From Rhizobium favelukesii (lineage in GTDB: Bacteria > Pseudomonadota > Alphaproteobacteria > Rhizobiales > Rhizobiaceae), in NCBI RefSeq assembly GCF_000577275.2, contig NZ_HG916855.1, positions 1,426,001 to 1,490,000 on the forward strand: a stretch of 64,000 nucleotides of DNA, given 5' to 3'. The notes beneath the pieces are model-generated. The model saw nothing but the letters and a program-made list of their open reading frames with translations. It did no database searches and had not been told where the DNA came from. Numbering within the stretch: the stretch's first letter is position 1; each line of letters opens with the position of its first letter. Both the position numbers and the translations under genes were made by a program. Shown piece by piece: positions 1 through 64,000 of the stretch.

Positions 1-69
1 ACGGCATAAACGAGTGGAAACGCCAGTGACCGCCAGCGCCTTTGCGAGAGGGATCCAGCCTTTACCTTT

Positions 70-222
70 TCAGTCTCCTGCGGATCCGTGCGTCACATTG
101 ATACCGTGCCAATCGCAATCGAGACCGGAAAGGGCTCGAAAAGGATCTGGCGAACGGTCGCGCTGATCGGCTTGCTTCTGCTCTGGGTTGCACCGGGGTG
201 CGGGGTTGGTTTGTTCGATCAT
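70..222 (-). CDS. possible small hypothetical protein, 50 aa
   Basis: A 51-codon reading frame starts at ATG 222 and lies 35 bases downstream of the HD-hydrolase stop on the same strand. A good ribosome-binding site (GGAGGA, about 8 bases upstream) is the main support. The protein is polar, with no signal peptide or membrane segment, and I recognise no family. A competing plus-strand frame (88-315) has a hydrophobic segment but lacks a clear ribosome-binding site and runs into the HD gene. Real status is uncertain. Confidence 0.3.
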   Translation of the reverse strand: MIEQTNPAPRCNPEQKQADQRDRSPDPFRALSGLDCDWHGINVTHGSAGD

Positions 223-257
223 GGGGAATTCCTCCATGTTATGACGAAGGAACTCGT

Positions 258-749
258 TCAGGAACGACCTGTTCCGGCGACGTTCGGATCCGCCTCCATG
301 ATCTCGATGATTTGAAGACCTTCCTCATACTTGGAAGTGTCGGCACCCACCTTTTGGGCCTGCGCGAGATTGTCTCTGAGGTCGGCAACCTTGATGGAAC
401 GCGCAAGCCTGTTTTCGGCAGCGCGCGTGACAAATTCTTGATCTGTCTCTTCGGGGCGTCGTGTCAGCGCATCGACGGCTTGAACAATTTCTGTGCTGAA
501 GCCAGCCTGTGCCAGTCGCTCGAGGGGCCAACCGTCTCCTTTTTCCACAACATCATGCAGGAAGCCGACAATGCGTTCGTCATCTCCTTCGACAGCGTCG
601 GCAACGCGCTTGCAATGGGAAAAATACGGCTCACCTGCCTTGTCGGTTTGTCCAGAGTGGGCCTTGAAGGCGATCTTGACGGCCTTGAGGAGATCGGACG
701 CCGCACGATGATCGTGTTCGTTGATCCATTCGCGTGAACCGACGGGCAT
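258..749 (-). CDS. HD-domain phosphohydrolase, RelA/SpoT-hydrolase (MESH1-like)
   Basis: This 163-residue protein resembles the stand-alone HD hydrolase part of SpoT-type enzymes, which remove pyrophosphate from (p)ppGpp. Visible signatures are H31, the GEPYFSH stretch with H45, the HDVVE motif (H65, D66, E69) and the KVADLRDN block around residues 120-127 that matches the SpoT K-x-x-D-x-x-x-N region. No synthetase, TGS or ACT domain follows, so it is a short hydrolase-only member, cytosolic. The start at ATG 749 is backed by GGAGGTG eight bases upstream. Substrate is inferred from the family only; other nucleotide substrates are possible. Confidence 0.8.
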   Translation of the reverse strand: MPVGSREWINEHDHRAASDLLKAVKIAFKAHSGQTDKAGEPYFSHCKRVADAVEGDDERIVGFLHDVVEKGDGWPLERLAQAGFSTEIVQAVDALTRRPEETDQEFVTRAAENRLARSIKVADLRDNLAQAQKVGADTSKYEEGLQIIEIMEADPNVAGTGRS

Positions 750-1371
750 GGCGCTTCACCTCCGCGAACAGGAAACGAGAGGAAACGCTTGAAGTTCCAA
801 TCGATTTTTTTAAGGATTATCTGCAATCCTGGGGCGATAGTCTGTCTCTTCCTCACCCTTCCGACGGTCTCGCCCGCCGCGTCTAAGCTGCGGCTCTTCT
901 GGTGAGGATCACCGAGCTTGAAGCCATCGCAAATGCCACTATGTGTCGCTGCACTAGCTGAAAGCGCTCATCAGCAAAAACAATGAATTCCCACGTTTTC
1001 TTAAACAGGAGTGTGCGCCGACCCGGCAACGTTCCTGCGCGCGGTATTCCGAGAAAATAGTTCGTCGACCTGCGTTCGAGCGGCGTTTTCGACATCGAAC
1101 GGGCCGTTTTTAAACTCTTTTTAGATCGACGGAACAAAGAGGCCGGCTTCAAGTTTCAAAGACAACCGTCCGGCCCCGCTCCTTCAAGAGTGTGCCGACT
1201 TCTCCAGTCTTGCCGGGCGGTCCTCCTCCCTGACATAACCTGCCATCTCGCGGCGGCTTGCTTTGGAAATCGAGAGGCTCGCTTGACTTTGCAGCCACTG
1301 GCCCGGTTTTCTGCGTCGTTCCTTGCTGCGGCCGCGTCATAGTCAGCGCCGGACACGCATCGATAGCCCTG
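750..1371. other. 622-base stretch without a convincing gene
   Basis: Short overlapping frames exist on both strands (for example 883-1152 minus), but none has a recognisable domain, a good ribosome-binding site or coherent composition. It probably holds the promoter of the HD gene at its left side and the 3-prime region of the GntR gene at its right side. I see no RNA gene. Confidence 0.4.
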
Positions 1372-2166
1372 TTAATATTCGCGGAAGTCGCCCGTCGCCG
1401 ACTGCAGCAGCGTCAGTGGGTAACGGTCGGGATGATGGACAAGTGCCGTCATGTTGATTGGCCGGTCGCGCTCGTCGAAGGCGATCTGGTCGACAGTGAG
1501 TACGGCGGCCGGCCGAGGAAGCTCCAGCATCTCAGCTTCACTTTCACTCGCCAAACGCGCGCTCAACGTCGTTTGTCCACGCCGAGGCTGGATCCCGTAG
1601 ATTTCTCGCAATTCGGCATAAAGCGAACGGTTTGCGACCGACCAGTCCAGGTCTGTCAAGCCCGGCGCGCGGGAAGCCGGTACCCAGTCGGTCTGCAGGA
1701 CGACCGGCACGCCGTCCAACAAGCGCAGACGAGACAGCACGATCACATTTGATGCTGGCGCAAGAAACAGCGGCCGACTGATCTCGAGGGATGCTTTCAC
1801 CACTTCCAGCCTGAGAAGGCGATGTCCTGGCACACGGCCACTTGCTAGCGCCGTACTCGTAAAGCTTCGCAGAACCTCGAGTTCAAATCCTTTGCCATTT
1901 TCCGCCACATACAAGCCCTTGCCCGGCTGGCTGCGAACAACGCCCTGGCGTATCAGCTCGCGAACGGCATGCCGCACGGTGATGCGACTGACATCGTAAA
2001 GCGAAACGAGTTCGCGCTCTGACGGCAGCTTGCCGCGTAACGGCACTTTCCCATCGCGGATCGATGCCAGCAGATCTTCATAGACCTGCTGGTGGAGCGG
2101 GCGAGGGTCGGCCCGATCAATTGCCGCATGCCTTTCCGTCGCTCTTTCCCGCTGACGCGTCGTCAC
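1372..2166 (-). CDS. GntR-family (HutC/UTRA type) transcriptional repressor
   Basis: A 264-residue regulator with an N-terminal winged helix-turn-helix (about residues 25-90, containing LPSERELV and VSRITVRHAV) and a C-terminal UTRA ligand-binding domain ending in PINMTALVHHPDRY. HutC-type members usually sense sugars, amino sugars or amino acids. I chose GTG 2166 because GGAGAG lies about nine bases upstream; the frame stays open further upstream, with an ATG at 2208, but without a clear ribosome-binding site. The gene is divergent from the ABC importer operon at 2326, and an 18-bp palindrome sits in the shared region, so it most likely represses that operon and perhaps itself. Confidence 0.85.
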   Translation of the reverse strand: MTTRQRERATERHAAIDRADPRPLHQQVYEDLLASIRDGKVPLRGKLPSERELVSLYDVSRITVRHAVRELIRQGVVRSQPGKGLYVAENGKGFELEVLRSFTSTALASGRVPGHRLLRLEVVKASLEISRPLFLAPASNVIVLSRLRLLDGVPVVLQTDWVPASRAPGLTDLDWSVANRSLYAELREIYGIQPRRGQTTLSARLASESEAEMLELPRPAAVLTVDQIAFDERDRPINMTALVHHPDRYPLTLLQSATGDFREY

Positions 2167-2236
2167 GCTACGCTCTCCGCCTCGACACTGATTTATCCGA
2201 CTTTGCATCTTTGCTTGCAATCGAAGCAGAGTCCAG

Positions 2237-2265
2237 TTGACATGACTGGTCATAACCAGTCCTAT
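2237..2265 (+). promoter_or_regulatory. promoter with GntR-type operator for the ABC importer operon
   Basis: A perfect -35 hexamer TTGACA (2237-2242) is followed after 17 bases by a weak -10, TCCTAT (2260-2265). The spacer is almost filled by a perfect palindrome, GACTGGT-CATA-ACCAGTC (2244-2261). The half-site GGT/ACC around an AT-rich centre fits HutC-subfamily operators. A repressor bound here would block RNA polymerase. The assignment to the divergent GntR gene is inference from position. Confidence 0.65.
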
Positions 2266-2325
2266 TGGGTTCAGGAGCCACAGAGTTCCCCACAATGCAA
2301 GTGTGATAAAGACAAGGAACAGCTC

Positions 2326-3582
2326 ATGTTGAAGAAATGCCTCGCTGCGGCTGCAGTCTATGCCGGCCTGTGGGCTGGTGCGGCACATGCGGAAACCATC
2401 TCCGTCTTCTGCGCACCCACTGAATTCGAACTTTGCACCAAGGTCGCCGACGCCTGGAAGGCGAAGACCGGCAATGAAGCGAAGATCAACAAGATGCCGG
2501 CTCTGCTGGACGATGCGATCCCGATCTATCAGCAACTGCTGGCGGCAAAGTCGAAGGACATCGACGTTCTGTTCCTCGACGTAATCTGGCTCGGGATGTT
2601 CAAGGCGAACCTCCTGGATCTGAAATCGATGGTCCCGCAGGCCGACCAGGACAAGCATTTCGCCTCGACGTTGAATGCCGCAAAGCTCGACGGCAATCTC
2701 GTCGCCATGCCCGCTTATATGGACGTCGGCCTGATGTTCTATCGCAAGGACCTTCTGGAGAAATACGGCAAGCAGCCGCCGAAGACCTGGGACGAGCTTG
2801 CCGCCACGGCAAAGGAAATTCAGGAAAAGGAGCGGGCTGCCGGCAATGACAAGATGTGGGGCTATGCCTGGCAGGCGAAGAGCTATGAAGGCCTGACCTG
2901 CGACGCAATCGAGCTGATCGCATCGAATGGCGGTGGGACCATTATCGCCGATGACGGCAAGGTGACGATCGACAACCCGCAGGCCGCCGAAGCCATCGAA
3001 AAGGCGAAGGGGTGGATCGGTTCGATCAGCCCGGAAGGCGTGTTGAACTATGACGAAGAGGCATCACGCGCCGTTTTCGAATCCGGCGATGCCGTATTCC
3101 ACCGCAACTGGCCCTATGTCTGGGGCACCTCCCACAAGGAAGGCAGCTCGGTCATCGACAAGGTCGGCGTCATGCCGCTTCCGGTCGGCAAGGACGGGCA
3201 GAAGTCCAGCGGCTGCCTCGGGCCGATGTATTACGGCGTCTCGAAATACAGCGCCAAGCCGCAAGTCGCAGCCGACTTCGTGAACTTCATCACCGGCACG
3301 GACATGCAGAAGATGCGCGCTGTCGAGGCTACCCTCAACCCCTCCATCCAGTCGCTCTACAGTGACCCGGACGTATTGGAAAAGATCCCCTTCCTGAAGG
3401 ACAACCAGCAGGCTTTTGCCGATAGCGCCGTACGTCCGTCAGGCTACACCGGAACCAGTTACAACCGCGTCTCACAAGCCTTCTATCGCTCCACCCACGA
3501 CATGCTATCGGGCAGCGGCGACCCGAAGGAGGGCTTTGCGTCGCTGTCAAAACGCCTGGAAAAGCTCAAAGAGAGCCGCTGA
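2326..3582 (+). CDS. sugar ABC transporter substrate-binding protein
   Basis: This 418-residue periplasmic solute-binding protein is of the carbohydrate family 1 type (MalE/UgpB/ThuE-like). A cleavable signal peptide covers residues 1-22, with cleavage after AHA. The mature protein has the usual mixed alpha/beta pattern, including LDVIWLGMF and ACTI-like ligand loops. ATG 2326 has AAGGA about eight bases upstream; the frame is open much further upstream, but that part lies over the promoter and is not coding. It is the first gene of a five-gene importer operon and is followed by a hairpin terminator that should raise its expression over the membrane parts. The substrate is not readable from sequence; the adjacent acetyltransferase hints at an amino sugar. 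Confidence 0.85.
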   Translation: MLKKCLAAAAVYAGLWAGAAHAETISVFCAPTEFELCTKVADAWKAKTGNEAKINKMPALLDDAIPIYQQLLAAKSKDIDVLFLDVIWLGMFKANLLDLKSMVPQADQDKHFASTLNAAKLDGNLVAMPAYMDVGLMFYRKDLLEKYGKQPPKTWDELAATAKEIQEKERAAGNDKMWGYAWQAKSYEGLTCDAIELIASNGGGTIIADDGKVTIDNPQAAEAIEKAKGWIGSISPEGVLNYDEEASRAVFESGDAVFHRNWPYVWGTSHKEGSSVIDKVGVMPLPVGKDGQKSSGCLGPMYYGVSKYSAKPQVAADFVNFITGTDMQKMRAVEATLNPSIQSLYSDPDVLEKIPFLKDNQQAFADSAVRPSGYTGTSYNRVSQAFYRSTHDMLSGSGDPKEGFASLSKRLEKLKESR

Positions 3583-3590
3583 TGGCAAGG

Positions 3591-3625
3591 CGAGGGGGCT
3601 GCGACCTCAAGGCTCCCTCGTTTTT
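3591..3625 (+). terminator. intra-operon attenuating terminator after the binding-protein gene
   Basis: A nine-base-pair stem (CGAGGGGGC with GGCTCCCTCG, one G-T pair) and a loop of about 11 bases are followed directly by TTTTT. It lies between the solute-binding protein and the ATPase genes. In ABC importer operons such elements let the binding protein be made in excess of the membrane components. Confidence 0.75.
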
Positions 3626-3676
3626 CGCTGCCGGCGCTGCGCCGGCCGTGCCCCTATGCGCAAGCCAAGGTGAAAA

Positions 3677-4786
3677 ATGGCATCGGTTTCGATGGAGTCT
3701 GTTTCGAAGAGTTTCGGAACACAGAGTGTCATTCATAATGTGGATCTGAAGATCGACGATGGCGAGTTCATCGTCTTCGTCGGCCCATCCGGATGCGGGA
3801 AGTCAACGCTCCTTCGCATCGTGGCGGGGCTGATCTCCGCATCCTCTGGAACGGTCAGGATTGGCGGCGACGACGTAACCGACGTCCCAGCCTCGAAGCG
3901 TGGCGTTGCCTTTGTCTTTCAATCCTATGCGCTCTACCCACATATGAGCGTCGCCCGGAATATCGGCTTTGCGCTGGAAACGATGGGCATCCGCCGCGAC
4001 GCAATTGCGCAGAAGGTGCAATCGGTCGCCCGCATGCTGAAGGTCGACCATCTTCTTGATCGGCGACCGCGGGAGTTGTCGGGAGGCCAGCGCCAACGCG
4101 TCGCCATCGGCCGGGCGCTGGTCCGGCAGCCCGATATCTTTCTCTTCGACGAGCCGCTTTCCAATCTGGATGCGGACCTCAGAATGGAAATGCGGATGGA
4201 GATCGCCAAGCTGCATGGCGATCTCCAGACGACGATGATCTATGTCACGCACGACCAAGCCGAGGCGATGACGCTTGCCGACCGGATCGTCGTCCTCAAT
4301 CATGGCCGGATCGAGCAGATCGGCACGCCCTCGGAGCTCTATCATCGGCCCGACAATCGTTTCGTCGCCGGCTTTATCGGCAGCCCTCGCATGAACTTTC
4401 TCCCGATCGCGACGCAGACAGGCGACAATAGCGCAAGCGTCATCGGTCAAGGCGGCCTGTCGCTGTCGCCGAAGGCTGGCGATGGAGAACCGATTGCCGA
4501 GATCGGCGTCCGGCCGGAGGCCGTGCGCATCGTGCCAACCGGAAAGGGCCGTCTCGACTGCGTGCTCGAACGCGTCGAGGACCTGGGTCACGAACACTTC
4601 GCCTATTGCCGGATCGCCGGTGAGGCGCTCTGGGTCATCCGCCTCGCGGCAGCTCCGGCTGCGGAGACAATCGGCCAGCCGGTCGCGCTTTCCTTCGATG
4701 ATCAGGCGGTATTTCTCTTTGCCGCCGACGGTAGGCGACTTGGCCAGACGGCGGAACCGCCAGGGTTTAGGAGAGCGATACGATGA
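3677..4786 (+). CDS. sugar ABC transporter ATP-binding protein (MalK/UgpC type)
   Basis: A complete 369-residue ATPase. Walker A GPSGCGKST is at 36-44, Q-loop Q82, signature LSGGQ 134-138, Walker B IFLFDEP 154-160, D-loop SNLD 162-165 and switch His192. The last 130 residues form the MalK-type regulatory OB fold, with GVRPEAVRI. The start ATG 3677 has AAGGTGA upstream. Its stop overlaps the start of the first permease by four bases (ATGA), showing translational coupling. It energises uptake of the ligand delivered by the protein at 2326. No motif is missing. Confidence 0.92.
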   Translation: MASVSMESVSKSFGTQSVIHNVDLKIDDGEFIVFVGPSGCGKSTLLRIVAGLISASSGTVRIGGDDVTDVPASKRGVAFVFQSYALYPHMSVARNIGFALETMGIRRDAIAQKVQSVARMLKVDHLLDRRPRELSGGQRQRVAIGRALVRQPDIFLFDEPLSNLDADLRMEMRMEIAKLHGDLQTTMIYVTHDQAEAMTLADRIVVLNHGRIEQIGTPSELYHRPDNRFVAGFIGSPRMNFLPIATQTGDNSASVIGQGGLSLSPKAGDGEPIAEIGVRPEAVRIVPTGKGRLDCVLERVEDLGHEHFAYCRIAGEALWVIRLAAAPAAETIGQPVALSFDDQAVFLFAADGRRLGQTAEPPGFRRAIR

Positions 4787-5673
4787 GCGCGCGCCTCGCC
4801 CGCCGCGATCACCGTGCCGCCTGGCTCTTCCTTTTGCCAGTCATCATCGCCATGCTGGTGGTCGCCGTTTGGCCGCTGGGACGGACATTCTTCTTTGCCT
4901 TTACCGACGCTTATCTCGACGATCCCAGCGTCTATTCAATGGTCGGCCTCGACAATTTCATCGAGGTCTTCAACGACCACAGCTGGTGGCTCGCCGTCAG
5001 GAATACACTGATCTTCACCGTTGTTTCGGTTGCGATCGAGACGGTGCTGGGCCTTGCGATCGCGCTCCTGATCAACGAGGCCATCCCCGGCCGTGGACTT
5101 GCCCGCGCCGCGATCCTGGTGCCCTGGGCCATCCCTGTGGTCGTTGCTACCAGAATCTGGGAATGGATGCTGAATGACCAGTTCGGCGTCATCAACAAGA
5201 TCCTGGTGGCACTTGGCTTCATAGATCATGGTGTGGCCTGGACGGCGAGCAGTTCGCTTATTATGGGGGTGGTGATCTTTATCGACGTTTGGATGACGAC
5301 CCCGTTCATGGTGCTGCTGATCCTCGCGGGTCTGCAGATGATTTCCCAGGAGATCTTCGAGGCCGCCGAAGTTGATGGCATTCCAGCCTGGAAGCGATTC
5401 TGGTCCATCACCCTTCCGATGCTGAGGCCTGCGATCGGTGTTGCGGTCCTGTTTCGCACACTCGATGCGCTACGCATGTTCGACCTTTCCTATGTGCTTG
5501 CCGGCAGCAACGAAAAGGTCATGACAGTATCCATCTATGCCCGCGACCGGCTGATCAGCTTCCAGGAACTCGGAGTCGGCTCGTCTGCCTCGACTTGGGT
5601 CTTCCTGCTGGTGGCTCTGGTGGCGATCATCATCATCGGTGCATTGCGGCTCGATAAGGCGGCGGGGCATTGA
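4783..5673 (+). CDS. sugar ABC transporter permease, MalF type
   Basis: A 296-residue inner-membrane protein with about six transmembrane segments. The cytoplasmic EAA loop near residues 190-215 (EAAEVDGIPAWKRFWSITLP) contacts the ATPase. It overlaps the ATPase gene by four bases and is followed within a few bases by the second permease. Length and topology are normal for the MalF/LacF family without the large periplasmic insert of enteric MalF. Confidence 0.9.
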   Translation: MSARLARRDHRAAWLFLLPVIIAMLVVAVWPLGRTFFFAFTDAYLDDPSVYSMVGLDNFIEVFNDHSWWLAVRNTLIFTVVSVAIETVLGLAIALLINEAIPGRGLARAAILVPWAIPVVVATRIWEWMLNDQFGVINKILVALGFIDHGVAWTASSSLIMGVVIFIDVWMTTPFMVLLILAGLQMISQEIFEAAEVDGIPAWKRFWSITLPMLRPAIGVAVLFRTLDALRMFDLSYVLAGSNEKVMTVSIYARDRLISFQELGVGSSASTWVFLLVALVAIIIIGALRLDKAAGH

Positions 5674-5675
5674 CA

Positions 5676-6554
5676 ATGACCGATCTGGCGCTTCCCCTCC
5701 CGGTCCGCAAATCCAGCGCCTATTACAGGCTGCGGCGCCGCGTACTGCGCGGTTTGCAGATATTCGCGCTGTTCCTTGTCCTCATCTACACGCTGTTTCC
5801 CTATTACTGGGCCTTCGTTTCATCGACGAAGCAGGGGGCAGCGCTTTACCGGTCCGTTCTCCTGCCGGCACTCGATTTCACCTATTATCGGCAGTTGATC
5901 GACAATCCGGTCTTTATGAGTTCGCTGCTGAATTCCGCCTATGTGGCGGTTGCGACGACCTTCCTGTCTCTGGTGATTGGCGTCAGCGCAGCCTACGCGC
6001 TCGGGCGGATCGACTTCCCGCAGCGCCGGGCGGTGCTGATGGTCATCTTGATGATCTCGATCTTTCCCCAGGTGGTCGTGCTTTCGGGGATGTTCGAGCT
6101 CATCAACTGGCTCGGGCTCTTCAACCGGCCAAGCGCGCTCGTGCTGACATATTTGCTGTCGACCGTGCCGTTTACGACCTGGATCCTCACCACCTTTATC
6201 CGCGAGTTTCCACGCGAACTGGAGGAGGCAGCGATTGTCGACGGCTGCTCGCATCTGCGCATTCTTCTGAAGATATTGCTTCCACTGATGGGACCGTCGC
6301 TCGCAAGTACCGGCATCCTCGCCTTTATCCTCGCCTGGAATGAATTCCTCTTTGCCCTCACGTTTACCTTGACGGACGAAAACCGCACGGTGCCGGTGGC
6401 GATCGGCTTAATCGCGGGCACCAACCGTTATGAATATCCTTTTGGACAGATCATGGCAGCGTCCGTCACCGTGACACTGCCGCTGATCGCAGTCGTGCTC
6501 GTTTTCCAGCGGCGCATCGTCGCCGGGCTGACCGCCGGTGCCGTCAAGGGCTGA
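5676..6554 (+). CDS. sugar ABC transporter permease, MalG type
   Basis: This 292-residue second membrane subunit has six predicted transmembrane helices and an EAA loop (LEEAAIVDGCSHLRILLKIL). It ends in the short basic tail typical of MalG-type proteins. ATG 5676 lies two bases after the stop of the first permease; an in-frame TTG two codons earlier overlaps that stop. Together with the preceding genes it completes the importer. Confidence 0.9.
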   Translation: MTDLALPLPVRKSSAYYRLRRRVLRGLQIFALFLVLIYTLFPYYWAFVSSTKQGAALYRSVLLPALDFTYYRQLIDNPVFMSSLLNSAYVAVATTFLSLVIGVSAAYALGRIDFPQRRAVLMVILMISIFPQVVVLSGMFELINWLGLFNRPSALVLTYLLSTVPFTTWILTTFIREFPRELEEAAIVDGCSHLRILLKILLPLMGPSLASTGILAFILAWNEFLFALTFTLTDENRTVPVAIGLIAGTNRYEYPFGQIMAASVTVTLPLIAVVLVFQRRIVAGLTAGAVKG

Positions 6555-6574
6555 AGATCGAAAGGAACGAAATC

Positions 6575-7078
6575 ATGGATATGCTCGTCAAGCTCTACGA
6601 TCTCAAGCCGGACGCCGCCCTTGATGCGAGAATGGAACGCCAAGGCATCACCATCCGTCGCGTTCTGCCGCCGGAGCTGAAGGCCTTGACCGACTGGATT
6701 ACCCCGCGCTTCGGTGTCGGATGGTCGTCCGAGGCCACGGCTGCCGTCATGCGGCAGCCGCCGACATGCTTCGTCGCCATCCAGAATGGCACGCTGATCG
6801 GTTTTGCCTGCCACGAGGCGACGGCAAAGGGCTTCTTCGGGCCAACTGGCGTCGATAGCGCAGCCCGCGGCCAAGGTGCGGGCCATGCGTTACTCCTGAC
6901 GACGCTCCTCGACATGTATGCGCAGGGCTACGCTTATGGCGTCATCGGGGGTGCTGGACCCATGGATTTCTACCGCCGGAGCGTCGGTGCCGTGCCAATC
7001 GAGGGATCCATTCCCGGAATCTATCGCGGCATGTTGGCCGAGGCCGAGCCAGACGAAATCTCGGAATCGCACGTCTAG
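6575..7078 (+). CDS. GNAT-family N-acetyltransferase
   Basis: A 167-residue cytosolic GNAT protein. The acetyl-CoA-binding motif A region is visible around GVDSAARGQGAGHALL (about residues 88-106, matching the R/Q-x-x-G-x-G/A pattern), followed by GVIGGAGPMDFYRR, the motif B part. It starts 20 bases after the second permease behind AAAGGAAC, so it is the last gene of the importer operon. Its place suggests it acetylates the imported compound, for example an amino sugar, but the sequence does not show the acceptor. Confidence 0.8.
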   Translation: MDMLVKLYDLKPDAALDARMERQGITIRRVLPPELKALTDWITPRFGVGWSSEATAAVMRQPPTCFVAIQNGTLIGFACHEATAKGFFGPTGVDSAARGQGAGHALLLTTLLDMYAQGYAYGVIGGAGPMDFYRRSVGAVPIEGSIPGIYRGMLAEAEPDEISESHV

Positions 7079-7295
7079 GCCTGCTGACTGTTGATTTGCA
7101 TTGAGAACCAATGGAGTGGACGCCACCTCCCGACGGCATCGCAGTGTGCCAAAGTGATGTTTGCTGCAACGTCACTCAAAGGAGAGAGCATCTAGTCAAG
7201 GACGTTCTCCGTGCAAATCAACGATCTTCCCAGAGGGCGTTCATTTTCGGCTGCGGAGTTGGCACCTGATATGGTCAAAGATTTTCAGAAGCGCG

Positions 7296-7387
7296 ATGGT
7301 AGATAACGTCACCATTAAACGAGATAGAGGCGCTTTAAACTACCATGACAGTGTTTGAGGAAGTGCTATGGTGCTTTTAATTACCAT
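7296..7387. promoter_or_regulatory. paired ATGGT-N10-ACCAT operators upstream of the HipB-like gene
   Basis: Two inverted repeats share exactly the same design, ATGGT, ten bases, ACCAT: one at 7296-7315 and one at 7368-7387, with starts 72 bases apart. A further half-site, CTACCAT, is at 7340-7346, which also pairs with GATGGTAG at 7295-7302. The regulator starts 30 bases downstream. HipB-type repressors bind several spaced palindromes in their own promoter, so these are the likely autoregulatory sites. Confidence 0.6.
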
Positions 7388-7416
7388 TAGGTCGGATAAG
7401 GGAGGATTAATGCACC

Positions 7417-7758
7417 ATGACCCGTAGAAGCACGGTGACCATGGCTCCGCCTTATGCCGTTGAGCAATCGTTGACGACGCTCGGCGCAAATCTAAGAACC
7501 GCGCGTATTCGGAGGAATATGACGTTGCAGGAGGTGGCCGACAAAATTGGCGCCGACAGACATGTGGTGTCTGCTGCTGAAAAAGGGAAGGCATCCACGA
7601 GCATCGCCGTCTATGCCGCCATGCTTTGGGTATTCGGCTTGGTAGATCAGTTCTTTCACGTGGGCGATCCCGAAACCGACCAAGAAGGAAAGTCCCTTGA
7701 GAGCGCACGATCGCCAAAACGGGCAAGGCAAGACAGTGCGCTGAATGACAATTTCTAA
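7417..7758 (+). CDS. HipB-like XRE-family regulator, orphan antitoxin-type
   Basis: A 113-residue protein with an XRE/Cro helix-turn-helix at about residues 18-72 (LGANLRTARIRRNMTLQEVA and VVSAAEKGKASTS) and a C-terminal tail ending in RQDSALNDNF. The layout resembles HipB-type antitoxins of HipA kinase modules, which typically end in a similar acidic/aromatic tail. A strong GGGAGG lies about 11 bases before ATG 7417. No hipA follows: the next frame is a broken ABC ATPase that overlaps its end by 14 bases. It may be a surviving antitoxin or a free-standing regulator. Confidence 0.7.
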   Translation: MTRRSTVTMAPPYAVEQSLTTLGANLRTARIRRNMTLQEVADKIGADRHVVSAAEKGKASTSIAVYAAMLWVFGLVDQFFHVGDPETDQEGKSLESARSPKRARQDSALNDNF

Positions 7759-8281
7759 ACGCCATCCGTCAGAGTGCTACGTCGATGAAGCGCTGGCGCT
7801 CGACGACCGGATCGTCGTGATGCGCGATGGCTGCACCGAACAGATCGCGCCGCGCGATCGCATCTACGGCGAGCCAGAGATCGAATTCGTCGCCGGCTTC
7901 ATCGGCTCGATGAACTTCATTCGAACGACTGTGAGGGGTGGTGTCAGCCGGCATGCAGCCTTTGCGCTTTCCGTTCCGGTCGCAGACGGGGACGTGGTGC
8001 TTGCCGTTCGACCGGAAGCGCTGTCGCTTGTCGCGGCGAAGGGGATGGGTGGCGGCATCGTTCATCGCAGCATCGATTTTGGTACCCATACGATCGTCGA
8101 GGTTGATCTTGCCGACGCAACGAGGGTGAAAGCAATGACATCAAGCAACAGCGCCTTGGCGAAGGGCGCGTCAGTGGAGCCGGTAGCCTCTGCCTTCAGG
8201 GCGTTCTGGGACAACCGGCTCATTCACGAGTCCGGTGCGATAGCGGCACGACAGAACAATCGGGTGTTTGGGCATGCTTGA
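7745..8281 (+). pseudogene. C-terminal remnant of a UgpC/MalK-type ABC ATPase
   Basis: The 178-codon frame matches only the end of a sugar ABC ATPase. DEALALDDRIVVMRDG corresponds to the region just after the switch histidine; FVAGFIGSMNFI and AVRPEAL are hallmarks of the regulatory domain. Walker A, Walker B and the signature motif are absent, and the first 12 residues are unrelated, so the first 190 or so residues of the ancestor were lost. It cannot bind ATP. It overlaps the glycerophosphodiesterase start by eight bases, so it is probably the leftover of a ugp-like operon that ended with that enzyme. Confidence 0.75.
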
Positions 8282-9125
8282 GGACCGCGGAATTGCGATT
8301 GAAAGCGCCGGGCATCGCACCTGGCTGAAGTGGCACCGAGGACACCGCTTTGCCGGCGACATTTCCTTCACGGGCGAACGTATCGTCGATGGCATGGAAC
8401 TCGGCGCCAGCGTGGAGATCGATCTCGTGCGCTTTGCCGGTGACGGCTTCGCTGTACTGCATGATGAGATGCTTGATGCCGCGACAACCGGTTCCGGTCC
8501 GGTTCGCGAGGCATCCGAGGCCTATTTGCGAGGTCTTTATCTTCGCGACCCTTTCGGGGCGCCGAGTGGGCACAAGGTGATGATGCTTGAGGATCTTGCG
8601 CAACTGCTCGGTCAAATCAGCCGACATCCCAGAGCTGGCCTGCAGCTTGACCTGAAAGAAAACGCAGATGCCATTTCCGACGAAGACATCGCCGCATTCG
8701 CGGCTGCCATTTCCCCTGTTGTGGGTTCGGTTATTCTTTCAGGCGGCGACTCGGCTGCCGTCGAGCGGCTCTCGCAGGCTGTGCCCGAGATGGCAATCGG
8801 CTACGACCCGTGCCACGATGGCGCCATGGAGCGGCTGATGGAAACCCGCGATTTCGCGGGCTTTGTTGCCGGTACGTTGCGCGCAGTGCCACGCGCGCAG
8901 ATGATCTATCTCGATCGCCGTTTGGTGCTCTGTGCCGATCAGGCAGGCTATGACCTGATTGGCGCGTTTCACGAGGCCGGACGGGTCGTCGACGCCTATA
9001 CCATCAACTCGGCCGTGCCGTCTGCCTTACCGGGTGTCAAACGCCTATTGGAGCTGAAAGCTGACCAGATCACGACGGATGACCCGGTCGGTTTGGAACG
9101 GCTTCTGATGGACGATCAGGCCTGA
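8274..9125 (+). CDS. glycerophosphodiester phosphodiesterase family protein
   Basis: A 283-residue TIM-barrel protein of the GDPD family, which splits glycerophosphodiesters to glycerol-3-phosphate and an alcohol. Key positions are visible: HRGHR at 21-25, E48 and D50 in VEIDLVRF, and the HD pair H63-D64. The C-terminal part has the usual DAYTINS and DQITTDDP strands. I placed the start at ATG 8274, which overlaps the stop of the ATPase remnant; an in-frame TTG lies two codons upstream. No signal peptide is seen, so a cytosolic role in using imported glycerophosphodiesters is likely. The cognate transporter here is lost. Confidence 0.8.
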   Translation: MLEDRGIAIESAGHRTWLKWHRGHRFAGDISFTGERIVDGMELGASVEIDLVRFAGDGFAVLHDEMLDAATTGSGPVREASEAYLRGLYLRDPFGAPSGHKVMMLEDLAQLLGQISRHPRAGLQLDLKENADAISDEDIAAFAAAISPVVGSVILSGGDSAAVERLSQAVPEMAIGYDPCHDGAMERLMETRDFAGFVAGTLRAVPRAQMIYLDRRLVLCADQAGYDLIGAFHEAGRVVDAYTINSAVPSALPGVKRLLELKADQITTDDPVGLERLLMDDQA

Positions 9126-9300
9126 AAACCTTCGAGGAGCGAGGGTGGAGAACGATGAAGCTTTGATGACAAAACGCCGGATTGAGGTTGGCGCGTTGCG
9201 TGCAACGGCGGGATCGCTTTGCTGGGTTTTGCTTTGCCAATCGAGCTCCAAAAGCGGCTGTCCTGGACCTTGAGGGATCAGGGGTGTCCTTGCCCTCGAG

Positions 9301-9882
9301 TCACCGCCGGATGATCACACGCGTTCCCGGTCCGACCATGTCGTAGAGTTCCTCGACATCCTCTCGGTACATGCGAAAGCAACCGCTCGATGCATTGGTG
9401 CCAATAGAAGAGGGATCATTGGTGCCATGGATGCGCAATAGGCCGTCGGCAAGATAAATGGCCCGCGTACCAAGTGGGTTGGACGGGCCCGGCTTCACGA
9501 CGGCCGGCAGCTTGGGATTCTTATGGCGCATGCCAGCCGTTGGTCGCCACTCAGGATGCTTGCGCTTCGACGTGACGTGTGTGGTGCCGTACCATCGTTT
9601 CCCGGCGCGCCCGACAGCAATCGGATAGGCCAGCTGCTGACCCCAGGGCGTCGTATAAACGAGCGTGTGCTCCCGCGTGGCGATGACAATTGTCCCCCTT
9701 CCACTCCTCATCCGTGGTTGGCGTTCTGGCATTGGCTCGTCGTAAATCGGCGGCGGTCCATATGGTCCATACGGGTCATAATAGTCGTAGTCGCCGTAGT
9801 CGTCATACGGTCCGTAAATCTGAGCCTTCGCCTGAAAGACGATAAGCAAAAGCGCTGTAGCAAATAGAGCCAGGAATTTCAT
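9301..9882 (-). CDS. L,D-transpeptidase (YkuD/ErfK family), secreted
   Basis: A 193-residue exported enzyme. The signal peptide spans 1-20 (cleavage after AKA) and is followed by a tyrosine/proline-rich linker (21-50) and a YkuD domain. The catalytic block is complete: H152 in IHGTND, then SSGCFR with C168 and R170. Such enzymes make 3-3 cross-links in peptidoglycan or anchor proteins to it, in the periplasm. I took ATG 9882, which begins a clean signal peptide, rather than the ATG eight codons upstream. It stands alone; neighbours do not suggest a specific partner. Confidence 0.88.
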   Translation of the reverse strand: MKFLALFATALLLIVFQAKAQIYGPYDDYGDYDYYDPYGPYGPPPIYDEPMPERQPRMRSGRGTIVIATREHTLVYTTPWGQQLAYPIAVGRAGKRWYGTTHVTSKRKHPEWRPTAGMRHKNPKLPAVVKPGPSNPLGTRAIYLADGLLRIHGTNDPSSIGTNASSGCFRMYREDVEELYDMVGPGTRVIIRR

Positions 9883-9906
9883 TTCCGCTATCCGCTTGTT
9901 TTGCAA

Positions 9907-10567
9907 GAAAGATAGCCTCGAAATCTATGGCGGCATTGTGGCACCCGTGGTTCTGACGGTGGAGCCATACTCAAGTGCTTTTCCGCGTTTCGGTCATTTG
10001 GAGGGCGTGATGTTCGCTAACCTCACAAAGCGATGCCAATTGTCGGCTCCGGGCGTTGAGCAAAGTTCTTAGCCATACGCCTGCGGCGCGTTTGCTGGTC
10101 AAAGATTTCGGGATACAGCGCGATACTTGATCCAATGCTGGGAACTTGTCCAATCATTCGGTGCTAGCGCCTCTTCCTTGCCGATCAGCTGCACGGCGCA
10201 GATCAAATGAACGGGACCGCGCTCGACGAGACTTGCGCTGCCTTTGAGGTCGCAGACTGAAACGCAAATCCAAGCGCAAATGCAACCAGCATTTTTTATA
10301 ATTCCTGAAATGCGCTCATCCGTATTAGTAGATTGGCCGGCAATCGCGCTGTCGCGCTCGAATGAAGACAGTCGTTTGACGACGTAACTGGACTACGACT
10401 TCGCGCTTAACGCTTGGTTTGGTGTGTTAGTGCTCAATGGAACAGATTCCACCCTTTGCAGTCGTCATCCAATCCCTTTTGGCTCAGTCTAGGCAAACTA
10501 TCTCGATGTCTCGGGCCACCGGCGCTTCGGCAACGGTGCGCCTGCGCTAAGACCACAAGGAGCCCAG
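9907..10567. other. 661-base intergenic stretch before prsD
   Basis: Apart from the degenerate secreted-protein frame at 10099-10292 I see no gene. The right end must hold the prsD promoter; a purine-rich AAGGAG lies just before its TTG start. A minus-strand 60-residue frame (9971-10153) overlaps the degenerate gene in another phase and looks non-coding. Confidence 0.4.
10099..10292 (-). pseudogene. frameshifted small secreted protein
   Basis: Reading from ATG 10292 gives a signal-peptide-like start (MLVAFALGFAFQS), but that frame stops after 29 codons. A single-base shift near 10257 continues into a well-formed stretch (VCDLKGSASLVERGP... through ALAPNDWTSSQHW) that stops at 10099. The two parts together would make a protein of about 65 residues with an export signal. 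I infer a small secreted-protein gene broken by one indel; no family is recognised. Confidence 0.35.
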
Positions 10568-12319
10568 TTGTCTGAAGTCAAATCCCTTCCACAGCCGCGA
10601 CCTCTGCTTGGCCTTTTTTCGTCATTGCGCGTCGCCGCTCTGGGTCTTGGCGTGACCAGTTGCCTCGTCAACGTGCTTGCGCTCACTGGTTCGTTCTTCA
10701 TGCTTCAGGTCTATGACCGTGTCATTCCGAGCCGCAGCCTGCCGACGCTTTTCGGTTTGGCCGTCATCGTTGTTGCTCTCTTCGCCTTCCAGTGGCTGCT
10801 TGATCTAACGCGGTCGCTGCTGCTCGGTCGGGTCGGACGGGCTGTTGACGAGCGTTTCTCAGGGCGTGCTTTTCTTTCCGTCGCCTTGTCGGCATCGCGC
10901 AAGCCCTCGCCGGGAGATGGGCTGCAGACAATCCGTGATATTGACACAGTGCGTGGCTTCCTGTCCGGCCCGGGTCCGTCGGCATTGTTCGATCTGCCCT
11001 GGATGCCGTTCTATCTTGCGCTGTGTTTCCTTTTTCACAGCTGGATTGGCTTAACGGCCACAGCTGGCGCCCTGATATTGACGGGGCTGGCGTTGCTTGC
11101 CGAGCTCAGGTCGCGCGAACCGACAAGACAGACGGTCGCGATCCTTCAAGAACGGATGGCATTTGCCGAAACAGCGAGGCGCAATTCGGAAGTCGTCGTC
11201 GCAATGGGCTTTGCGGCAATGCTTTCGGCGCGATGGGCTGAGATCAACCAGCGCCACCTCGACAGTCACTTGCGCACGGCCACTCTCGTCAACTCGCTGT
11301 CGACGCTATCGCGGTCCGCGCGCATGCTGCTGCAGTCCGCGGTGCTGGCGGTTGGTGCGATATTGGTCATTCGCCAGGAAGCCACCGGCGGCATCATGAT
11401 TGCCAGCTCCATTCTCGTCAGCCGCGCTCTCGCACCGATCGAGCTTGCCATCGCACACTGGCGAGGATTTGCAGCAGCGCGACAGGCCTGGTCGCGGCTC
11501 GACCGGGACGTCCGGCTCACGGAAGACACGCGCCACGACGTCGCGCTGCCGGCGCCGCGACAATCACTGACGGTGGAAAACCTGCATCTCGGGGCGCCAG
11601 GCTCGAAAATGCCGATCATTCGCGGACTGTCTTTCGAGATGAGAGCGGGCGAGGCAGTTGGTGTCGTCGGCCCAAGCGCCTCGGGCAAGTCTTCGCTGGC
11701 GCGCGCTATCGTGGGGCTATGGCCAGCCTTTGGCGGAGATATCAGGCTGGACGGTGCGTCGCTGTCCCAATGGGCGCCGGAGGCGCGCGGCCGCCATATC
11801 GGTTACCTGCCGCAGGACGTCTCGTTGTTCGACGGGACGATTGCCGAAAACATCGCCCGCTTCGACCCCGAGGCCTCTTCGGCGCTGATCATCGCTGCCG
11901 CTAAAGCCGCGGGTGTCTACGACATGATCGTCGGCTTCGCTGAAGGGTTCGATACACGGATCGGCGAGCAGGGCAGGGCCCTGTCCGCAGGCCAGCGGCA
12001 GCGCATCGGGTTGGCAAGGGCACTCTACGCCGATCCGTTCCTCGTCGTGCTGGATGAGCCGAATTCCAATCTCGACGTCGAGGGCGAATTGGCGCTGGCG
12101 CAGGCGATCGATGGTGTTCGATCGCGCCAGGGGGTGGTGCTCGTCATTGCCCACCGGTCAAGTGTGCTGTCTGGCGTCGACAAGGTGCTGGTACTCGAAG
12201 GTGGCCGCGCCAAGGCGTTCGGTGCCAAGGGCGATGTTTTAAGGACCGGGCCAAAGCCAGCCGCTGCCACCGGCTCCTTCGTCCGACTGCTGCGTGCCGG
12301 CGGGGAGATGTCGTCATGA
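10568..12319 (+). CDS. prsD: type I secretion ABC transporter (permease-ATPase fusion), PrsD-like
   Basis: The 583-residue protein fuses about six transmembrane helices (residues 20-320) to an ATPase domain. Walker A GPSASGKSS is near 369, the signature LSAGQ near 470 and Walker B VVLDEP near 490. This is the PrtD/PrsD/HasD form without an N-terminal peptidase domain, so its substrates keep a C-terminal uncleaved signal. A TTG start at 10568 is supported by AAGGAG five bases upstream. Its stop overlaps the start of the membrane-fusion protein (12316). With PrsE and an outer-membrane TolC encoded elsewhere it exports RTX proteins; the glycanase at 13682 is the obvious cargo. Confidence 0.88.
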   Translation: MSEVKSLPQPRPLLGLFSSLRVAALGLGVTSCLVNVLALTGSFFMLQVYDRVIPSRSLPTLFGLAVIVVALFAFQWLLDLTRSLLLGRVGRAVDERFSGRAFLSVALSASRKPSPGDGLQTIRDIDTVRGFLSGPGPSALFDLPWMPFYLALCFLFHSWIGLTATAGALILTGLALLAELRSREPTRQTVAILQERMAFAETARRNSEVVVAMGFAAMLSARWAEINQRHLDSHLRTATLVNSLSTLSRSARMLLQSAVLAVGAILVIRQEATGGIMIASSILVSRALAPIELAIAHWRGFAAARQAWSRLDRDVRLTEDTRHDVALPAPRQSLTVENLHLGAPGSKMPIIRGLSFEMRAGEAVGVVGPSASGKSSLARAIVGLWPAFGGDIRLDGASLSQWAPEARGRHIGYLPQDVSLFDGTIAENIARFDPEASSALIIAAAKAAGVYDMIVGFAEGFDTRIGEQGRALSAGQRQRIGLARALYADPFLVVLDEPNSNLDVEGELALAQAIDGVRSRQGVVLVIAHRSSVLSGVDKVLVLEGGRAKAFGAKGDVLRTGPKPAAATGSFVRLLRAGGEMSS

Positions 12320-13623
12320 TCAGAGCAGCCGTGACATCGACAGAACGGGCAATCCGCCGCCTCACCTTGCTCGCTCTGGCAACCGGCATCCTCCTTGTCG
12401 GCGTGCTTGGCGGGCTTGCCTCGGCGATCCGCATAAACGGCGCAGTCATCGCGCAGGGAACACTTGTCGTCGACAGCTATGTCAAGCCGGTGCAGCACCA
12501 GAAGGGCGGTACCGTGGGGCAGGTCTTCGTCCGCAACGGTGATCGCGTCACGGCTGGCCAGATCCTCGTCCATCTCGATGACACGCAGACGAAGGCGAAC
12601 CTTGCGATCATATCGCGACGGCTAAGAGAGCTTGCGGCGCGATCCGCCAGGCTTGCAGCAGAGCGCGACGGCCATGATACCATCGCTTTTCCGGCGGTCG
12701 TCAGCGGCAACGATGCCGCTCAGGCTGCCGCCCTCGTGAGCGCCGAGCAGCGATTGTTCGATGACCGCCGCGCATCGCTTCGCGGACGCACGGCGCAACT
12801 GCGCGAGCGCGTACGCCAGCTCGAACAGCAGGCCGAAGGTCTGGCGGCCCAGCAGGACGGCAAACGCCGAGCGATCGGCATCATCGACAAGGAACTCGCA
12901 AGCCTTGAGCCGCTGCTTCGACAGGGAGCCATTCCGGCAACACGGGTCTACGCCTTGCAGCGTGATGCGGCCGATTTGACGGGAGAGCTCGGCAGCCTCG
13001 TTGCCTCGACTGCCGAAAGCAAGGGCAAGATCGCCGAAACAGAGCTGCAGATTATCCAGGTGGGGGACGATCATAAAAGTGAGGTATCCGAGCAGCTCAG
13101 ACAGGCCGAGGGCGACAGCGGCGAATATGCCGAGCGCCGCATTGCGATAGAAGATGAGCTGCGACACGTCGACCTCAGAGCGCCGCAAGACGGTATCGTT
13201 CACCAGCTCGCCGTCCATGCAGCGGGGGCCGTGATTTCGCCCGGCGAGGCCATCATGCAGATCGTGCCTGATCACGATGTGCTCACGCCCGAACTGAAGC
13301 TGTCGCCTCAGGATGTCGACCAGGTCGCTGTTGGCAAGGATGTCAGCCTGCGGTTCTCCGCGTTCAGTTACAGGACGACGCCGGAACTGAGGGGACGCGT
13401 TGCGTCCATCTCCGCTGACCTGACGACGGACACACATTCCGGTCAATCCTATTACACGCTTCGGGTCGCAGTGCCTGAAACCGAATGGCAGAGGCTTGGC
13501 GCGTTGGCACCGGTTGCTGGAATGCCCGTCGAAGCCTTTATCGAGACCGGCGAGCGCACAGCACTCGGTTATCTCGCAAAGCCGTTCACGGACCAGCTGG
13601 CCCGTGCATTTCGGGAGGAATAG
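12316..13623 (+). CDS. prsE: type I secretion membrane-fusion protein, PrsE-like (HlyD family)
   Basis: A 435-residue HlyD/PrtE protein. It has one N-terminal transmembrane helix (about 18-42), a split lipoyl/biotinyl half-motif around HQKGGTVGQVFVRNGDRV, a long coiled-coil from about 90 to 260 rich in arginine, glutamate and alanine, then a beta-barrel with LRAPQDGIVHQL and AVGKDVSLRF. It overlaps prsD by four bases (ATGA). The protein bridges the inner-membrane transporter to TolC across the periplasm. All expected parts are present and the length is normal. Confidence 0.9.
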   Translation: MIRAAVTSTERAIRRLTLLALATGILLVGVLGGLASAIRINGAVIAQGTLVVDSYVKPVQHQKGGTVGQVFVRNGDRVTAGQILVHLDDTQTKANLAIISRRLRELAARSARLAAERDGHDTIAFPAVVSGNDAAQAAALVSAEQRLFDDRRASLRGRTAQLRERVRQLEQQAEGLAAQQDGKRRAIGIIDKELASLEPLLRQGAIPATRVYALQRDAADLTGELGSLVASTAESKGKIAETELQIIQVGDDHKSEVSEQLRQAEGDSGEYAERRIAIEDELRHVDLRAPQDGIVHQLAVHAAGAVISPGEAIMQIVPDHDVLTPELKLSPQDVDQVAVGKDVSLRFSAFSYRTTPELRGRVASISADLTTDTHSGQSYYTLRVAVPETEWQRLGALAPVAGMPVEAFIETGERTALGYLAKPFTDQLARAFREE

Positions 13624-13681
13624 TTGCAGCCATGGGAGGAGCAAGACCCTTGAGACATATCAAAACCCGAAGGAGTTGATA

Positions 13682-15118
13682 ATGGCAAAGTCGATACAAA
13701 ACGCCGTCGGCCAACCGCTGTACTACAGTGGCGCCTCGACTGCATGGTTTTCCGCGACCGGTTCCGGCCCAGTGCTGAACGGAACCTCCGGCAACGATTC
13801 AATATGGGGTGACAGTTCCGTCAATGTGACCATGCACGGCGGCACTGGCGATGACATCTATTATCTCTATTCCAGCATAAATCGCGCGGCGGAGGCGCCT
13901 GGAGCAGGGATCGACACGATCAACACCTGGATGAGCTACACGCTGCCTGAGAATTTCGAGAACCTGACCGTCACCGGCAACGGGCGCTATGCTTTCGGCA
14001 ATGCGCAGGACAACATCATCTCCGGAGCCTCGGGCAGCCAGACGCTCGATGGCGCCGCGGGCAATGACGTGCTGATCGGCGGAGGTGGGGCCGATACATT
14101 CATCTTCTCCCGGGGCAACGGCAGCGACCTGATCGTTGATTTCAGCAGCGACGATACCGTGCGGCTGAACAGCTATGGGCTTTCGTCCTTCCAACAGGTT
14201 CTAGCTCATACCACGCAGGAGGGCGCCAATCTGCGGCTCGATCTCGGCGGTGGCGAGAGCCTCGTTTTTGCCAATACCGATGCCTCCGATCTGCAGGCCA
14301 GCCAATTCCAGTTGACGCTCGACCGCTCACATCTGGCGTTGACCTTCGATGACGAGTTCAACAGCCTGTCTCTGCGAAGCGGAGATCAGGGCACATGGGA
14401 TGCGAAGTTCTGGTGGGCTCCGGAACGCGGTAGCTCATTGACCGGAAACGGCGAGCTGCAGTGGTACATCAATCCGTCCTACGCGCCGACGGCAGCGGCA
14501 AATCCGTTCTCGGTGAACAATGGCGTGCTGACGATCTCGGCCGAACCTGCCTCGCAGGCAATCCAGGCGCAGATCGACGGCTACGACTACACATCAGGAC
14601 TTCTGAACACCCATTCCTCCTTTGCCCAGACCTATGGCTATTTCGAAATCCGCGCCGATATGCCTTCACAGCAGGGCGTCTGGCCGGCGTTCTGGCTGCT
14701 TCCGGAGGACGGGTCCTGGCCGCCTGAACTCGATGTTGTTGAGATGCGCGGGCAGGACCCCAACACGGTCAATGTCACGGTACACAGCGACCATAACGGA
14801 GCGCATACGATGACGTCCTTTCCCGTCAAGGTGCCGAGCACCGACGGATTCCACAATTATGGCGTCCTGTGGGACGAAGATCATGTCACATGGTACTTCG
14901 ATGACGTCGCAGTGGCACAAACTGATACGCCCGCGGACATGCACGACCCCATGTATATGCTGGTCAACCTTGCCGTCGGCGGCTCCGCCGGAACGCCGTT
15001 GAACGGCTTGGCGAATGGTTCGGAAATGCATATCGACTATATCAGGGCATATGCCCTTGGCGACGCTCCGGTGGACGCCGCCACCACAGCCAGCGCGAGC
15101 AGCGATTGGCACATTTAA
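13682..15118 (+). CDS. secreted GH16 endo-beta-glycanase with N-terminal RTX repeats (ExsH-like)
   Basis: A 478-residue secreted enzyme. Residues 35-190 carry RTX-type calcium-binding segments (GTSGNDSIWGD, GGTGDDIYYL, GAAGNDVLIGGGGADTF). Residues from about 220 form a GH16 laminarinase/succinoglycanase-like domain whose catalytic ELDVVE gives nucleophile E349, D351 and acid/base E354. No N-terminal signal peptide; the tail SSDWHI suits type I secretion. ATG 13682 has AGGAG upstream. It follows prsE by 58 bases, so PrsDE very likely exports it to trim exopolysaccharide. The order RTX then GH16 differs from secreted proteins with C-terminal repeats; whether it should be named exsH needs a comparison. 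Confidence 0.82.
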   Translation: MAKSIQNAVGQPLYYSGASTAWFSATGSGPVLNGTSGNDSIWGDSSVNVTMHGGTGDDIYYLYSSINRAAEAPGAGIDTINTWMSYTLPENFENLTVTGNGRYAFGNAQDNIISGASGSQTLDGAAGNDVLIGGGGADTFIFSRGNGSDLIVDFSSDDTVRLNSYGLSSFQQVLAHTTQEGANLRLDLGGGESLVFANTDASDLQASQFQLTLDRSHLALTFDDEFNSLSLRSGDQGTWDAKFWWAPERGSSLTGNGELQWYINPSYAPTAAANPFSVNNGVLTISAEPASQAIQAQIDGYDYTSGLLNTHSSFAQTYGYFEIRADMPSQQGVWPAFWLLPEDGSWPPELDVVEMRGQDPNTVNVTVHSDHNGAHTMTSFPVKVPSTDGFHNYGVLWDEDHVTWYFDDVAVAQTDTPADMHDPMYMLVNLAVGGSAGTPLNGLANGSEMHIDYIRAYALGDAPVDAATTASASSDWHI

Positions 15119-15185
15119 TGGAACGGAGCCCGGCCAGGAGGACGATGACATCAGTCAATCCGAGCCATTCGAGCGTCTTTATCCG

Positions 15186-15953
15186 TTAGGTCGCTTCGAT
15201 ATCGCTTTGGTATCGCGTTCGCCGATCCCGCAGGCGTTCGCGATATCGTTCCTGGCTTGCCGACAGATGAGCGCGCATGGCATCGCGCGCGCCAGCAGCG
15301 TCGCCTGCAGAAATTGCATTGAGGATTGCAAGATGTTCTCGCTGTAGTCCGGCCTGATAGCTGAAAGAGAGCACGTCTTCCGCTGCATAGGGTGACGTTA
15401 CGTCGCACGGGATGGTGCGCGCGCCGAGCGCATCGAGAACCTCGACATAGAAAGGGTTGTTGGTCGCCTCGGCAACGGATCGGTGGAAAGCAAAGTCAGC
15501 CTGGCCGGTCGGTTCGCCAAGCTGCAGGAGGCGATCGAATTCGAAAAAGCGCTCCTGGATTTGCGCTTCCTGTGACGCGTTTCTGCGGGTTGCGGCCAGT
15601 GCTGCACTTTCAGTTTCAAGCGCGATGCGAACTTCGAGCACGTTCAATGCGTGCGATATGTTGCTTGATCTGTCCTGAATTTTGATCGGACCGGACGTCT
15701 GATGGCCGATCACGAAAATACCTGCCCCCTGCCTGGTTTCCAGCAATCCATCGGCCACCAGGGCTGCGACTGCCTCGCGAATGACGGTCCTGCTGACATC
15801 GAAGGTCCCGGCGAGCTGGGTCTCTGTCGGCAACTTCTGGCCAAGGGAGACCTGGCCTGAAAGGAAGTCCTGGCGAAGGGAAGCGGCAATCCGTTCGGAG
15901 AGCTTCTGCCGTCGGGATGCAGTGAGATCGACCTGAGGAGGGATGGAGTTCAA
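15186..15953 (-). CDS. GntR-family (FadR/FCD type) regulator of uronate catabolism
   Basis: The 255-residue regulator has a winged helix-turn-helix (about 15-80; KLPTETQLAG and VSRTVIREAV) and an all-helical FCD domain (about 95-235) whose metal/ligand histidines are visible in DFAFHRSVAEAT and REHLAILNAI. It is divergent from kduI-kdgF-kduD across 245 bases containing two related palindromes. FCD regulators of this setting sense uronate-derived compounds, so it plays the role that KdgR plays in enterics although the family differs. It converges on the glycanase gene with only 67 bases between. Confidence 0.82.
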   Translation of the reverse strand: MNSIPPQVDLTASRRQKLSERIAASLRQDFLSGQVSLGQKLPTETQLAGTFDVSRTVIREAVAALVADGLLETRQGAGIFVIGHQTSGPIKIQDRSSNISHALNVLEVRIALETESAALAATRRNASQEAQIQERFFEFDRLLQLGEPTGQADFAFHRSVAEATNNPFYVEVLDALGARTIPCDVTSPYAAEDVLSFSYQAGLQREHLAILNAISAGDAAGARDAMRAHLSASQERYRERLRDRRTRYQSDIEAT

Positions 15954-16024
15954 GAGTATCGTCGTCTCCGTGAAGGGTGCTTAACCATATCGCCAACGGC
16001 GCAAAAAGGCAACAATTCTCGAAA

Positions 16025-16171
16025 TCATCATACAAATATGATGACAACAGGGTCTTGATCTATCGAATTGGAAATGTTGAATATTTTTTTGCAGTCGGTG
16101 AATGTGGATGATGTGTTGGCCGATGAATGGAGAACGATGTGTTGCCGAAGTGTGATCAATATGTATGATGA
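16025..16171. promoter_or_regulatory. two operator-like palindromes between the gntR and kduI genes
   Basis: Site 1 (16025-16044) is TCATCAT-ACAAAT-ATGATGA, with perfect seven-base arms. Site 2 (16153-16171) is TGATCAATATGTATGATGA, an imperfect copy. Both contain TGTATGATGA when read in the same sense. One lies near the regulator start and one 28 bases before kduI, as expected for a regulator that controls both directions. The FCD regulator at 15186-15953 is the likely binder. Confidence 0.6.
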
Positions 16172-16198
16172 CTTCAGCTGAAGGCTCTGGGAGGCATC

Positions 16199-17041
16199 AT
16201 GAGTCACACCGACGACACCAATCGTTTCGCGATTGATCCGAAGACCGCAGCCGGCTTTGGAACTGGCGAACTTCGCGAGAATTTCTTGCTGCCGCCGCTA
16301 TTTGTGGCTGGGCGCATCCAGCTTCACTACACCAACTACGACCGCATGATTGTCGGCGGTGCCATGCCGACTTCGCAAGCGCTCGCATTGGAAACGATCA
16401 AACCGGCAGGAACAGACGCGCTTCTGGCGCGCCGCGAGCTGATCGCGGTCAACATTGGCGGTGCCGGCGCCGTCGTGGTCGATGGCGAGCGCTTCTTGGT
16501 CGGGACGCGCGACATGGTGTATGCCGGGCTCGGCACCTCGGTCACGTTCGAGTCTGCCTGCGCGGAACAGCCGGCGAAATACTATCTGCTGAGCGCGCCA
16601 GCCCATATGCGCCACCCGACCAGGCATATTGGCATCGCCGATGCCAAGCGTCTCGATGTCGGTGCGCAGGCGACGAGCAACGAGCGTTCGATCTTTCAAT
16701 TCATTCACCCCGAAGGCGCAAAGACCTGTCAGCTCGTCGTCGGTATGACGACGCTTGCGGCGGGCTCCGTCTGGAACACCATGCCCTGCCATGTTCACGA
16801 CCGGCGGATGGAGGCCTATCTCTATTTCGATCTGCCGGACAGGGCCCGCGTCGTGCATCTGATGGGAGAGCCCGACGAGACGCGCCACCTCATCGTGGCG
16901 AATGAGGAGGCCATTCTGTCACCGGGTTGGTCGATCCATTCCGGTGTTGGTACATCGAACTATACATTCATCTGGGCAATGGCCGGCGATAATGTCGACT
17001 ATACCGACGTCGATCTCGTCGCCATCGAAGATCTGAAGTGA
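16199..17041 (+). CDS. kduI: 5-keto-4-deoxyuronate isomerase (4-deoxy-L-threo-5-hexosulose-uronate ketol-isomerase)
   Basis: A 280-residue cupin-fold isomerase, full length for KduI. It converts the unsaturated uronate from pectin or oligogalacturonate lyases to 3-deoxy-D-glycero-2,5-hexodiulosonate. The zinc-binding pattern is present: H198, H200 and E205 in CHVHDRRMEAY and a further histidine in WSIHSG near 247. The family marker GGAGAVVVDG is also seen. ATG 16199 sits behind GGGAGG. It heads the operon with the cupin gene and kduD. Confidence 0.93.
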   Translation: MSHTDDTNRFAIDPKTAAGFGTGELRENFLLPPLFVAGRIQLHYTNYDRMIVGGAMPTSQALALETIKPAGTDALLARRELIAVNIGGAGAVVVDGERFLVGTRDMVYAGLGTSVTFESACAEQPAKYYLLSAPAHMRHPTRHIGIADAKRLDVGAQATSNERSIFQFIHPEGAKTCQLVVGMTTLAAGSVWNTMPCHVHDRRMEAYLYFDLPDRARVVHLMGEPDETRHLIVANEEAILSPGWSIHSGVGTSNYTFIWAMAGDNVDYTDVDLVAIEDLK

Positions 17042-17050
17042 GGAGGCTGT

Positions 17051-17389
17051 ATGACAGCGAGTGATCTTTTCGTATCGGGCAACGGTGCCGAGTGGAAGAA
17101 CCCGGAGCCGGGCGTCACTCGTCGCATCATGGCCTATCTGCCTGAAATGATGATGGTCGAGGTCGTCTTCGAAAAGGACGCCGTCGGCGCTCTGCATTCT
17201 CATCCGCACATCCAGGCAAGCTATGTTGCGGAAGGCAGCTTCGAGGTGACGATCGACGGCAGGACCGAAACGCTTCACCAGGGAGGAAGCTTCATCGTTC
17301 CTTCCGACCTGGTCCACGGGGTCAGGGCTCTTGCCAAGGGTCGGCTGATCGATACGTTCACGCCACATCGCGCCGAATTCCTCAAATGA
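17051..17389 (+). CDS. kdgF: KdgF-like cupin, uronate-linearising protein
   Basis: A 112-residue single-domain cupin. The metal-binding motif 1 is HSHPHIQASYVAEG (three histidines) and motif 2 is PSDLVHG. KdgF proteins open 4,5-unsaturated uronates from pectin or alginate so that KduI/KduD can act. It lies nine bases after kduI, with GGAGG upstream, and seven bases before kduD, so the three form one unit. The name is based on fold and neighbourhood, not on a specific residue signature. Confidence 0.75.
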   Translation: MTASDLFVSGNGAEWKNPEPGVTRRIMAYLPEMMMVEVVFEKDAVGALHSHPHIQASYVAEGSFEVTIDGRTETLHQGGSFIVPSDLVHGVRALAKGRLIDTFTPHRAEFLK

Positions 17390-17396
17390 GGTGCCT

Positions 17397-18149
17397 ATGA
17401 CCATGTTCGATCTTTCCGAGCAGGTCGCCGTCGTCACCGGCGCGAACACCGGCATCGGTCAGGCCATTGCCGTGGCGCTGGCAGGTGCCGGCGCCTCGAT
17501 TGTCGCTGTCGGTCGCTCGTCCATGGACGAGACGCAGGCGACTGTCCAAACCCTTGGTGCACGGTTTCACGCGATCAAGGCAGACCTTGGTTCGATCGAA
17601 CCGGTCAAGGCCATTGTCGACGAAACAGTGGCGACATTCGGCAGGCTCGATATTCTCGTCAACAATGCCGGGATCATCCGGCGTGCCGACGCTATCGATT
17701 TCACGGAAGCCGACTGGGATGCAGTCATGGACGTCAATCTGAAGACCGTCTTCTTCCTGTCGCAGGCTGCTGCCCGGCACATGCTGGAAAGAGGGAACGG
17801 CAAGATCATCAACATTGCCTCGTTGCTGTCGTTCCAAGGCGGAATTCGCATTCCATCCTATACGGCGGCAAAAAGCGGGCTAGCCGGATTGACGCGCCTG
17901 CTGGCTTGTGAGTGGGCGGGCAAAGGCATCAACGTCAACGCCATCGCCCCTGGCTATGTCGTCACGAACAATACCGTGGCACTTCGCGAGGATCTTGAGC
18001 GCAGCGCCGGCATCCTTGCCCGCATTCCCGCACGGCGCTGGGGAGATCCGGCAGATCTTGGAGGTGCCGCCGTGTTTCTGGCGTCAAAGGCCTCGGACTA
18101 TGTCCACGGGACGGTGCTGCCGGTGGATGGCGGATGGCTTGCGCGCTGA
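17397..18149 (+). CDS. kduD: 2-deoxy-D-gluconate/2-keto-3-deoxy-D-gluconate dehydrogenase (SDR)
   Basis: A 250-residue short-chain dehydrogenase. The cofactor motif TGANTGIG is at 14-21, NNAG at 89-92, and the catalytic residues are S142, Y155 and K159 (YTAAK). KduD reduces 2,5-diketo-3-deoxygluconate to 2-keto-3-deoxygluconate, which then enters the KDG pathway. I use ATG 17397 with GAGG six bases upstream; GTG 17391 and ATG 17403 are in frame. The stop codon is the centre of a GC-rich palindrome (18141-18155), perhaps an RNA 3-prime hairpin. Confidence 0.9.
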   Translation: MTMFDLSEQVAVVTGANTGIGQAIAVALAGAGASIVAVGRSSMDETQATVQTLGARFHAIKADLGSIEPVKAIVDETVATFGRLDILVNNAGIIRRADAIDFTEADWDAVMDVNLKTVFFLSQAAARHMLERGNGKIINIASLLSFQGGIRIPSYTAAKSGLAGLTRLLACEWAGKGINVNAIAPGYVVTNNTVALREDLERSAGILARIPARRWGDPADLGGAAVFLASKASDYVHGTVLPVDGGWLAR

Positions 18150-18287
18150 GCGCGCAGATGGAAGCGGATCTACTTGGATTGTGCCCATCGCTGACATCGC
18201 GCAACACGTTTAACCCAGGCCAGGCTCGATTGTCCGGGCCAGCATCCGGGCCAGCAAATGAGGGCGTCTTTCACATCTTCTCCCCGG

Positions 18288-18500
18288 TCACGGGGAGTTG
18301 ATCGACGGCAGGAAGAACTCAACTTCCTTCCGGCGGCGTGCTTCCAAACCCTCTACGCGATCATGCCAGAACTGCTCGGCGGCAGGCGGATCCGCCTCCC
18401 ATGCGCGAACCGTCTGCTGGTTATCGTCGATCTTGACGCGTCTCTTCCCGCCGAGCCGCAGATATTCCTCCGCAAGCCGGCGGCCCTCCGTCATTTCCAT
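18288..18500 (-). CDS. small hypothetical protein, 70 aa
   Basis: A short cytosolic protein, highly charged, with no signal peptide or membrane segment, ending in the motif-like FFLPSIN. I have the impression that rhizobial genomes carry similar 70-residue proteins ending in a LPSIN-type tail, but cannot name a family. The start at ATG 18500 has AAAGGAC about eight bases upstream. It lies 57 bases downstream of the glycosyltransferase gene on the same strand and may be co-transcribed with it. Confidence 0.55.
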   Translation of the reverse strand: MEMTEGRRLAEEYLRLGGKRRVKIDDNQQTVRAWEADPPAAEQFWHDRVEGLEARRRKEVEFFLPSINSP

Positions 18501-18557
18501 CTCTAATCACGTCCTTTCATCGGGCGGCAACCCATCTGCCGCTGATGAAAAGAACGA

Positions 18558-19688
18558 TCATCGCGCGCCATTGTTCCCATTCCCGGCGTCCGTCGCGGCG
18601 CCGGGACCGCACAAATGCATGACCTTCTCGCCATCAAGTGCGTCGATGACGGCATTCCACAAGGCGTCGACTTCCGCTTTCGCGTCAATCGATACGACAG
18701 GGCTTTGGCTCGCTTCCAACGCGGCAGCGGCCATAGCATTTGCGTCGGCTTGTGTGTCGACCAGACGTATCGCGCCGCCGTCTATCAGCTTGCGAAACAG
18801 CCCATGATGGGCGACGGCGTCAGGCTGTCGCGGCGCGTTGACGACGAGGGGCTTTCCCGAAAAGCTTGCCGCAAGCACGCTTGCCCGACGCGCTGTCAGC
18901 CCCTCGGAGAAGAGATAGCAAAACACGTCAACGTGCTTGAAGATGCCGAAGAGTTCCTCTGCATTGGCAACATAGCCGGTTACAGTGACCCGACCCGAAA
19001 TGCCAAGCTTGTCTGCGAGCGCATAAAAATCGCGCTCCACGTTATCGGTGCCGCGGATGAACGATCCGACGAACACGACGCCGACGTCGTGACCGAGTGC
19101 CAGCAGGCGCGCGGCAATCTCCAGAACCGCCGTCGATTGCTTCTTGGGATAGATCGAGCCGAACTGCCCAAGGATGAGCCGCCCTGCCTTGCGCTGCTCC
19201 TCGAGTGTGCGGGCAACCAAGCCGTCATGCAGCACAGTCGGCAGAGCAAGATTCGGCGGGATGGGAATGACCCCGCGCCGGCTGGTTGACAGGGCAGACA
19301 GTGGACTTCTGGCAAACTCGGCAGCCACCTCAGGCGCTGAAAACAAGATCTGTGTTGCGAGCATCACCACCGGAGCCAACACCAGGCGGCGCTTCCAGTC
19401 CAGAGCGTCCCACTCGTGCAGTACCACGACAAGCTGTTTGCGATGCAGCCGGGTCGTAAGTGCCGCCGCGATCGGCTGCGTGAGCTTCTTCTTCCAGGCC
19501 ACAACGGGAAAGTTGACGATGACGGCGTCCACATCAGCAAGCGATGACGTGAGCCGGCGTATTTCGTCGTCAAGCACATGCTGATCAGCCCGCTCAGCAA
19601 GGCGTAACACCGTCTGCCGTGCAAATTCCTCGACACCGCAGGTCTGGGAGGCGTCGGAGACGAGTGCGAGATAGCGACGTTTCAGCAT
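18558..19688 (-). CDS. glycosyltransferase, GT1/GT4-like (GT-B fold)
   Basis: A 376-residue GT-B type protein. The C-terminal half shows the usual GLILGQFGSIYPKK-like strand, a GRVTVTGYV strand, and the SEGLTARRASVLAA acidic loop that replaces the classical E-x7-E. The N-terminal acceptor domain is shorter than usual. I chose ATG 19688 because AAGG lies upstream; an ATG ten codons earlier lacks one. It is divergent from the WecG-like gene and opens the first polysaccharide locus. Donor and acceptor sugars are unknown. Confidence 0.75.
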   Translation of the reverse strand: MLKRRYLALVSDASQTCGVEEFARQTVLRLAERADQHVLDDEIRRLTSSLADVDAVIVNFPVVAWKKKLTQPIAAALTTRLHRKQLVVVLHEWDALDWKRRLVLAPVVMLATQILFSAPEVAAEFARSPLSALSTSRRGVIPIPPNLALPTVLHDGLVARTLEEQRKAGRLILGQFGSIYPKKQSTAVLEIAARLLALGHDVGVVFVGSFIRGTDNVERDFYALADKLGISGRVTVTGYVANAEELFGIFKHVDVFCYLFSEGLTARRASVLAASFSGKPLVVNAPRQPDAVAHHGLFRKLIDGGAIRLVDTQADANAMAAAALEASQSPVVSIDAKAEVDALWNAVIDALDGEKVMHLCGPGAATDAGNGNNGAR

Positions 19689-19911
19689 ATCGAACCTTCT
19701 GAATGGGCGGGCCGCCACATCGCGGTGATACCGTCTTTTCGTAAAGGTCGGCTTACAATTTTAGGTTCGATGCCTGGCGTGTCTTCATGGAGGGCGCCTG
19801 CGACCATCACGTGCGGAGCGGGATTAACTATAGCGCGAGGTTTTACAGCGACCTTCCGCCGAAACAGCTAATGATCGGGCTTAAACTGATGCCTGTTTCG
19901 AAGGTGCGTGA

Positions 19912-20733
19912 ATGGCAAGGCATAGTAGTGCGTCAGCGCGTCTCAGCTATTCGATGAATGAATGGCCCACGAACCGGCTTGGAAGCCTGCCGATCGTGCG
20001 GGCCGGCATGGAGGAGTCTGCGGACGCCTTTATTCGCTTGGCGCTCGAGCGAAGGGGCGCCGGCGGGCGTCCTTTCTACTCCACCTCCGCAAACGGTCAT
20101 GTCATCGCGCTGTGCGAGCACGATGCCAATTTTCGCTCGATGACACGTCAGGCCGACCAGATCCATGCCGACGGCATGTCGGTGGTGCTGTTTTCCAGGC
20201 TTTCTTCCACCGAACCCTTGCCGGAGCGTGTTGCCACCACCGATCTCGTGCATGCCGTCGCCGAGCGCGCCGCGAAGGCCGGTGTCAGCTTCTATTTCCT
20301 CGGTGCCAGCGAAGAGGTGAATGCCCGAGCGGTCGAGAATATCTCCAACGCCTACCCTGGGCTTGGTTTCGCCGGGCGGCGCAACGGCTACTTCGACCGT
20401 GCCGAGGAAGAGGCGGTCGTCGAGGCAATCAATGCGGCCGCTCCGGATATTCTCTGGATCGGGTTCGGCGTGCCGCTGGAGCAGCAATTCGTCGTTCGTA
20501 ACATCAACAGACTGCACAATGTCGGTTTGATCAAGACCTCCGGCGGCCTGTTCGACTTCCTGGCCGGAAGCAAGAGCCGCGCGCCCCAATGGATGCAGAG
20601 GATGGGCCTTGAGTGGCTGTATCGCATGATCCTCGAGCCGCGTCGGCTGGCCAAGCGCTATCTGACAACCAATCCGGTTGCGATCTATGCGATGCTCCGG
20701 CATTCACTGCGGGCTCTCGCTGCAGGTCGTTGA
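19912..20733 (+). CDS. WecG/TagA/CpsF-family glycosyltransferase
   Basis: A 273-residue member of the WecG/TagA/CpsF family (GT26), which transfers N-acetylmannosaminuronate, N-acetylmannosamine or glucose to a lipid-linked sugar at the inner membrane. Family marks are FYSTSANGHV near the N-terminus, QIHADGMSVV, the conserved T-D of ATTDLVHAV, FYFLGAS, and the late IKTSGGLFDFLAGSKSRAPQWMQRMGLEW block. It starts at ATG 19912 behind AAGG. It sits in the polysaccharide locus 18 bases before the DUF6492 gene. Confidence 0.88.
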   Translation: MARHSSASARLSYSMNEWPTNRLGSLPIVRAGMEESADAFIRLALERRGAGGRPFYSTSANGHVIALCEHDANFRSMTRQADQIHADGMSVVLFSRLSSTEPLPERVATTDLVHAVAERAAKAGVSFYFLGASEEVNARAVENISNAYPGLGFAGRRNGYFDRAEEEAVVEAINAAAPDILWIGFGVPLEQQFVVRNINRLHNVGLIKTSGGLFDFLAGSKSRAPQWMQRMGLEWLYRMILEPRRLAKRYLTTNPVAIYAMLRHSLRALAAGR

Positions 20734-20750
20734 TCGGGAACGACGATCAT

Positions 20751-21611
20751 ATGGGCTCCTCAATCTCGCTCATCACACCGAGCTATCGTGGTGACCTCGA
20801 CAGTTGCCGCCTTCTCTGCGACTCGATCGATCGATACGTCACCGGCTACGACGTGCACTACCTCGTGATCGGCGACGAAGACGCCGACGTTTTCGCCGGT
20901 TTCGAAGGAAAAAGACGCCGCGTCATTGTCTCGTCCAGCCTGCTTCCACCACTCTGGTCACTGCCGAAATGGCGTGGGCGACGTTACTGGTGGGCGCCGC
21001 AGCTTCGCCTGCCGATCTATGGCTGGCACCTGCAGCAGATGCGCAAGATCGCGATGACGCTGGCGCAGCCGAGCGAGCGGGTGATGTGCATCGATTCCGA
21101 CAATTGCTTCTGCCGTCCGCTGGACCTGAGCGCGACCGCGTCGACGCCGAAGCTTGCTCACTATTCAGCGCCGGGGGACGTCAATCGCTCACGGCCGAGC
21201 CATGTCCGCTGGTGGCAAAATGCGCATCGGCTGCTTGGCCTGAGCGCCCCGGCGCTGCCGGGTGATGATTTCATCAGCCAGATGGTCCTTTGGGAGCGGC
21301 GGACGGTGGTGGCGATGGTGAAGCGGATCGAAGCAGCAAGCGGCCTTGGGTGGTGGCAGGCTCTTGCCCGCATCAGGCATTTTTCCGAGTACCTGATCTA
21401 TGGTATCTTTGTTGCCAATGACGCCGAACTCGCCGAGCGGCACGAACGTGTTTTGCAAAGCCCGTGCCTGACCTACTGGCAGGGGCCTGCTCTCGACAGG
21501 GCAGGACTGGCGGCATTCGTCGATGGATTGAGGCCAGATCAGACGACAATCGCGATTCAGTCGCATACGTGCACGCCAATCGAGGTCATCCGCGAGGTCG
21601 CCCTTGGCTGA
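20751..21611 (+). CDS. DUF6492-like glycosyltransferase-fold protein
   Basis: A 286-residue cytosolic protein that resembles DUF6492 proteins. The N-terminus ISLITPSYRGDL and the VMCIDSDNCF (a D-x-D) are typical of a GT-A nucleotide-sugar fold. A basic/aromatic segment WRGRRYWWAPQLRLP lies between. The position directly after the WecG-like gene and convergent to a GT2 gene supports a role in assembling the polysaccharide, but no activity is known to me for this family. Confidence 0.65.
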   Translation: MGSSISLITPSYRGDLDSCRLLCDSIDRYVTGYDVHYLVIGDEDADVFAGFEGKRRRVIVSSSLLPPLWSLPKWRGRRYWWAPQLRLPIYGWHLQQMRKIAMTLAQPSERVMCIDSDNCFCRPLDLSATASTPKLAHYSAPGDVNRSRPSHVRWWQNAHRLLGLSAPALPGDDFISQMVLWERRTVVAMVKRIEAASGLGWWQALARIRHFSEYLIYGIFVANDAELAERHERVLQSPCLTYWQGPALDRAGLAAFVDGLRPDQTTIAIQSHTCTPIEVIREVALG

Positions 21612-21622
21612 CGCAGCCTAGT

Positions 21623-22558
21623 TTAGTTGTTGGCCCGGTAGGGGGTCGGCAGGAACCCGAGGCTTGCCAAGGTACGACCGAGCGATACCAGCAGCGGGTG
21701 ACTTGCCGGCAGCAACCGCCCGGTCCGCAGAAACAGGGCTATCGATCGCAGGCAGCCTGCACCAAGGCTTAAGGCGTTCTTCGCAACGACACGCATCGCC
21801 GAGGTGCTGTGGATCCGGTCGATGACATAGTTGATGCTTCCGGTGCGCAGCGAGCGCTTCATCAGAAAGCGGGCCGAAACGCGCTCCTGCGGTACAAATT
21901 CGCGGATCTGGGCTTCGGCGCACCACCAGCTCTTGAAACCGGCTTTGCGGCATCTGGTGAAGAATTCCATGTCGCCGCCGCCCAGAAAGTTGAAGCGGAC
22001 ATCGAAAAGTGGCGAGGTAAGGCCGGCAAATACGCGCCGCCGTATCAGGCAGTTGCCGGAGCCGTGGATCTGATCGATTGCGCGTGTCGAACCCTCTATC
22101 GAACCGAAAAGCAGATGCTGGGTGACAGCGTCGGATACTGGCACTTCGAACTCGCGGACGACTGGTCCGCCGACGATGTCGGCGCTCTCGCGTCGGGCTG
22201 TGCCGACGATTGCTGCAAGCCAGCCAGGCAGCGCCATTTCATCGTCATCGATCATCAGCAGAAACTCGGCCTCGGGAAAGGCCGTCATCGCCTCGCCGAA
22301 TGCTCGGTTGATGGCGTGGCAATTGCCCTGCCGCTCTTCGGTGAGGATCAAGAATGGCAGGTTGGCCCTGGCGAGACAATCGCGGGCATAGCGCGCGCCG
22401 GCCGGATTGGCCGCGTCGTTGTCAACAACGACGATGGCGAAAGAAAAATCGGTCACTTGATCGACGAGCGATGAAAGGGTGCGCGCAAGCCATGCCGGCC
22501 GACGGAACGTCGGGATGCAAACGACTGCCTCAACGGCCCCCTTATTTTCCTGCATCAT
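21623..22558 (-). CDS. glycosyltransferase family 2
   Basis: A 311-residue GT2 enzyme. The N-terminal Rossmann-like half has VVCIPTFRRPAWL, IVVVDNDA and the metal-binding LLMIDDDE. The C-terminal half has a GSGNCLIRR and LGGGDMEF acceptor loop. A hydrophobic stretch near 260-290 may attach it to the membrane. I start it at ATG 22558 (followed by a second ATG) because GAGG lies five bases upstream; the frame is open 14 codons further. It is the last gene of a minus-strand trio with Wzy and Wzz. Confidence 0.85.
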   Translation of the reverse strand: MMQENKGAVEAVVCIPTFRRPAWLARTLSSLVDQVTDFSFAIVVVDNDAANPAGARYARDCLARANLPFLILTEERQGNCHAINRAFGEAMTAFPEAEFLLMIDDDEMALPGWLAAIVGTARRESADIVGGPVVREFEVPVSDAVTQHLLFGSIEGSTRAIDQIHGSGNCLIRRRVFAGLTSPLFDVRFNFLGGGDMEFFTRCRKAGFKSWWCAEAQIREFVPQERVSARFLMKRSLRTGSINYVIDRIHSTSAMRVVAKNALSLGAGCLRSIALFLRTGRLLPASHPLLVSLGRTLASLGFLPTPYRANN

Positions 22559-22678
22559 CCAAACCTCGATCGGTGCCAAGGATTGTTGGCCTTGCCGCAT
22601 TGGGCGACTTTGTCCACTGTCGGCGGCGAAGCTGTAGTTGGCTGGCCGGCATTCTACAATCGGGGGCTAAGGATGAGG

Positions 22679-24043
22679 TTAACGGGCTTTTCCCGAAACC
22701 GCCGCCTTGGCCGGCGGCGCGGAGCAAAGATCCACCTTCAGCACCGGCGCTGCAGGTGCGCTGACGACAAGACCGGCATTGGCTTGCAATCTCAAACCGA
22801 AAACAGCAAGCAGCATCGTGAACCAGATCGGTCCGCTGTTGCCGAAGAAGGGACTTTCGAGGCAGGCCAGAAACAGCGAGAACAGCCAGATCCGCAAGAA
22901 CAGGCGCGTCAATGTTATGTCGTTGCTGCCGGCAAGTGCACGGCGGGCGTAGCCAATGGGCAGGATCACCAGCCAGGTGACCGTCATTGCCAGCGCTGGG
23001 ATGCCGCCATTGATCAGCTGCTCGACATAGCCGTTGTGTGAATTGGCGGCAGTTACCGCCCAGGTGGTCATCGCCTGGCCGCTGTTGAACAGGGCATCGG
23101 TCTGCCAGAACGACTGGAAACCATAGCCGATGATCGGTCGCTCCGCGATTGCCGAAAGTGCAAGGCGCCAGATGGAGCCGCGGTCGGTGAAGGTTGGATC
23201 GATGCCGGCCGATGCAAGCAAACTGCTGAAGGAAGGCGATACCGCCGCCGAAAGCAAGATCAGGTTCAAACTGACGAGGCCGCCGGCCAGCATCACCATG
23301 CCGAGCCTGGTCCAGCGTTCAAAAATCCAGGCGAGCAGAAGGATTGCCGGGAGCATCGCCGCCGAGGTCTTGCCGCCAGCATGAAGCACGAAGAAGCCCG
23401 CTGACAGCGCAATCAGGGACCCGAGCCGGGCGTGCCCCGCCTTTGCGATGTAGAGGCCGAAGAAAACGGCATAAACCATTGCCGCGGCGGCAATGTTCTT
23501 ATGGCCGAAGTGACCGCGCCAGTCACCCGCAAGCGACTGCTCCAGCGCATCTGTCACCTGATGGACGGCAAGGTGCGGTAGGACAAGGACGCCAAAATAG
23601 GAAAGGCCGATCGCAAACGTCAGGCCAATACACATGAGTTTTGCGAACTGCGCGCCATTTGTTGGAATGAGCAGCGTCGCATTTGCGCAAAGGCAGACCA
23701 GGATCGCAAAAACGATGCGCCGGAAGGCCGCGCTCGGATCGCCCGCAAAGAGACCGGTGAAGAGCAGCCACGCGAGCAGACAAATCAGGAGGCCATAGGG
23801 GCGCAGCAGCAGGTGACGCGCCGGGTTCTGCAATATTGTGGCCAGCACCACACCCGACATGGCGATCACGATTAACTGATTGAGGACGTTCGAGCTGCCG
23901 CCATAGGGTGTGGAAAGGCTGGCGGCGTTCGGATCAGGAAACGGGTTCAATCCGACCCAGAAGTAGCTGAAGATAGCCAGGAAGAGAAAGGCTGCGAAGG
24001 CGCCGCCGTTTCTGACCCGGGCAGTCCTGCCAATGTCAGCCAT
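22679..24043 (-). CDS. Wzy-type polymerase / O-antigen ligase family membrane protein
   Basis: A 454-residue integral membrane protein with about 11-12 helices and the Wzy_C/WaaL domain. The long periplasmic loop contains GHKNIAAAAM and WRLALSAIAERPIIGYGFQSFW, and the ANSHNGYVEQLINGG block is the family's conserved late signature. It overlaps the chain-length regulator gene by eight bases, so the pair acts together. In this context it most likely polymerises lipid-linked repeat units at the periplasmic face. Confidence 0.85.
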   Translation of the reverse strand: MADIGRTARVRNGGAFAAFLFLAIFSYFWVGLNPFPDPNAASLSTPYGGSSNVLNQLIVIAMSGVVLATILQNPARHLLLRPYGLLICLLAWLLFTGLFAGDPSAAFRRIVFAILVCLCANATLLIPTNGAQFAKLMCIGLTFAIGLSYFGVLVLPHLAVHQVTDALEQSLAGDWRGHFGHKNIAAAAMVYAVFFGLYIAKAGHARLGSLIALSAGFFVLHAGGKTSAAMLPAILLLAWIFERWTRLGMVMLAGGLVSLNLILLSAAVSPSFSSLLASAGIDPTFTDRGSIWRLALSAIAERPIIGYGFQSFWQTDALFNSGQAMTTWAVTAANSHNGYVEQLINGGIPALAMTVTWLVILPIGYARRALAGSNDITLTRLFLRIWLFSLFLACLESPFFGNSGPIWFTMLLAVFGLRLQANAGLVVSAPAAPVLKVDLCSAPPAKAAVSGKAR

Positions 24044-25517
24044 AGGCGTTGCCGAAAGCTGCGCTCAGCCGGCGATAGTCTCGCCAGAGGCCCAACAAGA
24101 CCGCGACGGCAAGGCCGAGGCAAAGGCCGACGACGCCGCCAGCACCAGAAAGCACATAGCCGCGCGGCGGGAAGCTGCGCGCTGTCGGGACGACTGCCGC
24201 TGAAACAATCCGCACATTGGTCGTGTCGATCTGCTGGCGCTCAGCGGCTTCTCCTGCCCTGGCCATGAAGGCTTCGTAGACCGTCGCCTTGGCGCGCGCC
24301 TCGCGCTCCAGTTCGCGCAGGTGGATCTGCGCTGCGGTATCCTGGAAGACTGAGGATTTCATCTGGTTGGCTTCCGAGTTCAGCGCGTCAAGCGCCGATC
24401 CGGCTTGGTCGAGTTCGGCCTTTGCGGCTTGCACGATGCGTGCCGTCTCGGCGTCGATCTGGCCTTCCAGCGCTCTGAGCTGGGGCCCGAGCCCCAGGAT
24501 CATCGGATGACGCGGCCCCAGCACGGCCGATTGAGACGTCACGCGTTGCCTGAGGGTCGAATACTGCGTGCGCAGCATCGTCATCGTTTCCGACTGCAGC
24601 GCAGCGGCGTTGAGACGGTTCTTCGGGTTGGTGGATACAAGTTCATTATAACGCGACTGCGCCTGGATGAGGCGCGCCTTGGCGTCGATCAGCTGTGTGT
24701 TCGTCTGGTTTGACATCAGGGTGCTCACAAGTTCCCCGGAACTTGATTGCAACCCCTGTTCGCGCTTGAACGCCTCGACGGCAGCTTCTGCCTTGGCGAC
24801 CTCGACCTTCAGATCGCCGAGGCGCGCAAACAGCGAGCTTGCTGCCCGGCCGGCTCCTTCCGATTCCGCCTTGGCGAGTTCCTCCTGGAAGGCGGTTGCA
24901 ACGGCGTTGGTGATGGTAACGGATTTAGCCGGGCTTTGCGTCCATACGGCGACGTTGACGATGAACGAGCGCTCGTCCCGGCGGGCGGTGACGCGTTTTG
25001 CAAGCGCGCGCAGCGCGTCGCTGGTCGGATCCTTCGATGTCGGTGAAACGAACTCGGGATCCACGGTGAGCTTCAGGTCGTCGATCACGCGGCTTAACAC
25101 GTTACCTGATGTCAGGACCCGCAATTTGCTCTCGACATCCAGCAGTTGCGTGTCTCGCTGCATGCTTTCGGAGAAGATGTCGTCAGCGACGACCCGCAGG
25201 TTTGACGGATCGACGAGAAGGTCGATTCCGGCCGTAAAGCGCGGCTTTACGACGAATACGACGGCATAGCCGGCCACAGCACCTAAGATGGCAAACGCAA
25301 TGATCCACACAAGACCGGAGCGCAACCAGTTAAAGATGCGTGCAAGGTCAAACTGAAGCAGCTCCTGAAGGACGAAAGAGCGGCTTTCTGCGGCAGGGGG
25401 CTCGGCAACCTTCAGTACCGGCCGCCCTGGAACGGCAACATCGAGCTGCTCCCGATTCGTTGCCCAGCCACGCGTACTGATGACCGGAGTCTGATGTCGG
25501 GGAGCGGCTTCATACAT
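24036..25517 (-). CDS. polysaccharide co-polymerase / chain-length determinant (Wzz/GumC type)
   Basis: A 493-residue inner-membrane protein. TM1 is at about 68-90 and TM2 at about 452-475, bracketing a periplasmic Wzz domain and a long coiled-coil (about 200-420; EVAKAEAAVEAFK, RALEGQIDAE). A proline-containing Wzz box precedes TM2 (PTARSFPPRGYVL). It lacks the C-terminal BY-kinase domain of ExoP, so it is GumC-like; a separate kinase is not seen in the window. It sets polymer length and works with Wzy and Wzx. Confidence 0.88.
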   Translation of the reverse strand: MYEAAPRHQTPVISTRGWATNREQLDVAVPGRPVLKVAEPPAAESRSFVLQELLQFDLARIFNWLRSGLVWIIAFAILGAVAGYAVVFVVKPRFTAGIDLLVDPSNLRVVADDIFSESMQRDTQLLDVESKLRVLTSGNVLSRVIDDLKLTVDPEFVSPTSKDPTSDALRALAKRVTARRDERSFIVNVAVWTQSPAKSVTITNAVATAFQEELAKAESEGAGRAASSLFARLGDLKVEVAKAEAAVEAFKREQGLQSSSGELVSTLMSNQTNTQLIDAKARLIQAQSRYNELVSTNPKNRLNAAALQSETMTMLRTQYSTLRQRVTSQSAVLGPRHPMILGLGPQLRALEGQIDAETARIVQAAKAELDQAGSALDALNSEANQMKSSVFQDTAAQIHLRELEREARAKATVYEAFMARAGEAAERQQIDTTNVRIVSAAVVPTARSFPPRGYVLSGAGGVVGLCLGLAVAVLLGLWRDYRRLSAAFGNAYG

Positions 25518-25717
25518 GGCGGCGAGATCTTATTGACACGGCGCCAAAGCGCGAACCTATGGTTAAGAGACCTGATTTTCCTTAAGTATCCATTAAGAGC
25601 GATTTCAATTGTCGCGTGCGCGCGAAGCAAGTCTCCACTAAAGAGCAGACGTTGAAAGCCTTGCCCGCGTGCGCGGTCGAATTCTGGTTCATTAATACAC
25701 ACTAGGGATTTCAGTTT

Positions 25718-26800
25718 ATGCGCAGGCGGGACTTCGTTTTCGGCGCATTGGGTGCCGGACTGGCATCCTCCGGTGCGCTCGATCCTTTTGTCTGGAGTGA
25801 CCCGACTGCCAAGGCAGCGCCTGTAAGAGGCGTGATCCCTTATGGCACGGCAGTGCGTACAGATCTTCTCGATACGGAATTCGACTACAAGGCAGCCATC
25901 GTCGACCACTGCCAACTCGTGGTCGGCGAGGGTGGATTGAAATGGTTCGACCTGCGTCCGAGTGAGGACCAGTTCGTGTTCGATCAACCTGACCGGCTGA
26001 TCGATTTTGCCGATCGGAACGGCATGCAGATGCGCGGCCACACGCTCGCCTGGTACGGAGCCATGCCGGATTGGACTCAGACCATTGCGAGCCCGGCGCA
26101 AGCCGAACGCGAGCTCGTCCATCACATCACCACCGTCGTCGGACGCTACCAGGGGCGGATTCCAAGCTGGGACGTGGTCAACGAGGCGATCGCCGAGCAT
26201 CCCGAGAGTGGGGCGACGATCCGTAACTCGATCTGGCAGGAGCGGCTGGGCAAGCGCTACATCGAGCTTGCCCTGCGCACTGCTGCTGATGTCGACCCCT
26301 CCGCTCAGCTCGTGATCAATGACTACAATATTGAGAACCCGACACAGCAGTGCCGCGACCGGCGCCAGGCGTTACTCGACCTGCTGCGCGATCTGAAGGA
26401 TCGCGACGTGCCGCTCCATGCCGTTGGCATTCAGGGACATCTTCCGGGCGACATGGAAATCGACAAGGAAGGCCTGTCGAAATTCGTCGAGGCGGTGAAG
26501 GGAATGCAGCTCGAGGTTCTCGTGACCGAACTCGACGTGATCGACAACAAGCTGCCCGCCCGGGAATATGACCGGGACCAGATCGTCGCGGCACGGGCGG
26601 GTGATTTCCTCAAAGCGATCTCTGACGTGGCGCGGCCAAGTGCAATTCTGACCTGGGGCATCACCGATCGCTATACATGGGTGCCGACGTGGTTCAAGCG
26701 CGACGACGGTAAGCCCAACCGTCCGCTGCCGCTCGATGCCGGGTGCCGCCCAAAGGCGCTGATGAAGGTGATCGACGAATTCACGGGTGCTGCCGAATGA
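25718..26800 (+). CDS. Tat-exported GH10 endo-glycanase (xylanase family)
   Basis: A 360-residue glycoside hydrolase family 10 protein. The N-terminus MRRRDFVFGALGAG is a twin-arginine signal, likely cleaved near AKAAP (31-35). Catalytic acid/base E156 lies in WDVVNEA and nucleophile E271 in VTELDV. Other GH10 marks are GHTLAWY, NDYNIE and GIQGH. GH10 enzymes cut beta-1,4-xylan or related glucans. It lies between Wzz and Wzx genes and its stop overlaps the Wzx start (ATGA), so it should act on the locus's own polymer in the periplasm rather than as a free plant-wall xylanase. Confidence 0.88.
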   Translation: MRRRDFVFGALGAGLASSGALDPFVWSDPTAKAAPVRGVIPYGTAVRTDLLDTEFDYKAAIVDHCQLVVGEGGLKWFDLRPSEDQFVFDQPDRLIDFADRNGMQMRGHTLAWYGAMPDWTQTIASPAQAERELVHHITTVVGRYQGRIPSWDVVNEAIAEHPESGATIRNSIWQERLGKRYIELALRTAADVDPSAQLVINDYNIENPTQQCRDRRQALLDLLRDLKDRDVPLHAVGIQGHLPGDMEIDKEGLSKFVEAVKGMQLEVLVTELDVIDNKLPAREYDRDQIVAARAGDFLKAISDVARPSAILTWGITDRYTWVPTWFKRDDGKPNRPLPLDAGCRPKALMKVIDEFTGAAE

Positions 26801-28215
26801 TGTTTCGCCAGATCTCGACATACATGATTGCCAACGCCGTCTCGGCTTTGTTCGGGTTCGTCTCGGTCGTGCTCTTCACCCGCATACTGAGCCCGCACGA
26901 ATACGGCATCTATGTCGTCGGCACCGGTGTCGCCGGCGTCATATCGACCCTGCTGTTCGGATGGATAAAATTCTCGGTGCTGCGTTTCGATTCCGAAGGT
27001 GGATCGAAGGATGTCCGCACCACCGCGCTTTGCGCCTATGCGGGACTGATGCTTCTCAGCCCGCTCGTCATTCTCGCAACCTGGCTGATCGCCGAGGACT
27101 CGTCGACCTATGTCGTGCCTGCTGTATTCGTTGCCTTCATGGTCGGGCTGTTCGAGTTCGTGCAGGAGGTATTCCGCTCACGCCAGCAGACCGGCGCCTA
27201 CATGTGGTCGGTCATCCTGCGTGCTGTGCTGACGCTCATCTTCTCCGCCGGCCTGGTGACGGTGTTCGGCATGGGCGGGCAGGGCCTGCTCGTCAGCGTG
27301 GCCTGCTCCTATTTCGTGACCCTCTTGATCTACGCGCGAGATGTCTGGCGCCAGCCGCGCCATCCGTTCGATACCGGGCTGCTTAAAGATATGTTGCGCT
27401 TTGGCCTGCCGATGACCGCTTCGTCCTTCGTCTTCGTGCTGCACACGGTTCTCGACCGAATGATCATCGTAACCTTTATCGGCGAGACGGCCGCAGGCGT
27501 CTATGGTGCTGCTGCCGATCTCGTCCGGCAGATCATCCTGTTTCCCGGTGTCGCAATTGGCTCGGCAACGATTCCGCTGGCAATCCGTTTGCTGGCGCAG
27601 GATGGCCACAAGGCCACAAACCGGCATCTGATGCAAACGTCAGAGGTGCTGCTGACCGTGCTGATGCCGATGGTCGTTGGACTGGCTCTGGTGGCGCCTG
27701 GTTTTGCAAGCCTGATCCTTGGGGCCGAGTTTCGCGATGCGGCTGCCATCCTCATCCCGATCCTTGTCTTTGCCTGGCTGTTTCGCTCGATCTCCTACCA
27801 GTTCGTCCATGTCAGCTTTCAGCTGGCGAAGAAGCCGAGCCTTATGGGCGTGCAAGGCATGATCATTCTGGCAATCAACATCATCGGCATGTTCGTCCTC
27901 GTCCCGCGTTTTCAGCTTGTCGGCGCGGCATGGGCGCTGCTGATCGCAGAGATAGGTGGCGTGATCGCCGGGTACTTCCTGTCCTACCGCGCCCATCGCT
28001 TGCCACTCGACCTGCGCCCGATCGTCAAGGTCAGTCTTGCAACCGCTACGATGGCGGCACCGACCTTCATCGTCGTCAGGCATCCGACCGGCAATGCTGT
28101 CTTCGACTTGACTGTGCCAATCGTCACGGGCGTCGTCGCTTATGCGGCAGCCGCATTTGCGCTGAACCTCGCCGGCGTGCGCATCGCGCTGACGAGGCGA
28201 CTGCGGCCAGCCTGA
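26797..28215 (+). CDS. Wzx-type flippase (MATE/PST oligosaccharide transporter)
   Basis: A 472-residue membrane protein with about 12-14 helices of the polysaccharide transporter (PST/MVF) family. The N-terminal YMIANAVSALFGFVSVVLF and FTRILSPHEYG are characteristic, with a basic loop before helix 7. It overlaps the GH10 gene by four bases and is followed by the tandem hydrolase. It would flip the undecaprenyl-linked repeat unit built by the nearby glycosyltransferases to the periplasm. Confidence 0.88.
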   Translation: MMFRQISTYMIANAVSALFGFVSVVLFTRILSPHEYGIYVVGTGVAGVISTLLFGWIKFSVLRFDSEGGSKDVRTTALCAYAGLMLLSPLVILATWLIAEDSSTYVVPAVFVAFMVGLFEFVQEVFRSRQQTGAYMWSVILRAVLTLIFSAGLVTVFGMGGQGLLVSVACSYFVTLLIYARDVWRQPRHPFDTGLLKDMLRFGLPMTASSFVFVLHTVLDRMIIVTFIGETAAGVYGAAADLVRQIILFPGVAIGSATIPLAIRLLAQDGHKATNRHLMQTSEVLLTVLMPMVVGLALVAPGFASLILGAEFRDAAAILIPILVFAWLFRSISYQFVHVSFQLAKKPSLMGVQGMIILAINIIGMFVLVPRFQLVGAAWALLIAEIGGVIAGYFLSYRAHRLPLDLRPIVKVSLATATMAAPTFIVVRHPTGNAVFDLTVPIVTGVVAYAAAAFALNLAGVRIALTRRLRPA

Positions 28216-28363
28216 TCGGGGACACTGGGGTCTTGTAATCGAGCACGGACCAAAAGGTAAGATAACGCCACTGAGCTTCCGCGAATTCTTAACGCCTCAA
28301 GTATATCAGCGGGAGATACCTTCGGCGGGCACGCAATCGGAAGGCTAGGCAAGGGAGGCCGTG

Positions 28364-30157
28364 GTGAATCAGACTGGCATGAACTCCGACGAAGGAAAGG
28401 GGCGTTCTGCCTCGCAGCCGACGGTCTTCGGGTCGCATGCTGGCTTGTTTACGCCAGCCGATAATAACGCCCCCAAGAGCGATCTCGCAGTGCTTCTCCT
28501 CAACCCCTGGGGGATCGAGGAGATGTGCACGCGCCGGTTCTACCGTATCTTGGCGGAACGGTTCGCAGAAGTCGGCGTCGCGAGCCTGCGCTTTGATTAT
28601 CCCGGAACTGTGAATTCGCTCGACGAGACGTCGGCCGAACGCGGCTTGTCGGTGTGGTCCGAGGTGATCGGCAAGGCCGCCGAAGAACTCAAGATGCTTT
28701 CGGGCGCCCGAAACCTCGTGTTCATCGGCCAGGGCATCGGCGCCAGTCTCGCCCTCATGCAGGCGCATTTTGAGCCATCAGTTGCGGCGATTGCCCTTTT
28801 GGCGCCGGTGCTCAAAGGGCGTGCCTATCTGCGCGAACTTTCGTTGTTTTCGCGGCTCATTGATGATGGTCTCGGCATAAAGCAGGAGCTGCGCGATAGC
28901 GCGCCCGGGTCGATTGCTGGATTGCGCATGCCGCGCGCTGTGGCAGAAGACCTCAAGGCAGTCGACCTCAACGGCCTCGAAATTACCATCAAGCCACATG
29001 CCTTCTTGGCCGAGCGCCCAGGCTTGGAAGCCGACACGACGTTTCGCGACCGTCTCCAAGCCGCAGGCTGCCAGCTGCGCGCGACACCCTTTGCCGGATA
29101 TGATGCGCTTGTATCCAACCCGCTGAACCAGGAAATCCCTGACGCGCTCATCGATGAACTGATCGGGTGGCTGCAATCGCTGCCACAATATCAGGGCCGG
29201 AGTACGCTACCGGCCAAGAAGCCTTCGCCGATTGCATCGGTCAGTGCCGGTGCAATTCGCGAGACGGGCGTTCGCTTCGGTCCAAACGACCGGCTCTACG
29301 GGGTTTTGTGCGAGCCAACCGGTCATTCGATCGGCGTGACCGCCGTTATTCTGACGACGGCCTATGATCATGCGGCAGGTTGGGCCCGCTCCTCGGTCGC
29401 GCTTGCACGCGAGCTGGCGAGCGTCGGCGTTTCGTCCTTGCGCTTTGACAGCGCCGGCGTCGGGGACAGCCCGCCGGTCGCAACCCGTCGCAAACAGGTT
29501 CTCTATGACGAGGCCCAGATTGCCGATGCCGGCATGGCCCGCGACTATGTTGACAGTCTTGGCATAAGCGAACGCACGCTGCTGATCGGACGCTGCAGCG
29601 GTGCCTACGTCGCCTTCAGAAGCGCCCTTGCCGATCCGCGCTGGGACGCGTGCATGATCGTCAATCCGGTCGCGTTCCGTTGGCGCTTCAAGGGGCTCCC
29701 GAAGACGCTCAAGGCCTATATGAGGAATGCCCTGGATATCGAGACGGTTCGCCGCCTTTGGGCCGGCGACCTTGATCTGACCGCGGTAACCAAGAATATC
29801 TCCATGCGCCTCGTCGATCGGATGGCCGGCGGGCTGTCTCCCGTCTTTGCGCCAGCCATGCCGATCACGCAGCTCACGGGCCACGTTCATCGCGATTTTC
29901 AGGCCCTGGCCAACCGTGGCACCCCGCTTTCGATCATCTATACGGAAGGTGACGAGGGGCAGGAGATGTTCCGGGTCAACTTTGGCGATGCGGGTGAAAA
30001 ACTGTCTGCCTACCCCAATGTGCAACTGCATCTGTTTCCGGATGCCGACCATAATCTCACGCCGCTGCCGGCGCGTGAAAGGATGATTGAGCTGACAAAG
30101 CTGCAAGCTCTTTCACTTGTCAACCGTTGTCATGAGCAACGTGCGGCTCACGGCTGA
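28364..30157 (+). CDS. tandem alpha/beta-hydrolase protein of the polysaccharide locus
   Basis: A 597-residue cytosolic protein with two alpha/beta-hydrolase domains (about 40-275 and 310-590). Each has the FRYP/FDSAG-type oxyanion region (LRFDYPG; LRFDSAG). In domain 1 the nucleophile elbow reads GQGIG (near 122-126), so the nucleophile is a glycine and the domain looks inactive. In domain 2 it reads GRCSG (near 409-413), with cysteine as nucleophile, and a late histidine in FPDADHNLTP. Similar cysteine-elbow hydrolases accompany some exopolysaccharide/exosortase loci. GTG 28364 has GGGAGG six bases upstream (GTG 28361 is also possible). Its substrate is unknown; removal or transfer of acyl groups on sugars is a guess. 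Confidence 0.72.
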   Translation: MNQTGMNSDEGKGRSASQPTVFGSHAGLFTPADNNAPKSDLAVLLLNPWGIEEMCTRRFYRILAERFAEVGVASLRFDYPGTVNSLDETSAERGLSVWSEVIGKAAEELKMLSGARNLVFIGQGIGASLALMQAHFEPSVAAIALLAPVLKGRAYLRELSLFSRLIDDGLGIKQELRDSAPGSIAGLRMPRAVAEDLKAVDLNGLEITIKPHAFLAERPGLEADTTFRDRLQAAGCQLRATPFAGYDALVSNPLNQEIPDALIDELIGWLQSLPQYQGRSTLPAKKPSPIASVSAGAIRETGVRFGPNDRLYGVLCEPTGHSIGVTAVILTTAYDHAAGWARSSVALARELASVGVSSLRFDSAGVGDSPPVATRRKQVLYDEAQIADAGMARDYVDSLGISERTLLIGRCSGAYVAFRSALADPRWDACMIVNPVAFRWRFKGLPKTLKAYMRNALDIETVRRLWAGDLDLTAVTKNISMRLVDRMAGGLSPVFAPAMPITQLTGHVHRDFQALANRGTPLSIIYTEGDEGQEMFRVNFGDAGEKLSAYPNVQLHLFPDADHNLTPLPARERMIELTKLQALSLVNRCHEQRAAHG

Positions 30158-30506
30158 CGCGGATCGGTAGGCTCCGGTTGTCGTTACAAACGTCACACTG
30201 CTCAACATGCGCGGCCCCGCTGAGGTGATCTCGGGCTTTCATGGCGATCGGAATCGCAGAACCTCGGCTGTATTTCTGCCGCTCGAACGATAACCCACGT
30301 TGATAGGTGCAGATCGACAAACTGCAATCTATGCGGGAAGTCGCTTGGGTTGGCCTGACGGAATGGGCTTCGCGAGCGCCATTGTAGGCGCAAGGGTTTA
30401 GGCATTGTTTGGTCATATCTTGAATTAAGTCTTATGGTTTACCAATTTGTATACTTAAGCGTGAAGTTCACGCGACGCCTGATAAGCTTCAAATTGGGAG
30501 GTCATC
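30158..30506. other. 349-base intergenic stretch
   Basis: It holds the 3-prime end of the hydrolase locus and the promoter of the SPW protein gene. A minus-strand frame of 98 codons (30120-30416) contains a CDVCND motif but has no clear ribosome-binding site and overlaps the hydrolase end. I do not call it. Confidence 0.4.
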
Positions 30507-30866
30507 ATGGCAATCACCTTGATGGAAGGAAGGAAAAGGCAGGACTGGGCCAATCTGGTTCTGGCGGTTTGCTTGTTCGTCTCGCCGTGGGTTGTCGGTT
30601 TCGCGGCCGAGGCGATGCCGAGCTGGAATGCCTGGATCGTTGCCGTCATGCTTGCTGCGCTAGCCACAGCGGCGCTGTCGGCGTTTTCCGAATGGGAGGA
30701 ATGGGCAAATCTCGTGCTCGGCCTCTGGTTGATTGTGTCGCCCTGGGTGCTCGGCTTTGCGGCCAATGCGAGCGCGATGTGGACGGTTATCGTGCTTGGT
30801 GTGCTCGTTGCCGCCGTGTCGCTGTGGGCAGTCTGGGATGTTCATCATCCGCACGCCCACGCTTAG
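30507..30866 (+). CDS. SPW-repeat membrane protein
   Basis: A 119-residue inner-membrane protein with four transmembrane helices arranged as two similar halves. Each half carries the SPW signature (SPWVVGFAA near 33 and SPWVLGFAA near 85) preceded by WANLVL. It belongs to the SPW repeat family of unknown function. GGGAGG precedes ATG 30507. The histidine-rich tail (VHHPHAHA) is a small oddity that might bind metal. It is a single-gene unit bounded by a downstream hairpin. Confidence 0.85.
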   Translation: MAITLMEGRKRQDWANLVLAVCLFVSPWVVGFAAEAMPSWNAWIVAVMLAALATAALSAFSEWEEWANLVLGLWLIVSPWVLGFAANASAMWTVIVLGVLVAAVSLWAVWDVHHPHAHA

Positions 30867-30888
30867 CCAGGCCTGATCCGGTCGCCGC

Positions 30889-30924
30889 AGCGGTGGACCC
30901 TGTGAACTGAACGTGTCCACCGCT
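30889..30924. terminator. hairpin between the SPW gene and the antiporter gene
   Basis: A perfect ten-base-pair stem, AGCGGTGGAC with GTCCACCGCT, has a 16-base loop. It lies between the convergent SPW and antiporter genes. There is no U tract on either side, so intrinsic termination is not certain; it may simply protect the 3-prime ends of transcripts. Confidence 0.4.
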
Positions 30925-31045
30925 CAAATGATGGTGAAGTTCGATTCGCGATCGGCATTGATTCGCGAAGAGCAATACCCAATACCGATCGTGCTGTGGC
31001 GCCGACAGATCATGAGCAGGACGGATCATCAGCAGGCAAGGCCCC

Positions 31046-32176
31046 TCAAACTTCGAATATCAGCAGGAAGTAGGCGACGAAGAGAACGAGGTGCACGGCG
31101 CCTTGCATCAGGTGCGTGCGACCGCTCGCAAATGTGATGATGCTGAGAGCGAGCGTCAGGATGAGCATCACGGCATCGGTGCGCTCTAGGCCGAGCACGA
31201 CTGGATGGCCAGTGAGGTGACTGATGACCAGCATTGCAGGTACGGTCAGTCCGATCGTCGAAAGAACCGATCCCAGGAAGATGTTGACCGACCGCTGCAG
31301 ATGATTGGCGACCGAGGCTCGCACGGCGCTGATTGCCTCCGGTGTCGCGACGAGGACAGCCATGACGACGCCGCCCAGCGCTGCGGGAGCGCGAAGTGTC
31401 TCGATAAAATAATCGATTGGCGCAGCCAGCTGTTCGACCAGGAAAACGACGAGAGCCATGTAGGCAACCAACAGAATAACGGGCGGCCATAGAGGTCCTT
31501 CTGTGGTTCTGCCATGCCCACCCGCCGCCTCACCGGCATCATCGATGAAGAAGCCTCTATGGCGACCGGTCTGCAGCGTCAGGAACACGCCGTAGAGCCC
31601 AACGGAAATGAAGGCGAGAACCGTTTGTTGGACGGGGGAATAGGGCGGTCCATTTGTCGGATGCGTAAAATTCGGCATAATCATGCTGAGGGTTGCCAGA
31701 GGCACGATAACGCCGAGATAGGCGTTGGCGCCCTGCAGATTGTGGTGCTGCTCGTGCCGCCGCCAGCCTCCCATCAGCAAGGACAGGCCAACCATGCCAT
31801 TGAGGATGATCATCACGACGGCAAAAAGCGTGTCACGCACCAGCGTCGGGTTGCTTTCGCCGTGCCGCATGACCGCAGTAATGGCCATCACCTCGATCGA
31901 CGTAATGGCAAGCGTGAGGATAAGCGTCCCATACGGCTCGCCCAGTTGCTCCGCAAGATGATCGGCGTGGCGCACGACTGATAGTGCAGAACCAAGCACG
32001 ACTGAAAACAGCCAAACGAAAATAACTGCCAGCCATATCGGATTGGCAAGCAACCCGAAGAAAACCTCACCGAAAAGGAGGAACACGACGCTCGTCGCAA
32101 TGCTGACCAAAAGCAGCCATTCCCGGCGTATCAGCGCCAACCTGGGACGTTGCGGCACGGCCACTTCCGGGTTCAT
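31046..32176 (-). CDS. chaA: Ca2+/H+ antiporter, ChaA-like (CaCA superfamily)
   Basis: A 376-residue protein with about 11 transmembrane helices. The two inverted alpha-repeats typical of cation/Ca2+ exchangers are visible: LAITSIEVMAITAVM in the first half and VLVATPEAISAVRAS in the second, each with the essential glutamate. An acidic/histidine linker (HGRTTEGP) divides them. ChaA exports Ca2+ and also Na+ or K+ for protons. It is monocistronic. Confidence 0.85.
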   Translation of the reverse strand: MNPEVAVPQRPRLALIRREWLLLVSIATSVVFLLFGEVFFGLLANPIWLAVIFVWLFSVVLGSALSVVRHADHLAEQLGEPYGTLILTLAITSIEVMAITAVMRHGESNPTLVRDTLFAVVMIILNGMVGLSLLMGGWRRHEQHHNLQGANAYLGVIVPLATLSMIMPNFTHPTNGPPYSPVQQTVLAFISVGLYGVFLTLQTGRHRGFFIDDAGEAAGGHGRTTEGPLWPPVILLVAYMALVVFLVEQLAAPIDYFIETLRAPAALGGVVMAVLVATPEAISAVRASVANHLQRSVNIFLGSVLSTIGLTVPAMLVISHLTGHPVVLGLERTDAVMLILTLALSIITFASGRTHLMQGAVHLVLFVAYFLLIFEV

Positions 32177-32392
32177 TCTGCAGGTCCTCCTAGTCGTTTC
32201 GAAGAATACGCCACACCCCGGCCCGTCCGTCCACTCCCATCACTCAAGCCGGGCCTCACTGGGTTGATGCGGCCACCGGTCGCCTTGATTGCCGCTGATG
32301 GTGCGCAACCGTTTCCCGCTGACATAAATCCTTCATCTCAAAAGTCGAAATAGGCCCGACTATTGGTCGGTTCGATAATTGGGGAAGCGCAC

Positions 32393-33369
32393 ATGACGAC
32401 GTTGCAGCAAGTGGCGCAAAGAGCTGGTTGTTCGCTTGCGACGGCGAGCCGAGCCCTTAGGCTCAATGGTTCCGTTAGCGACGCGATGAGCCGGCGCGTT
32501 CGGCGCGCTGCCGCCGAGCTCGGCTACCGATCGACAGCTGCAGGTGGCAAGGTTGGCAGACGTCCCGTAATCGGCGTTCTGATCCCGAGCATCACCAATC
32601 CCGTCTTCTCCTCGTCCCTATCCGGTATCGAGAACAGGATGCTGGTTGGAGGTCACGGGGTTCTGATTGCGCAATCACACTATGAGCCCGCGCGGGAAGC
32701 GGATGCCATACAGGCGTTGTTGAACGACCGGCCGACGGGACTGATCCTGACTTTGTGCGATCCGTTGAGCACCAGAACTTACCGTCATCCATGCCGCCGA
32801 CCGTCCTCCTCGGCAACCTTCCGACAGAGATGTTTCCGGCCGCCGTCACCGTCGACAACTTCGGGGCGGGATACGAAGCGACGAAAATGCTCACCGCACT
32901 TGGCCACAAAGCAATCCTGTTTGTCTCCGGCACCTTTATCGCTTCCGATCGGGCGCGGCTGCGGCATGAGGGTTACCGGCAGGCGATGCTGGAGGACGGT
33001 GTCGCAGCGGTGGATCCGGTACAGATTGCCTTCGTTGGCGGCTATGACCAGCTCGATTTGAGCGCCGTCTTGGCCAGGTTTTCGCCAACCGCCATCATTG
33101 CCTCCAACGATCTTTTGGCTTTCGGGGTGATCGGGGCCTTGCGGCGCGAGGGACTTTGCGTGCCGCGCGATGTCTCGGTGGTCGGCTTCGACGGCATCGC
33201 AATCGGCCAGATGATGGATCCGCCGCTGACGACGATGGAAATGCCGGACGCCAGCATGGGGGCAACGGCCGCCTCGTTGCTCCTGGATATGGCCGAGAAC
33301 GCGGCACCTGCCCGGCATTTCGATATCGCCTATTGCCTGCGGCGCGGCGGAACAGTTCGCGCGATCTGA
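32393..33369 (+). pseudogene. LacI-family regulator disrupted by a frameshift
   Basis: The N-terminal helix-turn-helix (TTLQQVAQRAGCSLATASRA) starts at ATG 32393 and reads on to about 32770 (GLILTLCDPLS). The rest of the effector domain continues in another phase from about 32780 (LPSSMPPTVLLGNLP to the stop at 33369), with all the expected LacI strands (AIIASNDLLAFGVIGAL, VSVVGFDG). The change corresponds to one missing base in 32757-32800. As given, the gene makes a truncated protein of about 220 residues with a garbled end. It converges on the Ugp-like importer operon, which it presumably controlled. A sequencing error is possible. Confidence 0.8.
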
Positions 33370-33377
33370 AAAGCAAA

Positions 33378-33402
33378 ACCACCGCTACACGGGAGCGGTG
33401 GT
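33378..33402 (-). terminator. terminator for the importer operon (bidirectional position)
   Basis: A nine-base-pair stem ACCACCGCT/AGCGGTGGT with a seven-base loop lies between the convergent LacI gene and the binding-protein gene. On the minus strand the stem is followed by TTTTGCTTTT, so it should end the importer operon transcript. It may also serve the plus strand weakly. Confidence 0.7.
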
Positions 33403-33426
33403 CGTCGTCCTCATTCAGCTTGGCGA

Positions 33427-34691
33427 TCAGCTGCGTGGCAGCAGACGCTTTACTTCATCAGCAGCGTCGTCCAGCGCTTCCTGCGGCGTCGCGGACTGGT
33501 CGACGACACGCGAGGTGTTGTCGACGATCGTCTGTGTGACGCGAACACCATTTGCGCCCGGGAATGCGTACCACGCGATCATGCGCGGCATTTGCTTCAG
33601 GCCGGCCTGGAAGAGCGGGTTCTGTTTGTAGAAGTCACCGAGATATTCCGGGGATTTCGCGGCCAGCTCGTTGTTCGGCACATAGCCGGTGCCGGGCACG
33701 ACGACTGAGGCGCCATAGGGGCCAGCGGCAAACTTGGCGAATTTCCAGGCGGCGTCCTGCTTGGCGGCGTCATGGGTCAGGATGACGACCGCGTTGCCGC
33801 CGGTCGGCAACTTGCCATTCACCGGATCGATCAGCGGGATTTCGGCCGTGCGCAGGTCAAACTTGCCGCCGACATTCTTGATCGTGTTGCGCAACGCGCC
33901 GGTCGTCTGGAAGGCAAAGCCAACCTTGCCGGCAACGAAGGCCTGCTCGCCGGCGGCCTTGGTGAAGACAGGCATGCCGGCTTCCTTGACCATGCGGTCG
34001 ATAATGGTCATCGCCTTCTGGCCTTCCGGACCGTTGAAGCCAACGCTGCTTTCGTCTTCGCTCAGCATCTTTCCGCCGGCGCCGAACAGAAGCGCGGAGA
34101 ACATCCAGTCGTCGCCCTGCCAGCGGAAGTCGATGGAATCACGCCGTTGCCAAGCGCCTTGATCTTGGCGCCAAGTTCGATGACCTCGTCCCAGCTCGTC
34201 GGCGGATTGTCCGGGTTGCCGCCTGCGGCCCTCACCAGGTCGGCATTGTAATACATGATCGGGTTCGAGGTCGCGAAGGCGAGGCCGACCTGCTTGCCGT
34301 TCACCTGCGCGAGCTTCAGGATGTTGTTCGAGAAGCCCTGTTCCGCCATGCTGTTGTCCTTGGCGATCAGCGGGTCCATGTCGACCGGGATGTCGCGTTC
34401 ATTGGCCATGCGCAGGCGGTTGAGACCGATGAAGGTCAGGTCCGGCATCTCGGGCGTGCCGACTTGGCGCATGATCGTCTGGATACCTTCCTCGTAGGTC
34501 GCCGACGGGTTTGCAAACTGGATCTTGATGTCAGGGTTTTCCTCCATGAACTTCTTCGAGATCGTGTCCATCACGTCCTTGAAGAAACCCGGCATCGGAT
34601 AATGCACGGTCAGTGTCGTCTCGGCATGGGCCGGAAGCGACACCGTCATGGCGACCGCGGCAGCGGCGAGTATCTGGGTGAAATGCTTCAT
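33427..34691 (-). pseudogene. ABC transporter substrate-binding protein disrupted by a frameshift
   Basis: The N-terminal part (ATG 34691, AGGAG upstream; signal peptide of 23 residues ending PAHA) reads to about 34143 (ALGNGV). The rest resumes one base out of phase at about 34137 (through WQGDDWMFSALLFGAGG to the stop at 33427). The join corresponds to one missing base within 34137-34143. Restored, it is a normal UgpB/family-1 solute-binding protein of about 420 residues. It is the last gene of the operon whose other four genes are intact, so as written the importer lacks its receptor. Confidence 0.82.
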
Positions 34692-34716
34692 CGGGTGGCT
34701 CCTGGGTTCAGACCGG

Positions 34717-35553
34717 TCAGCCCTTGAGACCGGTCATGGTGATGCCCTCGACGAAGCGTTTCTGTGCCAGCAGGAAGGCGGCGACGAGGGGGAAGGTGAT
34801 GATGAGAGCGGCTGCCATCAGCGCGCCGTAGTCGTCTCCGGCCTCCGCGGCGCGGAAATAGAGAAGCCCGAGCGGCGGTGTGGCATAGGCCGGGTTCGAG
34901 ATGACGATCAGCGGCCAGTAGAGGTCGTTCCAATGCGCCACGACCGAGAAGATCGCAAAGGCGGTGATCGCCGGCCACGCGTTCGGTACGATGACGCGCG
35001 CGATGATGCCAACCTCCATCATGCCGTCGAGGCGGGCTGCATGGATCAGATCGTCCGGGATGGAGCGGAAGAACTGCAGGAACAGGAAAATGCCAAAGAC
35101 CGAGATGGTGAAGGGCGCAACCAACGCAAAATAGCTGTTCAGGCCACCCACCTTATCGAAGGCGACATAGAGCGGCAGCGCGGTTGCATGGATGGGGACC
35201 AGCAGGCCGAGCATGACCAGCACCATCATCGCGCGGGCCGCCCGGAATTTGAGCTTCGCCATGGCATAGGCACAGGGGACCGCGATTATCACCTGGATGG
35301 CAAGGATCAGCAGGCAGACAATCACGCCGTTGAAAAGCAGGTTGCCCATCGAGACGCGCGACAAGGCCTTTGTGAAGTTCTGAACATAAAACCATTGCTG
35401 CGGGACGAGCGACAACGAGGACGTGAAGATGTCGCTCTGTGCCTTGCCGGCCGTCGAGACCATGAAAATATAGGGCGCGAGGAAAACGAGCGCGCCAAGG
35501 CTCAGGATTGACAGCCGAACGATCCGGGCGAGGGGGAAGGTGTTCGCGCTCAT
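34717..35553 (-). CDS. ABC transporter permease, MalG/UgpE type
   Basis: A 278-residue membrane subunit with six helices. The EAA-type loop near residues 185-205 (HAARLDGMMEVGIIARVIVP) contacts the ATPase. It starts at ATG 35553, overlapping the upstream permease stop by four bases. The open frame continues far upstream in the same phase, but that region belongs to the other permease. Part of a phosphoesterase-linked Ugp-like importer. Confidence 0.88.
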   Translation of the reverse strand: MSANTFPLARIVRLSILSLGALVFLAPYIFMVSTAGKAQSDIFTSSLSLVPQQWFYVQNFTKALSRVSMGNLLFNGVIVCLLILAIQVIIAVPCAYAMAKLKFRAARAMMVLVMLGLLVPIHATALPLYVAFDKVGGLNSYFALVAPFTISVFGIFLFLQFFRSIPDDLIHAARLDGMMEVGIIARVIVPNAWPAITAFAIFSVVAHWNDLYWPLIVISNPAYATPPLGLLYFRAAEAGDDYGALMAAALIITFPLVAAFLLAQKRFVEGITMTGLKG

Positions 35554-36479
35554 GTGTAGTGCACCTGCCGGTCCTGGATACGGTACTGCAGGAACATCAG
35601 GACGACCAGAATGGCGAGGAAGACGACGGTCATGGCCGAGGCATAGCCGACGCGCAGATAGACAAAGCCTTCCTGGTAGATCGTAAAAAGAAGCACTTCG
35701 GAGGCCTTGTTGGGGCCGCCCTCGGTCAGCGTCTTGACCGTTTCGAAGACCTTGACCGAGTTGATGATGCTGATCGTCGTCACGAAAAGTGTCGTCGGCC
35801 CGAGCATGGGCCAGGTGACGAGACGGAAGCGATCCCAGCCTGAGCGGGCGCCATCGACTGCCGCTGCAGCATAGAGTTCGCGGGGGATGGCGGTGAGGCC
35901 TGCCAGGAAGAGCACCAGGTTGAAGCCCACCGACTGCCAGATGCCGATGATCGACAGGCCATAGAGTACGGTGCTCGATGCGCCGAGCCAGTTCGGGCCC
36001 TGGATGCCGATTTGCGACAGCATCGCGTTGACCGGGCCGATGGTCGGATGAAAGAGATATTGCCAGACCGTCGCCATGGCGACGAGCAACGAGGCGACGG
36101 GCAGGAAATAGGCTGTCCTGAAGAAGGCGCGGCCGAACCCCTCGGCTTCGATCAGCATGGCAAGGCCAAGCGCCATGAAAATCGAGACCGGAGTGACGAT
36201 CGCCGTATAGACCGTCGTATTCCAGAGCGAGCGCTTGAAGGTGCGATCGGTCAAGAGCTCTGCGTAATTTTCGACGCCGACGAACTTGAAGCCCGCATAA
36301 CCGAGCTCGAAATCGGAAAAGCCGAGCGCGATCACTGCTGCGACCGGCACAAGGATGAAAAGGAAGACGAGCACGATCGCCGGCAGGGACAGCAGCCAAG
36401 CCGTCCGGGCTTCATGGCGCTCGGCGGTCCTGGACGGGGCATGTGCGATGACGCCCGAGGCTGCGGCACTATCGGCCAT
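35550..36479 (-). CDS. ABC transporter permease, MalF/UgpA type
   Basis: A 309-residue membrane subunit with six or seven helices and an EAA loop containing LYAAAAVDGARSGWDRFRLV. It overlaps the ATPase gene by 11 bases upstream and the second permease by four bases downstream, so the set is translationally coupled. The start at ATG 36479 is chosen because the extended frame upstream lies inside the ATPase gene. Confidence 0.88.
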   Translation of the reverse strand: MADSAAASGVIAHAPSRTAERHEARTAWLLSLPAIVLVFLFILVPVAAVIALGFSDFELGYAGFKFVGVENYAELLTDRTFKRSLWNTTVYTAIVTPVSIFMALGLAMLIEAEGFGRAFFRTAYFLPVASLLVAMATVWQYLFHPTIGPVNAMLSQIGIQGPNWLGASSTVLYGLSIIGIWQSVGFNLVLFLAGLTAIPRELYAAAAVDGARSGWDRFRLVTWPMLGPTTLFVTTISIINSVKVFETVKTLTEGGPNKASEVLLFTIYQEGFVYLRVGYASAMTVVFLAILVVLMFLQYRIQDRQVHYT

Positions 36480-37641
36480 GCGCAGCCTCCCGCGCAACGC
36501 TGGTCGTCTGCGCCATTGCAGGTTGGCGTGCCCCGTCGGGGCCGAACACGAGAATATGCTCGCAGGCAACATGCAGGCGGATCGGCATGCCGGCGGCAAG
36601 GCCGGTGCCTTCAGCGGGCGAGACCTTGGCGATCATGGTTTCGCCGATCGCATCCAGACGGCTATGGACGATGATCTCGGAGCCGAGGAATTCGACGCGC
36701 TCGACGCGGGCCGGCAGGCCGCTATCACCGCCGCGCGCAATGCGGACAAATTCCGGTCGAATGCCGAGCGTCACTGCCGCGCCGGCCGAAAGAGTGCGGT
36801 TGGAGAGCGCACAGCGCACGTTACCGAGAGCCACCGTCGAATCCGTCTCGATCTGCGAAGGCAGAAGATTGATGCGCGGCTGGCCGATGAACGTTGCGAC
36901 TTCAATATGCAGCGGATCGTCATAGATGACCCGCGGTGGCGAAAGCTGGAGGAGTGCGCCGCCGATCATCACGGCGACCCGGTCTGCCATGGAAAGTGCT
37001 TCGGCTTGGTCGTGGGTGACGTAAAGGGTCGGTACTCCGGCGCGGCGATGCAGGTCGACGATCTCGCCACGGGCATGCACACGCAGGTTGGCGTCGAGGT
37101 TGGAAAGCGGCTCGTCCATCAAAAAGACCGCCGGCTGGCGCACCATGGCACGGCCGAGAGCGACGCGCTGGCGCTGTCCGCCCGACATCTGGCCCGGCTT
37201 GCGGTCGAGAAGGTGATCGATCTTCAAAGAAGCCGCCATGCTGCGCACATCGCGCTTGATGTCGGCGATCGCCTTGCGCTGGCCGGGTATCAGTGACCCG
37301 ATGAAGGGCAGGCGCTGGGTGCGCGTCAGCCGGCGCATGACGAGCGGCACGGCGATATTCTGGGCGGCGGTCAGGTGCGGATAAAGTGCATAGGATTGGA
37401 AAACCATCGCGATGTTGCGCTCGGCCGCCTTGAGGGTGCTGATGTCCCTGTTCGCAACTTTAATCTCGCCGCCATCGGCGGTCTCGAGGCCAGCCAGGAT
37501 GCGCAGCAACGTGCTTTTGCCGCAGCCGGATGGACCGATCAGCGCGATGAATTCGCCCGGCTCCGCATCGAGGCTGACGCCCTTCAGGATCGGGCTGCTG
37601 CCAAAGGATTTATGGATGCCGCGAATGGATAGGGCGCTCAT
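36469..37641 (-). CDS. ABC transporter ATP-binding protein, UgpC/MalK type
   Basis: A 390-residue ATPase with Walker A GPSGCGKST at 36-44, signature MSGGQ near 155, Walker B VFLMDEP near 175, D-loop SNLDANL and switch histidine in VTHDQ. The C-terminal regulatory domain has LGIRPEFVRI. An insert near 105-130 (TRTQRLPFIGSLIPGQ) between the Q-loop and the signature is longer than in MalK. Its start overlaps the phosphoesterase stop by four bases. Confidence 0.9.
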   Translation of the reverse strand: MSALSIRGIHKSFGSSPILKGVSLDAEPGEFIALIGPSGCGKSTLLRILAGLETADGGEIKVANRDISTLKAAERNIAMVFQSYALYPHLTAAQNIAVPLVMRRLTRTQRLPFIGSLIPGQRKAIADIKRDVRSMAASLKIDHLLDRKPGQMSGGQRQRVALGRAMVRQPAVFLMDEPLSNLDANLRVHARGEIVDLHRRAGVPTLYVTHDQAEALSMADRVAVMIGGALLQLSPPRVIYDDPLHIEVATFIGQPRINLLPSQIETDSTVALGNVRCALSNRTLSAGAAVTLGIRPEFVRIARGGDSGLPARVERVEFLGSEIIVHSRLDAIGETMIAKVSPAEGTGLAAGMPIRLHVACEHILVFGPDGARQPAMAQTTSVAREAAHGR

Positions 37642-38465
37642 TCAGCCATCTCCGTCTTGACGGCTTTCGGATAGACCTCGTGCACCACTTCATCGAGCAC
37701 ATGCGCTGTCATGCCCGGCACGGTGACGATCTCGCTTGTGACATCCTCGCGAAGTGTATGGATGACAGCACCGACGAGACGTTCGCCCGGCATTGCACGC
37801 TCCATCTTGTCGATGATGAAGGCAGCCGACGGACCCCAGACAAGCGATGTGGTTTCGAAGCGTCCCTGCCAGGCCCAGTGGAGGTGACCACTGGCAAAGA
37901 GCGGTACGTCGTGGGCAGCAATCAGATCGTAGAGCCGCCTGCGCTGGCTTGGCCCGACGGACCAGTAGCCCGTATCGCCTTCATGCGGCTCGTCGACGAA
38001 AAGCGGCTTGTGAGCAAACAGCGCCAGACGGCGACCGTTGCGTTCCTTGAACACGGTCTGCAACCACTCAAACTGCGCTTCCTCCTCATCGTCCTCGTGG
38101 CCGAGAAGCAGCGAGTTGAGGCCGACGAGGCGCCAGCCATTCGCGTCTTCGATCCAGCGGTCGTCGCCGGCAAGCGCGCGCCACCGCTGGAGGCGCTCTT
38201 GATTCACCGGCTGATCCGAGCCTGGCAGGTGGCCGACGTCGTGATTGCCCGGCACGATGAGCATCGGGATCGACGTCTGCCGCATAAGATCCATGCAGAA
38301 GGTGATGTCGCTTTCCTTGTCGGCGCCGTCGACCGTGAGGTCGCCGGTATGGACGACGAGGTCAGCATCCGTAGCCTCGATCCAATTCAGAAGAGGCGCC
38401 CAGTTGCCATTGAAATGCGCCTTCTCGGGGCTGAAATGGGTGTCGGTGATCTGGATGATTTTCAC
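37638..38465 (-). CDS. metallophosphoesterase (calcineurin-like, CpdA/GpdQ type)
   Basis: A 275-residue cytosolic phosphoesterase with all metal motifs: D8-T-H10 in ITDTHF, G41-D42, G73-N-H-D76, the AHKPLF histidine and GHLH near 190. Family members hydrolyse cyclic nucleotides or glycerophosphodiesters. I chose GTG 38465, where the fold begins directly (KIIQITDTHFS); an ATG 15 codons upstream would add an unrelated basic leader. It is the first gene of the operon with the Ugp-like importer, so it probably processes the imported phosphodiester. The exact substrate is not visible. Confidence 0.82.
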   Translation of the reverse strand: MKIIQITDTHFSPEKAHFNGNWAPLLNWIEATDADLVVHTGDLTVDGADKESDITFCMDLMRQTSIPMLIVPGNHDVGHLPGSDQPVNQERLQRWRALAGDDRWIEDANGWRLVGLNSLLLGHEDDEEEAQFEWLQTVFKERNGRRLALFAHKPLFVDEPHEGDTGYWSVGPSQRRRLYDLIAAHDVPLFASGHLHWAWQGRFETTSLVWGPSAAFIIDKMERAMPGERLVGAVIHTLREDVTSEIVTVPGMTAHVLDEVVHEVYPKAVKTEMAE

Positions 38466-38771
38466 AGGGGGCCGCTCTCCGGTTCGGGAGCGTGCCGGAC
38501 CATGAGGCACGCTTGCTTGCAGCCTCTTTAATACTGGCCTGTGTCAGGCCCGTAACATCGTTTTCCAACGCCGTTTCTTTTTCGTCGCACAACTGTCACG
38601 CAGATGACGGTGTTCTGTTCGGAATTGAACTGGTGCGCAGCGGTGCAATCAGGGCGCGGTGGTGTACTTGTTACGGCAACTCCCGTGCCTATCTCCCTTC
38701 AGGTGAGATTTCACGAAAGGCGCCGATGAGCCCGTCGGCGGATCAGATTGCAGCAGCCAGAGGAGACGTTG
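38466..38771. promoter_or_regulatory. divergent promoter region of the importer operon and the SRPBCC gene
   Basis: About 305 bases separate the two divergent genes. A perfect palindrome GGCCTG-TGT-CAGGCC (38536-38550) lies 71 bases upstream of the phosphoesterase start and is a possible operator for the LacI-type regulator at 32.4 kb. A similar but different palindrome, CCGAC-TATTG-GTCGG (32356-32370), precedes that regulator. No gene is evident here. Confidence 0.4.
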
Positions 38772-39218
38772 ATGCAAGATCCCCTTGTCGTCCACCGCGA
38801 GACCCACATTTCGGCGCCGCCTTCTGCGGTTTTTGCTTTGCTCACCGATCCCGAAAAAATCCTGCGCTGGATGGGGACTGAGGCGCAAGTCGAGCCTCAG
38901 CCAGGTGGCCTTTATCTCGTCAACGTGACCGGCGCTCGCTTCGCGCGGGGCTCCTTCCGGGAGGTTGTGCCTGTCCACCGGCTCGCCTACAGCTTTGGCT
39001 GGGACGGGAGCGAGATTGTACCGCCCGGGTCGAGCTTGGTGGAGATAGACCTGATCGAGAAGCCGGACGGGACCCTGTTGCGGTTGACCCATACCGGATT
39101 GCCGAATGCCGAACAGTGTGCCGGACATGCGGAAGGCTGGGAGCATTATATCGGCAGACTGGCGCAATACGCCGCCGGGCGCGATCCGGGCCCAGATCCC
39201 TGGTCCGGTCGGGTTTGA
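38772..39218 (+). CDS. SRPBCC/AHSA1-family protein
   Basis: A 148-residue START/AHSA1-like protein with the family start VHRETHISAPPSAVFALLTDPEKILRWM, a GGLYLVNVTG strand and the final helix GHAEGWEHYIGRLAQYAAG. Members bind hydrophobic ligands and often sit next to ArsR regulators, which I do not see here. AGGAGA precedes ATG 38772; an upstream ATG at 38748 is in frame but lacks a site. Function is unknown beyond ligand binding. Confidence 0.78.
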   Translation: MQDPLVVHRETHISAPPSAVFALLTDPEKILRWMGTEAQVEPQPGGLYLVNVTGARFARGSFREVVPVHRLAYSFGWDGSEIVPPGSSLVEIDLIEKPDGTLLRLTHTGLPNAEQCAGHAEGWEHYIGRLAQYAAGRDPGPDPWSGRV

Positions 39219-39304
39219 TGGCTCTTCTCCAGTTCCCGTCGGCTCTGCGATGAGCAGATTGAACCGCGAGTGACAGGTTTCAGTCGACATGGCATGATCT
39301 AGGC

Positions 39305-40363
39305 ATGGATCTGCCCCCCTCCCTTGCATGGCTGGTCGACGAAGCCGGCGCATCGCCGGATCCCGAGTGGTTCCTGGCCGAATTGGGCCGCAGGCTGCTG
39401 ACAGACGGGTTGCCGCTGGCAGGCGGCGCCCTGACACTGGCGGCACCGCACCCCATCATCGCCCGCCGCACGTGGTTGTGGCGGGCCGAAACCGGAGCTG
39501 TGATCGAGGCTTTAAGCTTCACCGATGTTTCACACAATCAGGCCGGGCATGAATGGTTGGCTGGCCTTGGACCAGTCCAGGAGGATACGGTGGGCTCGGC
39601 AGCCGATAGCCCAGTTCTGGGGTGGGCTGGAACGCGGGCGTTTACTGCGGCCGAGGCCGGCAAACTGCACGAGGCGGCACGATTTGCGCTACCATCCCTG
39701 GTGGCGCTGGCGGCAAGGGCAGGGTTGGCCGCGCTGCTCGAGGCCTATCTTGGTCGACGAAGCGCCGCCAGGGTGCGGGCCGGTGCTCTGTCTCGCGGCA
39801 CCGGCGAAACGATACGGGCGGCTTTGTTGTGCGCGGATCTGCGCGACTTCACGGCGCTCTCCGAGGCGACGGAACCTGCGGTGATGATCGCCACGCTCGA
39901 CGCCTGGTTTGATCGCATCGCCGGTGCGGTCCACGCTTTCGGCGGTGAGGTGTTGAAGTTCATGGGCGATGGGGTACTGGCAATCTTCCCCGTCACGACT
40001 ACGCCCGGCGAGGCATGCGAGGCGGCATTACGCGCGGTTGCCTCTGCCCGCGCCGGCATGGCCCATCTCGATACCGTGCGCCAAGACCAGGGGTTGCCGC
40101 CACTCCCCTTCGGTGTGGCACTCCATTTCGGGGAGATCCTCTGGGGCAATATCGGCGCCGCCGACCGATTGGATTTCACTGCGATCGGGCCGGCCGTCAA
40201 TTTGGTCAGCCGGCTTGAAGGGCTATGCAAGCCTCTGGGGTTGACCGTGTTGCTTTCCGGCGCGGTCGCCGAAAAGACAACTGCCACGCTGGTTCCTGTG
40301 GGCCGCCACGGGTTGCGCGGGATTGCTGAACCCTGCGAGGTCTTCACGCTGCCCGGCGACTGA
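39305..40363 (+). CDS. class III adenylate/guanylate cyclase
   Basis: A 352-residue protein. Residues 1-165 form an uncharacterised N-terminal domain, possibly sensory. Residues 170-350 are a class III cyclase catalytic domain. Metal-binding aspartates are D178 (CADLRDFT) and D222 (FMGDGVLAIFP). The LDFTAIGPAVNLVSRLE block carries the transition-state residues. No membrane helix is present, so it is a cytosolic cyclase, one of the many typical of rhizobia. The nucleotide made (cAMP likely) is inferred from the family. Confidence 0.82.
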   Translation: MDLPPSLAWLVDEAGASPDPEWFLAELGRRLLTDGLPLAGGALTLAAPHPIIARRTWLWRAETGAVIEALSFTDVSHNQAGHEWLAGLGPVQEDTVGSAADSPVLGWAGTRAFTAAEAGKLHEAARFALPSLVALAARAGLAALLEAYLGRRSAARVRAGALSRGTGETIRAALLCADLRDFTALSEATEPAVMIATLDAWFDRIAGAVHAFGGEVLKFMGDGVLAIFPVTTTPGEACEAALRAVASARAGMAHLDTVRQDQGLPPLPFGVALHFGEILWGNIGAADRLDFTAIGPAVNLVSRLEGLCKPLGLTVLLSGAVAEKTTATLVPVGRHGLRGIAEPCEVFTLPGD

Positions 40364-40395
40364 GACTGCCGCGACGATGGGCTGTAGCTACTTGC

Positions 40396-40833
40396 CTAGA
40401 ACCAAACATCTGCGACCGTGCGCGCGTCCGGCGGCAGATCCTCGAAACTGTGGAGACCATCAAACCGCTGCAGCCGAACGTCAGCCACCTCAGCTGGTTC
40501 GGCCAGACGGAGGTTGACGGCGATTCTTGTCTCTCCGTTGCGACTTGGCCTCAACGCGCGCCAGCTGACGAGGTTGCCGCAGCGACGACAGAAGTTGAAG
40601 GAAAGGCTCTGCGAGCCGCAAATATAAGCGGCGAGTGCGTCGGTTTCGTCTTCGACGTGAATTCCTTGGCCATCATAGTCATAGGCCCACAGCACGCCGT
40701 AGCGTCGGCAAACCGTGCAGTTACAGATCGTGGCATCTGGAATGGTGCCGCGAAACTCCCAGTGAACGGCCCCGCAATGACAGGAGCCGCGGGTAATTTT
40801 GGGGACGGCGCGATATGCTTCGTCTGTGGTCAT
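40396..40833 (-). CDS. GFA/CENP-V-fold zinc protein
   Basis: A 145-residue protein of the glutathione-dependent formaldehyde-activating (GFA) family. Zinc ligands are visible as CHCGAVHWEF (18-27), CNCTVCRRYG (38-47) and CRRCG (near 82). Many members are not formaldehyde enzymes, so the biochemical role is open. It is convergent with the cyclase gene and single. Confidence 0.82.
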   Translation of the reverse strand: MTTDEAYRAVPKITRGSCHCGAVHWEFRGTIPDATICNCTVCRRYGVLWAYDYDGQGIHVEDETDALAAYICGSQSLSFNFCRRCGNLVSWRALRPSRNGETRIAVNLRLAEPAEVADVRLQRFDGLHSFEDLPPDARTVADVWF

Positions 40834-40953
40834 GCAAATCCTCCCCGACGATTGCCGGTCATTCTAACGCAGATGAACCAAGGCGTGTATAGCGACGCAC
40901 GCCCGGCCGTGCTGCTCGGTCCGTCTGACGTTTTCAGGTTGCCCAGCCAGCTC

Positions 40954-41571
40954 CTACTTCGCGGCCGCATCTCCTGTTCCCCGCCCGGCCAAAGTGCTGA
41001 TCACGAGGACAATGTCCTGCCAAAAACCTGCTTTTTGAATGTAGCGGGCGTCGGCTTCAGCGAGCGCCTCGGGCGTCGACATGTCAATTCCTTGAAGCTG
41101 AGCCAGTCCCGTTATGCCAGGCCTCACGGAAAATACGTTGCGCTTGCGTCGCGCAGCGATGACGTCTTGCTGCGTGGGCAGACACGGGCGAGGGCCAACG
41201 AAGCTCATCTCTCCGCGCAAAACGTTGATGAGCTGAGGGAGTTCGTCGAGTTTGTATGCCCGCAGTTTTCGGCCGAGCGGTGTGATCCAGGATAAAGCTG
41301 CATCATGAGAGCCGACACTGGGAGAACCTGCCGCCATCGTGCGAAATTTGATGCAAACAAACGGTACTTCGGCCCGGCCGACCCGCTCCTGAAGAAACAG
41401 CGCGCCGCCAGGGGATGATCGCCGCACGAGGACCATGAGGATAACCAGGACCGGCGCGAGAACGAGAAGTCCGAGACACGCAGCGCAGATATCAAACAGT
41501 CGCTTCAAAGATCGGTTAAAGCCGTTCAGCATCGAAAGATTCAAGTTCCTGTAATCAAATGTTGACGCCAA
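40954..41571 (-). CDS. initiating sugar-phosphate transferase (bacterial sugar transferase, PglC/ExoY family)
   Basis: A 205-residue (TTG start) small monotopic transferase that moves sugar-1-phosphate to undecaprenyl phosphate. Marks are the membrane helix at about 28-50, FKFRTM-like CIKFRTMA, and DELPQLINVLRGEMSFVGPRP. TTG 41571 has GAGAG upstream and lies seven bases after the epimerase stop, which suggests coupling; ATG 41532 is an alternative start. It is the last gene of a minus-strand operon and the only initiating enzyme in the window. Confidence 0.85.
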   Translation of the reverse strand: MASTFDYRNLNLSMLNGFNRSLKRLFDICAACLGLLVLAPVLVILMVLVRRSSPGGALFLQERVGRAEVPFVCIKFRTMAAGSPSVGSHDAALSWITPLGRKLRAYKLDELPQLINVLRGEMSFVGPRPCLPTQQDVIAARRKRNVFSVRPGITGLAQLQGIDMSTPEALAEADARYIQKAGFWQDIVLVISTLAGRGTGDAAAK

Positions 41572-41577
41572 AAGCTC

Positions 41578-42489
41578 TCAAAGTGAGCGCTTCAAGCCGT
41601 TTCGCATATCAAAAGGCGGATTCCAGTCCAATAGCCTGCGCGTATGCGATATGTCCACTTCCAGCCAATCGGTAAGGCGGCTTACGAGCTCTCCTTTGCC
41701 CATTGCCCGGCCAAGAATACGCAGAACGGCGCAAGGACAGGGAAGCAATCGCGCCGGGCGCCCCATGGCAGCTGCCAGCCGCCGCAGCAGCTCGGGCGTC
41801 GAGACGGCCACGTCATCGCCTGCCAGCAGTATCTGGCCAGGCGCGGCGGGATGAAATACTGCCGTCACGATGAGATCGGTAAGATTTTCGACGTAGACCA
41901 TGGACCTTCGATTGTCGATCGAAGCCAGGGGCAGCGGAATTCCGCTCCGAACGAGCTGCGTGAGAGCGCGGAAGCTGCCCGAAGCGCCGCGCCCGTAGAC
42001 CAGCGGCGGGCGAATGATGACGATCTCCATGCCAGTTGTCTTGGACAATGCGATCAGAGCTCGTTCTGCTTCAAATTTTGACACGGCATACTCAGTCGTC
42101 GGATGAGGAAGGTCATGCGGCGTGAATGGACGCCCCCTGACCGATCGTTCGCCGTTCACCTTAATCGTGCTGATAAATATGAACCGCTTGACCCCATAGG
42201 CGGCCGCCTGCCGAGCAAGGTTGATTGTCCCTTCGGTGTTCACCGTTCGGAAAACTGCAGGTCCTGAGTTTGATCCATCGATGACATTTTGATTTGCCGC
42301 CGCAAGATGAATGACGGCTTCAATGCCAACCAAAGCGGCTTTCCAATCCGTCCCACCATCGATATTGCCAACGGCAAAACATCCCGCTTGAGCGGAGCGG
42401 CCGGCCGCCCTGAATGCAAAGTCGCGGATGCGAAGTGCGTGCTGAAGATCCTGACCGACAAAACCTGTCGCGCCGGTAACGAGTATCAT
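41578..42489 (-). CDS. NAD-dependent nucleotide-sugar epimerase/dehydratase (extended SDR)
   Basis: A 303-residue extended SDR protein. The cofactor motif is TGATGFVG at about 5-12. The active site has S124 in FIFISTIK and Y-x-x-x-K in EYAVSKFEAE. GGGAGC lies upstream of ATG 42489. The pairing with the small sugar transferase is like WbpV/WbpL or WbpK/WbpL loci, where the epimerase makes the sugar that the transferase uses. The precise sugar is not readable. Confidence 0.82.
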   Translation of the reverse strand: MILVTGATGFVGQDLQHALRIRDFAFRAAGRSAQAGCFAVGNIDGGTDWKAALVGIEAVIHLAAANQNVIDGSNSGPAVFRTVNTEGTINLARQAAAYGVKRFIFISTIKVNGERSVRGRPFTPHDLPHPTTEYAVSKFEAERALIALSKTTGMEIVIIRPPLVYGRGASGSFRALTQLVRSGIPLPLASIDNRRSMVYVENLTDLIVTAVFHPAAPGQILLAGDDVAVSTPELLRRLAAAMGRPARLLPCPCAVLRILGRAMGKGELVSRLTDWLEVDISHTRRLLDWNPPFDMRNGLKRSL

Positions 42490-42535
42490 ACTCAGCTCCC
42501 AACAGACGGCAGCACGGACGCCGTGACACAGGCCG

Positions 42536-44461
42536 TCACTGGGTCGCTCCCTGCCGAATGGAGACGAGGTCAACCACGCCGTCGAATGGGCGATAGTCTC
42601 TCACAAGCTCGCTCAGAATGCGGCGCAGCCCCTCGACATCTCCCTCGTCGGCGGCCGAGCTCAATTGCCGAAGTTTCGGCGTCAGTATCTCCCACTCGAT
42701 AAACCGCTCCCGCGCACGCATGATTTTGGGATGTTCAGTGGGCTCGGGATTGTCGCCGATCAGCAGTTCTTCGTAGAGCTTTTCTCCCGGCCGCAGGCCG
42801 GTAGTAACAATACTGATATCTCCCGACGGATTTCGTTCGTCTTCGATGGTCAAACCGGATAGCTCCACCATGCGTCGGGCAAGATCGATAATTTTGACCG
42901 GCTCGCCCATGTCGAGGACGAAGACATCGCCTCCTTTGGCCATGGACCCGGCCTGAATGACGAGCTCGGTCGCCTCCGGCACCGTCATGAAGAAGCGTGT
43001 GATTTCGGGATGCGTTAACGTGATAGGGCCACCCTGGCGAATTTGCTGGCGAAACAAGGGAACGACCGAACCGGAAGATCCCAATACGTTGCCAAACCGC
43101 ACCATCGTGAGAACGGTCGAGGCGCCTTCGGCCGCCAATCCTTGAAGCGCCATTTCCGCGAGCCGTTTGGTGGCACCCATGACGTTGGTTGGCCTGACGG
43201 CCTTGTCCGTACTGATCAGTATGAACCTTTCTGCGCCGGTATCGATCGCTGCTCGCGCGACCGCAACAGTGCCAAAGATGTTCGTTTTGACCCCTTCGAC
43301 CGGGTTCTTTTCGACCAGCGGTACATGCTTGTAGGCTGCCGCATGATAGACGGTGTTTGGTCGCCAGGTCTCCATAATCTTCTGGATTCGAAGCTCATCG
43401 CAAACGTTTGCAAGCAGCGGCACAATCTGGAGCCCGGCGTCCGGGTTGTTGCCGGTAAGTTCATTCTCCAAGGCATAGAGCCCATATTCATTTTGGTCGA
43501 GGATCAGCAATGCAGCCGGCTTCAGCCGAGCCAGTCCGCGGCAGAGTTCGCTGCCGATTGATCCGGCCGCGCCTGTCACGAGCACGACCCGTCCACGGAT
43601 GTTGCGTTCCAAGAGCGCTTGATCCGGCTGAACCGGTGTGCGACCCAGCAGATCCTCAATATCCAGTTCCTGCAGATCGGTGAACTCCGCCTGGCCGCCG
43701 GCAAGGGCGTTCAGGTCGGGGACAGTGCGAACTGCAACGCGCGCGCCCCTGAGTTGCTCCAGAATTTCGTTCCGACGCAGCCGATCAATTTTAGGAAGCG
43801 CCAAGAGGATCGTGCGGACGTTCAGCCGCGTGCTCAATTCAACGATTTTTTCCGGATCGTAAACCGCAACGCCGCCAATGAGACTTCCATGCAGGCTTTT
43901 GTCATCGTCCAGATAGCCGACGACCTTGAAATCGGCACTGCCGCTCAGCGCGCCGGCGACCTGCCTGCCGCCGGATCCAGCACCATAGATGAGCATGTTC
44001 GTCTGCGTGTTCTGCCGCAGTATCCGCTTGTAGGCCTCACTGAGGAAATATCTTGCCATAAAGCGGTTTAGGCCGATCGCCAGCAGCAACAACAACGGCT
44101 GCATAATGCCGATCGTGCGGGGAATTCCCGGAAAGCTGATGGCAGTAAAAACGGCCATGAACGCAAGGCCGTAAATCGTTATGGCTTTGATCACCGTGAT
44201 GAACGCTGACCAGCCGAGAAAGCGGAAGATCGCCCGGTAAAGACCCATTGTGATGAAGATCGGCAGGGCAATCACAAGGGAGACTGGAATTGTTACGAGC
44301 TGCATACCCGAAAGCGTCACCCAGTCATTCAAGCGAAAGCAGAAGGCCAGCCAGATCGTCAGAATGCAAAGGCACGAATCAACCAGCACCGCCAACGCCC
44401 GTTTGGTCGGTCTCGGCAGATCAAGAATGCTTTGAACATATCTGTCGGAAACCGCCCGCAT
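42536..44461 (-). CDS. membrane nucleotide-sugar 4,6-dehydratase (CapD/WbpM family)
   Basis: A 641-residue protein. Four or five transmembrane helices (about 23-135) are followed by a first Rossmann-type domain (IYGAGSGGRQVAG near 159) and a second catalytic SDR domain with TGAAGSIG at 296-303. ILISTDKAVRPTNVMGATK carries the S/T and the lysine of the modified S-M-K triad found in WbpM, which dehydrates UDP-GlcNAc. Length and layout match the long WbpM form. It provides a deoxy-amino sugar precursor for the polymer of this locus. Confidence 0.9.
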   Translation of the reverse strand: MRAVSDRYVQSILDLPRPTKRALAVLVDSCLCILTIWLAFCFRLNDWVTLSGMQLVTIPVSLVIALPIFITMGLYRAIFRFLGWSAFITVIKAITIYGLAFMAVFTAISFPGIPRTIGIMQPLLLLLAIGLNRFMARYFLSEAYKRILRQNTQTNMLIYGAGSGGRQVAGALSGSADFKVVGYLDDDKSLHGSLIGGVAVYDPEKIVELSTRLNVRTILLALPKIDRLRRNEILEQLRGARVAVRTVPDLNALAGGQAEFTDLQELDIEDLLGRTPVQPDQALLERNIRGRVVLVTGAAGSIGSELCRGLARLKPAALLILDQNEYGLYALENELTGNNPDAGLQIVPLLANVCDELRIQKIMETWRPNTVYHAAAYKHVPLVEKNPVEGVKTNIFGTVAVARAAIDTGAERFILISTDKAVRPTNVMGATKRLAEMALQGLAAEGASTVLTMVRFGNVLGSSGSVVPLFRQQIRQGGPITLTHPEITRFFMTVPEATELVIQAGSMAKGGDVFVLDMGEPVKIIDLARRMVELSGLTIEDERNPSGDISIVTTGLRPGEKLYEELLIGDNPEPTEHPKIMRARERFIEWEILTPKLRQLSSAADEGDVEGLRRILSELVRDYRPFDGVVDLVSIRQGATQ

Positions 44462-44466
44462 CGGCC

Positions 44467-45837
44467 CTATCCCTGCAGGTGAGCTGGGATTGCGTCGGAC
44501 GGTTCGCCGGTAGGTAGAGCGACGGTACCGCGTTGGGCAATCGAGCCGGCACGCAGCCTTATCGAACAGGCAAAGCAGGTGGCCGCAAATAGCAGGGCGT
44601 AGGATTCGCCAAGGGCAAGCCGGTTATTCGAATTGCTGAGGATCGTGAAGGCAAAGTAGACCGCGAACGTCAGGTAGCAAGCAAAAGCGCTCTTGCTGAT
44701 CACGCCGGCCGCCGAAGCCCGATAAACACGATAGATGGCCGAGATAACGATCAGCGCCAATATGGCGAGACCGGTAAAGCCATATCGGACCAGGATCTCA
44801 AGATAGCCATTGTGCATCAGCGTGTAAGTCACACCGCGATAAGGCGTTGTTTGCCAGATGGTGAGCCACGAATTGCCGCTGCCGAAGGCCGGTGCCGCGG
44901 ATATGACATCGATTGCGTTGGCCCACAGCTGCAACCGCTCATCGAGTGACTGTGGCGTCTCCGACGAGGCGATTGCGTCCTGCATGACGCGTTCCAACGA
45001 AACGCCGCTATCCAGCCGTTCGACGATCATCACAACTGAATTGAACGTGGCAGCCCCGAAGTGTGCCACGTTGTCACGAACCTCGTAGACGCCCCACGAT
45101 AAAAGCAAAAGGCCGCTGGTGGCGGCGACGAGCACAGTCTTTCGCCTGAGGTAGAAAAGCGTCGCGGCAGTCATCAGGCCAAGCGCTGGCAGTAGTGCCA
45201 ACCAGACGCCCTTCGACTTGGCGCCATAAATATTGAAAATCGCCAGGCCGATCACGGTCACGGCGACCGCTGAGACAACGGCCTTGGTGCGCGCTGCGGC
45301 CCCAATCTCCCACTGGTGCAATGCCCAGTAAAAGGCGCCGATGAAGATAAAGCCGCACCCGACGGCTGCATGAATCGAATTATGATGGAAGGCAGGGGAG
45401 ATCCGCTCGCCTGCCACGATCGCGGAAAACGGCGTCGAGACGATGAACAGGACAAGCGCACTGCAGAAGAAAGCCAGCAAAATCGGCTTGATCAGATTCC
45501 AGCTCATATGCAGCGCCAGGCCCATCGCAGGAAAAAAGATCGCAAAAGCGTAGAGCCATTCGGATGCGCCTCTTTCACCGTCGACGATCAATCCGAAGAG
45601 AAATCGCAACAAAGCCAAGGCACCCCAGGCGACACATAAGATCGCCAACCAGTCGGTCAAGGACGCCCGCAGAGGGACCTTGCGAAGCATAAGGGATAGG
45701 CCCATGAGCAGGATGGCGGCGTATCGATAGAAATCGCTTTCGATCAACGTCACTGACATCATACCCAGCCATAAGATGGCGATGACGACGTGAAGGGCTG
45801 CCGACTTCACCTGACTGTTAGATGTAGGCATTGTCAT
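44467..45837 (-). CDS. O-antigen ligase / polymerase family membrane protein
   Basis: A 456-residue membrane protein with about 12 helices and a large periplasmic loop (about 255-330). The Wzy_C-type signatures are NIYGAKSKGVWLALLPAL, SLDERLQLWANAIDVI and TLMHNGYLEILVRYGFTGL. It overlaps the upstream GT25 gene by three bases (ATGA) and is followed five bases later by CapD. It is distinct from the Wzy-like protein at 22.7 kb, so this locus has its own polymerase or ligase. Confidence 0.82.
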   Translation of the reverse strand: MTMPTSNSQVKSAALHVVIAILWLGMMSVTLIESDFYRYAAILLMGLSLMLRKVPLRASLTDWLAILCVAWGALALLRFLFGLIVDGERGASEWLYAFAIFFPAMGLALHMSWNLIKPILLAFFCSALVLFIVSTPFSAIVAGERISPAFHHNSIHAAVGCGFIFIGAFYWALHQWEIGAAARTKAVVSAVAVTVIGLAIFNIYGAKSKGVWLALLPALGLMTAATLFYLRRKTVLVAATSGLLLLSWGVYEVRDNVAHFGAATFNSVVMIVERLDSGVSLERVMQDAIASSETPQSLDERLQLWANAIDVISAAPAFGSGNSWLTIWQTTPYRGVTYTLMHNGYLEILVRYGFTGLAILALIVISAIYRVYRASAAGVISKSAFACYLTFAVYFAFTILSNSNNRLALGESYALLFAATCFACSIRLRAGSIAQRGTVALPTGEPSDAIPAHLQG

Positions 45838-46613
45838 GATAGTGCATACCGTATTCGGCGGGCATACTCGACTAAGCGAAGAAAGTGCGTTCCGATTTTA
45901 CGAACGCCTCGCAACTTCACGGCGCGGTATTGGGCCCTGTTGGCAATCTGGCTCACAGCTGAGCGTTCGGACAGTTCGACGATATTTTGCCGGACGGTAA
46001 AGATGTTAACGCCCGTCTTCCATCCGCGCTCAAGGGTCATGTCGTAGGGAAATTCGATATTGTTGGCGCTTTCAAGCAGCTTGCGGGCGCCTTCGCGCGT
46101 GACCAGATAGCAAGCTGCGGACCCTTGCGGACCGTGCAGACAGCGCCCAATGGAATCGCCATACTCCGAGATGGCCACCGTTCGGCACCACTTCGACCTG
46201 TGATTGAGCAACTTTACCACCTCTGCGGAAGGCACTGCTTTTAAGATCGCGGCTGCCCTCAGCGTGAAATCCTGACGCAATTCCACGTCGTCTTCCATAA
46301 TGATGGCGTTTTCAAAGTTGCTTGAGAGAAAAGCTTCCAGCGCCCTCATGTGAGCACGGTAGCAGCCATATTCGCCAGGCAGCATCTGCCGGCCATTCCG
46401 GCGCAAGAACTCTTTTTCGTTGAATCCGGATCTTTGCGCTGCGGGGATCGCGCTCCCATCGACACCGGGGATTCGGTCGATCTGCATGCCAGCCAATGTC
46501 GCCTGCGACGATACTTCTGACCATCGCTTTGCCGAGCTGTCCAGATTGATCACGTACGCGCCGATCAGACGTTGCAAACGCTTCTTTCCTGTTGCTGTGT
46601 TCAATTTGAGCAT
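45834..46613 (-). CDS. glycosyltransferase family 25 (LPS-type)
   Basis: A 259-residue GT25 protein. The family start IGAYVINLDSSAKRW is followed by LPGEYGCYRAHMRALE and the catalytic IIMEDDVEL (E-D-D). A late GSAACYLVTREGARKLLE completes the fold. GT25 enzymes add galactose or glucose to LPS or capsular glycans on the cytosolic side. It is the first gene of the five-gene minus-strand operon that ends at 40954. Confidence 0.87.
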   Translation of the reverse strand: MLKLNTATGKKRLQRLIGAYVINLDSSAKRWSEVSSQATLAGMQIDRIPGVDGSAIPAAQRSGFNEKEFLRRNGRQMLPGEYGCYRAHMRALEAFLSSNFENAIIMEDDVELRQDFTLRAAAILKAVPSAEVVKLLNHRSKWCRTVAISEYGDSIGRCLHGPQGSAACYLVTREGARKLLESANNIEFPYDMTLERGWKTGVNIFTVRQNIVELSERSAVSQIANRAQYRAVKLRGVRKIGTHFLRLVEYARRIRYALS

Positions 46614-47114
46614 CTGATCCGCGTCATTTGTGGCACTCTTTTGGCCCTTGCGCGCCCAGGAGATGATAGGACCCGCAAGTCGAGGGCCGCTTTCGACGGC
46701 TTGAATAGATAATATTTCTGCCCATTCCTATCTACAACAGCTTCTGCGTGTGTGTCCACAATTGTAACAGCGACAATTGCGTGAAGCACAGCAAGGGCGC
46801 CAGGGTTTGGAACTCCTGCTGTGGCAAGCTCAAGCGCAATGCAGCGCAATGTCTCCTATCGTCGTACTCGCGCATCTTTGCAACCCCGATGTGGATCGCA
46901 TGGGCAAATTCCAAGCAATTTCGCGGTTTGGCTCCCCAGATTTTGCTTGCACGGGCCGGGTGGTGGCCGCGCATCACGACGGAAGCTGCAGTGCAGACGA
47001 GATCGAAAGTCTGTCGCTGTCTGTTGGTGCTGCCAATCGCTCTTGCGCCCGCTGGCGCCTCTGTTAAGCATTCTCATGTTTGGAAACGAAACGTAAATGA
47101 AAGAGGCCGAACCC
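46614..47114. other. 501-base intergenic stretch between divergent genes
   Basis: It should contain the promoters of the GT25 operon and of the DeoR regulator. A small palindrome GTTTGGAAAC and the nearby ACGAAACG (47078-47094) lie just before the regulator and could be part of its own operator. Plus-strand frames of up to 96 codons exist but show no recognisable domain; I do not call them. Confidence 0.4.
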
Positions 47115-47888
47115 ATGTTCCTGAGCGATCGCCAAACCGAAATAGTTGGCATGGCCAAGTCGAACGGCCGCGTTTTCGTCGAGGAACTCGCGACCCATTT
47201 CTCTGTCACCCCGCAAACGATCCGCAAGGATCTGAACGACCTTTGCGATGCACAGATTCTCACGCGCGTTCATGGCGGCGCGACGTTTCCAAGCGGCACC
47301 GAGAATGTAAAGTATGAGGCCAGACGACAGATCGCCGCGACCGAAAAGCAGGCGATCGGCGTCGCGGCAGCTGGCCTTATTCCGAACAATGCCTCGCTTT
47401 TCATCAATATTGGCACGACGACGGAGGCTGTCGGTGAGGCGCTGATGAACCATCACGAGCTGATGGTGATTACCAACAATATCAACGTTGCCAATAGACT
47501 GCGGCTGCTTCCGACCATCGAGGTTGTCATAGCCGGCGGTGTGGTGCGTGGTTCGGATGGCGGCATTGTGGGCGAGGCGGCCGTTGATTTCATCAGGCAG
47601 TTCAAGGTGGACTATGCCGTGATCGGCGCGTCCGCTATCGACGAGGACGGCGCGCTGCTTGACTATGACTTTCGCGAAGTGAAGGTGGCGCAAGCAATCA
47701 TCGCCAACGCGCGGCATGTCATCCTTGTGGCCGATTCGACAAAATTCGAGCGGACTGCCCCGGTGCGCATCGCGCAGCTTCCTCAAGTGCACACCTTCAT
47801 CACCGATCGATGCATTACGCCTTCGATCCGTCGTCTGTGTCAGGAAAACAGCGTGAAGTTGATCGAGACGGGGTCAGCGCCTGCATAG
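47115..47888 (+). CDS. DeoR-family transcriptional regulator, GlpR-like
   Basis: A 257-residue DeoR regulator. The N-terminal helix-turn-helix (FLSDRQTEIVGMA and VTPQTIRKDLNDL) is followed by the sugar-phosphate-sensing DeoR_C domain (NIGTTTEAVGEAL, VVRGSDGGIVGEAA, VILVADSTKF). The sequence agrees with what I know of alphaproteobacterial GlpR (glycerol-3-phosphate repressors), including NDLCDAQ and DYAVIGASAID. ATG 47115 has AAAGAGG upstream; ATG 47097 is in frame. No glp genes adjoin, so its target may lie outside the window. Confidence 0.82.
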   Translation: MFLSDRQTEIVGMAKSNGRVFVEELATHFSVTPQTIRKDLNDLCDAQILTRVHGGATFPSGTENVKYEARRQIAATEKQAIGVAAAGLIPNNASLFINIGTTTEAVGEALMNHHELMVITNNINVANRLRLLPTIEVVIAGGVVRGSDGGIVGEAAVDFIRQFKVDYAVIGASAIDEDGALLDYDFREVKVAQAIIANARHVILVADSTKFERTAPVRIAQLPQVHTFITDRCITPSIRRLCQENSVKLIETGSAPA

Positions 47889-47940
47889 TCACTGATAATT
47901 TGGGGTTCATTTGATCGGAACCCTGCGCTAGCCTTTGGCC

Positions 47941-48399
47941 ATGAGTCTAGAAACCGTTCGCGCGTTTTTCAGCGCCCATGCTCCCGATATCGAGATTGTC
48001 GAAACCGTAAAAAGTTCCTCGACGGTGGCATTGGCTGCGCAGGCGCATGGCGTCGATCCCGCCCAGATCGCCAAGACGATCTGCCTGCGTGTCGGTGAGG
48101 AAACCATGTTGGTCGTTGCCGGCGGTCTGGCGCGGCTCGACAACAGGAAGTTCAAGGAGACCTTCGGAGGCAAGGGCCGGATGCTTGGGCCCGAGGAGGT
48201 TGTGGAGGTTACAAGCCATCCTGTTGGTGGTGTCTGCCCCTTCGGATTGCCAAGGATTTTGCCGATCTACTGTGATGTTTCGCTGCGGCGATTTGATGAA
48301 GTGGTGCCGGCTGCCGGTTCCGCCAACTCGGCCGTGCGCATATCGACCGCGCGCCTGGCGGAACTGACAGGGGCGACCTGGGTCGACGTGTGCCAATAA
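47941..48399 (+). CDS. ybaK: YbaK/EbsC-family aminoacyl-tRNA deacylase
   Basis: A 152-residue protein with the YbaK/ProX fold. Visible marks are the lysine in AKTICLRVGE (about 42-51), the GKGRMLGPEEV loop and GGVCPFG (98-104), which lines the pocket. Such enzymes clear mischarged Cys-tRNA(Pro) or Ala-tRNA. ATG 47941 is used; there is no strong ribosome-binding site. The plain name is by family, not by proven specificity. Confidence 0.82.
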   Translation: MSLETVRAFFSAHAPDIEIVETVKSSSTVALAAQAHGVDPAQIAKTICLRVGEETMLVVAGGLARLDNRKFKETFGGKGRMLGPEEVVEVTSHPVGGVCPFGLPRILPIYCDVSLRRFDEVVPAAGSANSAVRISTARLAELTGATWVDVCQ

Positions 48400-48487
48400 A
48401 GATCGGCGCGCCTCAAGCTTCAAACCGGCAAAGCAGTCCCTATATAAGCTCCTGACATGCACTGGTTGTCATGACAGGAGAGATTGG

Positions 48488-49483
48488 ATGCCTCGTGCCG
48501 TTTCGCGTTTTGCCAAGATTGCGGCAATTGCCGTTTTGACAGGCGCTAGCGTATTTGCCTCGATCGGCGAGGCCGATGCGCGCCGTGCGGGCAGCTCCGG
48601 GTTCGGCAGCCGTGGCACGCGGACTTTCCAGGCGCCGCCCGTCACGAGCACCGCGCCTTCGCCGGCCGCCCCTATTGAGCGTTCGATGACGCCTCGCTCG
48701 CAAACCAACGCGCCGTACGCTGGTCAGCAGCCTCTCGGTACGCAAAGGCCCGGCCTGTTCAATGGTTTTGGAAGGTCGATGATCGGCGGCCTGATTGCCG
48801 GCGGACTGCTTGGGATGTTGCTCGGCCACGGTTTTGGCGGCGGCTTCGGATTCCTCGGCATGCTGTTGCAGATCGCCCTGATTGCGATTGCGATTTCCTT
48901 TGCCATGCGCTTCTTTGCCAATCGACGTCAACCGGCTTATGGCGGTCAAAGCCACGGGGGAGCCAGCAACATGGCCCCGAGCCGCAACGCGTCGTTTCAG
49001 ATTCCCTCGATCGGGTCGGCGGCAGGTTTTGGGCAGCAGCAGGCAAACACAAAGCCGAACGACGAGGTCGGCCTGGGCAAGCGCGATCTCGACCGCTTCG
49101 AGGAACTGCTGACCGCGGTGCAGACCGCCTACGGGGCCGAAGACTATGGCACATTGCGTCGCCTGACGACGCCCGAAGCCATGTCCTATCTTGCCGAGGA
49201 ACTTGGGGAGAATGCGACGAACGGCGTCCGCAACGACGTGTCGAACGTCAAGCTGCTGCAGGGCGATATTGCCGAAGCCTGGCGGGAAGATGGGGCGGAC
49301 TACGCAACCCTCGCCATGCGCTATTCCTCAATCGACGCTCTCGTCGAGCGGGCGAACGGCAAACTCGTCAGCGGCGATAACAGTCGGCCGACGGAAACGA
49401 CGGAAGTCTGGACATTCGTGCGCAGGGGCGCAGACGAGTGGAAGCTTGCCGCGATCCAAGGCACCGACCAGCGCGCCGCGTAA
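48488..49483 (+). CDS. Tim44-like domain membrane protein
   Basis: A 331-residue exported or inner-membrane protein. Residues 1-29 are a signal peptide (cleavage near ADA). A low-complexity Ser/Thr/Pro segment follows to 90, then a glycine-rich membrane stretch (MIGGLIAGGLLGMLLGHGFGG, about 98-150). From about 200 there is a Tim44/MRPL45-like domain ending in EVWTFVRRGADEWKLAAIQG. Alphaproteobacterial Tim44-like proteins are the bacterial relatives of the mitochondrial import factor; the role in bacteria is unclear. GGAG precedes ATG 48488. The gene is convergent with a DnaJ-domain gene. Confidence 0.85.
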   Translation: MPRAVSRFAKIAAIAVLTGASVFASIGEADARRAGSSGFGSRGTRTFQAPPVTSTAPSPAAPIERSMTPRSQTNAPYAGQQPLGTQRPGLFNGFGRSMIGGLIAGGLLGMLLGHGFGGGFGFLGMLLQIALIAIAISFAMRFFANRRQPAYGGQSHGGASNMAPSRNASFQIPSIGSAAGFGQQQANTKPNDEVGLGKRDLDRFEELLTAVQTAYGAEDYGTLRRLTTPEAMSYLAEELGENATNGVRNDVSNVKLLQGDIAEAWREDGADYATLAMRYSSIDALVERANGKLVSGDNSRPTETTEVWTFVRRGADEWKLAAIQGTDQRAA

Positions 49484-49503
49484 CCCCACGCGGCGAATGC
49501 CTT

Positions 49504-50172
49504 TCAACCCTCTTGAGCCGCGGGGACGACCCAAAGCGGGCGATCGTCCCGCTTGTTGCGCAGGGCCGGCGCTGACTGATCCTCGACGGCGAGGCCTTCT
49601 TCGCCTTCGTGAACGTCGACTTCATAGGTATAATCGTAGAGCATTTCGCATGCGCGCTCGTTGGCTTTGATCTTCGCCTCGGTTTCGCCGATCGCCGCCG
49701 AAATTGCCTTGATACGGGCACGCAACATGGAGCCGAGGATATCGGTCGCCGGCCGCTTTTCCAGCCGCTCCAGGTGATGCTCGATGCGTGAGGCGTGACG
49801 CTCGAGTTCGCGCTTGCTGAAACGCGCCTTGCGCATTTCCTCCGAAAGGTCGGAGCGCATGCGGGCCAGCGGATCAAACGTACCTGGCTCGCGCTCATCC
49901 AAGGTGAGCTGATTGACGAGCTTTTCGATCACCATAAGGGCCTGCAAGTCAATCGGATCGGCGAGCTCGACATCATAGCCCGTGTCATCAAACACCTTTC
50001 TGCGGACTGGATCCAACAGAAGCTCGTAGGCCTTTTGGACACGGCTGAACGCATCCGGGTCACCGCCGGAGTCTGGATGCGTCGTCTTCGCGCGACGCCG
50101 ATACGCGGCCTTCACCTGGTCGTCGGTTGCATCTCGCCGGACGCCGAGAATCTCATAAGGATTGGTCACCAT
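49504..50172 (-). CDS. J-domain (DnaJ-like) protein
   Basis: A 222-residue protein with an N-terminal J domain (about 4-68). The catalytic HPD of helix II-III is present (KTTHPDSGGD). The remainder is mostly helical and charged, with no zinc or CTD domains, so it is a class C J protein that would recruit a DnaK to a special client. I start it at ATG 50172, with GGAGG almost adjacent; the frame runs 48 codons further upstream into the intergenic region. It is convergent with the Tim44-like gene, and IS21 lies 167 bases upstream. Confidence 0.85.
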   Translation of the reverse strand: MVTNPYEILGVRRDATDDQVKAAYRRRAKTTHPDSGGDPDAFSRVQKAYELLLDPVRRKVFDDTGYDVELADPIDLQALMVIEKLVNQLTLDEREPGTFDPLARMRSDLSEEMRKARFSKRELERHASRIEHHLERLEKRPATDILGSMLRARIKAISAAIGETEAKIKANERACEMLYDYTYEVDVHEGEEGLAVEDQSAPALRNKRDDRPLWVVPAAQEG

Positions 50173-50328
50173 CCCTCCGTCGCTGTTCGGACATTGCCGT
50201 GACACCCGTGAAGGGCATTCCGTCCATCGAGGCTTTCTTCTACCATCACTGGGGCGGAGTTTGGACAAAAAGAATAAACAAAGTCGCACGAACGAAGGGC
50301 GGACTGAGCCAGGCATTTTGATAGGAAG

Positions 50329-50338
50329 GTCCGAGATG
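50329..50338. repeat. left copy of a 10-bp direct repeat flanking the IS21 element
   Basis: GTCCGAGATG occurs here and again, in the same orientation, at 56253-56262, directly outside the terminal repeats of the IS21-family element. It is the likely target-site duplication, although IS21 duplications are usually 4-8 bases, so part of the match may be chance. Confidence 0.55.
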
Positions 50339-50340
50339 CC

Positions 50341-50411
50341 GATTCCGATGAAGCCGCCCCTTTGTTCCGAGATGATTGCGCCCCCGGATTCCGGGATGAT
50401 CTCGCCCCCTT
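50341..50411. repeat. left terminal multiple repeats of the IS21 element
   Basis: Three imperfect copies, each with the pattern TTCCGA/G-GATGA-x-CGCCCC, lie in tandem (starting near 50342, 50364 and 50388). They are inverted relative to the four units at the right end. Such multiple terminal repeats are IstA binding sites. Confidence 0.75.
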
Positions 50412-50463
50412 GAGGCTGGGGTCCTGCTGGCTGTGATTGTTGTCAGTTCATTCGTGTAACGAG

Positions 50464-51201
50464 TCAAGATTTCCGGCGCTGATTTCGCCGCAAGCTTTCG
50501 CCGGATAGGTCGATGCGGTGGGCGTTGTGAACGAGGCGATCGAGGATGGCATCGGCGTAGGTTGGGTTGCCGATGATCTCGTGCCAGGCTGATACCGGAA
50601 GCTGGCTGGTGATAATCGTCGAGCGGCGTCCGTAGCGATCTTCGAGGATCTCCAGGAGGTCGTGGCGTGCCTGCTCATTGAGCGGTTCCAGACCCCAGTC
50701 ATCAAGGATCAAGAGCTGGACGTGGCCGAGGGTTCGCTGCAGCCTTGCATAGCGGCCGTCGCCGTGGGCAAGAGCGAGATTGGCAAACAAGCGTGGCACG
50801 CGTTGATAAAGAACTGAGCGATCGTCGCGGCAGGCCTTGTGCCCGAGTGCACAGGCTAACCAGCTTTTGCCAACGCCAGATGGCCCGCAAATCGCGAGGT
50901 TGTCGTGGGCATCAATCCAGTCGCCGCCGATCAGCTTCATGAACAGCGCACGATCGAGACCGCGGTCGCTGCGGTAATCGACATCCTCAGGCACAGCATG
51001 ATGGCGAAGCTTGGCAAACCGCAGCCGGGCGGCAAGCTTGCGATCGTGGCGCGAACTCCATTCTCGCTCCAGCAGTAGCCCGAGCCATTCGGCATGGGAG
51101 AGTTGTTCGCTCTCACCGTTGGTCAGCAGTTCGTTGAACGCCTTGGCCATGCCAGTCAGGCCCATGGCATTCAATTTATCAAGGGTAGGATGTGCAAGCA
51201 T
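50464..51201 (-). CDS. istB: IS21 family helper ATPase IstB
   Basis: A 245-residue AAA+ ATPase, complete. Walker A is GPSGVGKSWLA (near 105) and Walker B is LLILDDWG (near 165), with an arginine-containing sensor SQLPVSAWHEIIG and the IDLSGESLRR tail. IstB activates IstA and helps target choice. It starts 11 bases after the istA stop, in the usual istA-istB order. Confidence 0.92.
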   Translation of the reverse strand: MLAHPTLDKLNAMGLTGMAKAFNELLTNGESEQLSHAEWLGLLLEREWSSRHDRKLAARLRFAKLRHHAVPEDVDYRSDRGLDRALFMKLIGGDWIDAHDNLAICGPSGVGKSWLACALGHKACRDDRSVLYQRVPRLFANLALAHGDGRYARLQRTLGHVQLLILDDWGLEPLNEQARHDLLEILEDRYGRRSTIITSQLPVSAWHEIIGNPTYADAILDRLVHNAHRIDLSGESLRRNQRRKS

Positions 51202-51212
51202 ATGTCGTCTCC

Positions 51213-51995
51213 TCAGTGGTAATAGCGGGGACCGCGGATGTTGGAGTGGTTGATCGGCTCGGGTGATGATGCGCCTGATGACGCCGACGGTCGGTCAAGG
51301 TGATTGTCGAGAATGGAACGCACCGAGCCATAGGTTCGAGCGCCGATTTCCAATGCCCGGCCGCAGGCTGCATTGACCCTCTCGCGCTCAAACGCTTTGA
51401 CGAGGCGGATAATGCCCAGACAGGCTCTGTAGCCCTGTTCGGGATGCGGTCGATCGGCAAGAATACGCTCGCAGAGCAATGCAACGTCTGAGCCGATCGC
51501 GGAGGCTTCGCGGCTGATACGTTCGATCGTCCAGTCGGCAAAGCGGCGATGCGATGACGGCATGTGCTCGGGCGTTGTCGTGTGCTTGCCATTGCCACTC
51601 GAACGCCTGTGGGCGGCAATCCGCTCACCTTTGTGGAAGATCTCGATGGTATTGGCGGTGATGCGGGCCTCGACCTGCTCACGCGCAAAGCGGTAGGGCA
51701 CCGAGTAATAGTGCTTGTCGATATCGACATGATAATCGAGACCGGCCCTGCGTATCTTCCATTCCGCAAAGACGTATCGTTCCACAGGCAGCGGACGCAG
51801 GGCGGGATAATCCAGCTCTTCGAACAATTGCCGTCGCGTGCGCCCGACGCGACGCAGGACGCGCCTGTCGTTGAGATCAGCGAGCAATTCAGCAATCGCC
51901 GCATTCACGTCGGCAAGGCTGTAAAAGACGCGGTGGCGTAGTCGACCCAGCAGCCAGCGCTCGACAATGCGAACCGCGGCTTCGACCTTCGCCTT
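51213..51995 (-). pseudogene. istA: C-terminal half of disrupted IS21 transposase gene istA
   Basis: This fragment encodes about 260 C-terminal residues of IstA, entering at [16 protein letters not shown] next to the junction and running through [17 protein letters not shown] to the stop at 51213. The other half is at 55309-56080. Joining the halves with one CCTT copy gives an uninterrupted frame of 517 codons, with the junction reading RDKAKV. The last catalytic glutamate of the DDE triad is likely near the junction in this half. Confidence 0.88.
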
Positions 51996-52039
51996 CTTTC
52001 AAGTCCAGGACTGCAGCTCGTGCAACTAGCCAAGCGCGC

Positions 52040-52303
52040 ATAGAGTTTGAAGTAACGCACCCCTTTCATCCCTGGCGTGGCCAGCGTTTCGTTCTGGCGA
52101 CGCGCAAGCAGAATTGGGGCGAAGACCGCGTCATGTTCTATGACGTTCAAGGACGACTGCGTTCGCTGCCGGCCTCGTGGACGGATGTCGATGAGATCGA
52201 CGCATTCCGCCAGATAGCCGCAGGTCGGTCCTTCTCGCGCCCAGACGATCTGTCGGCGCTGGCGTCATTGATTGCTCACATCAAGGACCACCATGGAGAT
52301 TGA
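52040..52303 (+). CDS. DUF5372-like small protein of the mobile unit
   Basis: A reading frame of about 88 codons ends at TGA 52301-52303 and contains EVTHPFHPWRGQRF, NWGEDRVMFYD and RLRSLPASWTDV, which match DUF5372 proteins found beside such recombinases. There is no ATG, GTG or TTG in frame from the element edge to the first conserved residue (52049); the start I give (ATA 52040) is only the approximate limit. The first in-frame ATG is about 30 codons inside. It either uses a non-standard start, was trimmed at the element edge, or is decaying. Function unknown; possibly a regulator or directionality factor. Confidence 0.6.
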   Translation: MEFEVTHPFHPWRGQRFVLATRKQNWGEDRVMFYDVQGRLRSLPASWTDVDEIDAFRQIAAGRSFSRPDDLSALASLIAHIKDHHGD

Positions 52304-52309
52304 AGATGC

Positions 52310-52351
52310 GTCAAGTAAATTACGCCGCAAATGTCAAGGTAATTATGCCGC
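52310..52351 (+). repeat. two tandem 19-bp direct repeats upstream of the HTH gene
   Basis: GTCAAGTAAATTACGCCGC (52310-52328) and GTCAAGGTAATTATGCCGC (52333-52351) match at 16 of 19 positions and are spaced by 23 bases, about two helical turns. They lie just after the DUF5372 stop and upstream of the promoter. They could bind the HTH protein, the DUF5372 protein or the recombinase. Confidence 0.55.
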
Positions 52352-52433
52352 GACTACGATGTTTGCGACGGCTTCCTTATGTGAAGTATCATTATAATGC
52401 AAGCGCTTTGGCTAATAGCTCGATATAATTCAA

Positions 52434-52463
52434 TTGACACTAAAGTCGGCAGCGGCATATTTT
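52434..52463 (+). promoter_or_regulatory. sigma-70-type promoter of the HTH-recombinase genes
   Basis: TTGACA (52434-52439) and TATTTT (52458-52463) are separated by 18 bases, 23 bases before the ATG of the HTH gene. The surrounding 100 bases are AT-rich, with another TATAAT at 52424-52429. Confidence 0.55.
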
Positions 52464-52485
52464 ACGTTACATGCAGGAGGCGCCT

Positions 52486-53226
52486 ATGACCAAAGAAAGC
52501 AAGCCCGATCGCCTGCGCCAGATGGGCGCTCTCAACCCCAGACCCGAGGGCGTCCACGCGTCCTGGTTCCGGGAAGCAGGTTTCTTTGATCCGCTCGATC
52601 TCGTGCAAGTGAAGTACGAGATGCTTCGTCACGCCCGCCAAGACGGCACTAACAAAGCCGATGCGGCCGCGCTTTTCGGGCTGTCCCGGCAGACCTATTA
52701 TCAAGCGGAGGCCGCGTTCGAGCGCGATGGCATTGCCGGCCTCTTGCCGCGCACCCGCGGGCCGAAGTCAGCCCACAAGCTTACTGGCGAGGTCATGCGT
52801 CTCGTCGAGGAGCATCTCGATGCGAACGGCCAACTGCAGGCCCGTTCGCTGGCGGAACTGGTGCATTCGAGACTGGGCATCAGCGTCCATCCTCGCAGTA
52901 TCGAACGCGCGGTGGCGCGTAAAAAAAACGATGACGGGCGGACGCACGCAATCACCATGCCGGCGAACGGCAAGGAGATTTACGAAGCGCTCCGCGCCGA
53001 TGTTGTTTGCGGCACGGCTTGCGCAAGGCGGATGGGCGCCATCGTCTTTCACGGACTATGGCGCGGCCTGGCCGTGCTGATCACGCCAGAGCAGTCCACG
53101 ATAGCGCGACAGCAGTCGGCGCCTCGGTCCACGACAACTTCAGTGGTCGCGCACGATCGCCAGCTCGTGCACATGCTCGCCAATATGGTGCTGGCAGCAG
53201 AGACAGGAGGAAGCCATGTCTACTGA
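52486..53226 (+). CDS. helix-turn-helix protein of the mobile unit, fused through an A8 run
   Basis: The 246-residue frame starts at ATG 52486 behind AGGAGG. The first 148 residues are a Fis/homeodomain-like double helix-turn-helix protein (DAAALFGLSRQTYYQAEAAF, LGISVHPRSIERAVARKK). The run AAAAAAAA at 52921-52928 (codons 146-148) then joins it in frame to a second part (from MPANGKEIYEALRA to HMLANMVLAAETGGSHVY) that looks like a separate small protein. With one extra A the first protein would end RKKKR and stop at once. So slippage at A8 could yield a short and a long product, or two genes have been fused by one missing base. The stop overlaps the recombinase start. Confidence 0.75.
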   Translation: MTKESKPDRLRQMGALNPRPEGVHASWFREAGFFDPLDLVQVKYEMLRHARQDGTNKADAAALFGLSRQTYYQAEAAFERDGIAGLLPRTRGPKSAHKLTGEVMRLVEEHLDANGQLQARSLAELVHSRLGISVHPRSIERAVARKKNDDGRTHAITMPANGKEIYEALRADVVCGTACARRMGAIVFHGLWRGLAVLITPEQSTIARQQSAPRSTTTSVVAHDRQLVHMLANMVLAAETGGSHVY

Positions 53227-55300
53227 TAACGCCATGAAGATTAGTGCCGATCACCTGCGGCGCGATGCATTTCTCTACGTCCGCCAGTCCTCCCTTCGTC
53301 AGGTGTTCGAGAACACCGAGAGCACGAAGCGACAATATGCATTGCGGGACAGGGCGGTGGCGCTGGGTTGGCCGATTGAGCGCGTCCACGTCATCGACAA
53401 CGACCTCGGCCTTTCCGGTGCACAGTCGCAGGACCGCGACGGATTTCAGCGCTTGGTGAGCGAGGTCGCGATGGGGCACGCAGGGATCGTGCTGGGACTG
53501 GAAGTATCTCGCCTGGCTCGCAACAATGCTGACTGGCATCGCCTTCTTGAGTTGGCCGCCATGTCGCGCACGCTCATCATGGATGAAGATGGCGTCTACG
53601 ACGCGGCGTCCTTCAACGATCGTATGTTGCTCGGATTGAAGGGCACGATGAGTGAGGCCGAACTGCACATCCTGAAGTCTCGACTGCAAGGTGGCATTCT
53701 TAATAAGGCGCGTCGTGGGGAGCTCGAGTTACCGTTGCCGATCGGATTCGTTTACACGCCTGATACGCGCGTGGTGCTCGATCCGGATCGCCAGATCCAG
53801 GACACGGTGCGCATGCTGTTCGATACCTTCCGGGAGGCGGGCTCAGCTTGTGCGGTCGTGCGCCGCCTGCGTAGCGAGAAGATCCTGTTTCCTCGGCGCA
53901 TTCGGCGCGGTCTCGGCAAGGGTGATGTCCTTTGGAGCGAGATAGACCACTCCCGTCTGCTTCAGATTTTGCACAATCCCCGATACGCTGGCGCTTTCGC
54001 GTACGGACGCACACGCACTGTCTACAATGCCAAGCTGAAGTCCGTACAGCAGAAGATGCCGAGGTCCGACTGGCAGGTGCTCATCCCTCAGGCCCACGAA
54101 GGCTATATCTCATGGGATGAGTTCGAGCGTAATCAATCAAGCCTGGAACAAAATGCAGTCGGTTTTTCTCCGGGCCTGCGGGGTCGTATGCCTCGCCAGG
54201 GCAGCGGCTTGTTGCAAGGTCGAGTTTTGTGCGGTCGATGCGGCGCCCGCATGCGGGTCCATTATGAACAGTTCGAGGACAAGCTTCGTCCCTATTACGT
54301 CTGCAACGAGGCCGTCGTTCGTCACGCTGGAAAGACCTGCCAATGGGCAAGAGGACCTGCGATCGATGAAGCGGTCAGCGCGTTGCTGCTTGAAGCAATG
54401 GCACCGACGGCGATAGAAGTCGCGCTGGCGGTACAGCAGGAGATCTCACAACGTGTCGAGCAAGCCGCCTCGCTGCGCGACAAGCAGCTACAGCGCGCCC
54501 GGTATGAGGCTGAACTCGCACGTCGCCGCTATCTGAAGGTCGATCCCGACAACCGCTTGGTTGTCGACGCACTCGAAGCGGACTGGAATGGCAAACTACG
54601 CGACCTCGATGCGCTTCAGCGCGAACATGAGCGTCAAAACGAGACAGACCAGTTATTGTTGAATGGCCCTACGCAGGAACGGATTCGGGCGCTGGCCGCC
54701 GATTTTCCTCGCATCTGGAACCACGAACATACAAGCGCTGTCGAGCGCAAACGCATGCTTGGTCTCCTCATCGAAGACGTGACGCTGCTGGTCGACGAGC
54801 AGATCAACATGCACATACGCTGGCGCGGAGGGCGCACGCAAAGCCTGGCAGTCGCTCGTCCCCGGCCCATGGCAGTGATCCGCAAGACCCCGGAAGCGGT
54901 CGTAGCGTTGATCAACGAACTGCTGGAGACCGACAACGACCAGCAGATTGCCAGTCGTCTCAATACGCTCGGGCATCGTAACTGGCGCGGTGAGCCTTTT
55001 ACGCTGAAGAAGGTCATGCTCGTTCGTCGAGCCTATGGGCTGAAGACCCGGTTCGAACGGTTGCGCGAGAGCGGCATGCTTACCGGCGAGGAAGTCGCCC
55101 GCCAGCTTGGCGTCAGCACCACAACCGTCCACCAACTCGGACGCGATGGCGTTCTCAAGCGCCACCGCTACGCTACCAACCATCGTTACCTGTATGAGCC
55201 TCCAGGCAACGTCAGACTCGCAAAAGGCGTCGGCGGTCGCTATGGTAGCCGCCAACCCCGGTTGATTGGCGCTCAACAAATCCAACAAGGTGCATCGTGA
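53216..55300 (+). CDS. large serine recombinase
   Basis: A 694-residue serine recombinase. The N-terminal resolvase domain has the catalytic S25 in YVRQSS with R23, and the LEVSRLARNNADWHRL arginine motif near 96-110. A recombinase domain follows (about 165-300; VLDPDRQIQDTVRMLF). The zinc ribbon has CGRCG near 336 and two later cysteines in YVCNEA and KTCQW, then a coiled-coil (about 400-470). An extra C-terminal helix-turn-helix (LTGEEVARQLGVSTTTVHQL, near 620-640) is unusual. AGGAGG precedes ATG 53216. It should catalyse integration and excision of the unit. It appears intact. Confidence 0.9.
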   Translation: MSTDNAMKISADHLRRDAFLYVRQSSLRQVFENTESTKRQYALRDRAVALGWPIERVHVIDNDLGLSGAQSQDRDGFQRLVSEVAMGHAGIVLGLEVSRLARNNADWHRLLELAAMSRTLIMDEDGVYDAASFNDRMLLGLKGTMSEAELHILKSRLQGGILNKARRGELELPLPIGFVYTPDTRVVLDPDRQIQDTVRMLFDTFREAGSACAVVRRLRSEKILFPRRIRRGLGKGDVLWSEIDHSRLLQILHNPRYAGAFAYGRTRTVYNAKLKSVQQKMPRSDWQVLIPQAHEGYISWDEFERNQSSLEQNAVGFSPGLRGRMPRQGSGLLQGRVLCGRCGARMRVHYEQFEDKLRPYYVCNEAVVRHAGKTCQWARGPAIDEAVSALLLEAMAPTAIEVALAVQQEISQRVEQAASLRDKQLQRARYEAELARRRYLKVDPDNRLVVDALEADWNGKLRDLDALQREHERQNETDQLLLNGPTQERIRALAADFPRIWNHEHTSAVERKRMLGLLIEDVTLLVDEQINMHIRWRGGRTQSLAVARPRPMAVIRKTPEAVVALINELLETDNDQQIASRLNTLGHRNWRGEPFTLKKVMLVRRAYGLKTRFERLRESGMLTGEEVARQLGVSTTTVHQLGRDGVLKRHRYATNHRYLYEPPGNVRLAKGVGGRYGSRQPRLIGAQQIQQGAS

Positions 55301-55308
55301 TGTCCGCT

Positions 55309-56080
55309 CCTTGTCGCGCGGGCGGCGCGGTCGTGCCGGAAGAACAGCGCTTCCGTAATGAGCCGCCATCCCGGCATAGGTGCGATTGACCTGCGGATCA
55401 AAATGGCAGGCCTTGATGACGGCGACCTTGGCGTTGTCGGGAACCAGCAACGCCGGTGCGCCACCGAACGCCTCAAGCGCAAGCAGGTGACATTCGATCC
55501 AGTCGGGCAACGTTTCGCTCCAGCGAGCATGTGCAAATGAAAGGCTCGATGCGCCGAGCACTGCGACGAACAGGTGGGCTTGCCGCGTCTTTCCCGACAA
55601 TCTGTCGACGACCACCGTGACCGTGTCGCCGGCATAATCGACGAACAGCTTGTCGCCGGCCGCATGGTTTTGGCGCGTTGTCACCGGCAGCTTCAGCGCC
55701 CAGCCGCGATACAAATCACAGTAACGGCTGTAGCGATATCCCTCGGGATGAAGGCCGATATACTCGTCCCAGAGGATCTGCAGCGTCACATGCTTGCGCT
55801 TCAGTTCCCGGTGAACAAGAGCCCAATCCGGCTCAGCGCTGCGGCGATGACCGGTCTTCGTGCCGGCAGCCTTGTAGAGAGCCGCTTCCAACATCGCATC
55901 GCTGACGTCCTCGCCCAACGGCCAGGAAAGCCCAGCAATGTCCACACGGCGCAGCGTCTCACGCACCGTCGACGGCGCCGCACCAACGCGCACCGCAATC
56001 GACTTGTGGCCAAGGCCTTCCTCAAATCTGTATCTCAGTATCTCGCGGACACGCCGCATCTTCAGTCTCTCCGCTGGCAT
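55309..56080 (-). pseudogene. istA: N-terminal half of disrupted IS21 transposase gene istA
   Basis: This fragment starts at ATG 56080 and encodes about 257 residues: an N-terminal helix-turn-helix (LGHKSIAVRVGAAPSTVRE) and the first part of the DDE integrase core, with LFVDYAGDTV and LVPDNAKVAV holding the first two acidic residues. The natural frame ends at the junction (RPRRPRDK); beyond it the frame reads through unrelated recombinase-unit sequence. Its partner is at 51213-51995. Confidence 0.88.
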
Positions 56081-56153
56081 CGCGTTCCTTCCTCTCAGGC
56101 AACTGAAAGGACGAACGTCTCACCAGCAGAACACCCCGACAAACACCCCAATC

Positions 56154-56252
56154 AGAGGGCGGCATCATCTCGGAACAAGGGGGCGGTTAATTCTCGGAAT
56201 TGGGGGGCGGCATTATTTCGGAATGCGGGGGCGGATTGCCTCGGAATCTGCA
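56154..56252. repeat. right terminal multiple repeats of the IS21 element
   Basis: Four imperfect copies of GGGGGCGG-x-ATTAT-x-TCGGAA (roughly 56154, 56178, 56202, 56227) form the right end, inverted relative to the three copies at the left. They are binding sites for IstA and define the element border at about 56252. Confidence 0.78.
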
Positions 56253-56262
56253 GTCCGAGATG
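56253..56262. repeat. right copy of the 10-bp direct repeat flanking IS21
   Basis: GTCCGAGATG, identical to 50329-50338 and in the same orientation. The host sequence from 56263 to 56600 carries no convincing gene and supplies the panC promoter region; the panC ribosome-binding site GGAGGAGG is at its end. Confidence 0.55.
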
Positions 56263-56600
56263 TCAAAAAGCTTGAACTGCCCGTAATTGCATCAGATTAG
56301 CGCGACCATCGCCGCAATGCCTCGTCCGGGAGGTCACGCCGCCACAACGGATCGGGCATCCGATGCGCCGTGGCAGATCATCAGCAATGTCGCCGATTCG
56401 CATGAAAGAGTGATGGAGTGCGCCAGCTCGACGGCTAGCTGAGGGGCCAGTGCCGAAATAGGAAGAATAACACATGCCCAGCCAGCTGCTTAATCGTTAT
56501 AATGACGCAGTCGCGTTGACGCTTTTCGTCAAATCGCGTTCTATCCGCCACCATTTGTCCGGCCTGCTCTCAGGCTTCGGGGAATTCGGAGGAGGTTTTT

Positions 56601-57476
56601 ATGCGCACGATCCGCACGATCGCAGAATTGCGTGATCAGCTTGACACCTATCGGCGTAACGGCAAGACGATCGGCTTTGTGCCGACCATGGGATTCCTGC
56701 ATGTCGGTCACATGGAGTTGGTCGCTTGCGCGCGCGCCGAAAACGAAGTGAGCGTTGTATCGATCTTCGTTAACCCGCTGCAGTTCGGCGCCAACGAAGA
56801 CCTGACCCAATATCCGCGCGATCTGGCCCGTGACAGCGCAATGCTCGAGGCTGCCGGCGTCGATGTCCTGTTTGCACCTGACGCCGGCGAAATGTATCCA
56901 CGACCGATGCTGACGCTCGTCGATGTCCCAACGCTCGGAAACCAGCTGGAAGGGGAGGTCCGGCCAGGACATTTCGCGGGTGTGGCGACCGTCGTCACGA
57001 AACTTTTCAACCTCGTGCAGCCCGATCGCGCCTATTTTGGCGAGAAGGACTATCAGCAGGTGGCGCTGATCAAGCGGATGACCGAGGATCTCGCTCAGCC
57101 GGTTGGCATCGTTGCCGTGCCGACTGTGCGCGAAGCGGACGGGCTTGCTTGCTCGTCGCGCAATGTCTACCTCAGCGCGCGCGAACGGGCCGCGGCCGTT
57201 GTCGTTCCAAATGCCCTGGCAGAAGCCGAGCGGCTTTATGCGAAGGGCTGCGATAGCCCCGAGGAATTGGAGGCCGCCTTGAGGCAGTTCATCGCGGCAG
57301 AGCCGCTTGCCACACCCGAAGTGGTCGCCGTACGCCATCCTGAAACCCTTGAGAGCTTGTCCTCGCTGCAATCGGGGTCTGCGCTTGTTGCACTTTTTGT
57401 GCGCATCGGCACCACGCGGCTTCTCGACAACAGGGTCATCGGGACCAAATCGATCAAGAATTCGAGGGCGGCATAG
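56601..57476 (+). CDS. panC: pantothenate synthetase (pantoate-beta-alanine ligase)
   Basis: A 291-residue cytosolic enzyme that joins pantoate and beta-alanine with ATP to form pantothenate (vitamin B5). The nucleotide-binding pattern is visible: [16 protein letters not shown] (the HVGH version of HIGH near 34-37) and the KMSKS-like region around [11 protein letters not shown] (about 180-190). [18 protein letters not shown] is the pantoate-binding signature. GGAGGAGG precedes ATG 56601. It is first in the panC-panB operon. Confidence 0.95.
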
Positions 57477-58297
57477 TGAGCACCCATAGCAAGCAGAAGC
57501 GGCTAACGACGGCCTCGATCCGCGCGATGAAGGGCAAGGACCGCGTCGTCTGCCTGACGGCCTACACGACGCCGATCGCCCGCCTGCTCGATCCCCACTG
57601 CGACCTTCTCCTTGTCGGCGATTCGCTCGGCATGGTGCTTTACGGCATGGAAACGACAGTTGGCGTGACCCTCGACATGATGGTTGCCCACGGCCGTGCC
57701 GTCATGCGCGGCGCGTCGCATGCCTGCGTCATCGTTGATCTCCCTTTCGGCAGTTATCAGGAATCAAAGGAACAGGCGTTTCGCAGCGCCGTGCGGCTGA
57801 TGCAGGAGACCGGCTGTGATGGCGTCAAGCTGGAGGGCGGGGAGGAAATGGCGGCGACGATCGCCTTCCTGACTGCAAGAGGGGTTCCAGTTTTCGCTCA
57901 CGTTGGGCTTATGCCGCAGCTTGTCAACACGGCCGGTGGCTTTCGCTCGCTCGGACACTCAGATGAGGAGGCGGCAAAGATTCGGCGCGACGCTCTGGCG
58001 GTCGCCGAGGCCGGTGCCTTCGCGGTTGTTGTCGAGGGAACTGTCGAACCCGTTGCCCGCGACATCACTGCTTCGCTTGGCGTGCCAACCATCGGCATTG
58101 GCGCGTCGCCTGCCTGCGACGGGCAGGTGCTGGTATCGGACGACATGCTCGGTCTTTTCAACGATTTCATGCCGCGTTTCGTCAAACGCTTTGCTAATCT
58201 TGGCCCGCTCGTCTCTCAAGCCGCTGAGGCCTACGCCGAGGAGGTCCGAACTGGGAAATTTCCAGCCAAGGAGCATACGTTTCAACCGAAGCGGTAG
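57476..58297 (+). CDS. panB: ketopantoate hydroxymethyltransferase
   Basis: A 273-residue TIM-barrel enzyme that makes ketopantoate from ketoisovalerate and methylene-tetrahydrofolate, supplying PanC. Key stretches are [13 protein letters not shown] (metal-binding D), [17 protein letters not shown] and HVGLMPQ. The last part [21 protein letters not shown] is highly characteristic. The GTG start overlaps the panC stop by one base (TAGTG), showing coupling. Length is normal. No other pan gene is in the window. Confidence 0.95.
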
Positions 58298-58319
58298 GGC
58301 TCTCGCCTCAGGTCGGATT

Positions 58320-58425
58320 GTAGCGACGAGCACGGTCCGCCCTTGTGGGCGGGGAAGCTATGGCCGTTGATCATGACCACGTCGATGTCACTGGCAAGCC
58401 GCGACGCTTCAGAAGCAGACGCCGG
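58320..58425 (-). pseudogene. short remnant resembling a 3-hydroxyacyl-CoA dehydrogenase (FadB/FadJ)
   Basis: One minus-strand phase reads SDIDVVMINGHSFPAHKGGP, close to the late DIDVV-x-x-NGYGFP-x-x-x-GGP segment of FadB/FadJ-type multifunctional enzymes. It is open for only about 35 codons, flanked by stops, and nothing else of the gene is seen. I treat it as a degenerate fragment between panB and another pseudogene. The hairpin CCGCCC-TTGT-GGGCGG (58337-58352) inside it might terminate panCB. The 58426-58567 stretch holds nothing I can name. Confidence 0.35.
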
Positions 58426-58567
58426 CCTTCAATCTCCAGTCTTGCCATGTCATCGATGGCAAGGGCAGTGCCCGGCGATGGCCCACTATCTTCAGGGTGT
58501 CTCAGCGCCTGCCGGAGGTCATGTAAGCGAGAACGCGGCCCTTGGCCCGCAGCCAATGTCGGACAAT

Positions 58568-59595
58568 TTAGCCCCTGCTGAGCCAGGCCCCGATCCCAAG
58601 GGCGGCGGCCCGCCCGCTGGCGAAGCATGCCGTCAACAGATAGCCACCGGTGGGGGCTTCCCGGCACCTGCGAGCTCGCGTAGAAGAGCCGCCTTCACAC
58701 CGTCGATCCCGGCAGCCTTTCGAAGCCGGTTTGACAAACTAGCTTTCGGATCTTGCCTTCCAAGCGCACGGGCGATGCGATCCTGTGCGCGTCCAGGCGT
58801 CAAGTCGACGTCAAGGGTTGTGGTTTGCCCGGCCGCCAAGCTCTTTCTCAACGCCGCAGCGTGAGCGTAGACGAGGCTGCCTTCGATGCCATGCCGGGTG
58901 ACGACGAATTCTCCTGGAATGGTGCCCGCCGTCGAGGTCGCCGCGACCGATTTGACCGGCTCACCGGAAAACTGCTGCCGCAGATAGTCGCTCCAATCGA
59001 CATCGAAGCCGCAATTGGCGGGCTGAAAGTCATCGACTGCGATGCCTTTCGCTCGGAGCCAAGGCAGCCAGCCGGCATCGGAGCCGAGCCGCGGCCAGCT
59101 CTTCCCGCCAAGCGCCAGCAGGGCTGCGTCCGGCTGGATCACATTTGCACCCTCGGGCGTTGCGATCACGTAGCCCTCGTCCGAAAATCCCAGCCAGCGA
59201 TGCCGGGTCAGGATCCGAACGCCCTGTGCCTCAAGTCTTCGCAGCCAGGCGCGAAGAAGCGGTGACGCTTTCATCGCCGTCGGAAACACCCGCCCCGAAG
59301 ATCCCACGAACGTTTCGGCACCGAGTCCTGCCGCCCAGGCCCTAACCGCGGACGGCTCGAAGCCATCCAGTGCGTCGCGAAGGCGGGCGTTCGACGCGCC
59401 GAAGCGTGATGCGAAGCCGTCGTAATCCTCGGAATGGGTAATGTTCAGCCCGGACTTGCCGGCAAGGAGAAATTTCCGTGCAACCGTCGGCATGGCTTCA
59501 TAGACGGTGACCGTGTGCCCGAGCGATGACAGGCTTTCGGCGGCAGTCAGGCCTGCCGGGCCGCCGCCGAGGATCGCGATTTGCTTCTTGACCAT
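58568..59595 (-). pseudogene. FAD-dependent oxidoreductase (HI0933/TIGR03862 type) with internal deletion
   Basis: The first 320 codons encode a flavoprotein with GGGPAGLTAAE (FAD Rossmann, residues about 8-18), GKSGLNIT, GSSGRVFP and ALGGKSWPRLGSDG-like motifs. It then ends early (KPPPVAIC, stop at 58633). Just before that stop another phase gives the true C-terminus, PTGGYLLTACFASGRAAA, ending at TAA 58568. The roughly 70-90 residues that should lie between are missing. So a deletion with frame change joined LAGAG to the end. The ATG at 59595 is used. The protein is unlikely to fold normally. Confidence 0.78.
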
Positions 59596-59804
59596 CAAAA
59601 ATCGCCCAGGATCGATATCGAAGGTCTCTCATGGCCCGCCAAAGCGCCATGTGCAAGAGTATCGTCGCGGGGATCGACCTCCCGCGCTCGGGTTCTCAGG
59701 TGCTATGTGCAGATTGTTCCCGGCGCCCACTCTCAAGGAAGACAAGGCGTCGAGCCTGGAATTTATCTGCCGTCACCATGGCGACGGCACGATCAGAGGG
59801 AAGA

Positions 59805-60005
59805 TCAATCCACGATGCGAGGCGTGAACTTCGGCTGTGCAGGATCTGCGGCTTCTTTGATCGCCTCGTCGTGATACCAGCAACTATCGTAGACGGACGG
59901 GATGATATCCCGTTCAATATCAACCGCCGGGCGACGCTCTGTCGCAGCGAAGCGCTTCGGAAAGGCGTAAATCTTTGCCGTCTCGTGATGCACACCAATG
60001 GCCAT
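59805..60005 (-). CDS. gstI: DUF2735 small protein, glutamine synthetase translational inhibitor GstI
   Basis: A 66-residue protein. It has the DUF2735 marks HHETAKIYAFP near the N-terminus and SCWYHDEAIKEA in the C-terminal half. In Rhizobium leguminosarum a small gene of this kind (gstI), transcribed divergently from glnII, lowers glnII translation. The arrangement is the same here, with glnII starting 484 bases away on the other strand. AAGGAGG lies upstream of ATG 60005. On the minus strand a -10-like TATAGT is about 50 bases upstream. The sequence match plus the position make the identification strong. Confidence 0.82.
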   Translation of the reverse strand: MAIGVHHETAKIYAFPKRFAATERRPAVDIERDIIPSVYDSCWYHDEAIKEAADPAQPKFTPRIVD

Positions 60006-60489
60006 ACCATGCCTCCTTGTTCATCCCACGCCAAAGGACGTTGCCATGACTATAGCAGCTTTGCACAGGAATTGCGCGATCTGATTGAAAAAAATGCAAT
60101 ATTTGTCGCAATTATGGGCACGCAATTCTGCTGTCGTTTGAATCAGAATCTCACGGAGCATAAAATATCATCATCTGCACAAATAAGAATCAGTTGAGTG
60201 GACTTGCGAAAAAATGTTGCGAGCCTTGGTCGGCTCTCGCTGGCGCGTGGGAAGACTCGCGCGCGACAAATTCCTCCGGTGACTAACTGATTGAGTCTAC
60301 AGTCAGTTCCGCGCTCCGCAATTGACGCCGGCCAGACCCGCCCTCAGGCTCGATCGGACGATCCCAAATTACCCGTGATAAACTGGCACGCAACGTGCAT
60401 ATGATTTGGCATCCCTTCGCGGTCCGGTCGCCTCAACGGTCGGGTTCGCTTGAGGATTTGCTCACGATTTATGTTTGAGAGAATCGCAA
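60006..60489. promoter_or_regulatory. divergent gstI-glnII control region
   Basis: This 484-base non-coding stretch carries both promoters. The half nearer gstI is AT-rich, with TGCACAGGAATTGCGCG-like and TTGCG/TGCAA patches that could be NtrC sites, though none is a clear match. The half nearer glnII contains the sigma-54 promoter listed separately. Confidence 0.5.
60384..60399 (+). promoter_or_regulatory. sigma-54 (RpoN) promoter of glnII
   Basis: TGGCACG-CAAC-GTGCA matches the -24/-12 consensus, with the invariant GG and GC ten bases apart. It lies 90 bases before the glnII start. Known rhizobial glnII genes use NtrC and RpoN, so expression under nitrogen limitation is expected. Confidence 0.78.
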
Positions 60490-61530
60490 ATGACAAAGTA
60501 TAAGCTCGAGTACATCTGGCTCGATGGGTACACCCCGGTACCAAATCTCCGCGGCAAGACGCAGATCAAGGAATTCGATGCTTTTCCAACGCTCGAGCAG
60601 CTCCCGCTCTGGGGCTTCGATGGTTCATCGACGATGCAGGCAGAAGGCCGCAGCTCCGACTGCGTGCTGAAGCCCGTCGCGATTTATCCGGATCCGGCGC
60701 GCACGAACGGTGTTCTCGTGATGTGCGAAGTCATGATGCCGGATGGCATCACCCCGCATTCGTCCAACAGCCGCGCCACCATCCTCGACGACGAGGACGC
60801 CTGGTTCGGCTTCGAGCAGGAATACTTCTTTTACGAGAACGGTCGTCCGCTCGGCTTCCCCGAAAGCGGCTACCCGGCTCCGCAGGGCCCGTACTACACC
60901 GGCGTCGGCTACTCGAACGTCGGCTCGATCGCCCGCGAGATCGTTGAAGAGCACCTCGACCTGTGCCTCGCAGCCGGCATCAATCATGAAGGCATCAACG
61001 CCGAAGTGGCCAAGGGCCAATGGGAGTTCCAGATTTTCGGCAAGGGCTCCAAGCGCGCTGCCGACCAGATCTGGATGGCTCGCTACCTGCTGCAGCGCCT
61101 CACGGAAAAGTACGGCATCGACATCGAGTATCACTGCAAGCCGCTCGGCGATACCGACTGGAACGGTTCGGGCATGCATTGCAACTTCTCGACCAAGTTC
61201 ATGCGCGAAGTCGGCGGCAAGGCTTATTTCGAAGCTCTGATGGCGCAGTTCGACAAGAACCTGATGGACCACATCAGCGTTTACGGCCCGGACAACGACA
61301 AGCGCCTGACCGGCAAGCATGAAACGGCTCCGTGGAACAAGTTCTCCTACGGTGTTGCCGATCGTGGTGCCTCGATCCGCGTTCCGCACTCCTTTATCAA
61401 GAACGACTATCGCGGTTACCTGGAAGATCGTCGCCCGAATTCCCAAGGTTGCCCCTATCAGATCGCTTCGCAGGTGCTAAAGACGATCTCGGAAGTTCCG
61501 ACCGCCGGTTTTGCTTCGGCCGCTGCCTAG
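60490..61530 (+). CDS. glnII: glutamine synthetase II (eukaryote-type GSII)
   Basis: A 346-residue GSII enzyme making glutamine from glutamate, ammonia and ATP. The typical start KLEYIWLDG is followed by LPLWGFDGSST, DAWFGFEQEYFF (metal-binding glutamates), NHEGINAEVAKGQWEFQI, NGSGMHCNFSTK and the ATP/ammonia loop GVADRGASIRVP. It lacks the adenylylation region of GSI. The length is typical of rhizobial GlnII. ATG 60490 has GAGAG upstream. It stands alone, ends in a strong terminator and is likely checked by GstI. Confidence 0.97.
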   Translation: MTKYKLEYIWLDGYTPVPNLRGKTQIKEFDAFPTLEQLPLWGFDGSSTMQAEGRSSDCVLKPVAIYPDPARTNGVLVMCEVMMPDGITPHSSNSRATILDDEDAWFGFEQEYFFYENGRPLGFPESGYPAPQGPYYTGVGYSNVGSIAREIVEEHLDLCLAAGINHEGINAEVAKGQWEFQIFGKGSKRAADQIWMARYLLQRLTEKYGIDIEYHCKPLGDTDWNGSGMHCNFSTKFMREVGGKAYFEALMAQFDKNLMDHISVYGPDNDKRLTGKHETAPWNKFSYGVADRGASIRVPHSFIKNDYRGYLEDRRPNSQGCPYQIASQVLKTISEVPTAGFASAAA

Positions 61531-61554
61531 GTTACCAATTCTGCGTTGCATGTG

Positions 61555-61586
61555 ATGGCGCCGAGCGACTATCGGCGCCATTTTTT
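61555..61586 (+). terminator. intrinsic terminator of glnII
   Basis: A perfect ten-base-pair GC-rich stem (ATGGCGCCGA/TCGGCGCCAT) with a seven-base loop is followed by a run of T. It begins 24 bases after the glnII stop. Confidence 0.9.
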
Positions 61587-61770
61587 GATATTGTCGGTCT
61601 GATTGACGCTGATATTTCGGCCGAAACAGCCTTCGCGTTGGCATGCGTTCGCCGAGTCATCCACCAAAATCAGCCAGTGGTTGAAAACTTCAACCGGACA
61701 AGCATAATCCTTTTGCGTTGTCATTGTTTGGTCCTATACTCGTTGCGGATCCTCCAATCGCGAGTTGCCC

Positions 61771-63717
61771 GTGACAGGGAAACAGAGCCATATCCTGCGC
61801 CTACTCGGAACGCCCGCGCTTTTCGCAGGGGAGCGTGAGATTGCGTTGCCGGAGAAAGCCTATGCGCTGCTCGCCTTCCTGGTGACCGCGCCCCAATATT
61901 CCATGGACCGCGAAATCCTGCGCGCCATCCTTTGGCAATCGGACCAATCCAAACAGCGGGCCGGGAGCTTGCGCCAGCTGCTGGCTCGTATCGATCGCAG
62001 CGTTCCGGAGGGCATGCCGCGCCTCATCAAGGCGACCAAGACCCATGTCGCGTTCAACGACGAGGGGTGGGAGGCTGACGTCCTCGCCTTGAGCAATACC
62101 GCTGCGCCGTTGCCACGTCCTGCATGGGATTTGCTTCGCGGGGATCTTGTCGAGGGGTTCAAAGCGCCGACGATTGAAGCCGAAGAGCGCGTCGGCGTGG
62201 AACGACAGCGCGTCGCTGAGCGCCGCGAAGCACATATCGTTGCGCTGCTCGAAACGCCGGAGAAGCGCACGTCTGGCGATATCCTCTTCCTCGCAGGGTT
62301 GCTCATTGAGGCCGATCCTGCAAACGAGGTCGCTTGCAGGGCGCTGATGAAAAGGCACGTCGAGGCCGGAGATCTTGGGGCAGCGCGCCAGGCGTATTTG
62401 CGCTGCCGCAGTGAGCTGAAGAACGACTACGGTGCGGAACCCGATGCGGTGACGCAGGCACTCGCTCACGAACTCGGCATCATTGCACCCGCCATGCTGG
62501 CTAATTCCCCCATTGCCGTATCAGGCAACGCGTCCAACGACCCGGTCGGGCAGCCCCGCGTCCTCATTCTGCCGCCGGATACGATCTTGTCGGATCCGGT
62601 GCTGCAGCGCGTGGGACGAGCCTTGCTGGAAGAGGTGACGATCGGCCTGAGCCAGCAGCGCGGCTTCAAGGTCATTGCTGCCCATACGAGTCTGGAAATC
62701 GTCAATCGCACTCTTGCAGGCGCCATTGCGGCACCAACGCCACCTGAACTGCGGTTTGACTATACTGTATACGTCACGATCCATGGTCGCGAGGAAGACA
62801 TTTATTCGACCTGCCGATTGACCAAGACCTCGACCGCCGAGGTGCTGTGGGCGATCGACCTTCCTCTCGCCATGCAGAAGGTCAATCAGTCCTTCGGTCA
62901 GCTTGCGCGGCGTATCGTGATGACACTCGCCGATACGATCGAGCGCCGCGAGCTGCTGGATATGACGCACGACGTCAACCCGTCGGCCTATCGGCTATAC
63001 CTTGAAGGAAAGCGTCTCGTTTCGAAGACTGATCTTCAGCATCTGCGCCAGGCGCGCAAATGGTTCAAATCAGCGCTTGCACGCCACGACAAATTCTCCT
63101 CCGCGCACGCGGGAATGGCACGTGTGCTGGGCATGGAATGGCTGGTGCGCGGAATGAAGGACACGCAATTGCTGGAGGACGCCGATCACTCGGCCTGGCT
63201 TGCGCGCGACAGCGACCCGAACAGCGGTCGGGCGATGCGCGAGTTGGGCTTCGTGGCCCTTTACCGTCGCCGCTTCAGCGACAGCCTCGATTTCTTTGCC
63301 GAAGCACAGATGCTCAACCCGAATGACGCCGACATCCTCGCCGATCATGCGGATGCGCTGCTGCATGACGGACAGAGTGAACGGGCACTGGAGTTGAGTT
63401 TGGCGGCACTCAAGCTCAATCCGCTGCCGCCGGATTACTACTATTGGAATCTCGGTGGCATTCATTTCGTCCAGGAAAATTACGCCAAGGCGATCGAGGT
63501 CCTGGATCGCGTCAAGGATCGTCCCGCAACCTCGCGTTTGTTGGCCGCGGCTCATGCAAAGAACGGCGATCTTAGAACCGCGTCGCGCTATGCCGCCATC
63601 GTCCTCGAGAATTTCCCGGATTTCCGCACCGACGATGTCTGGCAATTCGTGCCCGATCGCAATCCGGACGACACCCGTCAGCTGATTGACGGCCTTCGCA
63701 TGGCCGGATTGTCCTGA
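61771..63717 (+). CDS. SARP-type BTAD/TPR transcriptional regulator
   Basis: A 648-residue protein. The N-terminal part (about 1-100) is an OmpR-like DNA-binding domain of the SARP kind (LRLLGTPALFAGEREIALPEKAYALLAFL). A BTAD helical repeat follows to about 230 (HVEAGDLGAARQAYLRCRSELKNDYG). A linker of 150-200 residues precedes TPR repeats (about 400-620; FAEAQMLNPNDADILADHADAL, SLAALKLNPLPPDYYYWN). No membrane segment. The start is uncertain: GTG 61771 is used and TTG 61765 is possible; neither has a clear ribosome-binding site. Its target is unknown. Confidence 0.78.
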   Translation: MTGKQSHILRLLGTPALFAGEREIALPEKAYALLAFLVTAPQYSMDREILRAILWQSDQSKQRAGSLRQLLARIDRSVPEGMPRLIKATKTHVAFNDEGWEADVLALSNTAAPLPRPAWDLLRGDLVEGFKAPTIEAEERVGVERQRVAERREAHIVALLETPEKRTSGDILFLAGLLIEADPANEVACRALMKRHVEAGDLGAARQAYLRCRSELKNDYGAEPDAVTQALAHELGIIAPAMLANSPIAVSGNASNDPVGQPRVLILPPDTILSDPVLQRVGRALLEEVTIGLSQQRGFKVIAAHTSLEIVNRTLAGAIAAPTPPELRFDYTVYVTIHGREEDIYSTCRLTKTSTAEVLWAIDLPLAMQKVNQSFGQLARRIVMTLADTIERRELLDMTHDVNPSAYRLYLEGKRLVSKTDLQHLRQARKWFKSALARHDKFSSAHAGMARVLGMEWLVRGMKDTQLLEDADHSAWLARDSDPNSGRAMRELGFVALYRRRFSDSLDFFAEAQMLNPNDADILADHADALLHDGQSERALELSLAALKLNPLPPDYYYWNLGGIHFVQENYAKAIEVLDRVKDRPATSRLLAAAHAKNGDLRTASRYAAIVLENFPDFRTDDVWQFVPDRNPDDTRQLIDGLRMAGLS

Positions 63718-63842
63718 AGCGTTACAACTTCAGCGTTTTCACCTCCTTCTTAGCGCGAATCTCGGTCACGCCGAAATAACGCCCGCCGAGGCATCTTCAG
63801 CTGTCCGCAGCTCAATGCTGCTTCCAGCAAGGAGATGACACA

Positions 63843-63974
63843 ATGACGACGGTTCACATCAAGCCAGTTGCAGTCCGCCTTTCGGCCGCCGCTCAGGCCG
63901 TCCTGAAGCAGGAGGCCGTGCAACTCGACACGAACGCCACGGCAAACATCGTTCACGCCCTGAAGTTCCGTTGA
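63843..63974 (+). CDS. small hypothetical protein, 43 aa
   Basis: A short frame with a good AAGGAG upstream of ATG 63843, ending at TGA 63972-63974. The product starts MTTVHIKPVAVRLSAAAQ and ends NIVHALKFR; it is helical-looking, without signal peptide or membrane helix. It lies 125 bases after the SARP regulator on the same strand and may be its target or partner. No family is recognised. The remaining 26 bases of the window hold nothing. Confidence 0.55.
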   Translation: MTTVHIKPVAVRLSAAAQAVLKQEAVQLDTNATANIVHALKFR

Positions 63975-64000
63975 GGGTTCATGCGAATGTCTGTTCAGAC

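Follow-up and report, generated by a model that had tools for sequence, protein, structure and literature searches.

The transposase gene of an IS21 element in Rhizobium favelukesii is interrupted by a 3.3-kb unit that carries its own recombinase gene, raising the question of whether this unit moves by itself and, if so, what determines where it lands. We examined it within a window of 64,000 nucleotides (contig NZ_HG916855.1, positions 1,426,001 to 1,490,000) and through comparison with related loci. It is very probably a compact integrative element with its own large serine recombinase, which would recombine attP with attB across a TT core, with attB at the DNA encoding the stretch up to the catalytic Glu of DDE transposases, attP within a DUF5372 gene, and a wider superfamily of relatives that use other conserved motifs. 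Its two most informative features are the catalytic-Glu-codon target and the attachment site that splits the DUF5372 gene.

The unit and its genes

The host IS21, comprising istB and the interrupted istA (50337..56252), has ends (TGCCGATTCC... / ...TCGGAATCTGCA) that are identical in copies L009 and L012, and an 8-bp target duplication, GTCCGAGA, was read by eye at 50329..50336 and again at 56253..56260. On the minus strand, istB (50464..51201; Pfam IstB_IS21, E 1.9e-72) is accompanied by the C-terminal half of istA, from the Lys codon of RDK/AKVE onward (51213..51993; Mu-transpos_C_2, E 1.8e-21), and by its N-terminal half, reaching to ...RPRDK (55313..56080; rve, E 4.2e-7, 30.6 bits against a cut-off of 32.6), both halves being read from the joined frame. 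Comparison of copies placed the crossover core, TT, at 51994..51995 (attL) and 55311..55312 (attR), which gives a unit length of 3317 bp. When the unit was deleted with a single core kept, the computed frame encoded an uninterrupted IstA of 516 amino acids plus stop, in agreement with a first-pass annotation that had described a 3.3-kb unit precisely interrupting istA and a restored frame of 517 codons. That annotation had also taken a four-base repeat, CCTT, to fix the borders; CCTT does stand at both junctions in the window, but the left junction of copy L010 reads CTTT, so the core is TT. The copies in the unit's own genome have only TT in common, and CCTT was ruled out as a core.

Between 51994 and 55312, Pfam searches recovered three ORFs with family matches and no structural or conjugation genes. 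Downstream of the DUF5372 body described below lies a gene for a 251-aa helix-turn-helix (HTH) protein (52471..53226, plus strand; HTH_28 and others), which by its profile matches weakly resembles the DNA-binding region of IS630/IS481 transposases, and which may regulate excision. It is a single ORF in the window and in annotated copies L150 and L152, and two ORFs in six annotated copies (L144-L149); in the window copy the HTH part is fused with the second ORF, and the A8 run between them (52921..52928, plus strand) is A9 in L010, L030, L034, L036 and L044. The third gene (53216..55300, plus strand) encodes a large serine recombinase of 694 aa, for which the earlier description of all three functions as small does not fit, with Resolvase (18-169), Recombinase (196-313) and Zn ribbon (332-391) domains in that order, all above Pfam cut-offs. 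An extra C-terminal HTH had been ascribed to this protein; a MerR-like PHROG match (E 3.8e-4) hints at one, with Pfam and NCBIfam scores below their cut-offs (22.0 bits against 27.1, and 18 against 28.8), and we treat it as a weak assignment. In the rhizobial annotations seen, the trio of DUF5372, HTH and recombinase family protein carries no function.

A DUF5372 gene divided between the two ends

The DUF5372 gene itself contains the attachment site. Its body (51996..52303, plus strand) lacks a start codon and matches Pfam PF17342 over 52034-52303 (E 4.5e-24; 84.7 bits against a cut-off of 25), and its start and first codons are found at the right end (55300..55310, plus strand), where the ATG overlaps the recombinase stop codon as TGATG. 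Once the ends are joined, the body continues the frame of 55300-55312 to give an ORF of 106 aa. Integration would thus part the start codon from the body, and excision, presumably as a circle, would join the halves and place the gene directly 3′ of the recombinase gene. DUF5372 may be produced mainly or only from circles, and could act as a directionality or integration switch. Between the window and five divergent copies, dN of 0.04-0.17 against dS of 0.18-1.6 indicates that the DUF5372 sequence is under purifying selection; clear purifying selection of their own was not seen for the 14 leader codons. A fold search returned just the common SH3-like barrel, pointing to no function, and three of six further left-end ORFs fall short of Pfam DUF5372.

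It is also possible, though in our judgment unlikely, that the junction ORF goes unused and that DUF5372 is instead translated while the unit is integrated, from starts in the flank or within the ORF. Some integrated copies might do so, because a start codon lies between border and domain in 5 of 17 representatives and an in-frame start lies in the upstream flank in 7. Several of 29 database DUF5372 proteins have differing, seemingly flank-derived leaders, and the predicted junction peptide began none of these 29 sequences, read from 120 listed among 281 DUF5372 matches. Against this stand the 8 of 17 representatives that have neither kind of start. They include the window copy, where ATG, GTG and TTG are absent from the border to the first conserved motif and upstream in frame. 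Moreover, joining the ends yields one open frame in all 17 representatives, which span ten target sites (ends and cores set by hand, the reference motif chosen by hand in three), with the first conserved motif preceded by a leader of 24-28 residues even though core and end sequences differ. The right-end start codon, preceded by what by eye is a purine-rich stretch, was present in the 12 representatives inspected.

In searches for the joined right-left junction, none of 52 matching plasmid records covered 80% of the joined 120 bases, and no viral contig had the exact 18-mer; another subfamily's junction was absent from 148 genomes, and a tandem junction was likewise not seen in searches. A transient circle need not show up in assemblies. 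In the open-access literature searched, no paper recognizable as describing these elements was found, and no mention of DUF5372.

Copies, empty sites and target choice

The genome of R. favelukesii holds five copies of the unit with identical ends and four different flank pairs, and when 394 family genomes were searched for near-identical copies (E <= 1e-250), this genome alone had them. Near-identical ends recur in Sinorhizobium and Microvirga and related ends in Burkholderiales, with homologous units having consistent borders and differing flanks; the laboratory strains S. meliloti 1021 and NGR234 are among those carrying copies. Of 17 matching plasmid records, 14 show the predicted empty site without a break across at least 80% of the 240 joined bases. 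By these comparisons the unit is genuinely mobile and its ends are fixed, and the earlier proposal of a small self-mobile element using serine chemistry without phage genes is borne out; neither inconsistent borders nor the lack of any empty istA site, which had been named as findings that would speak against it, was encountered.

The composite of IS21 and unit is itself present twice, at 99.95% identity and with separate target duplications (GTCCGAGA and TGATCGG), so the composite has probably transposed as an IS, unless two identical IS copies each received the unit. We consider it very improbable that the unit is on this account IS21 cargo, a set of passenger genes spread by the IS, since units with identical ends also sit in IS21-like, IS3, ISNCY and dehydrogenase genes, and the recombinase of L012 is 97% identical where its IS21 flank is 87% identical. 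Empty sites exist as well, and such hitch-hiking would be an addition to the element's own movement, not its basic mode. It is also very improbable that the unit is what remains of a larger phage or ICE after decay to its integration genes: the recombinase does match PHROG integrases (E 8.2e-54), but identical layout and exact ends recur across many copies and genera, with several copies within genomes and phage genes absent between the ends.

For target choice, 56 loci of the window's family were examined, of which 43 gave both borders (some being one place fetched twice), reducing to 25 distinct flank pairs. A border pair was lacking at 13 loci; L146, L150, L160 and L186 showed a left border only, border reads were unreliable at L039 (left) and L036 (right), and the contigs of L035, L037 and L049 terminate at the element. 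At all 25 sites, read in the frame of the interrupted gene, a Glu codon stands four codons from the core. Since the search pattern included TT and reading frames were chosen to make the core AA at codon letters 1-2, the TT and the Lys/Asn codon are built into these results; the information comes only from the Glu, the remaining letters and the match to the gene's own frame. When sites were clustered below 70% identity, all 9 clusters had Glu at +4, with TC retained at -12/-11 and G at +9. At 23 of the 25 sites the joined protein reads as a DDE transposase (IS21, IS21-like, IS3 or ISNCY), where this residue fits the catalytic Glu; family searches of interrupted genes returned IstA (L147), IS21-like (L032, L154), IS3 (L030, L149) and ISNCY (L011).

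These sites indicate that the target is not random: the unit enters DDE transposase genes in the DNA surrounding the codon for the catalytic Glu. The attB would then be the DNA encoding the stretch up to that residue in rve-type enzymes, and the unit would, by virtue of this choice, land in and inactivate other mobile elements. Insertion of low specificity into transposase genes that are simply abundant and harmless to lose is hardly tenable. Rhizobial plasmids are indeed rich in IS elements, and family searches placed three insertions outside mobile-element genes, in a short-chain dehydrogenase (L010), a nucleoside hydrolase (L202) and a DUF6655 gene (L058); the target of L170 is ambiguous. 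Yet in divergent transposases all 25 sites share a single homologous position, positions are narrow in each subclade, and even L010 and L202 (the latter by eye) keep the Glu codon at +4.

Relatives and known systems

Relatives with 35-50% identical recombinases sit at different conserved positions, for the most part within genes of mobile elements: IS66 TnpB or TnpC, IstB, IS3, IS110, tyrosine recombinase and intron-type reverse transcriptase. Positions were assigned by tblastn, by which they are narrow within each subclade, and by reading, with most of the read ones confirmed by family search; tblastn matches were mixed or one-sided for L055, L137 and L068, and L113, L121 and L122 had no useful TnpB match. 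On a tree of 69 recombinases, eight target states over 58 rows required seven changes, the minimum, with states set by hand per group, L010 as its own state and 11 ND rows excluded. Eleven rows carry a group label without a clean two-flank check (L170, L122, L159, L160, L168, L177, L035, L036, L037, L039, L040), and TnpB rows L109, L110, L111, L115 and L120 were labeled from one flank only. In a later set of 15 loci, seven lay within mobile-element genes, six of these judged from both flanks, and the targets of six were not readable. L210, called an IS630 gene by eye, was rejected as such and is counted as weak because the family search gave only rve_2 below cut-off.

The subclades probably use different conserved coding motifs. 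A bolder reading, which we hold tentatively, is of a superfamily of minimal serine-integrase hyperparasites: each subclade would have evolved to recognize the DNA behind a single motif, catalytic or otherwise conserved, that a whole class of mobile-element enzymes shares (the DDE Glu, IstB P-loop, IS66 TnpB/TnpC, IS110, tyrosine recombinase or intron-type reverse transcriptase), integration would silence those elements, and the split DUF5372 would report the circle and drive re-integration. If true, nature has produced a class of site-specific integrases aimed at those coding positions of other mobile elements that are most strongly conserved, gaining a self-renewing home and acting as a brake on transposons. 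Such small elements would also offer a range of recombinases, each with its own predictable target, a simple built-in excision sensor in a gene whole only in the circle, and a meaning for the rhizobial trio.

Group II introns and homing elements also home in conserved coding motifs, often in IS genes; the unit, by contrast, moves by DNA recombination and is not spliced, which leaves its host gene broken for as long as it stays inserted. In phages whose attP lies in a gene, such as mycobacteriophages with integration-dependent immunity and phage Mx8, integration alters the attP-spanning gene, whereas integration of the unit carries the start codon to the element's far end.

Durrant et al. 2022 (PMC10083194) surveyed integrative elements with large serine recombinases (LSRs), which share with the unit, in the parts of that survey considered, the Resolvase, Recombinase and Zn-ribbon architecture, short core, attL/attR, empty attB and in-gene targets. 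The unit differs from them in its size of ~2.6-3.3 kb with no cargo seen, in its use of conserved motifs of mostly mobile-element genes, and in an attP that splits a gene; the targets named in the passages of the survey considered are Mg chelatase, prolyl isomerase and competence genes, with transposases not among them. Helper-embedded PICIs (PMC10111431) resemble the unit in that each subclade of an integrase clade uses one site inside another mobile element's genes. They are satellites that occupy late genes of prophages and possess replication and late zones, whereas the units use serine recombinases and sit in IS, intron-type and recombinase genes. The IS607 family, as described in PMC4058570, likewise combines serine chemistry with small size, but has an inverted domain order and minimal target specificity; in the unit the resolvase domain is N-terminal (18-169) rather than HTH-first, and specificity is high.

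A mobile unit within istA and its copies

The unit (window positions 51994-55312, 3317 bp) lies inside an IS21 at 50337-56252, whose istA is on the minus strand and whose target duplication is 8 bp (GTCCGAGA); the window belongs to contig C62 of a 7.57-Mb genome. Its ORFs, encoding DUF5372, an HTH protein and a 694-aa large serine recombinase, are all on the plus strand, and deletion of the unit with one TT copy regains an IstA of 516 aa. In 14 of 17 matching plasmid records, including copies annotated as istA of ISRel16, the empty site predicted by the first-pass annotation is continuous across 80% or more of the 240 joined bases.

Five copies of the unit occur in its own genome. One belongs to a 99.95% identical duplicate of the entire IS21 plus unit, located elsewhere with its own duplication (TGATCGG); another lies at the equivalent position in an IS21 with a flank just 87% alike, and two interrupt other genes, encoding a dehydrogenase and an ISNCY transposase. 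All own-genome copies share a left end, TT|CTTTCAAGTCCAGG, and a right end, GATGTC(C/T)GCTCC|TT. Near-identical ends were found in Ensifer and Microvirga and on Sinorhizobium and Rhizobium plasmids, with related ends in Burkholderiales. Among 72,556 plasmid records, 559 carried a recombinase relative (E <= 1e-5), and in 400 of these the match spanned at least 80% of the recombinase length.

The HTH ORF is separated from a second ORF by 8 or 9 consecutive A (window 52921-52928; relatives L010, L030, L034, L036, L044, L103, L106, L118). These ORFs are fused in the window, which has A8, and split in several relatives, and the run looks like the programmed slippage or frameshifting of IS elements. 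Because A8 is also present in the split copies L103 and L106, run length alone does not decide fusion.

Target site of the window family

We analyzed 56 loci of the window family; both borders were available in 43, several of them one place sampled twice, yielding 25 distinct flank pairs. The core was set by pattern and the frame picked so that the core forms codon letters 1-2, a choice that in itself makes the core codon Lys (22) or Asn (3). What the choice does not dictate is that residue +4 from the core was Glu in all 25 pairs, and that the frame coincides with that of the interrupted gene. This Glu sits where DDE transposases are expected to have their third catalytic residue. Joined proteins read RD|K|AKVE, RD|K|SKVE or KD|K|AKVE (IstA type), KT|K|GKVER or RT|K|GKDER (IS21-like), PQA|K|GRVER (ISNCY) and PQS|N|GMAEAF (IS3 OrfB), with family searches checking one or two examples per type (L147, L032, L154, L011, L030, L149).

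Two of the 25 were non-transposase or ambiguous. L010 interrupts a short-chain dehydrogenase (K-ASGE, by family search). L170 (K-PSAE) has one half istA-like by eye and another of unrelated sequence, and family searches of it gave no match; its flanks do not seem to be one gene, resembling the product of recombination between two units. Clustering at 70% identity left nine sites, all with TC at -12/-11 and G at +9. Together with the invariant Glu, this constancy argues that the recombinase most likely reads DNA kept conserved by the constraint of a protein motif. Glu also occupies +4 in Burkholderiales relatives (65-68% identity; L034, L038, L044, L051), and L040, from a deltaproteobacterial bin, agrees to the limit of its contig.

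Homes of lower-identity relatives

Lower-identity recombinase relatives were present in 51 of 148 genus genomes, own genome included (E <= 1e-100), and copies within single genomes supplied exact ends. Target positions, mapped by tblastn with eight IS proteins, were narrow along those proteins: both flanks matched IS66 TnpB near residue 67 in 12 loci and IS66 TnpC near 477 in 11, the latter including Novosphingobium, Sphingobium, Paracoccus, Bradyrhizobium and Azoarcus records, with further positions at TnpC ~488-521, TnpB ~48 and IstB ~210. Reading of flanks placed L060 in the IstB P-loop (Pfam IstB_IS21), L139 in a C-terminal motif of an IS3-type transposase (rve_3), L064 (Phage_integrase), with L067 alike, in a tyrosine recombinase at LL|LGHTK, and L126 in a reverse transcriptase, group II intron type by eye, at FDIKG|LFDN (RVT_1). 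By family search, L058 lies in a DUF6655 gene. On a recombinase tree of 69 tips, 58 carrying hand-assigned target labels, eight target states required seven changes, the minimum.

A later set of 385 genomes of the class gave matches in 10, including the own genome, and 15 new loci, seven of them in mobile-element genes. Both flanks identified IstB (L205), TnpC (L208, L215), TnpB (L212), an rve-type transposase (L211, second flank by eye) and IS110 (L213), and one flank identified IstB (L207). L202 lies in a nucleoside hydrolase (K-PQAE by eye), the assignment of L210 is weak, and the targets of six loci were not readable.

The own genome also holds a decayed relative (L013; G000:C62:460000-471000) in an IS66 TnpC gene, its recombinase (6591-4645; L007) bearing four in-frame stops. 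Contig G000:C28 (L008, 3187 bp) is dense with recombinase pieces on both strands. The L035, L037 and L049 contigs, about one element long, are perhaps collapsed repeats.

Proposed cycle and nearest known systems

The literature searched held nothing recognizable on these elements, nor the word DUF5372, and within it the target choice and split gene are undescribed. Conceptually nearest are helper-embedded satellites (PMC10111431), in which each subclade of integrases is specific to a single prophage late gene. The unit's chemistry is that already known from large serine recombinases.

We propose that the recombinase, perhaps assisted by the HTH protein, would excise the unit, making the DUF5372 gene whole in the circle; DUF5372 would then promote integration or prevent new excision. 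The unit would enter an uninterrupted gene for a transposase or for another mobile-element function, silencing it, and the same integration would split DUF5372 again. No natural circle junction was found in plasmid records, viral contigs or, for another subfamily's junction, 148 genomes; the case for excision therefore comes from what is known of this family's chemistry and from the empty sites. The two target duplications suggest that the IS21-unit composite may also have been moved by IS21 enzymes supplied from elsewhere.
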